Of a stretch of 53,894 nt of DNA, positions 1 to 53,894 are shown piece by piece. The position numbers and the translations under genes were made by a program. This DNA comes from Vulcanimicrobiota bacterium (GTDB lineage: Bacteria > Vulcanimicrobiota > Vulcanimicrobiia > Vulcanimicrobiales > Vulcanimicrobiaceae), in assembly GCA_019240755.1 (NCBI GenBank), contig JAFAXS010000084.1:1-53894 (forward strand), in the 5' to 3' direction. Within the stretch, counting starts at the first letter, position 1, and each line of letters begins with the position of its first letter. Under the pieces are notes generated by a model. It was not told the origin of the DNA and did no database searches. It saw nothing but the letters and a program-made list of their open reading frames with translations.

Positions 1-59
1 GCGACGTGGACGGCGAACGTCTGCGCGCGACGTTGATTGCGGACGGAGTAATTCTTTGA
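1..59 (+). CDS. 3' end of an upstream gene, possibly an amidohydrolase (NagA-like)
   Basis: Only the last 18 codons are in the window, ending in the residues ERLRATLIADGVIL followed by TGA. The stop overlaps the TTG start of the next gene (TTGA), the same coupling used throughout this operon. The tail resembles the final strand of metal-dependent amidohydrolases such as N-acetylglucosamine-6-phosphate deacetylase. That would fit the GlcNAc kinase and NanE epimerase downstream. The fragment is too short to assign, so the identity is inference from context. Confidence 0.4.
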   Translation, partial: DVDGERLRATLIADGVIL

Positions 60-358
60 GCGCGGCGCGCGCGCGCGCGCGGCGCTACGGCCTGCGAGTC
101 GTGTTTGCCGATCTCGGCGATTGGGCGGCGTGCGAGCTGTTGGCGGAATACGATGCGCGCAACCGCGAGATTCGGCTGAACCGCCGCGTTGCGGGAAGCT
201 TGCGCGGTCCGGAGCTGCGCCGTTTCGTCGATTCGGCCGTCGCGCACGAGCTCTACCATCATCGCGAAGCGATCGGCGAGGTCCGGCGACTGGAGAAGCG
301 TTCGGAGCGCGAGGCGGCGGCCGACGCTTTTGCCCTGACCGTCGTGGCGTTGCAATGA
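56..358 (+). CDS. Small HExxH zinc metallopeptidase, ImmA/IrrE-like
   Basis: A 100-residue protein with the zinc-protease helix HELYH at residues 64-68 and a downstream acidic ligand in EAAAD (residues 86-90), the arrangement seen in ImmA/IrrE (M78-like) peptidases. No helix-turn-helix, signal peptide or membrane segment is visible, so it is a minimal cytoplasmic catalytic domain. The TTG start is chosen because GGAG lies just upstream and it overlaps the previous stop by four bases. Its own stop overlaps the kinase ATG (ATGA). It therefore sits inside an amino-sugar operon, where such a protease is unexpected. The substrate is unknown. Confidence 0.72.
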   Translation: MSAARARARRYGLRVVFADLGDWAACELLAEYDARNREIRLNRRVAGSLRGPELRRFVDSAVAHELYHHREAIGEVRRLEKRSEREAAADAFALTVVALQ

Positions 359-1266
359 CGAAGCTCTTTGCCGGAATCGACGGCGGCCAAAGCTCGACGG
401 TCGCCGCGGTCGGCGACGAGCTGGGGCGCGTCCTCGGCCGCGGTCGCGCCGGGGCCGCGGACGAAGTCGGCCAAGGCAGCGACTCCACTCGAATGCACGA
501 TGCCCTGCGCGGCGCGCTGGATGCGGCGCTGCGCGACGCGGGTCTTCCGGAGCGGACGGAGTTCGAGGCAATCGTCGCCGGAATCAGCGGCTACCAAGGC
601 CGCGTTTATGGTAAAGCGCCCGCGCTTCCGTCGGCGCGCGTGCATTTGATGCACGACGCGCCGATTGCGCACGCGGGCGCGCTGGAAGGGCGGTCCGGCG
701 TGATCGTGATCGCAGGAACGGGCTCGGTGGTGTACGGCCAAAACGACGACGGCTCGAGCCGCACGCTCGGCGGGTGGGGATTTCTCTTCGGAGACGAAGG
801 CAGCGCGTTCGGGCTCGCTCGCGATGCGCTGGCCTCGCTGATGCGAGCGCAAGACGACCGCGACGAAGCGCTGACGCCGGTGCGCCGCCAGGCATGCGAT
901 TTCTTTTCGCAACGATCGTTGCGCGACGTCGTGCACGCCGTTGCGGCCGGCGAGATAACGCGCGACCGGGTCGCCGCCTTCGCGCCCGTCGTGCTCGCAA
1001 CGGCGCAGTTTCGAGACGTCGCCGACCGCGGCGCCGATCGGTTAGCCGAACTTGCGGTTGGAGCAATTCATTGCGGCGTGCCCGCGCGCGTCGGACTCTG
1101 CGGCGGTGTCTTCGGCGACGAGCGCTTCCGGCAACGCGTCACCGGCGGCATTCGGGCGGCGATACCGGACGCCGACGTCGCGCTCGCGAAATATGAGCCT
1201 GCGCTCGGCGGCTTGCTGTTGGCGTATCGAGCGACCGGCACGGACGTTCCCGGCCTGCAGACGTGA
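355..1266 (+). CDS. BadF/BadG-type ATPase, probable N-acetylglucosamine kinase
   Basis: A 303-residue member of the ASKHA kinase fold. It has the N-terminal phosphate-binding loop GIDGGQSST, a second phosphate loop IAGTGSVVYG, and the family signature GGWGFLFGDEGSAFG. These match the BadF/BadG/BcrA/BcrD family, whose small members are mostly N-acetylglucosamine or glucosamine kinases. The ATG overlaps the preceding stop. The gene ends in a GTGA overlap with NanE, which supports amino-sugar phosphorylation in the cytoplasm, perhaps for cell-wall recycling. Substrate choice between GlcNAc, ManNAc and GlcN cannot be read from the sequence. Confidence 0.85.
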   Translation: MTKLFAGIDGGQSSTVAAVGDELGRVLGRGRAGAADEVGQGSDSTRMHDALRGALDAALRDAGLPERTEFEAIVAGISGYQGRVYGKAPALPSARVHLMHDAPIAHAGALEGRSGVIVIAGTGSVVYGQNDDGSSRTLGGWGFLFGDEGSAFGLARDALASLMRAQDDRDEALTPVRRQACDFFSQRSLRDVVHAVAAGEITRDRVAAFAPVVLATAQFRDVADRGADRLAELAVGAIHCGVPARVGLCGGVFGDERFRQRVTGGIRAAIPDADVALAKYEPALGGLLLAYRATGTDVPGLQT

Positions 1267-1940
1267 GCGTTCTCGACGAGCTGCGCGGCGGATTGATCGT
1301 GTCCGCCCAGGCGTGGGCCGGATCGGCGCTCGACGACCCGCGCGTGATTGCCGCAATGGCTCGTGCCGCGCAAGACGGCGGCGCAGTCGCGGTGCGCGTT
1401 GCCGGCAGCGAGCACCTCGCCGCCGTGCGCCGGAGAGTCGAGGTTCCGATCGTGGCCCTGATCAAGCGCGAGTATCCCGGCTTCGAGCCGTATATCACGC
1501 CAACGTTCCGCGAGGTGACAGAATGCGCGGCGAGCGGAGCGGAGATCGTCGCCTTCGACGCGACGGAGCGAGCTCGGCCCGACGGAGCGACGGTCGAAGC
1601 GTTGATCGATGCGATTCATCGGGCAGGCTGTTTGGCGATGGCGGATTGCGCCACCCTCGGCGATGCGGCCGGCGCCGTCGCGGCATCCGCCGACGTCGTT
1701 GCAACGACGCTCTGCGGCTACACGCCTGCAACCCAGGATCACCCTTTGCCCGCCTTTGACGTGGTGGCCGCGCTGCACGATTCCGGCGCGTTTACGGTGT
1801 GTGAAGGCGGGATTCGCACGCCGGCGCACGTGCGCTCGGCGTTCGAGGCCGGAGCCGACGCCGTCGTCGTAGGAACGGCGATTACGAACGTGGATTGGCT
1901 CGTTCGCGAATTTGCAGGGGCGGCGCGAAGGGGGTTTTAA
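1263..1940 (+). CDS. nanE: N-acetylmannosamine-6-phosphate 2-epimerase
   Basis: A 225-residue TIM-barrel protein of the NanE family, which interconverts ManNAc-6-P and GlcNAc-6-P. Visible signatures are the N-terminal GLIVSAQA strand, the catalytic lysine in ALIKREYPG, the TTLCGYT motif and the phosphate-binding CEGGIRTP and ADAVVVGTAIT ends of the barrel. The length is normal for the family. It starts with GTG in a GTGA overlap with the kinase gene, so the two are almost certainly co-translated. It is the last gene of this operon: the next one begins 59 bases on with its own strong ribosome-binding site. Confidence 0.9.
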   Translation: MSVLDELRGGLIVSAQAWAGSALDDPRVIAAMARAAQDGGAVAVRVAGSEHLAAVRRRVEVPIVALIKREYPGFEPYITPTFREVTECAASGAEIVAFDATERARPDGATVEALIDAIHRAGCLAMADCATLGDAAGAVAASADVVATTLCGYTPATQDHPLPAFDVVAALHDSGAFTVCEGGIRTPAHVRSAFEAGADAVVVGTAITNVDWLVREFAGAARRGF

Positions 1941-1999
1941 CAGCCCGTTTAGTCGGTGCGCGCGGGCGCCGCACTACCTATACTACTTAAGGAGAGAGC

Positions 2000-3100
2000 G
2001 TGTCGTCGATCGAGCATCAGGTTCCGCCCGTTCGGCTCGGGCGTGGATTTTGGGCGGCCACCGCCGTTCTGACGGTATTGGCCATCCTCGCGATCGTTTT
2101 CTGGTACGCGTTTCCACTCGAACGGTATCTGCCGGCTGCGATCGTTACGGCCCGTCAGGTAGATACGCTCTTCCGCTTCATGGCGGCGGCCGGCAGCGCG
2201 CTCTACATCTTCGTGGCCGGCTACTTGGTCTATTTCGCGATCGCGTTCCGAGCGCGCCGGAGCGATCCACCCGACGCGATCGGCGTGCAAATCCACGACA
2301 ATCACAAGCTGGAATTCTGGTGGACTCTGATCCCGACGCTCTTCGTCATTCTGCTCTCGATCGTCAGCGTTCGCATCTGGTACGAGATCATGCTCGAGCC
2401 CGAGAACGGCCTTGTGGTCGAGGCGATCGGACATCAGTTTTACTTCTCGTTCCGCTACCCTCAAATCAACGGCGAAGTAACCGACGAGATGCATCTGCCG
2501 CTCAACGAGCCGGTGACGCTGAACCTCACCGCCGCCGATGTGATCCATGGGTTCTGGGTTCCAGCGATGCGATTGAAGAACGACACCGTTCCGGGATTGG
2601 TCACGACGATTCGTTTCACGCCGCGTCTCGCGGGCCGTTATCCGATCATCTGCACGCAGTTCTGCGGCGTGCTGCATAGCACGATGAACAAGCAGGTGCT
2701 GGTGATCGAGGATAAGGCGTCGTTCGAGCGTTGGTATCGCGGCTGGCAGCAGAAGAACGCGCACGCAAGCAACGCATTGCCGGCGGCGGGTGGCCAAGCC
2801 GTCTCGCTACAGGGCGGAAACGCATCGGCCGGCCAGACGCTCTTCGCGCAAAAGTGCTCGGCCTGTCACAAGGTCGCGCCGTTCGACCAGAAGCTGGTCG
2901 GGCCGGGACTCAAGGCCGTTCTGCACGACCCCGCGCATCCCAACCTCGTGGACGGCAAGCCTGCGACCGAGCAGAACGTGGCGGCCATCTTGCAGAATGG
3001 ATACACCGGCAGCATGGGTACGATGCCCAATGCGAGCGCCAACGCATTATCGGCGCAAGACATCGCGAACCTCGTAACCTACCTGAATTCATTGAAGTGA
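2000..3100 (+). CDS. ctaC: Cytochrome c oxidase subunit II with fused C-terminal cytochrome c
   Basis: A 366-residue protein with two N-terminal membrane helices (about residues 17-40 and 58-80), a periplasmic CuA cupredoxin domain and a C-terminal c-type cytochrome. The CuA ligands are present: His183, Cys218, Cys222, His226 and Met229. The heme c motif CSACH is at residues 286-290, with a candidate distal Met in the GTMPN segment. It takes electrons from cytochrome c, through its own heme, to CuA. The GTG start is supported by GGAGAG at 1991. It is the first gene of the oxidase operon, 18 bases before subunit I. Confidence 0.96.
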   Translation: MSSIEHQVPPVRLGRGFWAATAVLTVLAILAIVFWYAFPLERYLPAAIVTARQVDTLFRFMAAAGSALYIFVAGYLVYFAIAFRARRSDPPDAIGVQIHDNHKLEFWWTLIPTLFVILLSIVSVRIWYEIMLEPENGLVVEAIGHQFYFSFRYPQINGEVTDEMHLPLNEPVTLNLTAADVIHGFWVPAMRLKNDTVPGLVTTIRFTPRLAGRYPIICTQFCGVLHSTMNKQVLVIEDKASFERWYRGWQQKNAHASNALPAAGGQAVSLQGGNASAGQTLFAQKCSACHKVAPFDQKLVGPGLKAVLHDPAHPNLVDGKPATEQNVAAILQNGYTGSMGTMPNASANALSAQDIANLVTYLNSLK

Positions 3101-3118
3101 GAGACTAAGACAACTTAA

Positions 3119-4792
3119 ATGGCAGTAGCAGCAGTTCACGCCGGCGGAATCGCCGACCACATTCATCCCGAACCGCAAGGATTCGTCCGGCGATACGTCT
3201 TCTCGCTGGACCACAAGATCATCGGTATTCAGTACATCATTACCGCGTTCGTTTTCTTCATGCTGGCCGGTCTGCTGGCCGAGGCGATCCGCACGCAACT
3301 GCTCAACCCCGGCGGCGGCTTCGTCGCCAACGGCACCTACAACGAGATTTACAGCATTCACGGCAGCACGATGGTCTGGCTCGTCACGATCCCGTTGCTG
3401 ACCGGCGGGTTCGGCAACCTCGTCTTTCCGATCATGATCGGCGCGCGCGACGTCGCGTTTCCCTGGCTCAACATGCTGAGCTTCTGGATATTCCCCGTCT
3501 CCGGTTTGATGCTGTTCTCATCGTTCTTGCTGGGCGCGCCGACGGCGGGCTGGATGGAGTATCCGCCGGTGTCGCTGCAAGGCGCGGCCGGCACCTCAAT
3601 GTGGTGCGCCGCGATCTTCCTCGTCGGCGTAAGCTCGACGATGACCGGCATCAACTTCGTCGTGACCATTCTAAAGATGCGCGCGCCCGGCATGACCTTC
3701 ACCCGGATGCCGCTCTTCGTGTGGGGACAGTTCGCGACGGCGCCCCTGCTCATGATCGCGACGACCGCGCTAGCGGCGGCGCTCGCCGCACTCTTCATCG
3801 AGCGGCAGTTCGGCGTGCCGTTCTTCGACCCGGCCAAGGGCGGCAGCCCGGTGATGTGGCAGCACATGTTCTGGTTTTACTCGCATCCGGCCGTCTACAT
3901 CATGATCCTGCCGGCGTTCGGCATCATCTCGGAGGTGCTGCCGACGTTCGCGCGCAAGCCGATCTTCGGCTATAAGCTGATTGCGTTCTCGTCGATGTCG
4001 ATTGCGCTACTCGGCTTCATGGTTTGGGCGCATCACATGTTCACCTCGGGGCTCGCGCCCTTCTTGCAGTTGCCGTTCATGATCCTAACGTACGTGATCG
4101 GCGTTCCGACCGGCATAAAGATCTTTTCATGGACTGCGACGTTGTTCCGCGGCAAAATTCACTACACGACCGCGATGCTCTTTGCCATCGGGTTCATCGC
4201 CCTCTTTACCATCGGCGGCATCACGGGAATCTTCCTCGCCGCCATCCCGTTCGATCTGCACGTGCACGGAACGTACTTCATCGTCGCGCACCTCCACTAC
4301 GTCCTCGTCGGGGGAAGCCTGATGGGAATCTTCGCGGGCATGTACTACTGGTTCCCCAAGATGTCGGGGCGCCTGCTCAACGAGACGCTCGGGAAGCTTC
4401 ACTTTTGGCTCTTCTTTATCGGCTTCAATTTGACGTTTCTGCCGATGCACTGGCTCGGCATGGAAGGGATGCCGCGCGAGGTTGCCACCTACGATCCGCA
4501 GTTCACGTTTTGGAATCGCTTCGAGTCCTTCGCGTCGTACCTCATGACGTTCGCGATCCTGATATTCTTCTTCAACGCGATCTGGAGCATCCGCAACGGC
4601 AAACGCGCCGGTGCCAATCCGTGGGGAGCGCGCACGCTCGAGTGGCAGATTCCCTCGCCTCCGAACTACTACAACTTTAAGCACGTTCCGACGGTCTATG
4701 GGCTCCCGTACGACTTCAGCACGCCGCTGCCGTACAAGGGGCTCGACGAAGAGCTGACCGACTCGCCGCCGGTGCCGGCGGGAGCGCACTGA
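3119..4792 (+). CDS. ctaD: Cytochrome c oxidase subunit I, A2-type
   Basis: A 557-residue, roughly 12-helix catalytic subunit that reduces O2 to water and pumps protons. Heme a is held by His81 and His393, heme a3 by His391, and CuB by His256, His305 and His306. The cross-linked tyrosine is Tyr260. The helix VI motif is YSHPAVY, with alanine where A1 enzymes carry the proton-channel glutamate (GHPEV). This YSHPxV form defines A2 heme-copper oxidases. Its stop overlaps the subunit III start (TGATG). Confidence 0.97.
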   Translation: MAVAAVHAGGIADHIHPEPQGFVRRYVFSLDHKIIGIQYIITAFVFFMLAGLLAEAIRTQLLNPGGGFVANGTYNEIYSIHGSTMVWLVTIPLLTGGFGNLVFPIMIGARDVAFPWLNMLSFWIFPVSGLMLFSSFLLGAPTAGWMEYPPVSLQGAAGTSMWCAAIFLVGVSSTMTGINFVVTILKMRAPGMTFTRMPLFVWGQFATAPLLMIATTALAAALAALFIERQFGVPFFDPAKGGSPVMWQHMFWFYSHPAVYIMILPAFGIISEVLPTFARKPIFGYKLIAFSSMSIALLGFMVWAHHMFTSGLAPFLQLPFMILTYVIGVPTGIKIFSWTATLFRGKIHYTTAMLFAIGFIALFTIGGITGIFLAAIPFDLHVHGTYFIVAHLHYVLVGGSLMGIFAGMYYWFPKMSGRLLNETLGKLHFWLFFIGFNLTFLPMHWLGMEGMPREVATYDPQFTFWNRFESFASYLMTFAILIFFFNAIWSIRNGKRAGANPWGARTLEWQIPSPPNYYNFKHVPTVYGLPYDFSTPLPYKGLDEELTDSPPVPAGAH

Positions 4793-5406
4793 TGTCGGTG
4801 GCCTCGCTCGCCCGCGGCGCACACGGAGAGCTCGATCAGCTCTACATTGAGACGCGCGAGCTGCGCCTACAGGGCTTCTTGCTCTTCCTCGTCAGCGACT
4901 GCGTGCTGTTCTCGTCGTTTATCTTCGCCTATCTCTACCTGCGCAACTCGGGACAGGGATGGCCTCCGCCGGGCATCCAGCGGCTCGACGTGGCCTTCGC
5001 CGCGTGGAACTCCGTCGTGCTGTTCGGCTCGGGCGCGACGATGCATTATGCGCTCGAGAACTTCAAGCACGGCAAGTGGATGGCGTACATGTGGTTTCTG
5101 CTCGCCACGATCGTCCTCGGCGCGGGATTTCTCGGAGGGCAAGCCTACGAGTACAACCACCTCATTTACGCCGAGCACGTCACCTGGTGGGGCAGCGGCA
5201 TCTTCGGCGCGTCGTTCTTCACGCTCACCGGCATGCACGGCATGCACGTGTTCTTCGGAGTCTGCTACCTGACCGTGCTGGTGTTGCAGTCTTCGGCCGG
5301 CGTCTACACGCGCGGCAAGTACTTTGGGATCACGGCCGGTACGCTGTACTGGCACTTCGTCGACGTGATCTGGGTCGTGCTGTTCTCGATCTTCTATCTG
5401 TTGTAA
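4792..5406 (+). CDS. ctaE: Cytochrome c oxidase subunit III
   Basis: A 204-residue integral membrane protein with about five helices, the usual size of short bacterial subunit III. The family regions LFLVSDCVLFSSFIFAYLY, the GSGIFGASFFTLTGMHGMHV helix and the C-terminal YWHFVDVIWVVLFSIFYLL helix are visible. It stabilises subunit I and has no redox centre. The ATG shares one base with the ctaD stop, so translation is coupled. Confidence 0.95.
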   Translation: MSVASLARGAHGELDQLYIETRELRLQGFLLFLVSDCVLFSSFIFAYLYLRNSGQGWPPPGIQRLDVAFAAWNSVVLFGSGATMHYALENFKHGKWMAYMWFLLATIVLGAGFLGGQAYEYNHLIYAEHVTWWGSGIFGASFFTLTGMHGMHVFFGVCYLTVLVLQSSAGVYTRGKYFGITAGTLYWHFVDVIWVVLFSIFYLL

Positions 5407-5415
5407 GGAGCGAAC

Positions 5416-5628
5416 ATGAACGCGGCAACGATCGAGCGGTTAGGAGCGGTGATTGCGGGAATCGTCGTCGCGGTCGTCGCCTTCTATGCCCTCTACAAAG
5501 ACTGGCGGGCCGAAGGCACCGAGAATCAAGTCTTCAAGCTGATGCTGCTGCTGCTCGGCCTTGGCGCCGTGCTCGCGTTGCTGGCCGGCCTCAACGTCGT
5601 CGGCTTCGCGCCGCCGAAAGGCGCATGA
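5416..5628 (+). CDS. Small two-helix membrane protein of the oxidase operon
   Basis: A 70-residue protein with two hydrophobic helices (about residues 9-28 and 41-63) separated by a charged loop that begins YKDWRAEGTENQ. It starts 9 bases after ctaE, behind AAGGAG, so it is clearly translated in the oxidase operon. Its position is that of subunit IV or an assembly factor in many bacterial operons. I see no motif that identifies it as CtaF or CoxD. Function is inferred from position only. Confidence 0.72.
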   Translation: MNAATIERLGAVIAGIVVAVVAFYALYKDWRAEGTENQVFKLMLLLLGLGAVLALLAGLNVVGFAPPKGA

Positions 5629-5631
5629 TCC

Positions 5632-5835
5632 ATGATCGTTCGCGACGACGAATATCTCGACTTTAGCAAGGTCCCCGAAAGCCGCGGCATTCCCGGCGGA
5701 CTCTATCGCATCGGCATCGTCGGTCTCGTGATCATCTTTGCGATCGGCGCCGCCGTCTGCCTGATGTCCGGTTACGGCCACCATTGGCCGTCCGCCACCT
5801 CGCTGCGCGTTCCGCTCAACAACCCCGCGCCCTAA
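5632..5835 (+). CDS. Small single-helix membrane protein of the oxidase operon
   Basis: A 67-residue protein with a hydrophilic N terminus (MIVRDDEYLDFSKVPE), one membrane helix (about residues 27-47) and a short polar tail containing GYGHHWP. It begins three bases after the previous gene, so the two are almost certainly co-translated. It may be an accessory subunit or assembly protein of the oxidase. No known family was recognised. Confidence 0.68.
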   Translation: MIVRDDEYLDFSKVPESRGIPGGLYRIGIVGLVIIFAIGAAVCLMSGYGHHWPSATSLRVPLNNPAP

Positions 5836-5863
5836 CCGTGTCATCCTCACGGAGTACGAACTA

Positions 5864-6115
5864 ATGGCAAACCAAGAACGGGTCTCCTTCGCCGCCGATA
5901 TCCGGCCGTTGTTCCGGCAGATCGACATCGACCACATGCGGCCCCGCAACGTTCATCTCGACGATTTCGCGTTCATGTCAAAACGCGAAAATGCGACGAC
6001 GGTGTACGATTTTCTCACCGGCAAGAAAGAGCCGCAAATGCCGCCGGATGAGCCGTGGTCGTCCGAGCAGCTCGACCTGTTCAATCGTTGGATGGAAAAC
6101 GGCTGCCAGGCCTAG
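5864..6115 (+). CDS. Small protein resembling a cytochrome c domain without heme motif
   Basis: An 83-residue protein with no signal peptide. It opens with FAADIRPLF and ends with a helix of the type EPWSSEQLDLFNRWM, both typical of the flanks of planctomycete-type cytochrome c domains. The CxxCH that should follow IRPLF is absent: the segment reads RQIDIDHMRPRN. It is therefore either a heme-less relative with another job or a divergent family. It is the last gene of the oxidase operon and converges on the heme A genes. The fold assignment is inference. Confidence 0.65.
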   Translation: MANQERVSFAADIRPLFRQIDIDHMRPRNVHLDDFAFMSKRENATTVYDFLTGKKEPQMPPDEPWSSEQLDLFNRWMENGCQA

Positions 6116-6140
6116 CGCGTAACCGCGGGCGTAGGGTTCC

Positions 6141-6743
6141 CTAGAGATCCGCGCTGCGACCGTGGCGCGTCGCGATGCCGATGGCGAGCAGCGGCAGCTC
6201 TTCATCGGGCAAGACGCCCGTCGGTTTGCCGTCGATGCGGTGAATGCTCCCGTAGGATGAAAACTCGACCAGCGCGGGCAGCGTCAGGTTGGGCAGCGGC
6301 TTCTTGCCGAGCCACTCCCACTCGCCCGCGATCGTGCGATCGGGGAACAGGGCGGCCGCATATCCGCACGCGTTGGGCTGCGATCTTTCGTCCGGCGCCC
6401 GATACCGCACGTAGCCGTCCAGAATGTAGATCGGACGAAACGTGTGCAGATACGCGATGAACGGCGCGACGAGCACCGCAATGAAGTAGCCTCCAAACGC
6501 GAGAGCGCCCAACGCGAAGATCCACGCGATCTTGCCGAGCGTCGCGTCGGATGCAACGTGACCAGCGCGGTAGACGATGCCCCATGCGAGCAACGCCATG
6601 AAGACCATGCCGAGCAGCGGCTCGATCGCCAGTGCGAATCTTCCGGTAAGTCCACGCCAAACGACCTTGCGTTCCTGCGGCGTCCACCGGCGCCGCGCCA
6701 GCAAGCGTGTCTGCGGATCGAGCCGATTGAAGGGTCTGCGCAC
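6141..6743 (-). CDS. Membrane protein of unknown function at the end of the heme A operon
   Basis: A 200-residue protein with a basic N terminus, two membrane helices (about residues 38-60 and 71-95) and a polar C-terminal half of about 100 residues. No recognised motif is present. The GTG start lies 17 bases downstream of the MFS gene, and it looks like the fourth gene of the ctaA-ctaB-MFS operon. The convergent oxidase operon ends only 25 bases away. A role in the oxidase or heme pathway is possible from context only. Confidence 0.65.
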   Translation of the reverse strand: MRRPFNRLDPQTRLLARRRWTPQERKVVWRGLTGRFALAIEPLLGMVFMALLAWGIVYRAGHVASDATLGKIAWIFALGALAFGGYFIAVLVAPFIAYLHTFRPIYILDGYVRYRAPDERSQPNACGYAAALFPDRTIAGEWEWLGKKPLPNLTLPALVEFSSYGSIHRIDGKPTGVLPDEELPLLAIGIATRHGRSADL

Positions 6744-6760
6744 TCACAAACTCTTTCGAC

Positions 6761-8098
6761 TCAGAGCGCGGGCGCTGCTCCTTCCTTCGCGCTGTGGCGC
6801 TCGAGGCCCGAGGGCTTGAGCGCGGCGGCCAACAGGAGCGCAACGAATGCGACTGCGGCGAACGCCAAGTACGCGTGGCGGTATCCCGCGATCTCGCTGT
6901 GCGCCGACGCGAAGAGTGCTCCGGCGAGCGAGCTGCCCACGATCTGTCCTACGATCAACGCTTGACTCAACAGGCCGACCGCGGTGGCACGCGCGCTCTC
7001 GGGGGCTTCGCGCGTGACGATATAGCGCGTCGGCGCGCCGAGCAGTGCGCCGAAGCCCGCGCCCGCGACGATCATCGCGATTACGACCAGCCATAGCCAC
7101 CCGAAGCCCAGCGCAAATATTGCCAAGCCGAGTTCGGCCAAGGCCGTTCCAACCAGCAACACGTCGCGGCTGCCGATTCGGTCCAGCGCCCGTCCGGATA
7201 CCGGAATCACAAGTACGAACGTCAGCGCACCGAGCGCCGCGATGAAGCCGGCCGCGGCGTACGACAATCCCAGCGCGCCGATCAACACCATGGGAACGAA
7301 GAACAAGGAGCCTTCGAGCGCCCCGATGAGAATTTCGAGCGCATAGGTTACCGTCAGTTGACGCGTGCGCACGAGCTCGAATGGAAGGATCGGCGCGCTG
7401 ACGGTCCGCTCCCAGAACGCAAACAAGGCCAGCATTGCGAGGCCGAGCGCGCCTATCAGGAAGCGTGTCGAGATCAAGCCGTCCATCAGCGCGAGGAGGC
7501 CGATGCAGAGCAACAGCAGGCCGACGGCGTCGAACGGCTCGCGCCGTCGTGGCGCATACGCCGGTACCGTGCCAAGCGCTAAGACGATCACGACGCCCGC
7601 GAGCGGGAGATTCGCGATGAAGATCCAGCGCCAGTCGATAAAGTGCGTAACCAGCCCGCCGAAGCTCGGTCCGATAACCGCGGCGAGTCCCCAGGTCGCC
7701 GCCACGATGCCGAGCGCCGCGCCGCGCCTGCCGGCCGGCACTACGTCGCCGATCGTTGCCGTGGCCACGGGAAAGATGCCGCCGGCGCCCAGCGCCTGAA
7801 TCGCGCGCGCAAGCAGAAACATCCAGTACGCCTGCGCCGTTATGGCGACCATGCTCCCGAGGGCGAACAACGCGATGCACGCGAGATAGACGGGGCGCCG
7901 TCCATAACGGTCGGCGAACGTTCCGGCCAGCGCGATCGAGACGACGGTCACCAACAGATAGAGCGTGAAGACCCACGCGAGATCGCCGGCCTGCACGCCA
8001 AACTCGCGCCCGAGTGCGGGAAGCGCCGGCGCCAGCACGCTCAAATCGAGTGCGCCGGCGAACACGCCCAAGGCCAGCGTCCACAGCAGCCGGCTCAT
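6761..8098 (-). CDS. MFS transporter, drug/H+ antiporter type
   Basis: A 445-residue, 12-14-helix transporter. The MFS motif A, GTFADRYGRRPVYL, lies between helices 2 and 3, and a motif C-like segment (GLAAVIGPSFGG) is in helix 5, which points to a proton-coupled exporter of the DHA family. The start at 8098 is preferred because its ATG overlaps the ctaB stop (ATGA); an upstream in-frame start would add 11 residues inside ctaB. Cotranslation with heme A biosynthesis is unusual. The substrate cannot be predicted. Confidence 0.88.
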   Translation of the reverse strand: MSRLLWTLALGVFAGALDLSVLAPALPALGREFGVQAGDLAWVFTLYLLVTVVSIALAGTFADRYGRRPVYLACIALFALGSMVAITAQAYWMFLLARAIQALGAGGIFPVATATIGDVVPAGRRGAALGIVAATWGLAAVIGPSFGGLVTHFIDWRWIFIANLPLAGVVIVLALGTVPAYAPRRREPFDAVGLLLLCIGLLALMDGLISTRFLIGALGLAMLALFAFWERTVSAPILPFELVRTRQLTVTYALEILIGALEGSLFFVPMVLIGALGLSYAAAGFIAALGALTFVLVIPVSGRALDRIGSRDVLLVGTALAELGLAIFALGFGWLWLVVIAMIVAGAGFGALLGAPTRYIVTREAPESARATAVGLLSQALIVGQIVGSSLAGALFASAHSEIAGYRHAYLAFAAVAFVALLLAAALKPSGLERHSAKEGAAPAL

Positions 8099-8967
8099 GA
8101 GACGATGCGGTCGACCACCATTGCCGCGCATATCAGCGCGAGATAGAGCAGCGAGAATCGAAAGAGCCGGCGGGCTTGCAGCGTGCTGCTGCGATCGAGC
8201 AACGTGCGGGTCGCATCGAGCAGGAAGATTCCGCCGAGCACCGCGGCCGCGCCAAAGTAAAGCGCGCCCATTACGTGCAAGGGGTAGAGCGCGAGCGACG
8301 CCAGCACGAGCAAGAGGCTGTAATAGAGGATCTCGCGCCGCGTGCGCTCCTTACCGCAGACGTTCGGAAGCATCGGGATCCTCGCGGCGCCGTAGTCCGT
8401 CTCGGTCATCAGTGCCAGCGACCAGAAGTGCGGCGGCGTCCAAAGAAAGATCAGCGCAAACAGTCCGAGCGCCGGCGCGCCGACTGCGTGCGTAACGGCC
8501 GCCCATCCCACGAGCGGCGGTACGGAACCGGCGGCTCCGCCGACGACGATGTTGAGCGGCGTGACTCGCTTGAGCCACATCGTATACACAAGCACGTAGT
8601 ACGCGTTGCCTGCGAGCGACAGCCACGCCGCGAGCGGATTGACGAAGAGATAGAAGATCGCAAACGAGAGCACACCCGCAACGAGCGCGTAGATGGTCGC
8701 GTGCCGGCGCGAAACTCTGCCTGCTGGAATGGGCCGCGACCGCGTGCGCCGCATCATCGCGTCGACGTCGGCGTCCCATACGCAGTTGAGCGCGCCGGCC
8801 GACGCTGCGGCGAGCGTTCCGCCGAGCACCGTCCACGCCAGCAGCGCAAGATTCGGCATCCCGCGGGCCGCCATGATCATCGCGGCGACAGTCGTAATCA
8901 GCAGAAGAACGATGATGCGCGGCTTGGAAAGCTCGTAGTAGTCGCGCAATCGCCGAACTGCCGTCAT
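8095..8967 (-). CDS. ctaB: Protoheme IX farnesyltransferase (heme o synthase)
   Basis: A 290-residue UbiA-superfamily membrane prenyltransferase that attaches a farnesyl group to heme b, the first step to heme A. The first Asp-rich motif is NCVWDADVDAMMRRTRSRP. Other family blocks are PLNIVVGGAAGSVPPLVGW and IFLWTPPHFWSLAL, and about nine helices are expected. Its start overlaps the ctaA stop (ATGA) and its stop overlaps the MFS start, so translation is chained. It supplies heme for the neighbouring aa3 oxidase. Confidence 0.96.
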   Translation of the reverse strand: MTAVRRLRDYYELSKPRIIVLLLITTVAAMIMAARGMPNLALLAWTVLGGTLAAASAGALNCVWDADVDAMMRRTRSRPIPAGRVSRRHATIYALVAGVLSFAIFYLFVNPLAAWLSLAGNAYYVLVYTMWLKRVTPLNIVVGGAAGSVPPLVGWAAVTHAVGAPALGLFALIFLWTPPHFWSLALMTETDYGAARIPMLPNVCGKERTRREILYYSLLLVLASLALYPLHVMGALYFGAAAVLGGIFLLDATRTLLDRSSTLQARRLFRFSLLYLALICAAMVVDRIVS

Positions 8968-9896
8968 AACCCGAGGCCGCTTTCCGCGGCAGGCTGCTTC
9001 CCGGCCGGTACGAAAGCATCGAGCGCTGCAAAGAGCGCCGCCAGAAAAAATACCAGGAATACCAACGCGGCGTTGAACGCGTGCGCCTCACGCAGCTGCG
9101 TGGGAAGATGGAGCGTCACATTGAGCAATCCCAACACGATCTGCACGCTCACGAGCGCGACGCCGAGTCCGGCGGCGAGCCGAACGCGACGCGCGCACGG
9201 ATAGGTCCACGAGACGGCGAGCGCCGTCGCCGCGGCAACCAACGTAACGGCTGCGGCGGCGCGATGTACCATTTGAACCAGTTGACCCGACGTGTACACG
9301 ACGACGTTTCCGGCGCATCCCGGAATCGAAAGGCAGGCCAAGCCGGCGCCGCTCGAGCTGACGTACGCGCCGATGCACATCGTTACGAAGGCCAACGCTG
9401 CGGTCGCGCCGAGGACGACGGTCGGAACGTTGAAGCCTTCCGTCGGCCGGCGCCGCAGCGCATCGCCCGCGTCGCCGGCGCCGGCGACGGCCACCGTCGC
9501 GGACAGCGCGGCAATGAGCGCCATCGCCGTCGCCCAGTGCGCAACGACGGACGTGGGACTGTTCGCGAGACGAACCGTTTCGGCGCCGAGAAAGACCTGC
9601 AAGAAAAAGAGCGCCACGATAAAGCCGAGCAGTGGGCCGATCAGCGGGGAACGGTGCCGCTGCGTCCAGCCGACGACGATCAAAGCGACCAGTAACGGGG
9701 CAACGCTGAACGCAAGCAGGCGGTGCGCCCATTCCCAGAGCGTTCCATCCGTCAGCGAGGGGATCAGACGGCCGCGACAGAGCGGCCAATCGGGACAGGT
9801 CAGGCCCGCACCATTGATGCGCGTCCAGCTTCCGAGCACGAGCGTCATCAGAGCGACGACGTCGGCGGCCAGCGCCGTTGTGCGAAGCAACTTCAT
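8964..9896 (-). CDS. ctaA: Heme A synthase (COX15/CtaA)
   Basis: A 310-residue, eight-helix membrane protein that oxidises heme o to heme a. Two pseudo-symmetric halves are visible. Each has a conserved loop with a cysteine pair (GLTCPDWPLC and GLACLSIPGC) and heme-ligand histidines (EWAHR and VAHW in the first half, QMVHR and LREAH in the second). The ATG at 9896 is chosen because MKLLRTT leads directly into helix 1; an upstream alternative would add 15 polar residues. It is the first gene of the minus-strand operon and is divergent from the lipoprotein gene 45 bases away. Confidence 0.94.
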   Translation of the reverse strand: MKLLRTTALAADVVALMTLVLGSWTRINGAGLTCPDWPLCRGRLIPSLTDGTLWEWAHRLLAFSVAPLLVALIVVGWTQRHRSPLIGPLLGFIVALFFLQVFLGAETVRLANSPTSVVAHWATAMALIAALSATVAVAGAGDAGDALRRRPTEGFNVPTVVLGATAALAFVTMCIGAYVSSSGAGLACLSIPGCAGNVVVYTSGQLVQMVHRAAAAVTLVAAATALAVSWTYPCARRVRLAAGLGVALVSVQIVLGLLNVTLHLPTQLREAHAFNAALVFLVFFLAALFAALDAFVPAGKQPAAESGLGL

Positions 9897-9941
9897 CGGT
9901 TCTTCAGCGTAACGAGGTCGAGGTCGCGCCGGCAATGACAA

Positions 9942-10451
9942 ATGGGGATAAGAAATTTACTGCGCCGGGGAGGCCGCCGGTCGGCCCAGGCGAAGCGGTC
10001 GGCCGTGAAGCGCTGGCCGGCCCTTGCAGGACTAGCCGTAGGGCTCATCATTCTGTTGGTCGGATGTCGCGAAATCCGGGTCCGAACGCTCGCAGTAGGC
10101 ACAACCACCGTTCCTGGAGGGAACCAAATCCTTATAGTACGCGATGCGCCCAGCCTCGGCAAGTTGGGCATCCACGCTCCCGTTCACTTCAAGGGCGAGT
10201 TCGGCGTCGTACTGATCATGGGCCCGCATCAGCGCACGGGCTACAAACAAATCATCGAATCGATTCGCGCGAACCTGCAGCGCGTCCGGATCGTTGCATT
10301 TGAAGAGGCTCCGGCCGACGGGGGCGAACCTTCGCCACCCTATCGTACGTATACGCTATGGATCGTTCCGAATAGTGTCTATCGGCGCGGCATTCGAGTA
10401 GAAGTCGTCACTCCGAGTAACGAATCAATTGCTTCAACCTTCTTACCGTAA
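9942..10451 (+). CDS. Putative lipoprotein of unknown function
   Basis: A 169-residue protein with a basic N terminus of about 24 residues, a hydrophobic stretch and the lipobox-like LVGC at residues 39-42. This predicts a lipid-anchored or membrane-tethered envelope protein. No domain was recognised. It starts 45 bases from the divergent ctaA gene. Its 3' end overlaps one possible start of the GH130 gene, opening a run of six closely packed genes. Codon use near the 3' end is more AT-rich than in the neighbours. Confidence 0.65.
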   Translation: MGIRNLLRRGGRRSAQAKRSAVKRWPALAGLAVGLIILLVGCREIRVRTLAVGTTTVPGGNQILIVRDAPSLGKLGIHAPVHFKGEFGVVLIMGPHQRTGYKQIIESIRANLQRVRIVAFEEAPADGGEPSPPYRTYTLWIVPNSVYRRGIRVEVVTPSNESIASTFLP

Positions 10452-11526
10452 AACAGGCCTGCCCCAAGAGGCGCCGGCCGTTACGGTGCGGCGGCTCGGC
10501 CTGGTGATGCAGCCCGACGGCGATCCAAAAGAGGCCGGCGGCGTTCTCAATCCCGCCGCATTGCGCGGGCGTAACGACGAGCTGCTGCTCTACCCGCGCT
10601 GCGTAGCCGAAGGGAACATCTCGCGCGTCGGGATTGCGCGAGTCGCACAGAGCGGTAAATCGTTCGCCGTCGAGCGGCTGGGCTATGCGCTACAGCCGAA
10701 GGCGCGGTACGAGCTGCGCGAGCGAGCCGGATACGGATGCGAAGATCCGCGCGTCACGTACGTGGCGGTGCTCGAGGCATACGTCATGGCCTACACGGCC
10801 GTCGGCCCCAACGGTCCGCGTATCGCATTCGCGCTCTCCAAAGATGGGTACCATTGGCGGCGCATCGGCCTGGCCGATTTCACCGGAACCGGAAATCCCG
10901 CCGGCGACGACAAGGACGCGGCCTTCTTTCCCGAACCGGTACTCTCTCCGAGCGGAACGCGCTGCCTTGCGTTTTACCATCGCCCGATGCTGCATCTTTC
11001 CAGCGTGGACGGACGGGCCGCGGTGCCGATGATCGAGCGCATGCCGTTTGAAGATCGAGAATCGATTCGCATCGCGTACGTGCCGCTCGAGCCGGCCCGC
11101 AAAGATTCCGCGAAGCTTCTCGACGTGTGCGAGAGCGTTCAGGTGCTCTCACCGGATGCTCGCTGGGGCTCGATCAAGGTTGGTGCGGGGACGCCGCCGC
11201 TGCGCATGCGCTTTAACGGAAGCGAGGCGTGGATGGCGCTATTCCACGGCGTCGACATCATCGAGGATGGACATAAGCCGTTCCTGCGCTACAGCGCGGG
11301 CATCGTCATTGCGGAGCTGGAGCGGCCCGACCGCGTGCTCTACCGTTCGCCGGAACCGGTCATGGTGCCGGAGACGCGGCGGGAGCGGCGCGGCGTCGTC
11401 GATAACGTCGTGTTTCCCACGGGGATCGACTCTCGCGCCGATCTCGGCGAACGAACCTACGACGTGTACTATGGGATGGGCGACTGCTCGATCGGCGCCG
11501 CGCGGCTAACCATCGAGAATGGCTAA
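10429..11526 (+). CDS. Glycoside hydrolase family 130 enzyme (mannoside phosphorylase-like)
   Basis: A five-bladed propeller of the GH130 type, up to 365 residues. The family blocks LGLVMQPDGDP, VLNPAALRG, LLLYPRCVAEGNISRVGIA, GCEDPRVTYV and YVMAYTAVGPNGPRIA appear in order near the N terminus. Family members phosphorolyse or hydrolyse beta-mannosides in the cytoplasm. The start is uncertain: TTG at 10429 has no clear ribosome-binding site and overlaps the previous gene, GTG at 10486 follows AAGAGG, and ATG at 10507 is also possible. The stop overlaps the next gene by eight bases. Confidence 0.85.
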   Translation: MLQPSYRKTGLPQEAPAVTVRRLGLVMQPDGDPKEAGGVLNPAALRGRNDELLLYPRCVAEGNISRVGIARVAQSGKSFAVERLGYALQPKARYELRERAGYGCEDPRVTYVAVLEAYVMAYTAVGPNGPRIAFALSKDGYHWRRIGLADFTGTGNPAGDDKDAAFFPEPVLSPSGTRCLAFYHRPMLHLSSVDGRAAVPMIERMPFEDRESIRIAYVPLEPARKDSAKLLDVCESVQVLSPDARWGSIKVGAGTPPLRMRFNGSEAWMALFHGVDIIEDGHKPFLRYSAGIVIAELERPDRVLYRSPEPVMVPETRRERRGVVDNVVFPTGIDSRADLGERTYDVYYGMGDCSIGAARLTIENG

Positions 11527-12001
11527 GTACCTGATACTGTCCACGGCAATCGTCTTCGGCGTCGCAGTGATTGCGGCCGGATGGTTCAATCGAGATCTGA
11601 TTCGCGTGAAGATCGCGGGCGTGTATGCGCGCGCGCATTCGAAGGGCGGCGCCTTCTCCGGCTCCCCGGCGCACCGGAACGTTCCGTTGAGCGGCGATGC
11701 GCCCTGGGCGCTCTCCGCGCTCCCCGAATGCCTGCGACAGCTTTCGAAGTCCAGCGGTTCGGTGCCGTACGTGCGCGCGCACTTGCCGCGCGATGCCGTC
11801 GCGATCGCGCCGCCCGCGACTCTGGTGTTCGGCGACTGTACGATCGCCATTGACGACGACGAGGCGTACGTGCGCCGTGGATCCGACCGCCTGCGAATAC
11901 CCCCGCGGGTTCGATTCTATCGCGCACCGGGCATGCTCGCGCTCATTCGCGACTCCGGCGGTATCGCCGAGCTTCGCCTCTATCAGCCGGCAGCACAATG
12001 A
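11519..12001 (+). CDS. Membrane-anchored protein of unknown function
   Basis: A 160-residue protein with one N-terminal helix (residues 4-22) and a predicted extracytoplasmic domain. That domain has two cysteines (in LPECLRQL and FGDCTI) that could form a disulfide. No family was recognised. It overlaps the GH130 gene by eight bases and the prfC start by four (ATGA), so it is translated as part of this operon. Confidence 0.68.
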   Translation: MAKYLILSTAIVFGVAVIAAGWFNRDLIRVKIAGVYARAHSKGGAFSGSPAHRNVPLSGDAPWALSALPECLRQLSKSSGSVPYVRAHLPRDAVAIAPPATLVFGDCTIAIDDDEAYVRRGSDRLRIPPRVRFYRAPGMLALIRDSGGIAELRLYQPAAQ

Positions 12002-13602
12002 GCGAGCCGACAATCGCGCAAGAAGTGCGCAAGCGGCGAACCTTTGCCATTATCTCGCACCCCGACGCCGGCAAGACGACTCTGACCGAGAAGCTCCTGC
12101 TCTACGGCGGCGCGATTCACGTCGCGGGGCAGGTGTCGGCCCGCAAGCGGCAGCGCCAGGCGACGAGCGATTGGATGGCGCTCGAGCGGGAGCGCGGCAT
12201 CTCGATCACGTCGACGGTCCTACAGTTTCCGTATCACGGTTACGTTCTGAACTTGCTGGACACTCCCGGCCACCAGGATTTCGGCGAGGACACGTATCGC
12301 ACGCTCATGGCGGCTGACAGTGCCGTGATGCTGATCGATGCGGCCAAAGGCGTCGAGCCGCAAACGAAAAAGCTCTTCGCGATCTGCCGCGAGCGACGCG
12401 TTCCCCTGTTTACCTTCATGAATAAGCTCGATCGTCCCAGCCGGGACCCGCTGGAGTTGCTCGACGAGCTCGAGAACGTGCTCGGCATCCATGCCTTTCC
12501 GATGAACTGGCCGCTCGGCAACGGCGACGAGTTCATCGGCGTCTACGAGCGTACGACCGGCGTCGTGCATCGGTTCGAACGCGCCGCTCACGGCGCGACG
12601 CGCGCTGCCGTCCAGCTTACCGGGCCGGCCGATCCGGCGCTGCGCGCGTTGCTCAGCGACTACGCATACGAGCACTTCCGCGAGTCCATCGAGCTTCTCG
12701 ACGGAGCGGGCGCTCGATTCGATCCGGCGGCAATGCTGCGCGGCGACGTCACCCCGGTGTTCTTCGGCAGCGCGGTGACAAACTTCGGGGTCGAGACTTT
12801 CCTCGATACGTTTGTCGAGATGGCGCCGCCCCCGCCGCCGCGCAGCGGCGTCGAGCCCGCGTCGGACGAGTTCAGCGGTTTCGTTTTCAAAATTCAGGCC
12901 AACATGGATCCGCGCCATCGCGATCGAGTCGCCTTCGTGCGCGTCTGCTCCGGCGAGCTCTCACGTGACATGCTCGTTCGCAACGCGCGCACCGGCGCTT
13001 CGGTGCGATTGTCGCGAGCCATGCGCCTCTTTGCGGGCGATCGCGAATCGCTCGACGTGGCCTATGCGGGCGACGTCGTAGGACTCCTCAACCCGGGGGC
13101 CTTCGCGATCGGCGACACGCTCTATGAGAAAACGCCCGCCCGATTTCCGCCGATTCCATCGTTTGCCCCGGAACATTTCGCGAGCGTTCGGAGTACGGAC
13201 GTATCGGGTTATAAGTCGTTTGGAAAGGGGATCGCGCAGTTGCGCGAGGAGGGTGCGGTGCAAGTTTTTTATCCGTTCGGCGTGCCCCGCATCGAGCCGA
13301 TTCTCGGTGCGGTCGGCGAGCTGCAGTTCGAGGTCGCGACGTACCGCCTCGGCTCGGAATATAACGTGACGACGACGGTGCGCGGGTTGCCGTATCGGCT
13401 TGCGCGGCGCGTCGCGGCGGAACGCGACGCCCTTGCGCGGCTGCAGCTTCCTTCCAACGCGTCGTTGGTCGAGGATTGGGAGGGCGATCCCGTGGCGCTC
13501 TTCGAGAACGAGTGGAGCCTTCGGCTGGCGCAGCAATGGAATCCGGACGCCCATTTCGTTCCGTTTGCGGCAGATCCCGATCGGGAGGTTTTGGCATCGT
13601 GA
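11998..13602 (+). CDS. prfC: Peptide chain release factor 3
   Basis: A 534-residue translational GTPase that recycles RF1 and RF2 after peptide release. The P-loop HPDAGKTT is at residues 21-28, the switch regions contain ERERGISIT and DTPGHQDF, and the G4 motif is NKLD. The RF3-specific signature SDWMALERERGIS is present and the length matches the family (about 530). It starts in an ATGA overlap and ends in a GTGA overlap with a lipoprotein gene, an uncommon setting for a translation factor. Confidence 0.95.
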   Translation: MSEPTIAQEVRKRRTFAIISHPDAGKTTLTEKLLLYGGAIHVAGQVSARKRQRQATSDWMALERERGISITSTVLQFPYHGYVLNLLDTPGHQDFGEDTYRTLMAADSAVMLIDAAKGVEPQTKKLFAICRERRVPLFTFMNKLDRPSRDPLELLDELENVLGIHAFPMNWPLGNGDEFIGVYERTTGVVHRFERAAHGATRAAVQLTGPADPALRALLSDYAYEHFRESIELLDGAGARFDPAAMLRGDVTPVFFGSAVTNFGVETFLDTFVEMAPPPPPRSGVEPASDEFSGFVFKIQANMDPRHRDRVAFVRVCSGELSRDMLVRNARTGASVRLSRAMRLFAGDRESLDVAYAGDVVGLLNPGAFAIGDTLYEKTPARFPPIPSFAPEHFASVRSTDVSGYKSFGKGIAQLREEGAVQVFYPFGVPRIEPILGAVGELQFEVATYRLGSEYNVTTTVRGLPYRLARRVAAERDALARLQLPSNASLVEDWEGDPVALFENEWSLRLAQQWNPDAHFVPFAADPDREVLAS

Positions 13603-13970
13603 ATCTTATCCGGCTAGGTTTAGTGCTCGCCGTCGCCGCGACGCTGGCGGCGTGCTCGTTCCAAAATCGCAACGAGCGCGAGGCCGAGCGAATCACGCGA
13701 GCGGTCGTCGATAACAATCTCAAACCGGTCGAGAACGACATCGCCGAGGGGGTCGCCATTACGCGCGTCAAGGTCGCGGAGTGGTCCGACGAGCTCAACA
13801 GCCAAGGGAAGCTGCTCTCGCTCAAGGAGACGAAGCTTGATTGTCCGGTCGGCTGGCACTGTTTCGACGTGCGCTTCGAGAAGCATCACTATCTCGAGAG
13901 AATGCGCTTCGACGAAAACGGCAAGGTCGTGAACTGGAACTTCCACATGGCGCAGCAGCCGGCGCAGTAG
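13599..13970 (+). CDS. Small lipoprotein of unknown function
   Basis: A 123-residue protein with a signal sequence ending in the lipobox LAAC (about residues 16-19). The mature part contains a cysteine pair spaced by five residues in DCPVGWHCFDV. The GTG start overlaps the prfC stop (GTGA) and has GGGAGG ten bases upstream; an open frame extends further upstream but lies within prfC. The stop shares one base with the start of the next gene. No family was recognised. Confidence 0.78.
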   Translation: MNLIRLGLVLAVAATLAACSFQNRNEREAERITRAVVDNNLKPVENDIAEGVAITRVKVAEWSDELNSQGKLLSLKETKLDCPVGWHCFDVRFEKHHYLERMRFDENGKVVNWNFHMAQQPAQ

Positions 13971-14959
13971 TGCCGCCGCAGGACGCGGCCATCGACGTCG
14001 CCGCCGCGAAACGGCGGCTCGCGGGCGTCGCCCATCGCACGCCGACGCTCCGGTCGCGAACGCTCGACGACCGATGCGGAGCGTTCCTCTTCCTGAAGTG
14101 CGAGAATTTCCAACGAATGGGCGCGTTCAAGTTTCGCGGCGCGTACAACTTTCTCGCCTCGCTCTCGCCGGCGCAGCGCGACTGCGGAGTGGTCGCATAT
14201 TCGAGCGGCAATCACGCGCAGGGCGTCGCCCTGGCGGCGCGCCTGCTCTCGACCAACGCGACGATCGTGATGCCCTCAGACGCTCCGGCGGTGAAGATCG
14301 CGGCGACGCGCGGCTACGGTGCGGAGATCGTCTTCTACGAGCGCGAGCGCTCCCACCGCGAGGAGATCGCGCAGGCCGTGGCCGCGGAGCGTTGCGCGAC
14401 CGTCGTTCCGCCGTTCGACGACGTGCGAATCATGTCGGGCGCCGGGACGGCGGCACTCGAGCTGCTGGAAGATGCCGGTGACCTTGACGCGATCGTCGTG
14501 CCGGTCGGAGGCGGCGGCCTGCTCGGCGGCACGGCCATCGCCGCACATGGGCGAGACCGCAACGTCGCGGTGTACGGCGTCGAACCGCAAGCCGGCGACG
14601 ACTTCGCGCAATCGCTGCGCTGCGGGCGACGCGTGACGATTTCGGTACCCGCGACGATTGCGGACGGTCTGCAAACGACGTCGCCGAGCGATTTGACGTT
14701 CGGCATCGCGCAACGGCATGCGAGCGGGATCGTGACCGTCAGCGATGCCGAGCTATGCGAGGCGATGCGCTTCGCCTTCGAACGCATGAAGCTCGTGATC
14801 GAGCCGAGCGGGGCCGCGGCGGTCGCCGCGTTGCTGCACCGCCGCATCGAGGGACTGTCGGGCAAACGCATCGGTGCCATCCTGACCGGCGGCAACATCG
14901 ACCCTGCTCGCTATGCGGAGCTGCTCGCGACTGGTGCTACATCGAGCTCGATGCGGTAA
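13970..14959 (+). CDS. PLP-dependent threonine/serine ammonia-lyase (or serine racemase)
   Basis: A 329-residue fold-type II PLP enzyme. The Schiff-base lysine is Lys54 in AFKFRGAYN, the substrate loop is SSGNHAQGVALAA, and the phosphate loop is VGGGGLLGG. There is no C-terminal ACT domain, so it resembles catabolic threonine dehydratase (TdcB) or serine racemase rather than biosynthetic IlvA. The start at 13970 is GTG, sharing a base with the upstream TAG. The 3' end overlaps the convergent CHRD gene by 23 bases. Substrate is not decided by the sequence. Confidence 0.87.
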   Translation: MPPQDAAIDVAAAKRRLAGVAHRTPTLRSRTLDDRCGAFLFLKCENFQRMGAFKFRGAYNFLASLSPAQRDCGVVAYSSGNHAQGVALAARLLSTNATIVMPSDAPAVKIAATRGYGAEIVFYERERSHREEIAQAVAAERCATVVPPFDDVRIMSGAGTAALELLEDAGDLDAIVVPVGGGGLLGGTAIAAHGRDRNVAVYGVEPQAGDDFAQSLRCGRRVTISVPATIADGLQTTSPSDLTFGIAQRHASGIVTVSDAELCEAMRFAFERMKLVIEPSGAAAVAALLHRRIEGLSGKRIGAILTGGNIDPARYAELLATGATSSSMR

Positions 14960-15350
14960 GCTCGCCGCACGCCACGTACTTGCCGAGGTTAGCGGCGCTT
15001 TCGTGCACGTTGATCGCGTAGGGCTTCGCCATCAGCGCTGCGACGGTCGTGCCCGGAACCGACGTGGTGGAACTGCCGTTGACGACGTCTTTGAGCGCAT
15101 AGGCGACGCCTTTCAGATCGGCACACGTCCCGTCGTGAATGTGAGCAGGCTGCGCGCTCGCGGGCGCGCCGGTGAGCGAGATGACGACGGTGACTCCGCC
15201 GTTTCCGTCGGTCAGCGTGGCCGACCCATTCTCGCCGGAACCGTTCTGTGCGTTGAGCTTGATCGTGGCAGTCGTGGTCGCCGCGCCCGTGGCGATCGGA
15301 CCGAGAGAGACGAGGGCGAGCGCCGCGAGCGCCGATACGAAGATCCTCAT
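14937..15350 (-). CDS. Secreted CHRD-domain protein
   Basis: A 137-residue exported protein with a clear signal peptide (MRIFVSALAALALVSL, cleavage near ATGAA). Its single domain matches CHRD-type beta-sandwiches: a repeated GSGENGSATL strand, then PAHIHDGTC, and a late INVHES strand. CHRD domains occur in chordin and in many secreted bacterial proteins of unclear function. The start at 15350 is fixed by a perfect AAGGAGG just upstream. It lies 45 bases downstream of the BNR-repeat gene on the same strand. Confidence 0.82.
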   Translation of the reverse strand: MRIFVSALAALALVSLGPIATGAATTTATIKLNAQNGSGENGSATLTDGNGGVTVVISLTGAPASAQPAHIHDGTCADLKGVAYALKDVVNGSSTTSVPGTTVAALMAKPYAINVHESAANLGKYVACGELTASSSM

Positions 15351-15370
15351 GGTGTCCTCCTTATATATGT

Positions 15371-15400
15371 GGAGAATCAGCATATAGGCGGAGAATCAGC
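15371..15400. repeat. Two direct copies of an 11-base repeat between the BNR and CHRD genes
   Basis: GGAGAATCAGC occurs at 15371-15381 and again at 15390-15400, a 19-base period (about two helical turns). The copies lie 20-50 bases upstream of the CHRD start. The distal copy covers the stop codon of the BNR gene. The spacing would suit a regulator binding one face of the DNA, but this is inference. Confidence 0.5.
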
Positions 15401-18299
15401 GTTTTGGATTCGCGCTTTCCTGCCCTTCGAGCGACCGTACCGCTTCGGCGGCCTGGCGCGTCGGTGCCGCGTCAGCACCTTCGACGGTGTCCAGCAGCGC
15501 CGCGGCTTGATCGGTGATTCGGCGCGAGGACGACCCGGCGGTGCTGTTCATGATCCCGACGAGTCGCATCGCTAGGCCATACTGCTCGACCAGCGCGGTC
15601 CGCGAGATTCGGACGCGCGGATCCATCGCGACGGTGAGCGTGCGTTCCATCCGGCGGCCGCCGACCTCGAGCGCAACGGCATAGCGGCCCGGGAGCACGA
15701 GAGGTCCCTCGGGCACACGCGGCGTGCGATGCGGCACCGCCGAGATCGGCAGATCTTGCTGCAGTGAGTGCGGCGCCGTTTCGCGCAGATCCCAAACGAA
15801 CCGGTGCATTCCGGCCCCGGTGGCCGGACGCGTGAAGGGCCGCTCCCAATACGCCGGCTTGTCGAGGTGCGGAATCCGCGCCGGCGCGGCATCGGCGGAC
15901 GAGTAGCGGCGCACGAGCCGTCCGGTTGAGTCGAAGATAGAAATCGTCACTCGCTGGGCGGGCGACGCCAGCGCGTAGTCGAGGATCGCGCCGTCGGGCG
16001 GATTCTCGCCCGTGGGTTCCTCCGGCGGCAGCGGCGTATCGGTATTGACGCTGCGCCGCACGCGATACGCGAGCGCGGGTTGAAAGAAAGACACGTGGGC
16101 GTTGGTCGCCAGCTCTCGCAGCGGCTCCACGTCGTCGAGGATCCAGAATCCTCGTCCGTGCGTAGCGACGACGACGTCGTTGCCGTGCACGATGAGGTCG
16201 CGCACCGACGTCCTCGGCAGGTTCAGTTGCAGCGGTTGCCAGTGGCCCCCGCCGTCGAAGGAGGTCGCGACGCCGTTCTCCGTCGCGGCGTACAGCAGGC
16301 GCGGCTCGACGGGATCTTGGCGCACTGCGTTGACCGGCGCGTTCGGCAGACCGTTGACTGCGAGCGTCCAGTTCGCGCCGCCGTCATGTGTGATAAAGAC
16401 GTACGGCCGGAGGTCGTCGAGCCGGAAACGGTTCACGGCGACGAACGCGGTATTGTCGTCGAAACGCGATGCGTCGATCTGCGCAATCTTGCTCCAGGGA
16501 GTCGACTGGGGCGGGGTGATATTCTTCCACTGCGGCGCCCCGGCAAACGCATTCCGCGTGATCCACACTAAGCCGTCGTCGGTTCCGGCCCAGACCGTAC
16601 CGCGCCGCGCGTACGATGGCGCCAGCGCGTAGACGACGCCGCGATGGGTCCCTCGCTGCGGGTCGTCGGGTTCAAAGGCGGCGATCGCCGATGGAACGGC
16701 CGGATGCGCGCGCGTGAGATCCGGGCTGATCGCGCGCCAGCTCATTCCGCCGTTGGTGGTGAGGAAGACGACGTTGGCGCCGAAGTACAACCGGCGGCGG
16801 TCGAAATGATCGAAGGCGATCGGCTCCGTTCGTATGACGCGATAGCGCTTCGACGGCAACGCGATCGGCGAAACCTCTTGCGCCTGTCCGGTGCGCTCGT
16901 CGAACTTCTCGACCTTTCCGCCGAAGAAGATTCCCGAGTGGAGCGGGTCGGGGACGACGTAGCCGTACTCTTGCGCGCCCGCCGTGTGCCAGTCGCGCTC
17001 GGTCGTTTCACCCCATTCGCCGCGGCTGACGACGCACGCCGAACCGCTCTCCTGTTGCCCGCCGCAGACCCAATACGGAAAGCGCTGGTCGGCGTTCACG
17101 TGGAATATCTGCGCGGTGGGCTGGTTGTACCACGAGCTCCACGTCGCGCCGCGATCGACCGAGATCGTCGCGCCCTGGTCGCTCGCCAGCGCGACGATGT
17201 TCGGATTTTGCGGATTGATCCACACAGTGTGGTAGTCGTCGCCGCCGGGCGCGCCCTTGATGGCGACGAACGTGTGGCCGCCGTCGGAGGAGCGATACGT
17301 TGACGTGTTCGTCAAATAGACGGTGTTGGCGTCGCTTGGATCAACGGCAATGGATACAAGATCGTCGCCGCGCTGCGCGATCTCGTCTCCATCGTTGACG
17401 CGCGCAAAGCGCGCCCCGGCGTCGGTGCTGCGGTAGAGCGCGCCGCTATCGTCGCCCTTCGCCTCCACGTCGGCATAGACGTACACGATCTGCGGGTTGC
17501 TCGGTGCCACGGCGATCTCGCTGCGCCCGATACGTGCGGGAATGCCGTCGCGCAACTGCGCCCACGTCGTGCCGCCGTCCGTGGACTTGAAAACGCCGCT
17601 GCCGGCGATTTCGAACGAGGCGCCGATCTCCCACGGGGCTTGGCGGGCCGCCCATAACGTCGCGTAGACGACGTTCGAATCGCGAGGATCGATCGCCACG
17701 GCGAACGCACCTACGTTGTCGTTGACGAACAGCACGCGCGTAAAGGTCGCGCCGCCGTCGAGCGATCGGTAGAGTCCGCGCTCGGCGTTCGGCCCGTACG
17801 GGTGGCCGAGCACGGCGACGAAGAGCCGGTTCGGATTTGTGCGATCGACGGCCATCGAGCCGATCTGTTGGCCGTCGCGCAGCCCCAAGTGCGTCCAGGT
17901 CGCGCCGCCGTCGCTGGATTTATAGATGCCGTTGCCGACCGAGAGGTCGGGCCGCTGCAAGCCCTCGCCGCTTCCCGCATAGATGATCCGCGGATCGCTC
18001 GGCGCGACGGCGAGCGCGCCGATCGACGCCGTGGATTGACCGTCGAAGATCGGCACCCACGTGCGCCCGGCGTCTTGCGTCTTCCAGATCCCGCCGTTGA
18101 CCGCCGCGATGTAAAAGACGTTCGGTTCGTTCGCGACGCCGTCGATCGCGACGGTGCGGCCGCCGCGCATCGGCCCGATGAACCGCCAATGCAATTCTTG
18201 ATACAGCCCCGGCGACACGACGGTAACTTCGGCCCGAGCCGGCGACGCCGAAAAAACGAGCGCACCAAAAGTAGCTGCGGCAAACAAACGACGGTACAA
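15396..18299 (-). CDS. Large secreted BNR/Asp-box repeat (sortilin-like propeller) protein
   Basis: A 967-residue exported protein made of BNR/Asp-box repeats that fold as beta-propellers (YVTN/VPS10-like). At least eight Asp boxes are visible, for example SSDGGATW, SLDGGATF, STDGGTTW, SSDGGHTF and THDGGANW. The last 250 residues form a beta-rich domain. The start is set at TTG 18299, with GGAGGA nine bases upstream. This leaves an ideal signal peptide (MYRRLFAAATFGALVFSASPARA) written here only as its n-region YRR and cleavage site ARA. A start at 18395 is also in frame but would add a polar extension. Catalytic activity is not evident. Confidence 0.87.
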   Translation of the reverse strand: MYRRLFAAATFGALVFSASPARAEVTVVSPGLYQELHWRFIGPMRGGRTVAIDGVANEPNVFYIAAVNGGIWKTQDAGRTWVPIFDGQSTASIGALAVAPSDPRIIYAGSGEGLQRPDLSVGNGIYKSSDGGATWTHLGLRDGQQIGSMAVDRTNPNRLFVAVLGHPYGPNAERGLYRSLDGGATFTRVLFVNDNVGAFAVAIDPRDSNVVYATLWAARQAPWEIGASFEIAGSGVFKSTDGGTTWAQLRDGIPARIGRSEIAVAPSNPQIVYVYADVEAKGDDSGALYRSTDAGARFARVNDGDEIAQRGDDLVSIAVDPSDANTVYLTNTSTYRSSDGGHTFVAIKGAPGGDDYHTVWINPQNPNIVALASDQGATISVDRGATWSSWYNQPTAQIFHVNADQRFPYWVCGGQQESGSACVVSRGEWGETTERDWHTAGAQEYGYVVPDPLHSGIFFGGKVEKFDERTGQAQEVSPIALPSKRYRVIRTEPIAFDHFDRRRLYFGANVVFLTTNGGMSWRAISPDLTRAHPAVPSAIAAFEPDDPQRGTHRGVVYALAPSYARRGTVWAGTDDGLVWITRNAFAGAPQWKNITPPQSTPWSKIAQIDASRFDDNTAFVAVNRFRLDDLRPYVFITHDGGANWTLAVNGLPNAPVNAVRQDPVEPRLLYAATENGVATSFDGGGHWQPLQLNLPRTSVRDLIVHGNDVVVATHGRGFWILDDVEPLRELATNAHVSFFQPALAYRVRRSVNTDTPLPPEEPTGENPPDGAILDYALASPAQRVTISIFDSTGRLVRRYSSADAAPARIPHLDKPAYWERPFTRPATGAGMHRFVWDLRETAPHSLQQDLPISAVPHRTPRVPEGPLVLPGRYAVALEVGGRRMERTLTVAMDPRVRISRTALVEQYGLAMRLVGIMNSTAGSSSRRITDQAAALLDTVEGADAAPTRQAAEAVRSLEGQESANPKR

Positions 18300-18360
18300 T
18301 AAAAGCAGTCCTCCAGAGAATCGATTTAGGGTTCGTTTCGGAGATGCCTCCGGGTAGGGA

Positions 18361-18389
18361 TTGCCGATGCTTTTGGGTCGTGCTAAAAT
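18361..18389 (+). promoter_or_regulatory. Candidate sigma70-type promoter of the toxin-antitoxin operon
   Basis: TTGCCG at 18361-18366 and TAAAAT at 18384-18389 are separated by exactly 17 bases. Five of six -10 bases match the consensus. Transcription would start near 18396, about 55 bases before the antitoxin start. The -10 box runs into a palindrome, as expected for an autoregulated toxin-antitoxin promoter. Confidence 0.5.
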
Positions 18390-18408
18390 GGACATAGAAA
18401 ATGTCCAT
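18388..18408. promoter_or_regulatory. Palindromic operator candidate upstream of the antitoxin
   Basis: A perfect 8-base inverted repeat, ATGGACAT and ATGTCCAT, with a 5-base AGAAA spacer. It overlaps the candidate -10 box and the expected transcription start. Phd-type antitoxins bind such palindromes to repress their own operon, so this is the probable autoregulatory site. Confidence 0.55.
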
Positions 18409-18451
18409 AAAACGACGGTCAGGCCGAGCCTCTTACGGCGTTTCCTTCTTG

Positions 18452-18700
18452 ATGCTGAAGCCTCGTACGGTCGGCGCTGCAGAGTTTAAGGCTCAGTGCC
18501 TCGAGCTCATGGCCGAGGTCGAACGTTCAGGCGGAGAGATCATTATCACGCGGCATCGTAAGCCGGTTGCACGACTTATGCCGATTCGCTCTACGGCTCC
18601 GCGCGTTTTCGGGGCGCTTGCGGGAATGGTGATAGCGGAGAAAGACCTCGTTAGTCCTATCGATGTCGAGTGGACATCCGATGAACCCAATTTTACTTGA
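18452..18700 (+). CDS. Phd/YefM-family antitoxin
   Basis: An 82-residue protein with the Phd/YefM N-terminal DNA-binding domain, seen as TVGAAEFKAQCLELMAEVE followed by IIITRHRKPVARLMP. It should neutralise the adjacent PIN toxin and repress the operon. The start at 18452 gives the normal MLKPRTVGAAEF beginning; an in-frame ATG at 18401 lies inside the palindrome and would give an atypical extension. Its 3' end overlaps the toxin start by 20 bases. The region is less GC-rich than the neighbours, which fits horizontal gain. Confidence 0.85.
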   Translation: MLKPRTVGAAEFKAQCLELMAEVERSGGEIIITRHRKPVARLMPIRSTAPRVFGALAGMVIAEKDLVSPIDVEWTSDEPNFT

Positions 18701-19091
18701 TACTCATGCCGCCGTATGGCTCATCGACGGGCGCCTTGGAAGCGATGCGGCGAATGAAATAGAGGCCGCGTCCGAGCGCGACGAACTCCTGGTTTCGCCG
18801 GTCAGCGCCTGGGAGATCGCGCTTCTCGTCAACAAGCGCCGGCTGACCTTGGCTATGGGAGTAGAAGAGTACGTGCGCGCTCTCTTTAGTCTGCCCGGCG
18901 TCGTCGTCGCCGCTCTGACGCCGTCGATCGCGGTCGCGGCAGCGAATCTTCCGCATAAGCCGCCATCGGACCCGATAGATCGAATGTTGATCGCCAGCGC
19001 GTCAGCTTATGGGGCTCGCTTGGTCACGCGAGATCGAGCGATTCGCAACTATGCGAAGACAACTCCAACGCTTCGCTGCATCGTTTGCTAG
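18681..19091 (+). CDS. VapC-like PIN-domain toxin (ribonuclease)
   Basis: A 136-residue PIN-domain nuclease. The conserved acidic residues are in LLDTHAAVWLI near the N terminus, SAWEIALL in the middle, DPIDRMLIASA and LVTRD. These are the Mg-binding set of VapC toxins, which cleave tRNA or other RNA. The ATG at 18681 places the LLDTH strand at the usual position. It pairs with the upstream Phd-type antitoxin. Its TAG stop shares a CTAG tetranucleotide with the stop of the convergent gene. Confidence 0.88.
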   Translation: MNPILLDTHAAVWLIDGRLGSDAANEIEAASERDELLVSPVSAWEIALLVNKRRLTLAMGVEEYVRALFSLPGVVVAALTPSIAVAAANLPHKPPSDPIDRMLIASASAYGARLVTRDRAIRNYAKTTPTLRCIVC

Positions 19092-19309
19092 CGGCCCCGT
19101 TCCTTCCGAACAGCGCGAGCAGGACTCGTCGAAAGCTTCAGTTCGCGCCGACGTATCATTCGCTTTTTCAGTTCTTCGATAGTCGGCGTTTCTGCGATGC
19201 GCTGCAGCTCGATTATGAGATAATCTGGCAACGACATATCCTTGAACCGAGCGCGCGTCGCCAGTTGCCGGTGCAGCTTCGCGGATACATTGAGCACCAG
19301 ACTACTCAC
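19088..19309 (-). CDS. Orphan FitA/VapB-like ribbon-helix-helix antitoxin
   Basis: A 73-residue protein that begins SSLVLNVSAKLHRQLATRA and continues with MSLPDYLIIELQRIAETPT. This matches FitA/VapB antitoxins: an RHH strand followed by the SLxxYLxxELxRIAxxPT helix. Such genes are normally followed by a PIN toxin, but the next gene downstream is the convergent VapC of the other module. The GTG start overlaps the YkgJ-type gene's stop (TAGTG), so it is coupled to that gene. It may be a remnant or may act on the neighbouring toxin. Confidence 0.7.
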   Translation of the reverse strand: MSSLVLNVSAKLHRQLATRARFKDMSLPDYLIIELQRIAETPTIEELKKRMIRRRELKLSTSPARAVRKERGR

Positions 19310-20001
19310 TAAAGTCGTTTCCCGTTGCGGCGCGCTTTGCGGTGCTTCGGCGCAAACGGCGGGCCGATCTTAAAGGCGGACTTTCGCGGCAGCGAGTCGT
19401 CCACGTCTTCGCACCCGATCGGCGAGAAGTCGCGGCAGTCGTTCGGCCGCGCCGCATAAATGCCGCAGTAGTAGTGTCCGCTGCGCGAGCCTTTCAAGAA
19501 GACGCACTGGTCGGCGACGTCGTCGCTCACCTTGCGGAGCCAGCCGAGATGGTAGCCGTCCGCCGACGGGCGCTCCACTACGTATTCGCGCAGCACCGCG
19601 TCGAAGCTCATTCCAAGGTGGTCCGCGATGCGCTGGACGTCCGCCTTGGTGACGAACGGCTCGTAACCGCTGCAACACTCCGCGCAGCCCGGCGGGCACG
19701 CCACGTTCTCGGGTAAATCTTTAAGGTGGCGGCGCGCCTGCTCGATGACGCCGCGCACCGCCTTCACGAACGCCGGATCGTCGTTGTACTTGTAGACCCA
19801 TTCGCGATGCGTGATCTCGTTGGCATTATAGTAGCGCGTCGTGTGTTCGTCGAACGTGATCGTGACGTGCTCTTCGTCGATCTCGATCTTGTTGACGTGC
19901 TCGATCGGTCGAGCGTCTAGCAGCTCGGGATGGGTGGGCTGACTCGTTTCGCGCGAATAGTTGCGTAGGGCAATCAGGTCAATCGTCTCCATGATAGCCA
20001 T
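19309..20001 (-). CDS. YkgJ-family cysteine-cluster protein
   Basis: A protein of about 230 residues with a cysteine cluster that probably binds zinc or iron: CPPGCAECC, then CVFLK, CGIYAARPNDC and PIGC. The spacing is that of the YkgJ (UPF0153/CxxCxxCC) family, of unknown biochemical role. The N-terminal 80 residues contain an extra region with no recognised motif. Starts at 20001 and 19992 are both possible; the first has GGGAA upstream. It is divergent from the ROK kinase gene. Confidence 0.82.
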   Translation of the reverse strand: MAIMETIDLIALRNYSRETSQPTHPELLDARPIEHVNKIEIDEEHVTITFDEHTTRYYNANEITHREWVYKYNDDPAFVKAVRGVIEQARRHLKDLPENVACPPGCAECCSGYEPFVTKADVQRIADHLGMSFDAVLREYVVERPSADGYHLGWLRKVSDDVADQCVFLKGSRSGHYYCGIYAARPNDCRDFSPIGCEDVDDSLPRKSAFKIGPPFAPKHRKARRNGKRL

Positions 20002-20055
20002 TCGATTCCCGTGCGTTGCGGGTGCGGCCTTCGGCGGAAGCAAACACTAGCGCGC

Positions 20056-21018
20056 ATGCGAACGGCTGTCGGCGTCGACTTGGGCGGCTCTCACGTCACC
20101 GCGGGGGTCGTCACGGACGACGGCACGATCCAGAGCCAACACGAAGAGGACCTCGACGACCTCACCTTCGGCGCGGTCATCGCGGCCCTCGAGACGGTGA
20201 TCAGGCCGGCGCTCAAAGATGCCGGGGGCGTGGTCGGCATCGGGATCGGCGCCCCGGGAAACATCGATGCCGCGACGGGCGCCGTGCTGTACAGCCCTAA
20301 CTTCGATTGGCACGATGCGCCGCTCGGCGACACGGTTCGGTCGAAGTTTTCGCTGCCGGTCTTCGTCGCCAACGACGCGCGCTGCGCGACGCTCGGCGAA
20401 TATACGTACGGCTCGGGCAAGCTCACCAAGGACTTCGTGCTGCTCACCTTGGGAACCGGAATTGGCGGAGGCATCGTGGCGCGAGGCGAGCTCTTATTGG
20501 GCAATCGCTGGGGAGCCGGTGAGATCGGGCACCACCAAATCCGTCCGGCCGACGGCTTTGTCTGCGGTTGCGGAAAGATCGGATGCTTCGAAGCGCAGGC
20601 ATCCGGCACGGGTCTGATTCGCCACGCATTCGCGGTGGCGCCGTCGTTCCCGCGCAGCGACCTGCTCGACGTACCGCGCTCGAAGCTCAGCTCAAAGAAG
20701 ATTCGGCGTGCCGCGCAAGCCGGCGATCTGCACGCGGTCGCGGCCTGGAAGAGTTTCACCGCCGATCTTGCGCTGGGGCTTGCGAACGTCATCGCGTTCG
20801 TGAACCCGGCGACGATTGCGCTGGGCGGCGGCGTCTCGACCGCAGGCGATTTCATGCTCGAGGCCGTGCGGCCGCGCGTTGAGGCGCTCACGACGATGAT
20901 TCCGCGAGGGACCACGAATATCGTCATTGCGGCCTTGGGTAATAATGCGGGACAAGTCGGCGCGGCGACGATGGTGCTGCGAGGAGGATTGACGACGGGC
21001 GATGCGCGCGCAGCGTAG
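20056..21018 (+). CDS. ROK-family sugar kinase, probable glucokinase
   Basis: A 320-residue ROK kinase. The phosphate loop is [14 protein letters not shown], the second motif is [11 protein letters not shown], and the catalytic Asp is in [13 protein letters not shown]. The ROK zinc site is present: GEIGHH, then [10 protein letters not shown]. The C-terminal LGGGVS loop completes the fold. This set is typical of bacterial ROK glucokinases, which phosphorylate glucose or related hexoses with ATP. The ATG at 20056 puts the phosphate loop at the N terminus. It overlaps the phosphoesterase gene by 17 bases. Confidence 0.9.
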
Positions 21019-22417
21019 ACCGGCATTCATCGGGTTGCTTGGGATACTGGCGGCGGCGGCGACGGCGACTGTCGCGGCGACGTCGCGTCCGCCGAGCGAC
21101 GATCCGATCCACAAGATTCGGCACGTGATCGTCATCATGCAAGAGAACCGGTCCTTCGATTCCTACTTCGGAACGTATCCCGGCGCCGACGGCATTCCGA
21201 TGCGCGACGGTCAGCCCACCGTCTGCCTTTCGGATCCGCAGCGCTCCGGATGCACGCGCCCGTTTCACGATTCGAACGATCTCAATCGCGGCGGCCCGCA
21301 CGGCGCCTGGGCCGCGACGATGGCCATAAACGGCGGAAAGATGGACGGATTCTTAGCCGCGGCCGAGCGAGGCCGGCGGCGCTGTGCCGATCTCAACGCG
21401 CCGAACTGCTTCGGCACGACCGAGATCATGGGATATCACGATTCGCGCGAGATTCCGAACTACTGGAAGTATGCCCACGATTTCGTGCTGCAGGATCACC
21501 TGTTCGAGCCGGTGGCGTCGTGGAGCTTGCCGCAGCATCTCTTCATGGTCTCGGGGTGGTCGGCGCAGTGCTCGACGCTCGGCGATCCAATGAGCTGCAC
21601 GAGCGCGATACAGCGCCCCGACTATCCTAAAGACTTCGAGCGCGGCAATGCGAGGGTCCACGAGCCGGGCCGCCCCGACTACGCGTGGACCGACCTCACG
21701 TATCTGCTTCACGCGAATCACGTCAGCTGGGCGTACTACGTAATGGCCGGAACGGAACCCGATTGCGCAAACAACTTGGATGCCTGTCCGCCGCGGCGAC
21801 TCGCGGCGCACACGCCCGGAATCTGGAACGTGCTGCCGTACTTCGATACGGTCAAGAAAGACGGCGAGCTAGGCAACGTCCGAGATCTGCGCGACTTTTA
21901 CCCGGCGGCCAAGAACGGAACGCTGCCCAGCGTCGTGTGGATCGCGCCGGCCGGAGACTATAGCGAGCATCCTCCGGCGCTGGTGAGCCGCGGTCAAGCC
22001 TACGTCACTGGGCTGATCAACGCGATCATGCGTGGCCCCGATTGGGACAGCACGGCCATCTTTCTGAGTTGGGACGACTGGGGCGGCTTTTACGACCACG
22101 TCGTACCGCCGCGCGTGGACGAGAACGGCTACGGACTGCGCGTGCCGGGTCTCGTGATCAGCCCGTACGCGCGCCACGGCTTCATCGATCATCAGACGCT
22201 TAGTCATGATGCCTATATGAAGTTTATCGAAGATGATTTTCTCGTTGGCCGGCGGATCGATCCGCGCAACGACGGGCGGCCCGATCGCCGTCCCAGCGTG
22301 CGCGAGGCGCAGCCGTTGTTGGGCGATCTACGCCGCGATTTCGACTTTGGTCAGCGACCGCGTCCGCCGGAAACGTTACCCGGAGGAACGGTCTGGAACG
22401 GGATCTCGGCGCAATAA
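21002..22417 (+). CDS. Secreted phosphoesterase (phospholipase C/AcpA family), paralogue 1
   Basis: A 471-residue member of the PF04185-type phosphoesterase family (phospholipase C and AcpA acid phosphatase). It has a plain signal peptide (residues 7-27, no lipobox). The metal-binding ENRSFD motif starts at residue 48, the candidate nucleophile serine is in WSLPQH, and the acidic metal loop is [11 protein letters not shown]. It is more diverged from the other five copies than they are from one another. It overlaps the ROK kinase gene by 17 bases and has GAGGAGG upstream. Likely substrates are phosphomonoesters or phospholipids outside the cytoplasm. Confidence 0.9.
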
Positions 22418-22501
22418 GGTCATAAGCAATAGGGCCATCAGTACGAAGGGAACCGCGCCGAAATCCCAGAACGGCGCGCACGTTATGGCGACCATGCTAT
22501 C

Positions 22502-22524
22502 AAAAAGCCGCCGTTTTGGCGTTT
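22502..22524. terminator. Possible weak bidirectional terminator
   Basis: A hairpin of CGCC and GGCG arms (22509-22512 and 22518-22521) with a GTTTT loop. It is followed by TTTCTC on the plus strand and by GCTTTTTG on the minus strand. The stem has only four base pairs, so it is weak. It lies in the 199-base gap between the phosphoesterase and ugd. I see no gene I can support in that gap. Confidence 0.35.
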
Positions 22525-22616
22525 CTCGTCCGTGGCCGGAAGGTCTCCGGGCGCCGAGCAATAAGCTCACCCTGCTCGCTCCGTTTGCACTCATCACCTG
22601 ACTGAGGGAGCCCCCA

Positions 22617-24008
22617 ATGACATTCCCCCAGGGTAACGGATCGAGCGCAAGGCCGACCGATCCAAAACAAATTGCCATCGTCGGAACCGGCTACGTGGGA
22701 TTGGTGACGGGCGCATGCTTTGCGGAACTCGGCCACTACGTTCTCTGCCTCGATAACGATGCGCGCAAGATCGGAACGCTGCGTTTAGGCGAGTTGCCGT
22801 TCTTCGAACCGCAGCTGCACGAGCTGGTGTTGCACAATCGGCAGGCCGGCCGGCTGAATTTCTCGGATGACGTCGCCTCCGGGTTGCGCGACAATCCGAT
22901 CGTCTTTATCGCGGTCGGAACGCCGATACTCCCGAACGACGGAGTGGACCTCTCACAAGTGTGCGACGTCGCGGCGACGATCGGGCGCGAGCTCAATGGG
23001 CCGAAGTTGGTCGTCGTCAAGTCTACCGTGCCGATGGAAACCGGCGAGATGGTCGCGGCGATCATCGCCGAAAACGCACCGCACCCCTACAACGTGGAAG
23101 TCGCGGCGAATCCCGAGTTTCTGCGCGAAGGGTCCGCGGTCGACGATTTCATGAGGCCGGATCGCGTGGTGATCGGCACGCGCAGCGAAGGAGCACGACG
23201 CACGCTGCAGGCGCTCTACGAGCCGCTGGAGGCTCCGATCGTTTGCACGGACGTGCGTACCGCCGAAATGATCAAGTATACCGCGAACTCGTTTTTGGCG
23301 ACGAAGATCTCGTTCATGAACGAAGTCGCCAACATCTGCGAGCTCTTCAACGTGGACGTCAAGGACGTCGCTCACGGCATCGGGCTGGACCAGCGAATTG
23401 GGACTCGATTCATGCAGCCGGGGCTCGGTTACGGCGGTTCGTGCTTCCCCAAAGACGTTCGAGGCCTCGAGCGTACCGCCGATGGCCGGGGCTACGATGC
23501 GCAGCTGATCCGCGCGGTGGAATCGGTCAATCAAGCGCAGGTCGTGCGTACGTATCACAAGATCGAGCGTGCGCTGGGCTCCGTCGAAGGGCGGCGCGTC
23601 TGCGTCCTAGGGCTCGCATTCAAGCCGGATACGTCCGACGTGCGCGAGGCGCCGGCGTTGCGCCTCATCGAGATGCTCACTGCGGCGGGGGCCACGGTGA
23701 CGGCGCACGATCCGATCGCGATCGAGGTCGCCCGCGCGAACACGGGCGACGGCGTAAAATACTCCAGCGACATCTATGAAGCCATCAGCGGCTGCGACGT
23801 CCTCGTTCTTGCGACGGAGTGGGAAGAGTATGCGGGGATCGACTTTCAGCTGCTGCGGCGGCTGATGCGCAGCAACGTGGTGGTTGACGGACGCAATCTC
23901 TTCGATCCGGAGAAAGTCGCCGCCGAAGGGTTGCGCTACATTGGCGTAGGCCGGCAGCGCGAGCCCGTCGCGCTTCCCGAGCTCGACGAGGGAATGATCC
24001 CGATTTGA
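22617..24008 (+). CDS. ugd: UDP-glucose 6-dehydrogenase
   Basis: A 463-residue enzyme that oxidises UDP-glucose twice with NAD+ to UDP-glucuronate. The NAD-binding motif GTGYVGLVTG lies near residue 23. The catalytic cysteine is Cys276 in YGGSCFPKD. AANPEFLREG and LGLAFKPDTSDVREAPA are standard family blocks. The start is supported by GAGGGAG upstream. It is the first gene of the sugar-nucleotide and polysaccharide cluster, and its stop overlaps the next start (TTGA), so its product probably passes straight to the decarboxylase. Confidence 0.95.
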   Translation: MTFPQGNGSSARPTDPKQIAIVGTGYVGLVTGACFAELGHYVLCLDNDARKIGTLRLGELPFFEPQLHELVLHNRQAGRLNFSDDVASGLRDNPIVFIAVGTPILPNDGVDLSQVCDVAATIGRELNGPKLVVVKSTVPMETGEMVAAIIAENAPHPYNVEVAANPEFLREGSAVDDFMRPDRVVIGTRSEGARRTLQALYEPLEAPIVCTDVRTAEMIKYTANSFLATKISFMNEVANICELFNVDVKDVAHGIGLDQRIGTRFMQPGLGYGGSCFPKDVRGLERTADGRGYDAQLIRAVESVNQAQVVRTYHKIERALGSVEGRRVCVLGLAFKPDTSDVREAPALRLIEMLTAAGATVTAHDPIAIEVARANTGDGVKYSSDIYEAISGCDVLVLATEWEEYAGIDFQLLRRLMRSNVVVDGRNLFDPEKVAAEGLRYIGVGRQREPVALPELDEGMIPI

Positions 24009-24970
24009 TAGTCTTTGTGACCGGAGCAGCCGGTTTTCTCGGATCGCACCTCGTGGATCGGCTGCTCTCGGATGGGGAGCGCGTCGTCGGAATCGATAAC
24101 CTCGTGACCGGTTCTCGCGCCAATCTCGAAGCGAGCGCGAATCATCCGAACTTTACTTTCGTCGAAGCCGACGTCTCGCTGCCCTGGACGTGGGCCGGCG
24201 ACTTCGATGGGCCGGCGCTGATCATGCACTTTGCATCTCCCGCGAGTCCCGTCGACTATGGGCGCGATCCCCTGGGCACGATGGCGGTCAACGCGCTCGG
24301 CGCAATGCACGGCGTGGAGCTTGCCCGCGCCGCTGGAGCGCGGTTGGTCTTCGCGTCCACGTCGGAGGCGTACGGCGATCCTCTCGAGCACCCCCAACCG
24401 GAGACGTACTGGGGCAACGTCAACCCCATCGGCGTCCGGGCGTGCTACGACGAATCGAAGCGGTACGGGGAGGCGTACGTCACCTCGGCGATCCGCCAAG
24501 TGGGAATCGACGGCAGAATCATCCGAATTTTCAATACCTACGGGCCGCGCATGCAGCCGGACGACGGACGGGTCATCCCGAATTTTTGCCTGGCCGCACT
24601 GCGGGGTGAGCCCCTGACGGTGTACGGCAGCGGCGCGCAGACGCGCAGCTTTTGCTACGTGAGCGACCTCATCGAAGGCATCGTCCGCCTGGCGAAGGCC
24701 GACTCGCTGGCCGAGACGGTGATCAACATCGGAAACCCCGGCGAGTTCACGATCAACGAGCTGGCCCAAATCCTCTCCGAAGTGGCGGGCGTACCGTTGC
24801 GGACGGTCAACTGCGAGCTGCCACCCGACGATCCAACCCGGCGGAGGCCCGTCATTAGGCGGGCGCATGACCTTTTGGGCTGGGAGCCGAAGGTACAGTT
24901 ACGCGAAGGCCTTATGGCCACGTTGGATTATTTCCGCTCCGTCCAGCCCCAAACTTCGCTAACACACTAG
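24005..24970 (+). CDS. UDP-glucuronate decarboxylase (UDP-xylose synthase), SDR family
   Basis: A 321-residue extended SDR. The NAD motif GAAGFLGSH is at the N terminus and the catalytic YxxxK is Tyr148/Lys152. The UXS-type block around TSEAYGDPLEHPQPETYWGN and NPIGVRACYDESKRYGEA separates it from most dTDP-glucose dehydratases. It converts UDP-glucuronate to UDP-xylose. The TTG start overlaps the ugd stop, matching the pathway order. A related 4,6-dehydratase is the main alternative. Confidence 0.88.
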   Translation: MIVFVTGAAGFLGSHLVDRLLSDGERVVGIDNLVTGSRANLEASANHPNFTFVEADVSLPWTWAGDFDGPALIMHFASPASPVDYGRDPLGTMAVNALGAMHGVELARAAGARLVFASTSEAYGDPLEHPQPETYWGNVNPIGVRACYDESKRYGEAYVTSAIRQVGIDGRIIRIFNTYGPRMQPDDGRVIPNFCLAALRGEPLTVYGSGAQTRSFCYVSDLIEGIVRLAKADSLAETVINIGNPGEFTINELAQILSEVAGVPLRTVNCELPPDDPTRRRPVIRRAHDLLGWEPKVQLREGLMATLDYFRSVQPQTSLTH

Positions 24971-24979
24971 ATAAGATTG

Positions 24980-26482
24980 ATGGTAACGACTGACAACCCG
25001 CTGCTTTTGGCGGCAACGATACTCTTTATCGTTTCGCAGGTGCTTTATGCGCTCACCCTGCTGATCAACGGCTACTTCCTGACCCAGCCCATCGATTGGG
25101 TCGACATGAGCGAGCCGATTCGAGAGCCCGAGAGCCAGTGGCCCTACATCGTGCTCTTCTATCCCGTGTTGCGCGAGCTGGAAGCGACGATGCGCACGAC
25201 GATGCTATCCTTGGCGAAGATCGAGTATCCGAAGGACCGATGTCGCGTGGTTGCCATTCCGAACGCCAACGATACCGACACGGTCGCGAGCCTTCGCCGG
25301 CTAATGGAAGAGTTTCCGTTCCTAGAGATGCTCGAAGTGCCGCCAACCAGCGACCCGTCGTGGCAGATCGTCTGGGACGCGTGGGACAAAAACCCGAACG
25401 TCTATTGGTGGCATCAGGGCCGGCGCGCCGGCGTCAAGGATCTGCCGCCGAAGAAAACCCGTCAGCTGATCTACGCGCTCTATCATACGGCGCGGTCGCT
25501 CGCACACGAAAAAGATCTGGCAATCAACTACATCGACGCGGACAGCTGCCCGCCGGTCGACCATTTCACCGCCGCCGCCATTGGGCTGAAGCGTTACGAC
25601 GTGTTGCAGGCGACCAACGTGGCCGGCAACTTGAACGCGTCGCTGCCGGCGTCGTTTCATTCGTTCGATCACATGGCCTGGGATGGGCATCTCTATCCGC
25701 ACCTGTCCTCGCACGGGCGCCTGCCGTTCTGGGTGTTGGGCAAGGGACTCTTCTATCGCGTCACCGACCTGTTGGAGCTGGGCGGCTTTCACCCTTGGGT
25801 CACGATCGAAGATCCCGAAGTGGGCCTGCGTTACTGGATCAACGGCAAGCGCTTAGGCGTCATCGCGAATCCGTTGATCGAGGAAGTCCCTAAGACGTGG
25901 TGGGGCGGTGTCACTCAACGAAAGCGCTGGATCTGCGGTTTCTTTCAGGCGCTCGGCAAGCCGCTGCATTACATGGGCTTCTCGTGGTGGCAGCGCGTCA
26001 AGGCTCGGCTCGTCTTCGTTCCGTGCCTCTCGCTGTGGACGAACCTGATCGGCGTCCCGATGGGGATCTGGGCGCTGACGGAGTTTGCCGTTCACCCCGG
26101 CCTCTTGCCCTTGTGGACGTTTTGGCTGGCGTGCTTTAATGTGGCGCTCTTCGCGATCTACATGGTGTTGCTCTATGCGAACACGTGGCGGCGCACGCGG
26201 CTCGTCTCCACCCGCTGGACGGCGCGCGCGTGGTACATGCTGCGAATCAATCCCGCCTTTGCCATGGTATGGTGGTTCCTGTGGATCATTCCGCTCGCGA
26301 TAGGTTTCCGGATGTATCTGCTGGACCAAGGCCTGGCCTGGCAGCGCACGGAGAAGATCGACGCGAACAAGATGCTTATCCGGCGCAAGCTGCTCGGATT
26401 GCGCATAGGGCGCGAAGCGACGCTGGAGCGAGGCGCCAATCCTATGTTGATCAATGCAAGAGAGGAATCAAACGTTGAATAA
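24980..26482 (+). CDS. Membrane glycosyltransferase family 2, processive-synthase type
   Basis: A 500-residue protein with one N-terminal helix (about 8-33), a cytoplasmic GT2 domain and about three to four C-terminal helices. It carries the full set seen in processive beta-glycan synthases: an early Asp in NANDTD, DAD at residues 186-188, ED at 277-278 and QRKRW at 313-317. Cellulose, chitin and hyaluronan synthases share this D, DxD, ED, QxxRW pattern and move the chain through their membrane helices. There is no C-terminal PilZ domain, so direct c-di-GMP control as in BcsA is not expected. Neighbours suggest UDP-xylose or UDP-glucuronate as donor. Confidence 0.88.
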   Translation: MVTTDNPLLLAATILFIVSQVLYALTLLINGYFLTQPIDWVDMSEPIREPESQWPYIVLFYPVLRELEATMRTTMLSLAKIEYPKDRCRVVAIPNANDTDTVASLRRLMEEFPFLEMLEVPPTSDPSWQIVWDAWDKNPNVYWWHQGRRAGVKDLPPKKTRQLIYALYHTARSLAHEKDLAINYIDADSCPPVDHFTAAAIGLKRYDVLQATNVAGNLNASLPASFHSFDHMAWDGHLYPHLSSHGRLPFWVLGKGLFYRVTDLLELGGFHPWVTIEDPEVGLRYWINGKRLGVIANPLIEEVPKTWWGGVTQRKRWICGFFQALGKPLHYMGFSWWQRVKARLVFVPCLSLWTNLIGVPMGIWALTEFAVHPGLLPLWTFWLACFNVALFAIYMVLLYANTWRRTRLVSTRWTARAWYMLRINPAFAMVWWFLWIIPLAIGFRMYLLDQGLAWQRTEKIDANKMLIRRKLLGLRIGREATLERGANPMLINAREESNVE

Positions 26483-27614
26483 GCACGCGCTAGTCACCGG
26501 CGGCGCCGGATTCATCGGCTCGCACGTCGTCGATCTGCTGCTTGAGCGTGGCTACGAAGTCACGGTACTCGATAACCTGTTGCCGCAAGTGCATGCCGAT
26601 GCCGACCGCGATGCCGAGGGTTGGCCCACCTACCTCGACCGCCGCGCAAAGCGCATCAAGGGCGACATCCTTGACGCCGAGGTTTTCGAGTCGAGCTTGC
26701 GCGGCGTGACGCATCTCGTTCATCTGGCGGCGTCGGTCGGCGTCGGACAGAGCATGACGAACATCGTCGAGTACTGCCGCAACAACGTCATGACCGCCGC
26801 CGTGGTCTTGGAGACGCTCTCGCAGCGCCCGCACACGGTCGAGCGGATGGTGGTCGCGTCGTCGATGTCGATTTACGGCGAAGGGGCGTATAAGCTGCCG
26901 TCGACGGGAGCGCTCGTCGCCCCGCCGTTGCGCGAGCACGCCGCGCTTGCCGCGCGCCAATGGGAGCTGTCGCTGGGCGGCGAGCAACTGATTCCGGTCG
27001 CGACGGCCGAAGAGAAACCGTTGCAGCCGGCCTCGATCTACGCGATCAACAAGCGCGACCACGAAGAGATGTTCCTCGCGGTCGGCCGCGCCTTGCAGAT
27101 TCCGACGGTCGCCCTTCGCCTGTTCAACGTCTACGGCTCGCGCCAGGCGCTGAGCAATCCCTACACGGGGGTCGCCGCGATCTTCATCTCGCGCCTGCTG
27201 AACGACCAGCGGCCGCTGGTCTTCGAAGACGGCGAGCAGCAGCGCGACTTCGTGCACGTACAAGACATCGCAAACGCCTTCTTCACGGTGCTGGAGAGCG
27301 ATGCAGCGGTGTGGGATGCGTTCAACATCGGCAGCGGCAAGCCGGTGACGATCGCCCACATGGCGGTAACGCTCAACAAATTTCTCGACAAGAATATCGA
27401 GGCCGAATTCTTGGGCCGGTATCGCGTCGGAGACATTCGGCACTGCTTCCCCGATATCTCGAAGGCAGAAAGAACGTTCGGCTGGCGGCCGCAGCGTTCG
27501 TTCGACGAGGGGATGAAAGAACTCATCGCGTGGGTCTCGCAAACGAAAGCGCCGCCGGTGGATCGCAGTCAGACGAGCATGGCCGAACTCGAAACGAACA
27601 AGCTGCTCGTCTAA
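26475..27614 (+). CDS. NAD-dependent nucleotide-sugar epimerase (SDR)
   Basis: A 379-residue extended SDR with VTGGAGFIGSH at the N terminus, SSMSIYGEG as the catalytic Ser region and YAINKRDHE as YxxxK. It resembles dTDP-L-rhamnose or UDP-sugar 4-epimerases. In this operon a plausible substrate is UDP-xylose (giving UDP-arabinose) or UDP-glucuronate. The TTG at 26475 is preferred because AGAGAGG lies about nine bases upstream and the overlap with the GT2 stop is eight bases. An ATG at 26454 is in frame. Confidence 0.86.
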   Translation: MNKHALVTGGAGFIGSHVVDLLLERGYEVTVLDNLLPQVHADADRDAEGWPTYLDRRAKRIKGDILDAEVFESSLRGVTHLVHLAASVGVGQSMTNIVEYCRNNVMTAAVVLETLSQRPHTVERMVVASSMSIYGEGAYKLPSTGALVAPPLREHAALAARQWELSLGGEQLIPVATAEEKPLQPASIYAINKRDHEEMFLAVGRALQIPTVALRLFNVYGSRQALSNPYTGVAAIFISRLLNDQRPLVFEDGEQQRDFVHVQDIANAFFTVLESDAAVWDAFNIGSGKPVTIAHMAVTLNKFLDKNIEAEFLGRYRVGDIRHCFPDISKAERTFGWRPQRSFDEGMKELIAWVSQTKAPPVDRSQTSMAELETNKLLV

Positions 27615-27634
27615 TGAGTGGAAGGAGCGAAAAA

Positions 27635-28330
27635 GTGATTCGAGCGAAAATCGCGCTTGCCGCGACGATCGGCCTCTTCACGCTGAGCCTCTGTCCGGCG
27701 CTGGCGGACGATCGCGTCGGCGTGTTCGGCGGTGGCCAGGCAGACTTTTCGAACTACGTTTTCATCGGAGCGACCCTGGCCTTGAGCCCCAGCTTGGGTA
27801 ACGGCCTCGCCGTGCGGGGGATTCTCGATACCGGCGGCTACAACTACATCAATGACACCCTGGGAACCGTCAAAGCCAACTTCGGCGGTGGAGAGCTGGA
27901 TGCGCTCTACCAGTTCACCCATCAGAATTTCTGGAGCGACGTCGGCATCGGCGTCAACGACACGTACACGGGTCTCGCGCCGTACGATCCCACGAACCGC
28001 CGCCGTGGGCAGCAAGCCGAAGTGCGCCTCAGCCTGGATGGCGGAAACGTGTCGGGGCCATGGCGCGCCGATTGGAACGGCTTCTACGGAACGCGGCTCG
28101 ACGATTACGAAGGCCGCATCGGTCTGACTCACGCACTGTCGCCGCAGTTTCGCCTCGGCGCGGAGTTCTATGCCGAAGGCGATCCGACGTACAGCCTCTA
28201 TCAGGTGGGACCCGTGGCGGCCATAAAGATCGCCGACAAATCCGAGCTACAGTTCTCGGCCGGCCCATCCTGGGAGTCGGGCTTCGCGTCGCGCCCCTAC
28301 TTCAAAGCGCTGATCTACCAAAGCTTTTAG
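27635..28330 (+). CDS. BcsS-like outer-membrane beta-barrel protein
   Basis: A 231-residue exported protein: signal peptide ending near PALADD, then alternating beta strands ending in aromatic residues up to the C-terminal ALIYQSF, typical of a small outer-membrane barrel. The opening VGVFGGGQADFSNYVFIGA and the strand pattern resemble BcsS, a protein linked to cellulose secretion. The GTG at 27635 is chosen because AAGGAG lies eight bases upstream; an ATG at 27614 overlapping the epimerase stop is the alternative. It may be the export or anchoring component of the polysaccharide locus. Confidence 0.72.
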   Translation: MIRAKIALAATIGLFTLSLCPALADDRVGVFGGGQADFSNYVFIGATLALSPSLGNGLAVRGILDTGGYNYINDTLGTVKANFGGGELDALYQFTHQNFWSDVGIGVNDTYTGLAPYDPTNRRRGQQAEVRLSLDGGNVSGPWRADWNGFYGTRLDDYEGRIGLTHALSPQFRLGAEFYAEGDPTYSLYQVGPVAAIKIADKSELQFSAGPSWESGFASRPYFKALIYQSF

Positions 28331-28335
28331 GTTCC

Positions 28336-29496
28336 CTAGCGTCTCACGCGATTGCGCCAGAGCGCGTCGCGAAGCGCAAAGTACATCGGCTTCGGCTTCA
28401 TCTCCCAGTCGAGCGGGAGTCCGCGGTTCACCCCCGGACTCTCGCCATTTTTCCAGGCTCCCGGAAAGCGCGCGTAGTCTTGCGGCGTTACTTGGATGAT
28501 CCAGGAATGGCGATCGCTGAGGCCCCACGTGGTGACGCCCAAGCACCGGCTGTGACTCAAGACGGCGTCGAGGTATCGTCGCGTCTCGTCGGCGACCATC
28601 CGATCGCGCTCTTGCGCTGAGGCCGCATAGTTCGATTCCTTGACGTCCAACTCGGTGACGATCACCGGGAGCTTCATGTCGTTGAGCTCGCGCAGGAACG
28701 CGGCGATCGCCGGCGCCGAGATCTGACCCAGGCGCAAATCGAGATGGCCCTGCAAGCCGATGCAATCCAGTGGAACGCCGGCCGCCTTGAGACGCTCGAT
28801 CAGTTTGAGGAAATAGTAACGACGGGCGCGTTGCTCCGGATTGTCGTACTCGAGCCCGTACTCGCTGATCAGCAGCATGTCGTTGGGCGCAAGGCTGCGA
28901 GCGAGCGAGAACGCGCGATTGATGTAGCTTGGACCGAATGCCTGCAGGTAGATGCTGTTGCGCAGGCCGTCGCTGCGCTGCCCCGGATCGATGGCCTCGT
29001 TCACGACCGTCCACTGATGGATGAGCTCGCGATACCGATCCATGACGAAGCCGACGTAGTGAGTCACGAGCCCCCAATCGGGGCGCGCGCGCAGCATCTT
29101 GGTAGCCCAGTCCGGTACGCTCAAGTGCCAGAAGAGGACGTGGCCGCGCAGCTTCTTTCCCTGGTCGGTCGCAAAGTCTACGAGCGCATCAATGCGATCG
29201 AACGAGAGCTGACCGTATGCCGGTTCGATCTCGTTCCAGTTCATCTCGAACTCCGGAACGAGCAGCGAGCACTCGTGCACGATGGCCTGCCGATAGTCCG
29301 GCTCGGCTTCGACGTCGCGGATGCGTACGGCCGACCCATAGACGCGGCGGTTGTGCGCGGCCGCCTGGGCCAGGGTCGCGTGGCTCTCGGCTGACGCGTC
29401 GTAGGCCGCGGCGAGGAACGGGACGGCGCCGCCGGCCACCATCGTCGCGATGGCCCTGCGACGGCCGATGCTCTTTTTTGACGGTTGATGCTGCAC
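28336..29496 (-). CDS. Secreted endo-1,4-beta-xylanase, glycoside hydrolase family 10
   Basis: A GH10 TIM barrel of about 386 residues. The acid/base is Glu167 in VVNEAI, the nucleophile is Glu282 in VTELDV, and the substrate block RGHVLFWH is present. The N terminus has a twin-arginine-like signal (GRRRAIATMVAGG), so export by Tat is likely. The start is uncertain: GTG 29496 leaves room for a promoter, while ATG 29571 lies only 36 bases from the divergent gene. The gene converges on the BcsS-like gene. In cellulose loci a hydrolase (BcsZ) occupies this role, so this one may trim the polymer. Confidence 0.9.
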   Translation of the reverse strand: MQHQPSKKSIGRRRAIATMVAGGAVPFLAAAYDASAESHATLAQAAAHNRRVYGSAVRIRDVEAEPDYRQAIVHECSLLVPEFEMNWNEIEPAYGQLSFDRIDALVDFATDQGKKLRGHVLFWHLSVPDWATKMLRARPDWGLVTHYVGFVMDRYRELIHQWTVVNEAIDPGQRSDGLRNSIYLQAFGPSYINRAFSLARSLAPNDMLLISEYGLEYDNPEQRARRYYFLKLIERLKAAGVPLDCIGLQGHLDLRLGQISAPAIAAFLRELNDMKLPVIVTELDVKESNYAASAQERDRMVADETRRYLDAVLSHSRCLGVTTWGLSDRHSWIIQVTPQDYARFPGAWKNGESPGVNRGLPLDWEMKPKPMYFALRDALWRNRVRR

Positions 29497-29607
29497 TGCG
29501 CGCAAACGCTTGGCGCCGAACCTACAGATTCCCGCCCCCCCTAAAAACACGGGGAGCGCCGATCTCGGCATGGGAACGCGCCGCGTCGGGCTAACCGATG
29601 GGGCGCG

Positions 29608-31047
29608 ATGAGCTGCTTCCGGTATGCATTTGGAGCGTGGGCGTTGGCGCTTTTCCTGGTCGCGTGTAACGGCGGCGCGGCGCTTTCGCCCGGGCCCTCG
29701 TCCGGCATCGCCAATCCCGGCGCTTCGCGCTTGCCGCACCACGGTCGTACGGGCAGCCAACAGATACAGCACGTCGTCATCATCATGCAGGAAAACCGCA
29801 GCTTCAATAACCTGTTCATGAACTTTCCCGGCGCAACGACGGCCACGTACGGTTACGATCACAAGAATCGGAAGATAGCGCTCAGACCGGTCAGTCTTTC
29901 TACGGCGTGGGACCTCGCCCATAACTCCCAGGGATTCTATTCGGCCTGCAACGGCACCGGCAGTATCCCGGGCACCAACTGCCAGATGAACGGCTTCGAT
30001 CGGGAGCCGGTGACCTGCGGGAACGCGTCGCAGCCGGTTTGCCCGGTCAAACATCCGCAGTACATCTATGCTCCCCGCAGCGAGACGGCGCCGTACTGGA
30101 GCATGGCAAAACAGTACGTGTTGGCCGATCAGATGTTCGCGTCGAACTTCGATGCGAGCAGCTACGTTTCGCATCAGTACATCATCGCGGGGCAGGCCGG
30201 TTCCACCCTCAACTATCCGTTGACCTGGTGGGGCTGCCCCGGTGGCTCAACCGACACGGTCCTCACGGTCGCTCAAAGTCCGCCGCGCGGTTACGGTCCG
30301 CGGGTGACCGATTGCTTCGACTATACGACCCTCGGCGACGAGCTGGACGCCGCCGGCGTCACGTGGGCGTACTATGCCGCTCCGGTCGGCAAAGGCGGCA
30401 GCCCGTGCGGTCAGGGAGCGCACGGCATCGGCCCCGGTTACGTGGACGGTAACGGCATTTGGAGCGCGTACCAGGCGGTCAAGCACATCTGCTACGGCCC
30501 CGATTGGAACAATGACGTCATCACTCCGCAGACCAATTTCCTGAGTGACGTTACGGCCGGAAAACTGCGAGGCGTCAGTTGGATCGTGCCCACCTGCGCA
30601 AACTCCGACCATCCGGGCTGCAGCTCTAGCACGGGACCATCCTGGGTCGCATCGCTCGTCAACGCGGTCGGAGAATCACAGTATTGGGATTCGACCGCCA
30701 TCTTCATCATGTGGGACGACTATGGCGGCTTATACGATCCCGTCGCGCCGCAGTATCTCGACTACGACGGGCTTGGACTCCGCGTTCCGCTGATCGTGGT
30801 TTCGGCGTACGCTAAACAGGCCTATGTTTCCCACATTGTGTACGAGCACGGCAGCGTCTTGAAATTCGTCGAGGCTCGCTTCGGCCTGGCGCCGTTAGCG
30901 GCAAGCGACGCGCGGGCGAATTCCCCTGCGCAAGACTGCTTCGACTTTTCGCAGTCGCCACGGAAGTTCGTCCCCATCAAAGCGCCGTACGGCGAGGGGT
31001 TCTTCATTCGTCAACGCCTGGACAGACGACCGCCCGACGCGGGCTAG
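29608..31047 (+). CDS. Phosphoesterase lipoprotein (PLC/AcpA family), paralogue 2
   Basis: A 479-residue lipoprotein with lipobox LVAC (cysteine 20). The metal motif is ENRSFN from residue 62. The candidate nucleophile serine lies in ASSYVSHQ, and the acidic site is MWDDYGGLYD near the C terminus. SDHPG is a further conserved metal-site block. It is the first of four tandem copies. The ATG at 29608 leads directly into the signal peptide. Expected activity is hydrolysis of phosphomonoesters or phospholipids at the cell surface or in the periplasm. Confidence 0.9.
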   Translation: MSCFRYAFGAWALALFLVACNGGAALSPGPSSGIANPGASRLPHHGRTGSQQIQHVVIIMQENRSFNNLFMNFPGATTATYGYDHKNRKIALRPVSLSTAWDLAHNSQGFYSACNGTGSIPGTNCQMNGFDREPVTCGNASQPVCPVKHPQYIYAPRSETAPYWSMAKQYVLADQMFASNFDASSYVSHQYIIAGQAGSTLNYPLTWWGCPGGSTDTVLTVAQSPPRGYGPRVTDCFDYTTLGDELDAAGVTWAYYAAPVGKGGSPCGQGAHGIGPGYVDGNGIWSAYQAVKHICYGPDWNNDVITPQTNFLSDVTAGKLRGVSWIVPTCANSDHPGCSSSTGPSWVASLVNAVGESQYWDSTAIFIMWDDYGGLYDPVAPQYLDYDGLGLRVPLIVVSAYAKQAYVSHIVYEHGSVLKFVEARFGLAPLAASDARANSPAQDCFDFSQSPRKFVPIKAPYGEGFFIRQRLDRRPPDAG

Positions 31048-31050
31048 AAT
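31019..31050 (+). promoter_or_regulatory. Possible promoter for the structured leader
   Basis: TGGACA (31019-31024) and TAGAAT (31045-31050) each match a sigma70 box at five of six bases. The spacer is 20 bases, longer than ideal, so the call is weak. Transcription would start near 31057, just before the structured leader. Confidence 0.3.
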
Positions 31051-31067
31051 GGCGATGACTGTTGTTA

Positions 31068-31157
31068 ACAAAAAGCCGTGCCGGCATGAAAACCAGCCGT
31101 GGCAGTCAAAACGGTTAGGCCTGGTGCTTTAATGGCAACGGCTCGGCCGCTTTTTGT
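31068..31157 (+). ncRNA. Riboswitch-like structured leader upstream of phosphoesterase paralogue 3
   Basis: Two mutually exclusive foldings can be drawn. In one, 31074-31082 pairs with 31134-31143 (nine base pairs, one bulge), closing a long hairpin (31084-31086 with 31125-31127, 31093-31096 with 31121-31124, 31097-31100 with 31111-31114). In the other, CGGC/GCCG (31139-31149) forms a short hairpin before TTTTT, like a terminator. In addition ACAAAAAGC (31068-31076) can pair with GCTTTTTGT (31149-31157) and hide the T run. This aptamer-plus-switch layout is typical of riboswitches. It matches no class I recognise. Confidence 0.45.
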
Positions 31158-31203
31158 AAAGCGCGCAATCTAAACCGCTTCTCCGACGTTACTAAGGAAG
31201 TGT

Positions 31204-32601
31204 ATGTTGTACTCTCGATTTGCACTCGGCTTCTTCGGAATGACGCTTTTTTTCACCGGCTGTAACGGCGGCAGCGCGGTTCCTTCGCCCGGAGCGCAGT
31301 CCTTCGTCTCCAGTCCGGGGGATATTGCGCAGTCCCTCGATATCGATGCCAAGGCAAAGCAGAAGATCAAGCACGTTATCATCATCGTTCAAGAGAACCG
31401 GAGCCTCAACAACCTGTTCATGGGGTATCCGGGCGCGAAGACGGTGACGTATGGATACGACAGCAAGAACAAAAGGGTGCCGCTCAAGCCGATCGCGTTG
31501 GAAACGAGATGGGACTTAGCTCACAACGCGTCGGGCGTCCTCAAGGCGTGCCACGGCACCGGCAGCATTCCGGGGACCAACTGCCGCATGAACGGCTTCG
31601 ATCAAGAGGCAGTCGTGCTCTGTGGCGGCGCCGGCCAACCGAAGTGCCCGAAGGATCACCCGCAGTACGCGTACGTGCCGCGTACGGAGACCGAGCCGTA
31701 CTTCGACATGGCGAAGAACTTCGTGTTGGCCGACGAGATGTATTCTTCGGACTGGGACGCCAGCAGTTTCGTCTCTCACCAATACATCATTGCCGCTCAA
31801 GCCAAATCGTCGGTTGACTACCCCGACATCAACTTGCAGTGGGGCTGCCCCGGTGGCCGCACCGACAAGATCGGCATCCTTGCAAAGAACCGCACCTTCC
31901 CGCACGGGCATGAGGTAGTTTGCTGGGACGTTCCGACCCTCGGCGACGAACTGGACGCGGCCGGCTTGCCGTGGGCGTACTACGCCTCGGCGATCAATGG
32001 GGATGGCGGCATCTGGAGCGCCTATCAAACCATCAAGCACATTTACAAGGGGCCCGACTGGGCCCAAGACGTGATTTCGCCGCAAACCCAATTCTTCAGC
32101 GACGTGAAGAACGGCAACTTACGCTCGGTGAGTTGGATCACGCCCACATTTGAAAACTCCGACCACGCCGGTTCGGGATCCAACACGGGACCGTCGTGGG
32201 TTGCGTCGCTGGTCAATGCGGTCGGAAAGTCGCAGTACTGGGACTCGTCGGCGATCTTTGTCTTCTGGGACGACTACGGCGGCTGGTACGACTCCAGGCC
32301 CCCTGCGTACAAGGATTACGACGGTCTAGGCTTCAGGCTGCCGCTGTTGATCGTTTCGCCGTACGCGAAGCGTGGGTGGGTCTCGCACGTCCAGTACGAG
32401 CACGGCAGCATCTTGCGATTCATCGAAGATCAGTTTGGCCTCTCCTCGCTGTCGGTAAGCGATGCGCGCGCGACGTCGCCTCAAAAGGATTGCTTCGATT
32501 TTTCGAAGCCGGCGCGAGCCTTCGTCCCCATCAAGTCGCCCATGGATGAAAACTTCTTCTTGCATCAGCCACCCGACGGGCGGTTACCCGACTCGGATTA
32601 G
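31204..32601 (+). CDS. Phosphoesterase lipoprotein (PLC/AcpA family), paralogue 3
   Basis: A 465-residue copy with lipobox FTGC (cysteine 20) and ENRSLN from residue 64. The SSFVSHQ serine region and FWDDYGGWYDS acidic site are intact, so it should be active. It is slightly shorter than its neighbours because the loop before GIWSAYQ is reduced. AAGGAAG lies upstream of the ATG. It is the only array member with a substantial 5' gap (156 bases), which holds the structured leader, so it may head its own transcript with paralogues 4 and 5. Confidence 0.9.
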   Translation: MLYSRFALGFFGMTLFFTGCNGGSAVPSPGAQSFVSSPGDIAQSLDIDAKAKQKIKHVIIIVQENRSLNNLFMGYPGAKTVTYGYDSKNKRVPLKPIALETRWDLAHNASGVLKACHGTGSIPGTNCRMNGFDQEAVVLCGGAGQPKCPKDHPQYAYVPRTETEPYFDMAKNFVLADEMYSSDWDASSFVSHQYIIAAQAKSSVDYPDINLQWGCPGGRTDKIGILAKNRTFPHGHEVVCWDVPTLGDELDAAGLPWAYYASAINGDGGIWSAYQTIKHIYKGPDWAQDVISPQTQFFSDVKNGNLRSVSWITPTFENSDHAGSGSNTGPSWVASLVNAVGKSQYWDSSAIFVFWDDYGGWYDSRPPAYKDYDGLGFRLPLLIVSPYAKRGWVSHVQYEHGSILRFIEDQFGLSSLSVSDARATSPQKDCFDFSKPARAFVPIKSPMDENFFLHQPPDGRLPDSD

Positions 32602-32624
32602 CGCCCCCACTGGAGACACTTGCG

Positions 32625-34064
32625 ATGTTGAAATATTTGAATGGCGGGATCGCGTCCGCGCTGCTCGTCGCCCTCTGCGCGTGCGGGGGCAACGGATCGC
32701 TTTCCGTGCAGCCGCCGCTTCCCGGGCTCTCCGGCTCGCTCGATACGGGTGCCGGCGTCGACGTAAAAGCATCGAAGCGCATCAAGCACGTTATCATCGT
32801 CATTCAGGAAAACCGAAGCTTTAACAATCTCTTCGCAGGCTATCCGGGCGCAACGACGTCCCTGTTCGGATACAACACCAAAAAGAAGAAGATTGCCCTC
32901 CAGCCGGTGCCGCTCGAGACGACCTGGGATCTCCAGCACACCGCCAAAGGCTTTTTGGTGTCCTGCAACGGCACGGGAAAAATTCCGGGAACGAACTGCC
33001 GCATGAACGGCTTCGACCTTCAGACTTGGACGTGCGACAAGGCAGGCCAACCGAGGTGTCCCAACGAGAATCCGCCGTACAGCTACGTGCCGCACAGCGA
33101 GATCAAACCATACTTCAATATGGCGCGTCAGTACGTTCTGGCCGATCACATGTTCGCGTCGGATTTCGATACGAGCAGCTTCATCTCGCATCAGTACATG
33201 ATCGCAGGCGTGAATCCAAACTCATCGGCAAACTATCCCGACACTGCGTGGGGCTGCCCCGGCGGCTCGACCGATCGGATAGACAAACTCGGCAACGGCA
33301 GGAAGATATCGCACGTCCCCAAGCTCATTCCGTGCTGGGATCCTCCGACGCTTGCGGACGAACTCGATCAGAAAGGCCTCTCGTGGTCGTTCTATGCGCA
33401 GCCCGTGAAGGCGGACGGCGGCGAGGCGTGCGGCACCGGCCTGACGCCCGACGCTTCCAAGGGCAGGAGCGGAATTTGGAGCGCGTACCAGGCCATAAAG
33501 CACATCTGCCACGGACCGGACTGGAACCAGCACGTATTCTCGCCCTCGAGCCAATTCTTCACGGACATCGGCAACGGCAATCTTTCCGCGGTAACGTGGA
33601 TCACGCCGACGTACGCCAACTCCGACCACGGAGGCTCCGGCTCGAAGACGGGGCCATCCTGGGTGACGGCGATCGTCAATGCCGTCGGAAAGTCGGCGTT
33701 CTGGGATACGAGCGCGATCTTCGTTCTCTGGGACGACTCCGGCGGTTGGTACGATCCCATCGCGCCGCCGTATGTCGACAACGACGGCTTTGGCTTCCGC
33801 CTTCCCCTGCTGATCGTCTCGCCGTACGCGCGGCAGGGGCGCGTTTCGCACGTCGTTTACGAGCATGGCAGCATCTTGAAGTTCACCGAAGACGTGTTCG
33901 GATTGGGGCGGCTCTCCGCGAGCGACACTCGTGCCAAGACGCCCGCGATCGATTGCTTCGATTTCAATCAAAAACCGCGTCCGTTTACCCCGATCAAGGC
34001 GGACTACGATCAAAGCTACTTTATGGCTCAACCGCTCGACACGAGGCCTCCCGACAATGAATAA
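32625..34064 (+). CDS. Phosphoesterase lipoprotein (PLC/AcpA family), paralogue 4
   Basis: A 479-residue copy with lipobox LCAC (cysteine 20) and ENRSFN from residue 62. The serine region is SSFISHQ and the acidic site LWDDSGGWYD, where serine replaces the tyrosine seen in the other copies. SDHGG replaces the SDHPG/SDHAG of the relatives. GGAG precedes the ATG by about nine bases, and only 23 bases separate it from paralogue 3. Its stop overlaps the next gene by eight bases. Confidence 0.9.
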   Translation: MLKYLNGGIASALLVALCACGGNGSLSVQPPLPGLSGSLDTGAGVDVKASKRIKHVIIVIQENRSFNNLFAGYPGATTSLFGYNTKKKKIALQPVPLETTWDLQHTAKGFLVSCNGTGKIPGTNCRMNGFDLQTWTCDKAGQPRCPNENPPYSYVPHSEIKPYFNMARQYVLADHMFASDFDTSSFISHQYMIAGVNPNSSANYPDTAWGCPGGSTDRIDKLGNGRKISHVPKLIPCWDPPTLADELDQKGLSWSFYAQPVKADGGEACGTGLTPDASKGRSGIWSAYQAIKHICHGPDWNQHVFSPSSQFFTDIGNGNLSAVTWITPTYANSDHGGSGSKTGPSWVTAIVNAVGKSAFWDTSAIFVLWDDSGGWYDPIAPPYVDNDGFGFRLPLLIVSPYARQGRVSHVVYEHGSILKFTEDVFGLGRLSASDTRAKTPAIDCFDFNQKPRPFTPIKADYDQSYFMAQPLDTRPPDNE

Positions 34065-35493
34065 TCGGCTATCGGGCGGCATCGCTGCCGGCCCCATATT
34101 TGCCGCTGCGTTGCTGACCGGCTGTCATGGCGGCGCCACGCCGGAACTTCCGCTACAGGGCAACGCCTCGGCGGCGAACGGCATCGCCCAGCCCGCCGGC
34201 CTGAGCAAGATAAAGCACGTTGTCATCATCGTGCAGGAGAACCGCAGCCTGAACAATCTCTTCATGGGCTTTCCCCGCGCGCATACGTCGTCGTACGGCT
34301 TCGACAGCAAGAAGAGAAAGGTCACGCTGAAGCCGATCGGCCTCTCGACCTCCTGGGATTTGGCGCACAACTCAGACGGCTATTACGCGGCCTGCAACGG
34401 CGTCGGCAGCATCCCGGGCACCGACTGCACGATGAACGGATTCGACCGCGAGTCCTGGCAGTGCGGAAAGGGCGGGTTTCCCCGATGCCCCATCAAGTAT
34501 CCGCCCTATAGCTACGTTCCAAGGACCGAGATCAAGCCGTACTGGGATATCGCCAAGCAATACGTGTTGGCCGACAAGATGTTTGCGTCGAATTTCGATG
34601 CGAGCAGCTACGTGTCGCATCAATACATCATCGCGGCTCAGGCGGCTGCGACGACGAACTATCCGCTGACGTTTTGGGGCTGCCCCGGCGGCAAGACAGA
34701 CACAATCGGCACGCTCTCACCATTCCGCGGACCGCAAAAACGCGTGCCGGTCTGTTTCGACTACCAGACGCTCGGTGACGAACTCGATGCTGCCGGCATC
34801 TCGTGGGCGTACTACGCCGCGCCCGTGGGGAAAGCGCCCTCGCCGTGCGGCCAATCGCACGATGACATGGCGCCGCCGCCGGTCTCCGGGCAGAATAACG
34901 GGATCTGGAGCGCCTACCAAGCCGTCCGGCATATCTGTTACGGGCCGGACTGGGCCAAAGACGTCATCTCTCCGCAGACGCAGTTCTTCACCGACGTGAA
35001 AGACGGCAACCTGCGCAGCGTGAACTGGATCGTTCCGACCTGCGTCAATTCCGACCACGCGGGATGCAACTCCGATACAGGACCCTCGTGGGTCGCGTCG
35101 TTGGTCAACGCAGTGGGCGAATCGAAGTACTGGAATTCCACCGCGATACTGATCTTCTGGGACGACTACGGCGGCTGGTACGACGCCGTTCCGCCTCCCT
35201 TCGTCGATTACGACGGCTTGGGCATTCGGGTGCCGTTGCTTGTCGTCTCGCCGTACGCCAAGAAGGGGTTCGTTTCGCACGCGCGCTACGAGCACGGCAG
35301 CATCTTACGTTTCGTGGAGGATCGTTTCGGCGTCAGGCCGCTGTCGGCGAGCGATCAGCGTTCGACCTCACTCGCGACGGATTGCTTCGACTTTTCGCGC
35401 CGCGCGCGTACGTTCGTGCCGATCAGGGCCAAGTATGGCGAGAGCTACTTTATGCACCAACCCCTGGATCGGCGACCGCCGGATACGGACTAA
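34057..35493 (+). CDS. Phosphoesterase lipoprotein (PLC/AcpA family), paralogue 5
   Basis: A 478-residue copy with lipobox LTGC (cysteine 23) and ENRSLN from residue 61, serine region SSYVSHQ and acidic site FWDDYGGWYD. The start at 34057 is chosen because it gives a normal lipoprotein signal and overlaps the previous stop by eight bases; the frame is open further upstream but only inside paralogue 4. The overlap means it is co-translated with paralogue 4. It ends 10 bases before the convergent GloVer-repeat gene. Confidence 0.9.
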   Translation: MNNRLSGGIAAGPIFAAALLTGCHGGATPELPLQGNASAANGIAQPAGLSKIKHVVIIVQENRSLNNLFMGFPRAHTSSYGFDSKKRKVTLKPIGLSTSWDLAHNSDGYYAACNGVGSIPGTDCTMNGFDRESWQCGKGGFPRCPIKYPPYSYVPRTEIKPYWDIAKQYVLADKMFASNFDASSYVSHQYIIAAQAAATTNYPLTFWGCPGGKTDTIGTLSPFRGPQKRVPVCFDYQTLGDELDAAGISWAYYAAPVGKAPSPCGQSHDDMAPPPVSGQNNGIWSAYQAVRHICYGPDWAKDVISPQTQFFTDVKDGNLRSVNWIVPTCVNSDHAGCNSDTGPSWVASLVNAVGESKYWNSTAILIFWDDYGGWYDAVPPPFVDYDGLGIRVPLLVVSPYAKKGFVSHARYEHGSILRFVEDRFGVRPLSASDQRSTSLATDCFDFSRRARTFVPIRAKYGESYFMHQPLDRRPPDTD

Positions 35494-35503
35494 GGCCGGC
35501 GCG

Positions 35504-36757
35504 CTACAACTGGTACGCGAAGGCGGTGCCGCAGCCGCCGGTGCAGCTCCCCGTGCCGCCATACGCAGTCGTACCGTACAACGTCTTCTTGTCGAGATAC
35601 AGGTGAGAGAACGGCTCGGAACCATCGCCGCCGGCAAAGCTGTGCAGCACCGCCTCCGATCCAACGCCGTTGACGCTGAAGACCGTGCCCTTACCGGCCG
35701 CGCCGCCCTTGGCCGTCGTCCCGTAGAACGTAATAAACGTGCCGACGTGCGCGGTAAGCCCCGCCTCCGGTTCCGCGGCGTCTTTGCCCTTTCCGAACTG
35801 GTAGAGCAGACCCTCGATCCCGTTGGGGCTCAGCACGAAGAGGGTTCCCCGTTTGTACTTGCCGCCCTCAATGGTAGTGCCGTAGAACGCTTGTTGAACG
35901 AAGATCAGGCGGCTGCGCGGATACGCTCCGTCGATGCCGTGCCCGAAGCTGTGCAGTGTCACCTCTTTGCCGCTGAACTGCGCGCGAAACGCCGTCCCTT
36001 TCCCGTATTGGCCGCCCTTTATCGTCGTGCCGTATAACTTGCTGCCGACTTCGGTGAGCTCCGCCGCCGGCACGAGGCCGTCGCCTTTATAGCTCCCGAA
36101 ACTGTAGATGACGGTCTCGTGGCCGCTCGGCGTGATCGTGAACAGCGTTCCGCCGTTCGCGCCACCGCCGGCCGAGGTCGTTCCGTACAGCGTCCCGTGA
36201 ATCGCGATGAGTCCGGCGCGCGGCGTCAGTCCGTCGCCCTTATAACTGCCGAAACTGTAGATCACCGACTCTTTGCCGGCGGCCGTTAGACTAAAGACCG
36301 CGCCGCAGCCGCGCGGACATGCGGTGCTCGTACCACCCTCCTCCGTCGTTCCATAAAAAGTGCCGTTGATCTCCGCGAGCTGCTGCGTGGGGGACGCTCC
36401 GTCGCCGGAATAGCTCCCGAAGTTATAGAGCGGTTTTTGGACGCCGCCGGTCGTCATGGAGAAGACGGTTCCGCACCCTTTGGTACACGCCGAGCTGCCG
36501 CCGCCGGCCAACGTCGTGCCGTATAACATTCCTTTAACGCCGATGAGATTGGTGACGGGCGTGATCCCGCCGCCGTTCGCTTTGTCGAAGCTGAAGAGCA
36601 GCCGGAAACCCGATGCATCCGGACGCGCGAACGGAGAAACGCTGGCTCCAAACCCTTGCGGCGACAACGCGGTTGGAACGGGCGGCGGCCCAACCGCGCG
36701 CGAGCAACCGGCCAACGCAATAGCGCAACCGACGGTGTAAATGGCAAGCCGTCTCAT
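35504..36757 (-). CDS. GloVer-type tandem-repeat lipoprotein
   Basis: A 417-residue lipoprotein (lipobox LAGC, cysteine 18) made of seven repeats of roughly 45-55 residues. Each is marked by LYGTT or FYGTT followed by GG, then a GTVF/GTLF strand and a YSFG-like strand. This is the choice-of-anchor GloVer repeat, predicted to form a beta-propeller on the cell surface. Two CxxxCG pairs suggest disulfides in the first repeats, and another is near the C terminus. No enzymatic residues are recognisable. A binding or adhesion role is inference. Confidence 0.88.
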   Translation of the reverse strand: MRRLAIYTVGCAIALAGCSRAVGPPPVPTALSPQGFGASVSPFARPDASGFRLLFSFDKANGGGITPVTNLIGVKGMLYGTTLAGGGSSACTKGCGTVFSMTTGGVQKPLYNFGSYSGDGASPTQQLAEINGTFYGTTEEGGTSTACPRGCGAVFSLTAAGKESVIYSFGSYKGDGLTPRAGLIAIHGTLYGTTSAGGGANGGTLFTITPSGHETVIYSFGSYKGDGLVPAAELTEVGSKLYGTTIKGGQYGKGTAFRAQFSGKEVTLHSFGHGIDGAYPRSRLIFVQQAFYGTTIEGGKYKRGTLFVLSPNGIEGLLYQFGKGKDAAEPEAGLTAHVGTFITFYGTTAKGGAAGKGTVFSVNGVGSEAVLHSFAGGDGSEPFSHLYLDKKTLYGTTAYGGTGSCTGGCGTAFAYQL

Positions 36758-36839
36758 GGCGTCAGCGCTTCGCCTCGCCGCGCGGCGATTACTCCACTTA
36801 AATGTGAAACGAATTGCGATAAGATGACTTGTGTCGCCG

Positions 36840-38003
36840 CTACACGGCGGCGGCCGCTTGTATGCGGCCTCGGGCCGCCATCTGCGCGATCAGCGCGGCG
36901 ATGCGCCGCGAGCTGTGCCGCGGGGCGACGATCTCTTGGTTGTGGCGAATTGCCGCCAAGCGTTCCGGCGCGCGGATCAGGCCGCGCACGCCCGAAACGA
37001 CGGAGGCGGCGCTGCGCAACGCGATGATCCCGAGCCCGTTGTGTCGCACGAAATCCACGTTGCCGCGTTCTTGGCCGGGAACGTAGTCGTACACGACGAC
37101 CGGAAGGTGCGCGGCGTTCGCCTCGGCGAGCGTGCCCGGTCCGGCCTTCGTTACCAAGAGATCGGCCGCGCGGAAATACTCGGGGATCTTATCGGTGAAG
37201 CCCAACACCACCATCGGCGTCGGCAGCGATGGCGCGATATCTTTGAGTTTCTGTTCCAGCGGCTCGTTGCGACCGCAGACTACGACGAGCGCAATGCCGA
37301 GGTCGGCTTTCGCCAGCGCCAGCGTCGTCGAGAGAAGTTTGCCGCCGCCTTCGCCGCCCGCCATCAACATCACGACGTGCGCGTTAGGCGGTAGACCGAG
37401 TTGCCTGCGCAGCTCGCTCTTGCTTCCCGTGACGTCGTCGAACTTGGGATGTATCGGATGACCGAGCAGGTGCAAACGATGCGGGGGGACGCCTCGCGAG
37501 AGCGCGCGCTGGTAGACTTCGCGGGCCGGCACGACGACCGCATCGGCGTCGGGGACCAGCCACGACTCGTGAACCTTGCCGAGGTCGGTGATCACTGTGA
37601 CGATCGGGACCTCGTGCATCCGCGCGTCGTCGCGCGCGCGCAAGGCCGCGTGGTTGAGCAGCGGATGAACCGAGACGATGACGTCGGGGCGGTACGCGAT
37701 GAAGAGATCGCGCAGACGTTCGCGATAGAGCGGCTCGCAGAAGCGCACGAGGGCGCGATACCGGCGCCGGCCGTTGGTTGCGTAGTAGAGGGCGCCATAG
37801 ACGGGCGGCGCGTAGCGCAGCGCCATGCTGTAGCCCAGTCCGAGCTGGGTCAGTGGGAAGGCGCAGTGCGCGGCGACGTCTTCGATGCGATGTTCGAAGC
37901 GGTCGGGCGTTTCGATCTCATCCAGCGCGGCGCAGATCGCATTGGCCGCGCTGCGGTGGCCGCCGCCGGTATCCGAGATCAACAGAAGCGCCCGTTTGGT
38001 CAT
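36840..38003 (-). CDS. MGDG synthase/processive diacylglycerol glycosyltransferase-like GT28
   Basis: A 387-residue GT-B enzyme. The N-terminal acceptor domain starts LLLISDTGGGHRSAANAI, the signature of MGDG synthase and UgtP families. The C-terminal donor domain contains the KAGPGTLAEANA block that binds the nucleotide sugar. It should transfer glucose or galactose to diacylglycerol at the inner face of the membrane. The start at 38003 is fixed by GAGGAG a few bases upstream. Its 5' end is overlapped for 86 bases by the upstream gene on the same strand. Confidence 0.88.
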   Translation of the reverse strand: MTKRALLLISDTGGGHRSAANAICAALDEIETPDRFEHRIEDVAAHCAFPLTQLGLGYSMALRYAPPVYGALYYATNGRRRYRALVRFCEPLYRERLRDLFIAYRPDVIVSVHPLLNHAALRARDDARMHEVPIVTVITDLGKVHESWLVPDADAVVVPAREVYQRALSRGVPPHRLHLLGHPIHPKFDDVTGSKSELRRQLGLPPNAHVVMLMAGGEGGGKLLSTTLALAKADLGIALVVVCGRNEPLEQKLKDIAPSLPTPMVVLGFTDKIPEYFRAADLLVTKAGPGTLAEANAAHLPVVVYDYVPGQERGNVDFVRHNGLGIIALRSAASVVSGVRGLIRAPERLAAIRHNQEIVAPRHSSRRIAALIAQMAARGRIQAAAAV

Positions 38004-38508
38004 ACACTCCTCGCCGGCTCGCATTGCGCGCCCGCCGGCTCATCGGGGCGAGTCTGGCCAAGAGCGCCCGAGCCGGGGCGTCATAAAATCGGAAGATGTC
38101 GCCAAACTCGATATCGGGGTTTCGGTGATGCCCGTCGTGGTCCTCGGGAAGTACGATCCATAGCGGGCGAAGGAGGTGCAGGAGCCACCGCGGCGTCCGC
38201 CACCCCAGCTCGGTGGTGTGTCGCCACCACACGTGCAGTTGTCCGGCGGCGAGGCCGGCCACGGCTCCAAGCGGCGAGATGCGGGCCGCGAGCGCGGCGA
38301 CAATCAGATACGGCAGCGCGCCGAGGAGCCCGTCGAGCAAGACGGCCGGGTCGCCCGAGAGCACCGCATGATCGAAGTACGACCGGCGGCGATCGTGATG
38401 CGTTCGCAGGTGCAACGTGAACCAAAGATGCTGGGGCACGTGATAGAAGAATGTCGAGGCGAAATCGCCCGCGACGAGTGTGAGGATAAACGCGACGAAA
38501 AAATGCAT
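37918..38508 (-). CDS. Fatty-acid-hydroxylase/sterol-desaturase-like membrane protein
   Basis: A 196-residue membrane protein with histidine clusters of the di-iron hydroxylase superfamily: His23xxxHis27, His33xxxHis37-His38, HVWWRH and DHDGHHRNP. About three to four helices are visible. The superfamily hydroxylates or desaturates lipids. The start at 38508 is natural because MHFFVAF leads into helix 1 and GGGAGAG is upstream. The frame runs 86 bases into the glycosyltransferase gene, a long overlap. A joint role in membrane glycolipid synthesis is inferred. Confidence 0.76.
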   Translation of the reverse strand: MHFFVAFILTLVAGDFASTFFYHVPQHLWFTLHLRTHHDRRRSYFDHAVLSGDPAVLLDGLLGALPYLIVAALAARISPLGAVAGLAAGQLHVWWRHTTELGWRTPRWLLHLLRPLWIVLPEDHDGHHRNPDIEFGDIFRFYDAPARALLARLAPMSRRARNASRRGVYDQTGASVDLGYRRRPPQRGQCDLRRAG

Positions 38509-39163
38509 GCGACTCTCCCTCGGCGTGACGCTCGCGCTCGCGGCCTGTACGTCTAGCATACCCCACAACGCGAGGCCGGCAACACCGGTGCATCTCGAGC
38601 GGCTCGTCACGATGCTGTCGAGCGAACCGGGCGCTACCGCCGACGCGCTCAAAGGTGCGGTCCCGATTCGCGACGGGGCCAGCGTGACGTGGCCGCTGCT
38701 TGCAATTGCCCGCGCGATCTTGCACACGAATCCGAGGATCGGCCAGGCACAAGCGCTGTTACTCGCCGATGCAACGGTGCAGTCTGCAACGGCGAACGGT
38801 CTGCCGCCGGAGTTTTTCGCCGCAACCATGCTGCAGGAATCGGCGTATGACGCCGGCGCCGTCTCATCGGCGGGCGCCGTCGGCATCGCGCAGTTCATGC
38901 CGGAGACCGCCGGAGCGATCGGCGTGGATCCGTGGGACCCGTTTGCCGCGCTCGCCGCGGCGGGAGCGCTTCTGGGAGGCTACGCGTACGCCTATCGTTC
39001 GCGCTACGCCGACGCTTATGCGGCCGCGCTCGCCGCGTATAACGCGGGTCCGCTGGCGGTGGCGCACTATAACGGCGTGCCGCCGTACGCCGAAACTCGC
39101 GACTACATTGCGCTCATTTACGATCGCTGGGCACGGATCGTTTCGTATGAAGCGATGCCGTGA
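38507..39163 (+). CDS. Lytic transglycosylase-like lipoprotein (SLT domain)
   Basis: A 218-residue lipoprotein (lipobox LAAC, cysteine 14) with a C-terminal lysozyme-like SLT domain. The catalytic glutamate is Glu111 in MLQESAYD, followed by AGAVGIAQFMPETA and AAYNAGP, the standard family blocks. It should cleave peptidoglycan glycan strands in the periplasm. The ATG is on the complement of the divergent hydroxylase start: both lie within CATG at 38506-38509. A GTG at 38480 is an alternative start that would add nine residues. Confidence 0.88.
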   Translation: MRLSLGVTLALAACTSSIPHNARPATPVHLERLVTMLSSEPGATADALKGAVPIRDGASVTWPLLAIARAILHTNPRIGQAQALLLADATVQSATANGLPPEFFAATMLQESAYDAGAVSSAGAVGIAQFMPETAGAIGVDPWDPFAALAAAGALLGGYAYAYRSRYADAYAAALAAYNAGPLAVAHYNGVPPYAETRDYIALIYDRWARIVSYEAMP

Positions 39164-39208
39164 CCTACCCCGGAATGGCATCTTCGCAACTCGAACGAAG
39201 GCTCTCGA

Positions 39209-39697
39209 ATGCATCTTTGGAGACGCGCCGCGCCGGCGTTCTGGTGCGCCGGCATGCTGCTCGTGCAGACCGGTTGTGGATTTTCCAGCAGCCCCGCCGA
39301 CGGCCTGGTCTTTGCGCCGCCGCCCGGCTGGAGCGCCTCACCAGGAATCATGGGTTTCATGCAGTTCTGGCGGCCCCCGTCCGGCGATCGCGAGGTGCTG
39401 ATGCTCTTTCGCTCACCCAAGCCGCTGCGCGCGAGCGACGTGTTTTCAACGCAACAGTTGCACGACACCCTTCAGAGCGTGACGGTCCAGCATCGCAGTA
39501 CGATTCAGATCTGCGATCGTCAGCCGGCGTCGTATCTGCAAGGACGCGGCCATTCGTCCAAGGGCGAAGAGAACGTTGAAATGGTGATGAGCACGACGCG
39601 CGGCACGACGTATATGGCGCTGTACGTTCGGCCGGTGGAGCAAGCGCCCAACGCGGCGGCGGAAGCCGCCGTACGCGAACTGTGCGCTAAGCCCTAA
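39209..39697 (+). CDS. Putative lipoprotein of unknown function
   Basis: A 162-residue lipoprotein with signal sequence ending QTGC (cysteine 23). The mature part has a short proline-rich stretch and a late cysteine pair (QICDR and RELCAKP). No family was recognised. It follows the transglycosylase gene by 45 bases on the same strand and may belong to the same transcript. A different frame is also open across this stretch but lacks an export signal, so this one is preferred. Confidence 0.75.
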   Translation: MHLWRRAAPAFWCAGMLLVQTGCGFSSSPADGLVFAPPPGWSASPGIMGFMQFWRPPSGDREVLMLFRSPKPLRASDVFSTQQLHDTLQSVTVQHRSTIQICDRQPASYLQGRGHSSKGEENVEMVMSTTRGTTYMALYVRPVEQAPNAAAEAAVRELCAKP

Positions 39698-39711
39698 GGT
39701 TCCCTAGCGCT

Positions 39712-41115
39712 TTGCGAGGGGTTCTCCGCCAACTCATCGCGTGCCAGCCACTCGCATGGACGGCGCCGGCGGCCGGTGGTCCGACGCTGCGGCGAGTCTT
39801 AGGGTGGCCATCGCTGACGGCCATCGGTTTAGGAACGATGCTCGGCGGAATCTTTCCGACGATCGGCGCCGGAGCGCACGTCGCCGGACCCGCGGTGATC
39901 TTGGCATACGTGATTTCCGGCGCGGTGAGTCTCTGCGTCGCGCTCTGTTACGCGGAGTTTGCCTCCATGGTACCTGTCGCCGGCAGCGCGTACACCTACG
40001 CCTACGCAACGCTCGGCGAGCTGGTTGCATGGATCATCGGATGGGATCTGATCTTGGAGTACGGCCTCTCGCTCGCGCCCACGGCCTCGTCGCTCTCCGA
40101 TTACTTTCAGCACATGCTCGGCAACGTCGGAATCGTCTTCCCGGCGTGGGCGCAGACCGCCAACATTCACGGTCCGCATCCGCAGGTTGACCTGTTCGCG
40201 TGCATCGTGACGATTGCCGTCACGCTGCTCGTCGCCGCCGGCATTCGAGAGTCGGCCGGCGTGAACGGTGCGCTCGTGGTACTGCAAATCGTCGCGATGC
40301 TGGTGTTCATCGCGGCCGTCGCGCACGCGGTGCATCCCGCCAATGTAACGCCGTTCGCTCCCTTCGGGTACCACGGCGTGCTTGCGAGCACGGCGCTCGT
40401 CTTCTTTGCCTACATCGGCTTCGACACGGTCACGGTCGCGTCGGAAGAGGCGCGCGACCCCGAGCGCAACGTTCCGATCGGCATCATCTTGGCGCTCGCG
40501 CTCGGCGGACTGTTATACGTGGCCTTAACGCTGTGCACCGTCGGCGTGCTGCGCTTCGATCGGCTCTCCGACGGCGCGGCGATGCTCGACGCGCTCGGCG
40601 CGGTCAGCCACAGTCACGCGCTGTACTGGATCGTCGCCATCGGCGGGCTCGCCGGCAATGCGACGGTGATGCTGACATCGCTGTTGGGTCAGGTGCGAAT
40701 CTTTTATGTGATGGCCCGCGATCGCATGCTGCCGCCGGGCGTCGCCGCCATTCATCACGTCTTTCGCACGCCGGCGCGCATGACCGTCATTACGGGACTG
40801 ATCGTCGCGGTCTTTGCCGCGGTCTTGCCGTTGACCGATCTGTTGACGCTCGTGAACATCGGGACGCTGGCCGCATTTGCGATCGTTTGTGCCGGCGTGC
40901 TCGTGCTGCGCATCGTGAACCCCGGTGCGACGCGGCCCTTTCGCGCGCCGCTGCTGCCGCTCTTTTCGATTATGGGCGCGGCTGCGTGCCTGTACCTGAT
41001 TACCGGCCTGCAATTTCCCACGTGGGTGCGCTACGGAGTCTGGTTCCTGATCGGCATCGTCGTGTACGCGCTGTACGGCTTTCGCAACTCGCGGCTGAAG
41101 TTGCTTGAACCTTAA
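39712..41115 (+). CDS. APC-family amino acid permease (cationic amino acid transporter-like)
   Basis: A 467-residue transporter with about 12 helices. The first helix carries IGLGTMLGGIFPTIG, the unwound substrate-binding segment of APC permeases, and the block FFAYIGFDTVTVASEEARDPERNVP is typical of the YhdG/CAT branch. It should import amino acids with protons. In most relatives the helix 1 motif reads GTGIFV, so GGIFPTIG is a variant. The TTG start at 39712 lacks a clear ribosome-binding site and remains uncertain. Confidence 0.86.
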   Translation: MRGVLRQLIACQPLAWTAPAAGGPTLRRVLGWPSLTAIGLGTMLGGIFPTIGAGAHVAGPAVILAYVISGAVSLCVALCYAEFASMVPVAGSAYTYAYATLGELVAWIIGWDLILEYGLSLAPTASSLSDYFQHMLGNVGIVFPAWAQTANIHGPHPQVDLFACIVTIAVTLLVAAGIRESAGVNGALVVLQIVAMLVFIAAVAHAVHPANVTPFAPFGYHGVLASTALVFFAYIGFDTVTVASEEARDPERNVPIGIILALALGGLLYVALTLCTVGVLRFDRLSDGAAMLDALGAVSHSHALYWIVAIGGLAGNATVMLTSLLGQVRIFYVMARDRMLPPGVAAIHHVFRTPARMTVITGLIVAVFAAVLPLTDLLTLVNIGTLAAFAIVCAGVLVLRIVNPGATRPFRAPLLPLFSIMGAAACLYLITGLQFPTWVRYGVWFLIGIVVYALYGFRNSRLKLLEP

Positions 41116-41135
41116 CAACATTGCTCGAACCTTAA
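41101..41135 (+). repeat. Short tandem duplication over the permease stop
   Basis: TTGCTTGAACCTTAA at 41101-41115, which contains the last codons and stop of the permease, recurs with one change as TTGCTCGAACCTTAA at 41121-41135. The period is exactly 20 bases. It is a small duplication of the gene end with no evident function. Confidence 0.5.
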
Positions 41136-41182
41136 GGCGCTAAAAGAGGGTTTACCGGCGCTGCCCGCCCAAGGCGGCCCGG

Positions 41183-42181
41183 ATGCTCGCCACCGCGGTC
41201 GCCGACCGATTCGAACTTGTGACGGTACCGCCGCGCCGCGGCGTGCCGTCGTTCGCAGAAGAGGTCGGCTCGGGCCTCCGCGCGACCCCGATGCGCCTCT
41301 CGTCGAAATATTTGTACGACGAGGTCGGATCGGCGCTCTTCGACGCGATCACGCGACTGCCCGAATACTATCTGACGCGCGCCGAAACGGAGATTCTCGC
41401 GCAGTGGGGCTGGCAGATCGTTCGCATGCTCGATGCACCGCTCGACTTCTTGGAGCTCGGGAGCGGCAGCGCCGCGAAGACGCGGCGATTGATCGGCGAG
41501 GCGCTGCGTCTGCAAACCCAGCTGCGATACAGTCCGATCGACATCTCGAGCGAAGCGATCCGCGCTTCATCGCTCGCGCTCGTCGAAAGTTTTCCCGGAC
41601 TCTCGGTGCGGGCGTACGCGGGCGACTACTTCGACGTGCTTCGCTCGTGCGAGCTCTACTCCGCTCGCAAGATGCTCGCCATGTTCATGGGTTCGAACAT
41701 CGGTAACTACGAGCCTGACCATGCTGCGGAGCTCTTGACGCTGCTGCACGACGCCTTGCGGCCTGGAGACGGGCTGCTGGTCGGCGCGGATCTCAAGAAG
41801 GACCCAGCAACGTTGGAGCTGGCCTACGACGATCCGGCCGGCGTGACGGCCGCCTTCAACCTCAACCTCCTCGCTCGAATCAATCGGGAGCTCGATGGAA
41901 CCTTCGACGTCCGCCGGTTCCGGCACGTCGCGGCGTACGACGAACGGCGCGGATCGGTCGACTCATATCTCGAGGCTCGGGCAAAGAGCGATGTCGCGAT
42001 CGGCGCGATCGGCATGCACCTCTCGCTGGCGCGCGGCGAACGGATTCACACCGAGTCCTCGTATAAGTTCGACGACGAGGACCTGATTAGGTTGGGCGAA
42101 CGAGCCGGCTTTCGTTCGGTGTCGGCATGGCACGACGACGCACGCCGCTTCACCGTCCGGCTCTTTGTTAGAGGTTCCTAG
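41183..42181 (+). CDS. egtD: EgtD-like histidine N-alpha-methyltransferase
   Basis: A 332-residue SAM-dependent methyltransferase of the EgtD (DUF2260) family, which trimethylates histidine to hercynine, the first step to ergothioneine. Family blocks are KYLYDEVGSALFDAITRLPE, the SAM loop ELGSGSAAKTR, and MGSNIGNY. The length is normal. No EgtB sulfoxide synthase is in the window, so the rest of the pathway must be elsewhere or the substrate differs. Its TAG stop shares CTAG with the stop of the convergent ABC permease. Confidence 0.88.
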   Translation: MLATAVADRFELVTVPPRRGVPSFAEEVGSGLRATPMRLSSKYLYDEVGSALFDAITRLPEYYLTRAETEILAQWGWQIVRMLDAPLDFLELGSGSAAKTRRLIGEALRLQTQLRYSPIDISSEAIRASSLALVESFPGLSVRAYAGDYFDVLRSCELYSARKMLAMFMGSNIGNYEPDHAAELLTLLHDALRPGDGLLVGADLKKDPATLELAYDDPAGVTAAFNLNLLARINRELDGTFDVRRFRHVAAYDERRGSVDSYLEARAKSDVAIGAIGMHLSLARGERIHTESSYKFDDEDLIRLGERAGFRSVSAWHDDARRFTVRLFVRGS

Positions 42182-42789
42182 ATCGTAGCGGCCCGCTCGA
42201 CCAAGCGCAACGCGCCATCGGCCGCGATTGCCAAGAGCGAAGCGGCGATGCTTCCCGCGACGATCATCGCCGGCTGATGCAAGGTCAGCCCGTTGAAGAT
42301 GAGCACGCCGAGACCGACTCCTCCTACGTAGCCTCCCAGGGTTGCGATGGCAATTGATGCGACGGTGGCAATTCGCACGCCGCCGAGCATGACTGGCAAG
42401 GCCTGTCGCACCTCGACACCCCAGAGCACTTGCGAGGACGACATTCCGAGGCCGCGGGCCGCGTCGACTTGGGCCGCATCCACGCCGCCGATTCCGGCGG
42501 CGACGCCGCGCGCCAGCATGAACTGCGCGTAGACGACCAGCGCAATGAAGATCGGAAGAAAACCGAGGCCGACCCATTGCACCACCACCGCCAGCAACGC
42601 GAGGCTGGGAACGGTGTAGATCGCGCCCAGCGTGCCGAGCAGCCACGGCGACACGCGCGGCCGTCGCGCGGCCAACACGCCGAGCGGAAACGCAAACAGC
42701 GCCGCAACGACGAGCGCGATGACGACCAGCTCGACGTGGGTTGCCGCCAGCGCGGCGACTCGCGCGGGGTGTGCGAGCAAATACGTCAC
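42178..42789 (-). CDS. Osmoprotectant/glycine betaine ABC transporter permease (OpuCB/ProW-like)
   Basis: A 203-residue inner-membrane permease with about five helices. The binding-protein-dependent transport block is visible around GIGGVDAAQVDAARGLGMSS, the EAA loop. The GTG start at 42789 overlaps the ATPase stop (GTGA); a longer frame upstream lies only within the ATPase gene. It is the last gene of a four-gene operon and probably forms a heterodimer with the other permease. Confidence 0.88.
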   Translation of the reverse strand: MTYLLAHPARVAALAATHVELVVIALVVAALFAFPLGVLAARRPRVSPWLLGTLGAIYTVPSLALLAVVVQWVGLGFLPIFIALVVYAQFMLARGVAAGIGGVDAAQVDAARGLGMSSSQVLWGVEVRQALPVMLGGVRIATVASIAIATLGGYVGGVGLGVLIFNGLTLHQPAMIVAGSIAASLLAIAADGALRLVERAATI

Positions 42790-43583
42790 GGCGGCGAACC
42801 GCGCAGCCGCTCGCGCGACGCGAGATAGTAGCGCTCGTACACCTCGTCCGCGGCGTGAACGAGCTCGCGGACGTAGGTCGTCGCGGGCTTCGCGAGCAGC
42901 TCTTCCGGAGTTCCGGTCTGCTCGATGCGTCCGAGCCGCATCACGACGATCCGGTCCGCGAGCCGAAACGCCTCTTCGACGTCGTGCGTCACGAAGAGCG
43001 TCGTGGTTCGAAGTTCGCGCACGATGCGAATGAGCTCGCGTTGCAGCGACGTTCGCACCAGCGAATCGACCGCGCCGAACGGTTCGTCCATCAGCAGCGC
43101 GCGAGGCTTGGCGGCGATCGCGCGGGCGACGCCGATGCGCTGCGCCTCGCCGCCGGAGAGCCGGTTCGGCGAACGATCGCGATACGCCGTCGGGTCGAGT
43201 CCGACCAACTGCAGCAGCTCGTCGACCCTCGCCGCGCTCGTCGCACCGTCCCACCCCAATAGCCTCGGAACGACCGCGATGTTCTGCGCGACGGTCATGT
43301 GCGTAAAGAGCCCGATCGCCTGGATCACGTAGCCGATTTGCCGGCGTAGCTCGACGGCATCGAGCTGCGTTACGTCGGTGCCGTCGAGGAGCACGCGCCC
43401 GGCGTCGAGTGGCACCAGCCGGTTGACCGTGCGCAGCAGCGTTGACTTGCCGCAGCCGGACGGGCCGAGCAGCACGACGAGCTCGCCGCCTTCGCATTCG
43501 AGCGTGATATTCTCGATCGCATTGCGGCTCGCGCCGGAATACCGCACGCTCGCGCCTTCGAAAGATATGCTGGCGGGCGTCAC
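42786..43583 (-). CDS. Osmoprotectant/glycine betaine ABC transporter ATP-binding protein
   Basis: A 265-residue ABC ATPase. Walker A is LGPSGCGKST, the signature is LSGGEAQR, Walker B is ALLMDEPFGAVD, and the switch histidine is in FVTHDVEEAF. It matches the OpuA/ProV subfamily but has no C-terminal CBS domains, the usual ionic-strength sensor of that group. The GTG start overlaps the binding-protein stop (GTGA). Confidence 0.92.
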   Translation of the reverse strand: MTPASISFEGASVRYSGASRNAIENITLECEGGELVVLLGPSGCGKSTLLRTVNRLVPLDAGRVLLDGTDVTQLDAVELRRQIGYVIQAIGLFTHMTVAQNIAVVPRLLGWDGATSAARVDELLQLVGLDPTAYRDRSPNRLSGGEAQRIGVARAIAAKPRALLMDEPFGAVDSLVRTSLQRELIRIVRELRTTTLFVTHDVEEAFRLADRIVVMRLGRIEQTGTPEELLAKPATTYVRELVHAADEVYERYYLASRERLRGSPP

Positions 43584-44452
43584 GTCTCTGCGCGAAGGAA
43601 TTCCGCAGCGACATCCGCCGGGTCTTGCTGCTTGTTTTCGACCGCATCGTTCATGGCTCGGGCGACGCCGTCCGTGATTCGCGGCGATACGGCGTCGAGG
43701 GTCTCGCGCAGCGCGGGATGCGCGCGCAGCGCGGCGGCCCGGACGACCGGCGCGATGTTGTACGCCGGCCAAAAGTGGCGGTCGTCGCGTAGCACGATCA
43801 GCGACTGCGTCGCGATCGCGCCGTCGGTCGTAAAGGCCGTGGCAACGTCCGCCTTTCCGTCGAGCAGCGCGCGGTACTTCAGCGCGATGTCGTACGTGCG
43901 AACGTCGCGGAAGTTAAATCCACCATAGAAGCGCTGGAGGCCTGGCAAGCCGTCCGGCCGGGCGAGGAACTCTTGAATCGTGGCCAGGCGCAGCCGCGGC
44001 GCGGCGCGCGCCACGTCGGAGAGGGTGGCGAGGTGTTCGCGCGCCGCCACCTCACGTGTCGTTGCCAATCCCTGCGAGTCGTTCATCGGCGAAGGCGCGA
44101 GCCACACGATGCCGTAGCGCCCGCGGAACTCGCGCGCCACGGTGGCAAACGCGGCCCGCGGATTCGACTGCGGCGGCAGGTGGAGCACGTCGATCAGCGC
44201 CGTTCCCGTATACTCGGGATAACAGTCGACGTTGCCCCGTTGCATCGCCGCGATCGCGATCTGCGTCGAGCCGAGATTGAACAGTCGCTGCACGCGCAGC
44301 CCCGCGCGCTCGAGCGCCTGCGCGTAGACCTCGGCGATCACGAACGACTCGGTAAAGTTCTTCGATGCGACGCGAATCGCCGACGGATCGAAGGCGCAGC
44401 GCGCGAGCAGCGGTGCCGCGCCGAGCCGCGCGAGCGCTTCCCTACGCTTCAC
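43580..44452 (-). CDS. Osmoprotectant ABC transporter substrate-binding protein (OpuAC/OsmX-like)
   Basis: A 290-residue exported binding protein. The N terminus KRREALARLGAAPLLARC looks like a Tat-type or poor lipoprotein signal. The mature part begins IRVASKNFTESFVIAEVYAQ and contains DCYPEYTGTALIDVL, both characteristic of quaternary-ammonium binding proteins. The GTG start at 44452 overlaps the upstream permease by 11 bases. It delivers glycine betaine, choline or a similar solute to the permease pair. Confidence 0.88.
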   Translation of the reverse strand: MKRREALARLGAAPLLARCAFDPSAIRVASKNFTESFVIAEVYAQALERAGLRVQRLFNLGSTQIAIAAMQRGNVDCYPEYTGTALIDVLHLPPQSNPRAAFATVAREFRGRYGIVWLAPSPMNDSQGLATTREVAAREHLATLSDVARAAPRLRLATIQEFLARPDGLPGLQRFYGGFNFRDVRTYDIALKYRALLDGKADVATAFTTDGAIATQSLIVLRDDRHFWPAYNIAPVVRAAALRAHPALRETLDAVSPRITDGVARAMNDAVENKQQDPADVAAEFLRAET

Positions 44453-45038
44453 GTGCCGCGAGGCGGCCACTCGCCGCCAGCAAAAGGTCGGCGCCGAGGG
44501 CGAGCGCGGCGACAACGGCCGCGGCGCCAAAGAGCAGCGGAGAGTTGTCGGTTTGCAATCCGCGCACTATCTCGTCGCCCAAGCCGCCGGCGCCGATGAA
44601 CGTGGCGAGGGTCGCGCTCGCAATCGTTTCGGTGGTGGCCGTGCGCACGCCGGAGAGCGATACCGGTATCGCGAGCGGAACGATCACACGGAAGAAACGC
44701 TGTGCGCCCGTCATGCCCATCGCGGTCGCGGCTTCGAGTGCGGCGGGCGCAACGCCGCGTATCCCTACGTCAACGTTGATGACAATCGGCGGGATCGCCA
44801 GCAGGGCGAGCGCGACGACGGCGGGCGCGACGCCGACGCCGAGCAGCGGCAAGAGCAGCATCAAGATCGCGAGACTGGGCAACGTGCGGCCGACGCTCGC
44901 CAGGCCGAGCACTCCGCCACGCAGCGCCGCCCGGTTCGCCGCAAGAATGCCGAGGGGCACGGCGACGACCAGCGCCAACGCCAGCGCGGACGCCGCGAGT
45001 CCAAGATGCTGCAGCACGTGCCCACCGAGTTCGGCCAT
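44442..45038 (-). CDS. Osmoprotectant/glycine betaine ABC transporter permease, first copy
   Basis: A 198-residue permease with about five helices. The EAA-loop region is APAALEAATAMGMTGAQRF, followed by FIGAGGLGDEIVRG, typical of OpuCB/OpuCD and ProW permeases. It is the first gene of the operon permease-binding protein-ATPase-permease. ATG 45038 and GTG 45041 are adjacent possible starts. The divergent ppk1 gene begins 63 bases away, so both promoters share that gap. Confidence 0.88.
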   Translation of the reverse strand: MAELGGHVLQHLGLAASALALALVVAVPLGILAANRAALRGGVLGLASVGRTLPSLAILMLLLPLLGVGVAPAVVALALLAIPPIVINVDVGIRGVAPAALEAATAMGMTGAQRFFRVIVPLAIPVSLSGVRTATTETIASATLATFIGAGGLGDEIVRGLQTDNSPLLFGAAAVVAALALGADLLLAASGRLAAREA

Positions 45039-45101
45039 CACGCCGCCCTTTTGCCGCCTAGAAGGCGAAACCCGGCCCCCAGCGCAAGCAATGACGACTC
45101 A

Positions 45102-47213
45102 ATGGTTACGCGTCCCCATGTTTCCCCGGCTGCGACGCCGGTCGTATCGCTCGACGACCCGGCACTCTACATCAGTCGGGAGCTTTCGTGGGTCGAATTC
45201 AATGACCGCGTACTGGAAGAGGCGCTTGACGCAGGCAATCCGCTAATGGAGCGCTTTAAATTCGTCGCGATCTACGGCACGAACCTCGACGAGTTCTTCA
45301 TGATTCGCGTGGCGGCGATCAAGCAGCAGATCGAGGCGCAGGTCGTACGGCGCTCCGAAGACGGCCGCACGCCGACCGAGCACCTGGGAGCGATCTCGGA
45401 ACGTCTGCGCCGCTCCCTGCCGCAGCAGATGCGGGTGCTCAACGAGGAACTGTTGCCCGCCCTGGAACGCGAGGGCATACGGCTGCTGCGCGTCGGCGAG
45501 CTGGATGAAGGTACGCAAATCGCGCTCGAGCGCACGTTCGACGAACGCGTGTTTCCGGTGCTCACGCCGCTTGCCGTAGATAGCGGACATCCCTTCCCGT
45601 ACATTTCGAACCTGTCGCTCTCGCTGGCCGTCGAGCTGGAAGAGACGACGCGCGAAGGCGTCGAGCTGCACTTCGCGCGCATCAAAATTCCGCCAACGCT
45701 TCCGCGATTCGTCCCGGTGGAGGATGGAGCGCCCAACGAACGGCGATTCGTCCTGCTGGAAGACCTGATTGCGCATCATCTCGACGGGCTGTTTCCGGGT
45801 CTGCGCGTGCGCGACTCGTACTTGTTTCGCGTAACGCGCGACGCCGATCTCGACTTGCAGGAGGACGAGGCCGACGATCTGCTGCGCGCGATCGAATCGG
45901 AGCTGCGCCGCCGGAGATTCGGCGAGCCCGTGCGGCTGGAGATCGAGCGTGGCATGCCGGACTACATGCGCGAGTTTCTTTGCAACTCGCTCGAGTTGCA
46001 GGCCGTGGACTGCTACGAGATCGAGGGATTGATGGCGCTCAGCGATCTCTGGCAGCTCGTGAATCTACCCGGCTACGATCACCTCCGCGACAAGCCGTTC
46101 TTGCCGGCCATCCCCAAACGATTGATCGGCGCGACGGATATCTTCGCGCAGATCCGCGAGAGCGATATCCTGTTGCACCACCCGTACGAGTCGTTCGATC
46201 CGGTCATCCAGTTTTTGCAGCAGGCGGCCGAAGACGAGAAGGTATTGGCCATCAAGGCCACGCTCTATCGCACGTCCGGAAAAAACTCGCCGATCGTGCG
46301 CGCGCTGCTCACCGCCGCCGAAAACGAGAAGCAAGTCGCGGTGGTCATCGAGCTCAAGGCGCGCTTCGACGAAGAGAACAACATCGAATGGGCAAAGCGC
46401 CTCGAACGCGCGGGCGCGCACGTCGTCTACGGCTTTGCGAATCAGAAGGTGCATGCCAAGACGATTCTGGTCGTGCGGCAAGACGACGACGGCCTGCGAC
46501 GCTACATGCATTTCGGCACGGGCAACTACAACGAGAAGACGGCCAAGCTCTATACGGACCTGAGCCTCTTCACGAGCCGCTCCGAGCTGGGGTTGGACGA
46601 CGCGCAACTTTTCAACGCGCTCACCGGCTTCTCTAAGGTGACGGATTACGAAGATCTGTGGGTCGCCCCCGTGACGCTGCACCGCGAGTTGCTGGCAAGC
46701 ATCGAGCGCGAGACGGAACACGCCAGGGCCGGACGGCCCGCGGGGATCCGGGCGAAGATCAACGCGCTGACCGAAGGCGAGGTCGTGCGAGCGCTCTACC
46801 GCGCGTCGCAGGCGGGCGTCGCCGTTGACTTGCTCGTGCGGGGCATGTGCGTCTTGCGACCCGGCGTTCCCGGCGTCAGCGAGAACATTCGCGTGCGCAG
46901 CATCGTCGGACGATTCTTGGAGCACTCGCGAATGTACGTCTTCGAAAACGGCGGCGAGATGGAAGTCCATATCGGCAGTGCCGACTGGATGGGACGCAAC
47001 CTCGACCGGCGCGTGGAGCTCGCGGTTCCGGTCCTAGATCCGGTGATGGCGCAGACGCTCGCATCTGCGATCCTGCGCGTCTTGCTGTCGGATAACGTCA
47101 AGAGCCGAGAGTTGCACCTCGACGGCACGTACCGCCGGCGTTCTCCCGCGTCGGGCGAGATGCCGATCGACGCGCAGCGCGTCTTCCTGACACAGGCTCA
47201 GGCGCTGGGATAA
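45102..47213 (+). CDS. ppk1: Polyphosphate kinase 1
   Basis: A 703-residue enzyme that makes polyphosphate from ATP. The autophosphorylated histidine is His451 in KVHAKTI, and the second catalytic histidine is His608 in FLEHSRMYV; the spacing of 157 equals that in E. coli Ppk. The N-terminal block YISRELSWVEFNDRVLEEA and IGSADWMGRNLDRR near the C terminus are family signatures. The only start before the conserved domain is ATG 45102; the frame is open further upstream but without a start. With six phosphoesterases nearby it fits phosphate acquisition and storage. Confidence 0.96.
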   Translation: MVTRPHVSPAATPVVSLDDPALYISRELSWVEFNDRVLEEALDAGNPLMERFKFVAIYGTNLDEFFMIRVAAIKQQIEAQVVRRSEDGRTPTEHLGAISERLRRSLPQQMRVLNEELLPALEREGIRLLRVGELDEGTQIALERTFDERVFPVLTPLAVDSGHPFPYISNLSLSLAVELEETTREGVELHFARIKIPPTLPRFVPVEDGAPNERRFVLLEDLIAHHLDGLFPGLRVRDSYLFRVTRDADLDLQEDEADDLLRAIESELRRRRFGEPVRLEIERGMPDYMREFLCNSLELQAVDCYEIEGLMALSDLWQLVNLPGYDHLRDKPFLPAIPKRLIGATDIFAQIRESDILLHHPYESFDPVIQFLQQAAEDEKVLAIKATLYRTSGKNSPIVRALLTAAENEKQVAVVIELKARFDEENNIEWAKRLERAGAHVVYGFANQKVHAKTILVVRQDDDGLRRYMHFGTGNYNEKTAKLYTDLSLFTSRSELGLDDAQLFNALTGFSKVTDYEDLWVAPVTLHRELLASIERETEHARAGRPAGIRAKINALTEGEVVRALYRASQAGVAVDLLVRGMCVLRPGVPGVSENIRVRSIVGRFLEHSRMYVFENGGEMEVHIGSADWMGRNLDRRVELAVPVLDPVMAQTLASAILRVLLSDNVKSRELHLDGTYRRRSPASGEMPIDAQRVFLTQAQALG

Positions 47214-47248
47214 AGACACCTTAACGATCCGGCGCTTAGGCTATTTGC

Positions 47249-50062
47249 ATGGCGCCGGTTCGGCTCTTCCTGGTCATCGCATTGGCCATTCTCTGCGTGG
47301 GGCGCGCTCAGGCCGCCGCCGGCGGACTACGCGCAAGCGTCGTGGATGGCGGGGGCCATCCGATTGCGGGCGCCGCGGTCTCCGCGCGTGGGCCGCGCGA
47401 CTACTTCGGCAGTACGGACGCCGGCGGGACCTTGACGATCGCGGACGCCGCCGCGGGGACGTATCTCGTCAGCGTCACGAAGGCCGGCTACCAGGCCGCA
47501 TCGCAGAGTGGCGTCGTCGTGACGGCGGACAACGTGACGGTGGTTTCGCTGGTAATGCTTCCCGCGACGCTGCAAACGATTGCATTGGTGCGAAGCACGG
47601 CCGGCGGACCGCATTTCAACACGACGTCAGCTTCGGTCAACGTCGTGACGTCGCAAAGCTTTGCGGATCAGGCGCAGTACCAAGTCACGCAGGTTCTGAA
47701 CCAGATTCCGGGCGTGCAGATCTCCCTGCCCGGGGGTTCCACCAACGGCGCGGCTCCGGGGTCGGTGACCGTGCCTAATATTCGCGGTGCGGCGTCGTAT
47801 GAAACCGCCTCCTTGATTGACGGGCACCCCTTGGCCGTCTCGAGCTACGGCGACTATATCACCAGCTATCTCAGCAGCTTCATGTTTGGCAGCGTCGAGG
47901 TCGTGAAGGGACCGGGCTCGAGCGCACTGGAGGTCAACAACGCGATCAACGGTACCGTCAACTTTCGCACGAAGGACCCAACCGCGACCGCGGTTCCCGA
48001 GTACGAAGCCGGCTACACGACTAACGGCGGCACTTACGCGAACCTAGGCCTCACGGCGAGCACGCTCGACGGACGGCTGGGCTACGCGTTCGACGTGTCG
48101 GTCGTCAACGATCCGTCCGCGGCCAACGGCAAACAAGTGCTGATCGATCCGAGTGGTGGCCATGTCGGCGGGTCTTTCGGGAAGCCGCTCGCGGGTTCTG
48201 CCACGTATGCGAACGTCGCGAATACCGAGAGCAACATTCAGACTGGTTACTCGCTGCTCGCCTGCTGCTATACGCTGCTCGGCGATTTCTACAATACGTC
48301 GCAACTCCTGAAGCTGCGCTATCAAATATCGCCGAGTACCGTCGCCACCGTCAGCTATCTCGACGGCCAGACCTTTACGGATCAGAACGACAACGTGGGA
48401 AACATCACCAACGCGCAGTTCCGTCCCGGTAGCGGCTACTCCGGATCGCTCCGCCCGGGGGCGCAGCAGGTGATGTACCTCTTCGCGGGCGCGCCGAACA
48501 ACCTCGTGAACGTCGAGCCGATCTTCCAGGCCGAAGTGAGCTCGGCGATCGGCAACGACACGATCCTGGCGCGCTACTATCACGCCTCGCTCTACCGCGA
48601 GACGCAGCAAGGTACCGGCCCCGGAATCCTCGACCCCTATAGATTGACGCTGTACGGATCGTCGGCGAACTTTTCCCAGCCGTTTAACGGCCTTACGACC
48701 CCCGTAGCGTTCCAGGACTATTTTCAGGAGAGCGAGCTCGACAAACTCGGCGGCTGGTCGTTTCAATACAGGCATCCGTTTGGAGAGAATTCGATCAGCT
48801 TCAGCGCCGATCAGAATACGACGCAGGCAACCTCGTACGAGAACTCGACGTTCACCAACGTCTTCATCCCGCAGGGTTCGTCGCAGCTCTTTACTACGCT
48901 GCAGCTTCATGCGAACCTTGCGCTCTCCCCGACGGTCAGCGCGATGCTCGCGGACTACCAGAACGTCTATCGCAGCACCTACGCCACGAACTGCCCGTTT
49001 TCGTTCGGGTTCTCTAACTGCGCGACCGACGGTTCCAACGTGACCTTTGCGACGAGCACTATCGGCCACAACGACCCGCGCGTGGGCTTCGTTTGGCAAC
49101 CCCATCCGAATCTGGCGGTTCGGCTGGCGGCGGGAAGCGCGATCGCACCCCCCTACCTAAACCTTTTGAGCCAGATCACGGCCCCCAGCGCCCTGTGGGA
49201 TACACAGACAAACATCGCAACGCTGACGAAAAACAGTGGCCAGCTGCGGCCCGAAACGGCCTTCGGCTACGATCTTGGCGCCGACTATCGCTGGCACGAC
49301 GGTTGGACCGTTCTCTCGGGCGACGTTTACGAAAACAATCTCTACAATCACTATTTCGGCGAGACGCTCTTTAGCGGACTGTTCTGCGGCCAGGTCTCGT
49401 ACCCGTGTCTCGATCAGGGCGGACACAAGGCACCCCCAACGGTTCCGATCTATTACTCGCTCAACACGAACATCAGCAACTTCCGCTTCGAAGGCATCGA
49501 GCTCTCGCTGCAGCGCACGCCGCCGGTCGGCTGGGGGTTCAATCTCTCGGGTTCACTGCTTCGCGGTTATGTTTATAATTTGCCGCCATACTTCTACTGC
49601 AGCACGCCCGGGCCGCGCTGTCAGTACAATCAGAACCTTAATATCATCGCGAATCAGAACCTCAACGGCGAAGGGATTGGCAGCGTTTCGTACTCCCCGT
49701 TCTTCGGGTTTGGCAGCACTATCGGCTCACTCAACACGCGCATTCCCTACGCCCAGGGCAACGCCGCGGTTTCCTACACCTTCAAGAACCGGGCCTTCGT
49801 CATGCTCGGCACGACGTACTATGGGAACAACAACTCGCTCAACGAGCCTCCCTTCGGCTACGGGTACTTCACGGTGCGCTATCCGTTTACGCCGATGCTC
49901 TCGCTACAGATCTCCGGCAACAACATTTGGAATGCCTGGCCGGGCGTGGTTCCGATCTACGGAAGCGGCGTGGCCATTCCGCTAGCGAACGGTGGCACCG
50001 CCGCGACGCTCGGGAACGTCCTTGGCCCAGCCACCTGGACGTTCTTGTTAACGGATCGCTAG
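47249..50062 (+). CDS. TonB-dependent receptor with carboxypeptidase-like regulatory domain
   Basis: A 937-residue outer-membrane receptor. After a signal peptide (about residues 1-23) comes a carboxypeptidase-regulatory-like domain (about 26-108). A plug follows with the NQIPGVQI and VPNIRGAASYETASLIDG blocks and SVEVVKGPGSSALE. A long beta-barrel fills the remainder. It should import a siderophore, vitamin or glycan with energy from TonB. No TonB/ExbBD genes are in the window. The last 15 bases overlap the convergent EVE gene. The ligand is unknown. Confidence 0.9.
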   Translation: MAPVRLFLVIALAILCVGRAQAAAGGLRASVVDGGGHPIAGAAVSARGPRDYFGSTDAGGTLTIADAAAGTYLVSVTKAGYQAASQSGVVVTADNVTVVSLVMLPATLQTIALVRSTAGGPHFNTTSASVNVVTSQSFADQAQYQVTQVLNQIPGVQISLPGGSTNGAAPGSVTVPNIRGAASYETASLIDGHPLAVSSYGDYITSYLSSFMFGSVEVVKGPGSSALEVNNAINGTVNFRTKDPTATAVPEYEAGYTTNGGTYANLGLTASTLDGRLGYAFDVSVVNDPSAANGKQVLIDPSGGHVGGSFGKPLAGSATYANVANTESNIQTGYSLLACCYTLLGDFYNTSQLLKLRYQISPSTVATVSYLDGQTFTDQNDNVGNITNAQFRPGSGYSGSLRPGAQQVMYLFAGAPNNLVNVEPIFQAEVSSAIGNDTILARYYHASLYRETQQGTGPGILDPYRLTLYGSSANFSQPFNGLTTPVAFQDYFQESELDKLGGWSFQYRHPFGENSISFSADQNTTQATSYENSTFTNVFIPQGSSQLFTTLQLHANLALSPTVSAMLADYQNVYRSTYATNCPFSFGFSNCATDGSNVTFATSTIGHNDPRVGFVWQPHPNLAVRLAAGSAIAPPYLNLLSQITAPSALWDTQTNIATLTKNSGQLRPETAFGYDLGADYRWHDGWTVLSGDVYENNLYNHYFGETLFSGLFCGQVSYPCLDQGGHKAPPTVPIYYSLNTNISNFRFEGIELSLQRTPPVGWGFNLSGSLLRGYVYNLPPYFYCSTPGPRCQYNQNLNIIANQNLNGEGIGSVSYSPFFGFGSTIGSLNTRIPYAQGNAAVSYTFKNRAFVMLGTTYYGNNNSLNEPPFGYGYFTVRYPFTPMLSLQISGNNIWNAWPGVVPIYGSGVAIPLANGGTAATLGNVLGPATWTFLLTDR

Positions 50063-50515
50063 GTTCGCCAACTCCAGCACGACCTTCCATTCGTGGGGCA
50101 TGACCGGCTGCACCGACAAGCGCTGATTACGTCGTAGGAGCGGCATCCCGACCAACCGCGGTTCTTCACGCATGCGCGCCAGGGTGACGGGATGCGAAAA
50201 CTCCTCCGCGAACGCGACGTCGACCATGAACCAGATCGGTTTGTCCGTTTTCGCTCGGGCGTCGAAATATTCGCTCGTCCGGTCGAACTGCGTGAAGTCG
50301 GGATAGGCCGTCTTCGCGATCGTGCAAATGCCCACCGCGGCCGGTTCGGCGATGCTCGAGTGATAAAAGAGCGCCAGATCTCCGAGCCGCATCTCCAGCA
50401 TGTTGTTGCGGGCCTGAAAGCTTCGCACGCCGGTCCATGGCGTCGTGCCGTCGTGCTTGAGTTGTTCGAACGAATACGCGCTCGGCTCCGTTTTCATCAG
50501 CCAATACCGCGGCAT
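50048..50515 (-). CDS. EVE-domain protein (thymocyte nuclear protein 1-like)
   Basis: A 155-residue single-domain protein of the EVE (PUA-like) family: YWLMKTEPSAYSFEQL, WTGVRSFQARNNM, GDLALFYHSS and the C-terminal VMPHEW are the family blocks. EVE domains bind modified bases in DNA or RNA. The length is the usual one for a stand-alone bacterial protein. It overlaps the receptor gene tail-to-tail by 15 bases. No restriction or modification genes are adjacent. Confidence 0.92.
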   Translation of the reverse strand: MPRYWLMKTEPSAYSFEQLKHDGTTPWTGVRSFQARNNMLEMRLGDLALFYHSSIAEPAAVGICTIAKTAYPDFTQFDRTSEYFDARAKTDKPIWFMVDVAFAEEFSHPVTLARMREEPRLVGMPLLRRNQRLSVQPVMPHEWKVVLELANLAIR

Positions 50516-50561
50516 GGCAGAATCTTCGCCAAGCCGGCGCCGATGTGCTATCGTGAGTGCG

Positions 50562-51050
50562 ATGAAGGGACGAGTGATTCCAGCAGCCGCTCTCGGATGG
50601 AAGGGCGTTAGCCCAGAGGGTTACGCTGCCGGCATGCCGGACACGGGCGTGACGCGCCACACCATCGTTGGTAGCCGCAAGGAATCGCCCGAGGACCCCG
50701 GACCGCAGATGGAGCTGCGCTACTTCGAGGTGCAACCCGGCGCGGCGTCGCGACTAGAGAAACATGGTCACGAGCACTACGTGATCGTGCACAAGGGCCG
50801 TGGTTATGCCGTCATCGGGGGCACCCCGACCGAACTGAGGCCCGACGACGTCGTGTACGTTGGGCCATTCGAGCTCCATCAGTTCGTGAATAGCGGCGAC
50901 GAGCCGTTTGGGTTTTACTGCTTCGTGGACAGTTGTCGCGACGTTCCGCAGCCGCCCAATGCGCAAGAGCTGGAAAGACTCAGGGGCTCACCGGCGGGCG
51001 CCGTCGCCAAGCCTTTCGCGGTCCCTTTCCGGGGCAAGGCACCAAGCTAG
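50562..51050 (+). CDS. Cupin-domain protein
   Basis: A 162-residue single cupin. The first motif is EKHGHEHYVIVHKGRGYAVI, with three metal-ligand candidates, and the second is VGPFELHQFVN. These form the metal-binding jelly roll. The N-terminal part has no known domain. Enzyme or binding function cannot be assigned. The ATG at 50562 is chosen because the open frame upstream is antisense to the EVE gene. It is divergent from the EVE gene by 46 bases. Confidence 0.8.
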   Translation: MKGRVIPAAALGWKGVSPEGYAAGMPDTGVTRHTIVGSRKESPEDPGPQMELRYFEVQPGAASRLEKHGHEHYVIVHKGRGYAVIGGTPTELRPDDVVYVGPFELHQFVNSGDEPFGFYCFVDSCRDVPQPPNAQELERLRGSPAGAVAKPFAVPFRGKAPS

Positions 51051-51238
51051 GAGCGAAAGACTCGGAGCGAGAGCCAGCGAATAATCTTAAGGAGGAGGCA
51101 GGGTTACCGTACCCTCTTCCGAGCGTTTCCTTGACCTTCGTGATCGCTCCGGGGTTAAGGACGCGTTCGACGTGCTTTTGCGATGGCGTAGCTCGTCTCA
51201 GCGGCAAGGTGAACCCCAAGCGTCTTCAAGGAGGCCCC
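51051..51238 (+). promoter_or_regulatory. 188-base leader of the glycosidase gene with several inverted repeats
   Basis: This gap holds AGGGT/ACCCT (51100-51104 and 51111-51115), GAGCG/CGCTC (51121-51125 and 51145-51149) and GGGGTT/AACCCC (51151-51156 and 51212-51217), just before the ribosome-binding site AAGGAGG (51228-51234). A second Shine-Dalgarno-like run, AAGGAGGAGG, is at 51089-51098 without a convincing gene behind it. It may be a structured 5' leader. I could not match it to a known riboswitch class. Confidence 0.35.
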
Positions 51239-52786
51239 GTGGCAGGCTCATTACAAGCGATAGCTCGGTCGCACTATCCGCGGCTTATCGTTTCCGCTGC
51301 ATTCGCGCTCTGCGCGGCGTGCAGCGGCTCCAACCAGCCGGGCTCGGCGATTCCGATCTCCCCGGCAGCCCGGAACATCCACCGCGCCTCGCAAGCCGGC
51401 GTCGTCGTGAATCCATCGCAGGTCGGCGCACAAGTGTCGTCGGCAGTGTTGGGCGCGGACATGGAAGACTGGTTCGATATCACGCAGCCGAACTTGGCCG
51501 CGTCGTTCATAAAAGCCGGAATGACGGTGACGCGCTGGCCGGGCGGTAAGGGCGCCGATCGCTACCACTGGAAGACGAATCAAAACGGCCCGGGCATCTG
51601 CGCCGGCACCGAGCAGCCGAGCCCCAACTCTACGTTCGACCACTTCATGCAAGACGTCGCTATACCGGCGCATCTGGACGTTTCGATTACCGTGAACTAC
51701 GGCTCGAACCCGAAGTGTACGGCCGGCGACAAATCTGACGAAGCCGCAGACTGGGTGAAGTACGCGAACGTAACCAAAGGCTACAACGTGACGTGGTGGA
51801 CGGTCGGGAACGAGCAATACGTGGACGGCTCGCTCGACTTGCGCTCCTCGCCGCACGATCCGACGCAGTACGCCCAAGTGATGAGCCAGAATTACTACAA
51901 GCAAATGAAAGCCGCGTCGCCGCTGGTACCCATCAATGTCTGTATCGATGCCTCAATACGCACAGCGAGTTGGAACTCGGTCGTCTTCAGTCAAGCCCCG
52001 TTTGATTGCATCGAGCTGCATTACTATCCGCAGAAGGGGACCAGCGTCAACGATACCTTCTTGCTCACCAACGGAGTTGCCGGCATTACCTCGAGCATCA
52101 AAACCGTGGAGAGCGAGCTGGTCGCCGCCGGGCGTGGCGGAACGCCGATCTTTGTCGGCGAGATCGGATCGGCGCTGCCTCCCGGCGACAAGCAAGAGAT
52201 GTCGATCACGCAGGCGCTCTATGCCGGGCAGATCATCGGGGAGATGTTGAACGACGGCGTGGTGCGCGCCACCTGGCACAGCGGGTTCGGAGGCTGCGAC
52301 ACGCCGGCTGCGGGCGGCGATTTCAGTCCGTCGCTCTACGGCTGGCAAGATTTCGGCGGAACGATGATCTTTTCGGTTGGGACGGTCGCCCACCATTGCA
52401 GCACGAAGAACGTGCCGCTGGGAACGTTGATGCCGACGGCGGACGCATTCGAGGTGGCGTCGCACTTCGTCCGTAACGGCGAGCACATGCTCGGCGTTTC
52501 GGTCGTCGGGATGAAGAACGTTCGAGCCTACGCAACGACCTACAACGGCGGCTACGCGTTGATGCTCTTCAACCTGAGCGAGAAGTCGTCGGTCAACGTG
52601 CCGGTGACGATCGACGGAAAGACGTCGGGCACCGGCGGGCCGTTTTGGAAGTATGACAAGAAGCTGTACGATGCATCGAAGTACAACAGATGGAAGGGCC
52701 CGGGATCGGGGACGCTGCCGAGCTGGCAGAACAGCTTTACCATCAAGCTCCGGCCGTGGAGCATGACGGTCGTGCAAACGCAGTAG
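51239..52786 (+). CDS. Secreted clan GH-A glycosidase lipoprotein (arabinofuranosidase-like)
   Basis: A 515-residue lipoprotein (signal ending CAAC) with a TIM-barrel glycosidase. The probable acid/base is Glu192 in WWTVGNEQY, and the probable nucleophile is Glu308 in FVGEIGS. DCIELHYYPQ and TRWPGG are supporting blocks, and the C-terminal beta domain has YALMLFNLS. This resembles GH51-type alpha-L-arabinofuranosidases, but GH39, GH79 or another clan member is possible. The GTG at 51239 is fixed by AAGGAGG. It lies 23 bases before a phosphoesterase gene. Confidence 0.78.
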   Translation: MAGSLQAIARSHYPRLIVSAAFALCAACSGSNQPGSAIPISPAARNIHRASQAGVVVNPSQVGAQVSSAVLGADMEDWFDITQPNLAASFIKAGMTVTRWPGGKGADRYHWKTNQNGPGICAGTEQPSPNSTFDHFMQDVAIPAHLDVSITVNYGSNPKCTAGDKSDEAADWVKYANVTKGYNVTWWTVGNEQYVDGSLDLRSSPHDPTQYAQVMSQNYYKQMKAASPLVPINVCIDASIRTASWNSVVFSQAPFDCIELHYYPQKGTSVNDTFLLTNGVAGITSSIKTVESELVAAGRGGTPIFVGEIGSALPPGDKQEMSITQALYAGQIIGEMLNDGVVRATWHSGFGGCDTPAAGGDFSPSLYGWQDFGGTMIFSVGTVAHHCSTKNVPLGTLMPTADAFEVASHFVRNGEHMLGVSVVGMKNVRAYATTYNGGYALMLFNLSEKSSVNVPVTIDGKTSGTGGPFWKYDKKLYDASKYNRWKGPGSGTLPSWQNSFTIKLRPWSMTVVQTQ

Positions 52787-52809
52787 CGTTACGACAAGGA
52801 GTGTTGAAC

Positions 52810-53894
52810 TTGAACGGTGCGCGTCTTTTCCTTCTGGCAACGTTGGTTGCCGTTTCGGGGTGTGCGCAAAATCCGGGCGCTACGCTGCCGCTTGGAAGTC
52901 CCGGATCGGCGCTTCGGTCGCGAACGCTTCTCACATCGAAAATCACGCATGTGGTAATCATCGTGCAGGAGAACCGCACGACGAACAACCTGTTCAACGC
53001 GCTGCCCGGTGCCGAGACCGTGCGAGTCGGAATGAACTCGAAGGGTAAGCCCGTGGCGCTGCGTCCTCAAGCGCTGACCGCACCGTATGACCTCAGCCAC
53101 CGGCACGCCGCATTCACCCTCTCGTATGCGAACGGCCAAATGAACGGCTGGAACCTCATAATTTCTTCGTGCAATAAGAGCGCGAAGTGTCCGCGGCCGG
53201 GGATACGCCCGTACGGCTACGTGCCGGAAGGGGAGGTCGAGCCGTACTACACGATGGCCACGCGATACGCTTTCGCGAGCCATATGTTTCAGACGAATCA
53301 GGGGCCGAGTTTTCCCGCCCATCAGTACCTTTTGAGTGGTACCTCCACGATCAGCGATGGATCGCCGTTGCGGGCGGCCGAGAATCCGCTGACACCGCAG
53401 AACAAACATACCGGCGGCTGCGATTCGCCGCCGGGATCCTACGTTGCGCTCATCGATCCGTACGGAAACGAAGGCCAACCCACGTTTCCATGCTTTACTC
53501 GCACGTCGCTGCTCGACTTCACGGGGGCGGCCGGTGTCACTTGGCATTACTATCAGGCGCAGCCGGGTCCGGGATTGTGGAACGGTGTCGATGCGCTTGC
53601 GCAGATTTGGAGCGGGCCCCAGTTTTCGACCAACGTCACTTGGCCACCGACGAAGATTCTCAGCGACATCGACGCTGGGACGCTCGCAAATCTCGTGTGG
53701 GTGACCCCAACGGTCAAAGAATCGGATCACGCCGGCTGGACCGACGGAACGGGCCCGTCGTGGGTGGCGACCGTCGTGAACAAGATCGGACTGAGTCAGT
53801 ACTGGAATACCACGGCAATATTCGTGGTGTGGGACGATTGGGGCGGCTGGTACGATCCGATGCCGCCTCCGCAGTATAACTCGTACGAACTCAG
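52810..53894 (+). CDS. Phosphoesterase lipoprotein (PLC/AcpA family), paralogue 6, cut by window end
   Basis: At least 361 residues of a sixth family member; the C terminus is outside the window. The TTG start at 52810 is chosen because AAGGAG (52796-52801) is eight bases upstream and the protein then opens with a lipoprotein signal ending VSGC (cysteine 18). The metal motif reads ENRTTN (from residue 54) where other copies have ENRSFN or ENRSLN. The serine region is PSFPAHQ and the acidic site VWDDWGGWYD is intact. It follows the glycosidase gene by 23 bases, probably in one operon. Confidence 0.88.
   Translation, partial: MNGARLFLLATLVAVSGCAQNPGATLPLGSPGSALRSRTLLTSKITHVVIIVQENRTTNNLFNALPGAETVRVGMNSKGKPVALRPQALTAPYDLSHRHAAFTLSYANGQMNGWNLIISSCNKSAKCPRPGIRPYGYVPEGEVEPYYTMATRYAFASHMFQTNQGPSFPAHQYLLSGTSTISDGSPLRAAENPLTPQNKHTGGCDSPPGSYVALIDPYGNEGQPTFPCFTRTSLLDFTGAAGVTWHYYQAQPGPGLWNGVDALAQIWSGPQFSTNVTWPPTKILSDIDAGTLANLVWVTPTVKESDHAGWTDGTGPSWVATVVNKIGLSQYWNTTAIFVVWDDWGGWYDPMPPPQYNSYEL

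Follow-up and report, generated by a model that had tools for sequence, protein, structure and literature searches.

A candidate structured 5′ leader of a phosphoesterase operon in a small Eremiobacterota lineage

In the window, as we call the whole 53,894-nucleotide stretch of DNA analyzed here, four adjacent phosphoesterase genes (PE1 to PE4) are arranged head to tail. Our preferred explanation for the sequence preceding PE2, held with about even confidence, is that it serves the operon starting with PE2 as a structured 5′ leader restricted to a small Eremiobacterota lineage. The changes between the two full copies of this leader fit a predicted fold of three helices, P1, P2 and P3, with the joiner ATGAAAA, and the element stands before PE2 in both species. 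The evidence comes from these two and from a further copy that is weak and partial, and a riboswitch cannot be established from two or three sequences.

28336–29493, − strand: GH10 gene, divergent from the phosphoesterase array (Pfam, E 2.5e-67)
29608–31047, + strand: PE1, PF04185 phosphoesterase (Pfam, E 1.3e-51)
31048–31203, + strand: leader, the whole PE1–PE2 gap of 156 nt (from comparison with G012, see below)
31194–31198, + strand: Shine-Dalgarno-like AAGGA of PE2 (from sequence; GAGGAG is its counterpart in G012)
31204–32601, + strand: PE2, PF04185 phosphoesterase (Pfam, E 4.7e-46) with a lipoprotein-like N-terminus (the lipobox is our own reading)
32625–34064, + strand: PE3, PF04185 (Pfam match)
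34057–35493, + strand: PE4, PF04185 (Pfam match)

The initial annotation had singled out this gap as the only sizeable one in the array and as AT-richer than its surroundings, and both observations hold: the other gaps measure 23 and −8 nt, and the GC content is 0.51 versus 0.63 for the window. Its designation of the downstream gene as the third paralogue is valid if a distant open reading frame (21002–22417; 28% identity) is counted, but within the adjacent array the gene is the second. The gene behind GH10 (26960–28330) has a match to PF17036 (cellulose biosynthesis protein BcsS).

By itself, the window copy of the gap is unremarkable, and support for the leader derives from comparison. The motifs first described in the gap are all present, namely a nine-pair helix (AGCCGTGCC from 31074 with GGCAACGGCT from 31134, one A being bulged), a small GC hairpin CGGC-TCG-GCCG (31139–31149) followed by T5 at 31151–31155, and a perfect 9-nt inverted repeat (ACAAAAAGC at 31068–31076 and GCTTTTTGT at 31149–31157). 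The terminator stem is, as had been acknowledged, four pairs long. For the window copy alone, a 9-nt inverted repeat arose in 94 of 2000 shuffles, and the four-pair GC hairpin with T5 was rarer (11 of 2000). Of 200 dinucleotide shuffles of the whole gap in this copy, 77 folded as well as the original (z −0.27), which is chance level, and P2 in the same copy gave a p of 0.14 versus shuffles.

A homologous leader was identified in G012, a genome of the same genus (contig JAFAQW010000088.1). There, a GH10 gene in reverse orientation (85% identity to that of the window) is followed by the leader and by a PE2 orthologue (72% identity over the 296 residues that the contig covers), and PE1 is absent. 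The G012 leader (L067:2339–2485) is identical to the window gap in 102 of 142 aligned columns (72%), and the alignment score was 36, while shuffled leaders reached at most 6.5 (n = 300). Between the two genomes, 40% of 92 fourfold-degenerate sites in PE2 and 54% of 175 in GH10 are identical, a comparison that somewhat favours the leader because its alignment was optimised with gaps. Since leader identity exceeds that at fourfold sites and the score lies far above that of shuffles, we conclude that the leader is constrained non-coding DNA. In a leader-peptide test uncorrected for the 72% identity of the nucleotides, the best frame pair lay on the minus strand and scored 32, the 95% point of the shuffles being 30; several of the indels between the two leaders are not multiples of three, and beyond this borderline minus-strand score there is no coding signal. 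The position of the window leader directly behind PE1 would suit an intercistronic spacer that carries an mRNA-stability or processing hairpin or an end signal for PE1. However, G012 has the leader with no phosphoesterase gene upstream, which makes it a 5′ leader belonging to PE2 and speaks against a spacer behind PE1; we rate the spacer as very unlikely.

The consensus fold was derived from a structure-blind pairwise alignment of the window and G012 leaders, and its elements are given below with window coordinates.

31074–31078, + strand: P1 5′ strand, AGCCG, unchanged in G012
31086–31092, + strand: joiner ATGAAAA, conserved and predicted to be unpaired, identical in G012 at 7 of 7 positions
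31096–31120, + strand: P2, central bulged hairpin with nine pairs scored (six the same, two changed on one side, one on both sides, none broken)
31125–31137, + strand: P3, hairpin UGCU-UUAAU-GGCA, with a compensatory change from U-A to C-G in G012
31139–31143, + strand: P1 3′ strand, CGGCT, which is also the 5′ part of the competing hairpins
31133–31152, + strand: most conserved 20-column block of the window/G012 alignment (17 of 20), TGGCAACGGCTCGGCCGCTT

On the + strand, the consensus fold of the P1 domain, whose limits were trimmed by eye before the scan described next, had a z of −3.64, with 2 of 1000 column shuffles as good; the − strand was also below shuffles (z −2.93; 8 of 1000), and the fold of the whole leader was weaker (z −1.96; 35 of 1000). 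When eleven 76-column segments were scanned, two on the + strand had no shuffle as good among 200: the one beginning at 31071, which is the P1 domain (z −3.28), and another from 31107 (z −3.48). The + strand z was lower than that of the − strand in 11 of 11. Among the 18 scored pairs, 14 are unchanged, two carry consistent one-sided changes, two are changed on both sides and none is broken, a count that concerns two sequences and holds in all 288 co-optimal alignments. Paired positions are identical at 30 of 36 and unpaired ones at 18 of 34. The + strand was lower in energy in all five sequences tested (P2 in three copies and the whole domain in two). Swapping hairpin halves among the three copies showed that a half folds best with its own partner in 5 of 6 row and column comparisons; only for the G012 3′ half was another partner, the 5′ half of the copy before PE1, the better one. 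A covariance model (R1) was built from a MAFFT alignment that misplaced the P1 5′ strand of G012, and it is weaker for P1; because re-alignment with R1 left the G012 P1 misplaced, pairs were counted on the structure-blind pairwise alignment.

The third sequence lies before PE1.

29555–29607, + strand: degenerate partial leader copy comprising the joiner and a P2 hairpin (29577–29607), recognized from R1, similarity, position and the hairpin

The best further R1 match in the window was 29555–29630, with 18.1 bits and an E of 0.41 over 23 sources; in an unfiltered R1 search the same segment ranked second of 59 (E 0.078). Compared with the G012 leader, 46 of 3000 shuffles and 7 of 1844 other 58-mers of the window were as similar as this segment; compared with the window leader, 11 of 3000 and 10 of 1844 were. 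The hairpin at 29577–29607 had a z of −5.22, with none of 2000 shuffles as good, and ends exactly at the PE1 start codon. Joiner and strong hairpin are kept, and P3 and the P1 3′ strand are missing. Stricter local scoring did not reveal this copy, its best PE1 match being the GH10-side promoter block. When the upstream regions of other phosphoesterase genes were compared with the G012 leader, none was prominent; the best of them scored 15.5, equal to the region upstream of PE1 in that comparison. Taken together, R1, the looser scoring, the position and the strong hairpin indicate that 29555–29607 is probably a partial leader copy. Within 29577–29610, PE1 bears a 12-pair hairpin that ends at its start codon, and a clear Shine-Dalgarno sequence is lacking. 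PE1 is closest to PE4 (65% identity) and not to its neighbour PE2 (58%), which suggests rearrangement within the array; a tandem duplication of leader and gene is, given these identities, unsupported as stated.

The main rival to a structured leader is that the conserved stretch is a protein-bound DNA promoter or operator for PE2 (and, via 29555–29607, for PE1), its hairpins being incidental inverted repeats. From CGGSATG through P2 the three copies align free of indels, as would be expected of fixed promoter spacing, the copy before PE1 stops exactly at the start codon, and other arrays of the genus have a DNA-like control element ahead of their first gene, seen in 9 of 29 upstream regions. 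By contrast, the G-U pairs and the consistent advantage of the + strand favour RNA, a sigma-70-type site was found in neither leader, and the GGGA-N17/18-GTAA element of the other arrays is absent at PE1 and PE2. We regard a promoter or operator as unlikely, with a structured RNA leader as the preferred reading.

The initial annotation had envisaged a switch in which the GC hairpin and T5 compete with the nine-pair helix, while the inverted repeat hides the T run. At the position of the T run, G012 has CTTGGTGGG, and it lacks the 9-nt repeat; for its upper three pairs, moreover, the nine-pair helix draws on bases placed in P3 by the consensus of the two species. With T5 and the repeat absent from G012 and the upper pairs assigned to P3, a terminator is not supported as the conserved mechanism. 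An intrinsic terminator with a stem of at least five pairs and a conserved U tract was not found at the site, the stem having four pairs and G012 having no T run; likewise, a terminator scan detected none on the + strand there, and its single prediction, on the − strand, is no more than chance would give. The original proposal, an attenuator of transcription or a riboswitch that works through the T5 terminator, is very unlikely in view of these differences in G012, the short stem and the scan, even though the nine-pair helix, the competing GC hairpin and T5 all occur in the window and the hairpin with T5 arises in so few shuffles. What stands of the structured, riboswitch-like leader originally proposed is a conserved fold with limited compensatory change, without the terminator switch.

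A different competition is suggested by the 3′-part consensus fold of both species.

31139–31165, + strand: candidate alternative hairpin excluding P1, pairing 31139–31145 with 31155–31165

The G012 version of this alternative helix is stronger than that of the window, and the predicted folds make competition of the P1 3′ strand with the downstream segment possible in both species. In the proposed mechanism, the leader would be transcribed and would act in cis on the nascent mRNA through its folding. The P1 3′ strand, CGGCU, could either close the three-helix domain or pair with the downstream segment, and the exchange of helices might alter access to the translation start or the fate of the transcript; the T5 terminator would be no part of the conserved mechanism. 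Candidate triggers include a metabolite, a protein and temperature, or the fold may simply protect the mRNA. A hairpin can be drawn around the Shine-Dalgarno region in both species, but with p values of 0.18 and 0.35 it does not exceed chance. It is quite unlikely, in our estimate, that the leader represents a rare new class of ligand- or signal-sensing mRNA leaders in one Eremiobacterota lineage, in which a translational switch between P1 and the downstream helix would control a secreted phosphoesterase operon in response to, for example, phosphate or a phosphoester product.

Database searches agreed with the initial view that the element fits no known riboswitch class, Rfam holding no relevant match to the window or to the G012 leader. 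At the gathering threshold, Rfam release 15 gave no match in the window; with the limit raised to E 10, the region 30950–31300 gave four unrelated matches at chance level (best E 0.65) and the G012 leader a single one (E 0.39). A DNA search with the window leader in 98 genomes returned, besides itself, short chance matches, and missed the G012 leader at E ≤ 1. Conversely, the other matches listed for the G012 leader in 18 genomes of the genus were short, the nine inspected were not leader-like, and the window PE2 leader was absent among the matches listed. A scan of genome contigs anchored on GH10 yielded four loci, one being the G012 contig. An exact pattern matched G012 alone in 149 genomes because the window departs from the stricter GATGAAAA form, and a looser pattern in 98 genomes produced many matches, by eye mostly gene starts or interiors. 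Searching 149 genomes of the phylum with R1 recovered the two training copies and seven weak matches (best E 0.026), under filters strict enough to drop the partial copy before PE1 as well, so that weak relatives would escape. The best of the weak matches was rejected as a third leader, as it falls inside a long open reading frame. Among the genomes searched, the full leader is confined to the window genome and G012, with no credible third species. No paper was retrieved for Eremiobacterota together with riboswitches or with phosphoesterases, and the titles and abstract openings retrieved for wider topics did not mention the leader.

Three-helix-junction riboswitches include the purine, TPP and c-di-GMP-I types. 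The PE2 leader is like them in that P1 would close a junction of two hairpins, the unpaired joiner is conserved, the element lies 5′ of an operon, and a downstream competing helix is possible; it differs in having no Rfam match at the gathering threshold and in being known from two species, a comparison made with the types as a group. To our knowledge, its joiner and loops resemble no riboswitch class. With intrinsic-terminator attenuators, the window copy of the leader shares a GC hairpin that runs into T5, but it differs from them in its four-pair stem and in that hairpin and T5 are not conserved in the relative. Like other structured leaders that are rare, limited to particular lineages and identified by comparing intergenic regions (PMC8632094, PMC11109978), the PE2 leader is structured, conserved, short and in cis to a gene family, whereas its phylogenetic support is much smaller.

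PF04185 phosphoesterase families are large in these genomes, and their control appears unstudied in the portions of the literature covered by our search. A leader at one array and a different, DNA-like element at many may offer an entry to the control of phosphoesterase secretion, and perhaps of phosphorus acquisition, in uncultured members of this phylum. In 9 of 29 phosphoesterase upstream regions, a shared palindrome, TGAYG-n-ACGTCA, is followed by GGGA-N17/18-GTAA.

L070, L072, L073, L074, L075, L078, L080, L083 and L084, upstream of the first array gene: palindrome with the GGGA-N17/18-GTAA element

GGGA-N17/18-GTAA occurred in 10 of the 29 regions, versus 0.135 expected per shuffled set, and the combined element, which resembles an extracytoplasmic-function sigma promoter, was absent before PE1, before PE2 and in G012. 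Several of the upstream regions bearing it lie, by eye, behind an apparent histidine-kinase C-terminus. The PF04185 expansion amounts to at least 27 to 34 matches in most genomes of the genus (27 candidates scored in each), G000 included.
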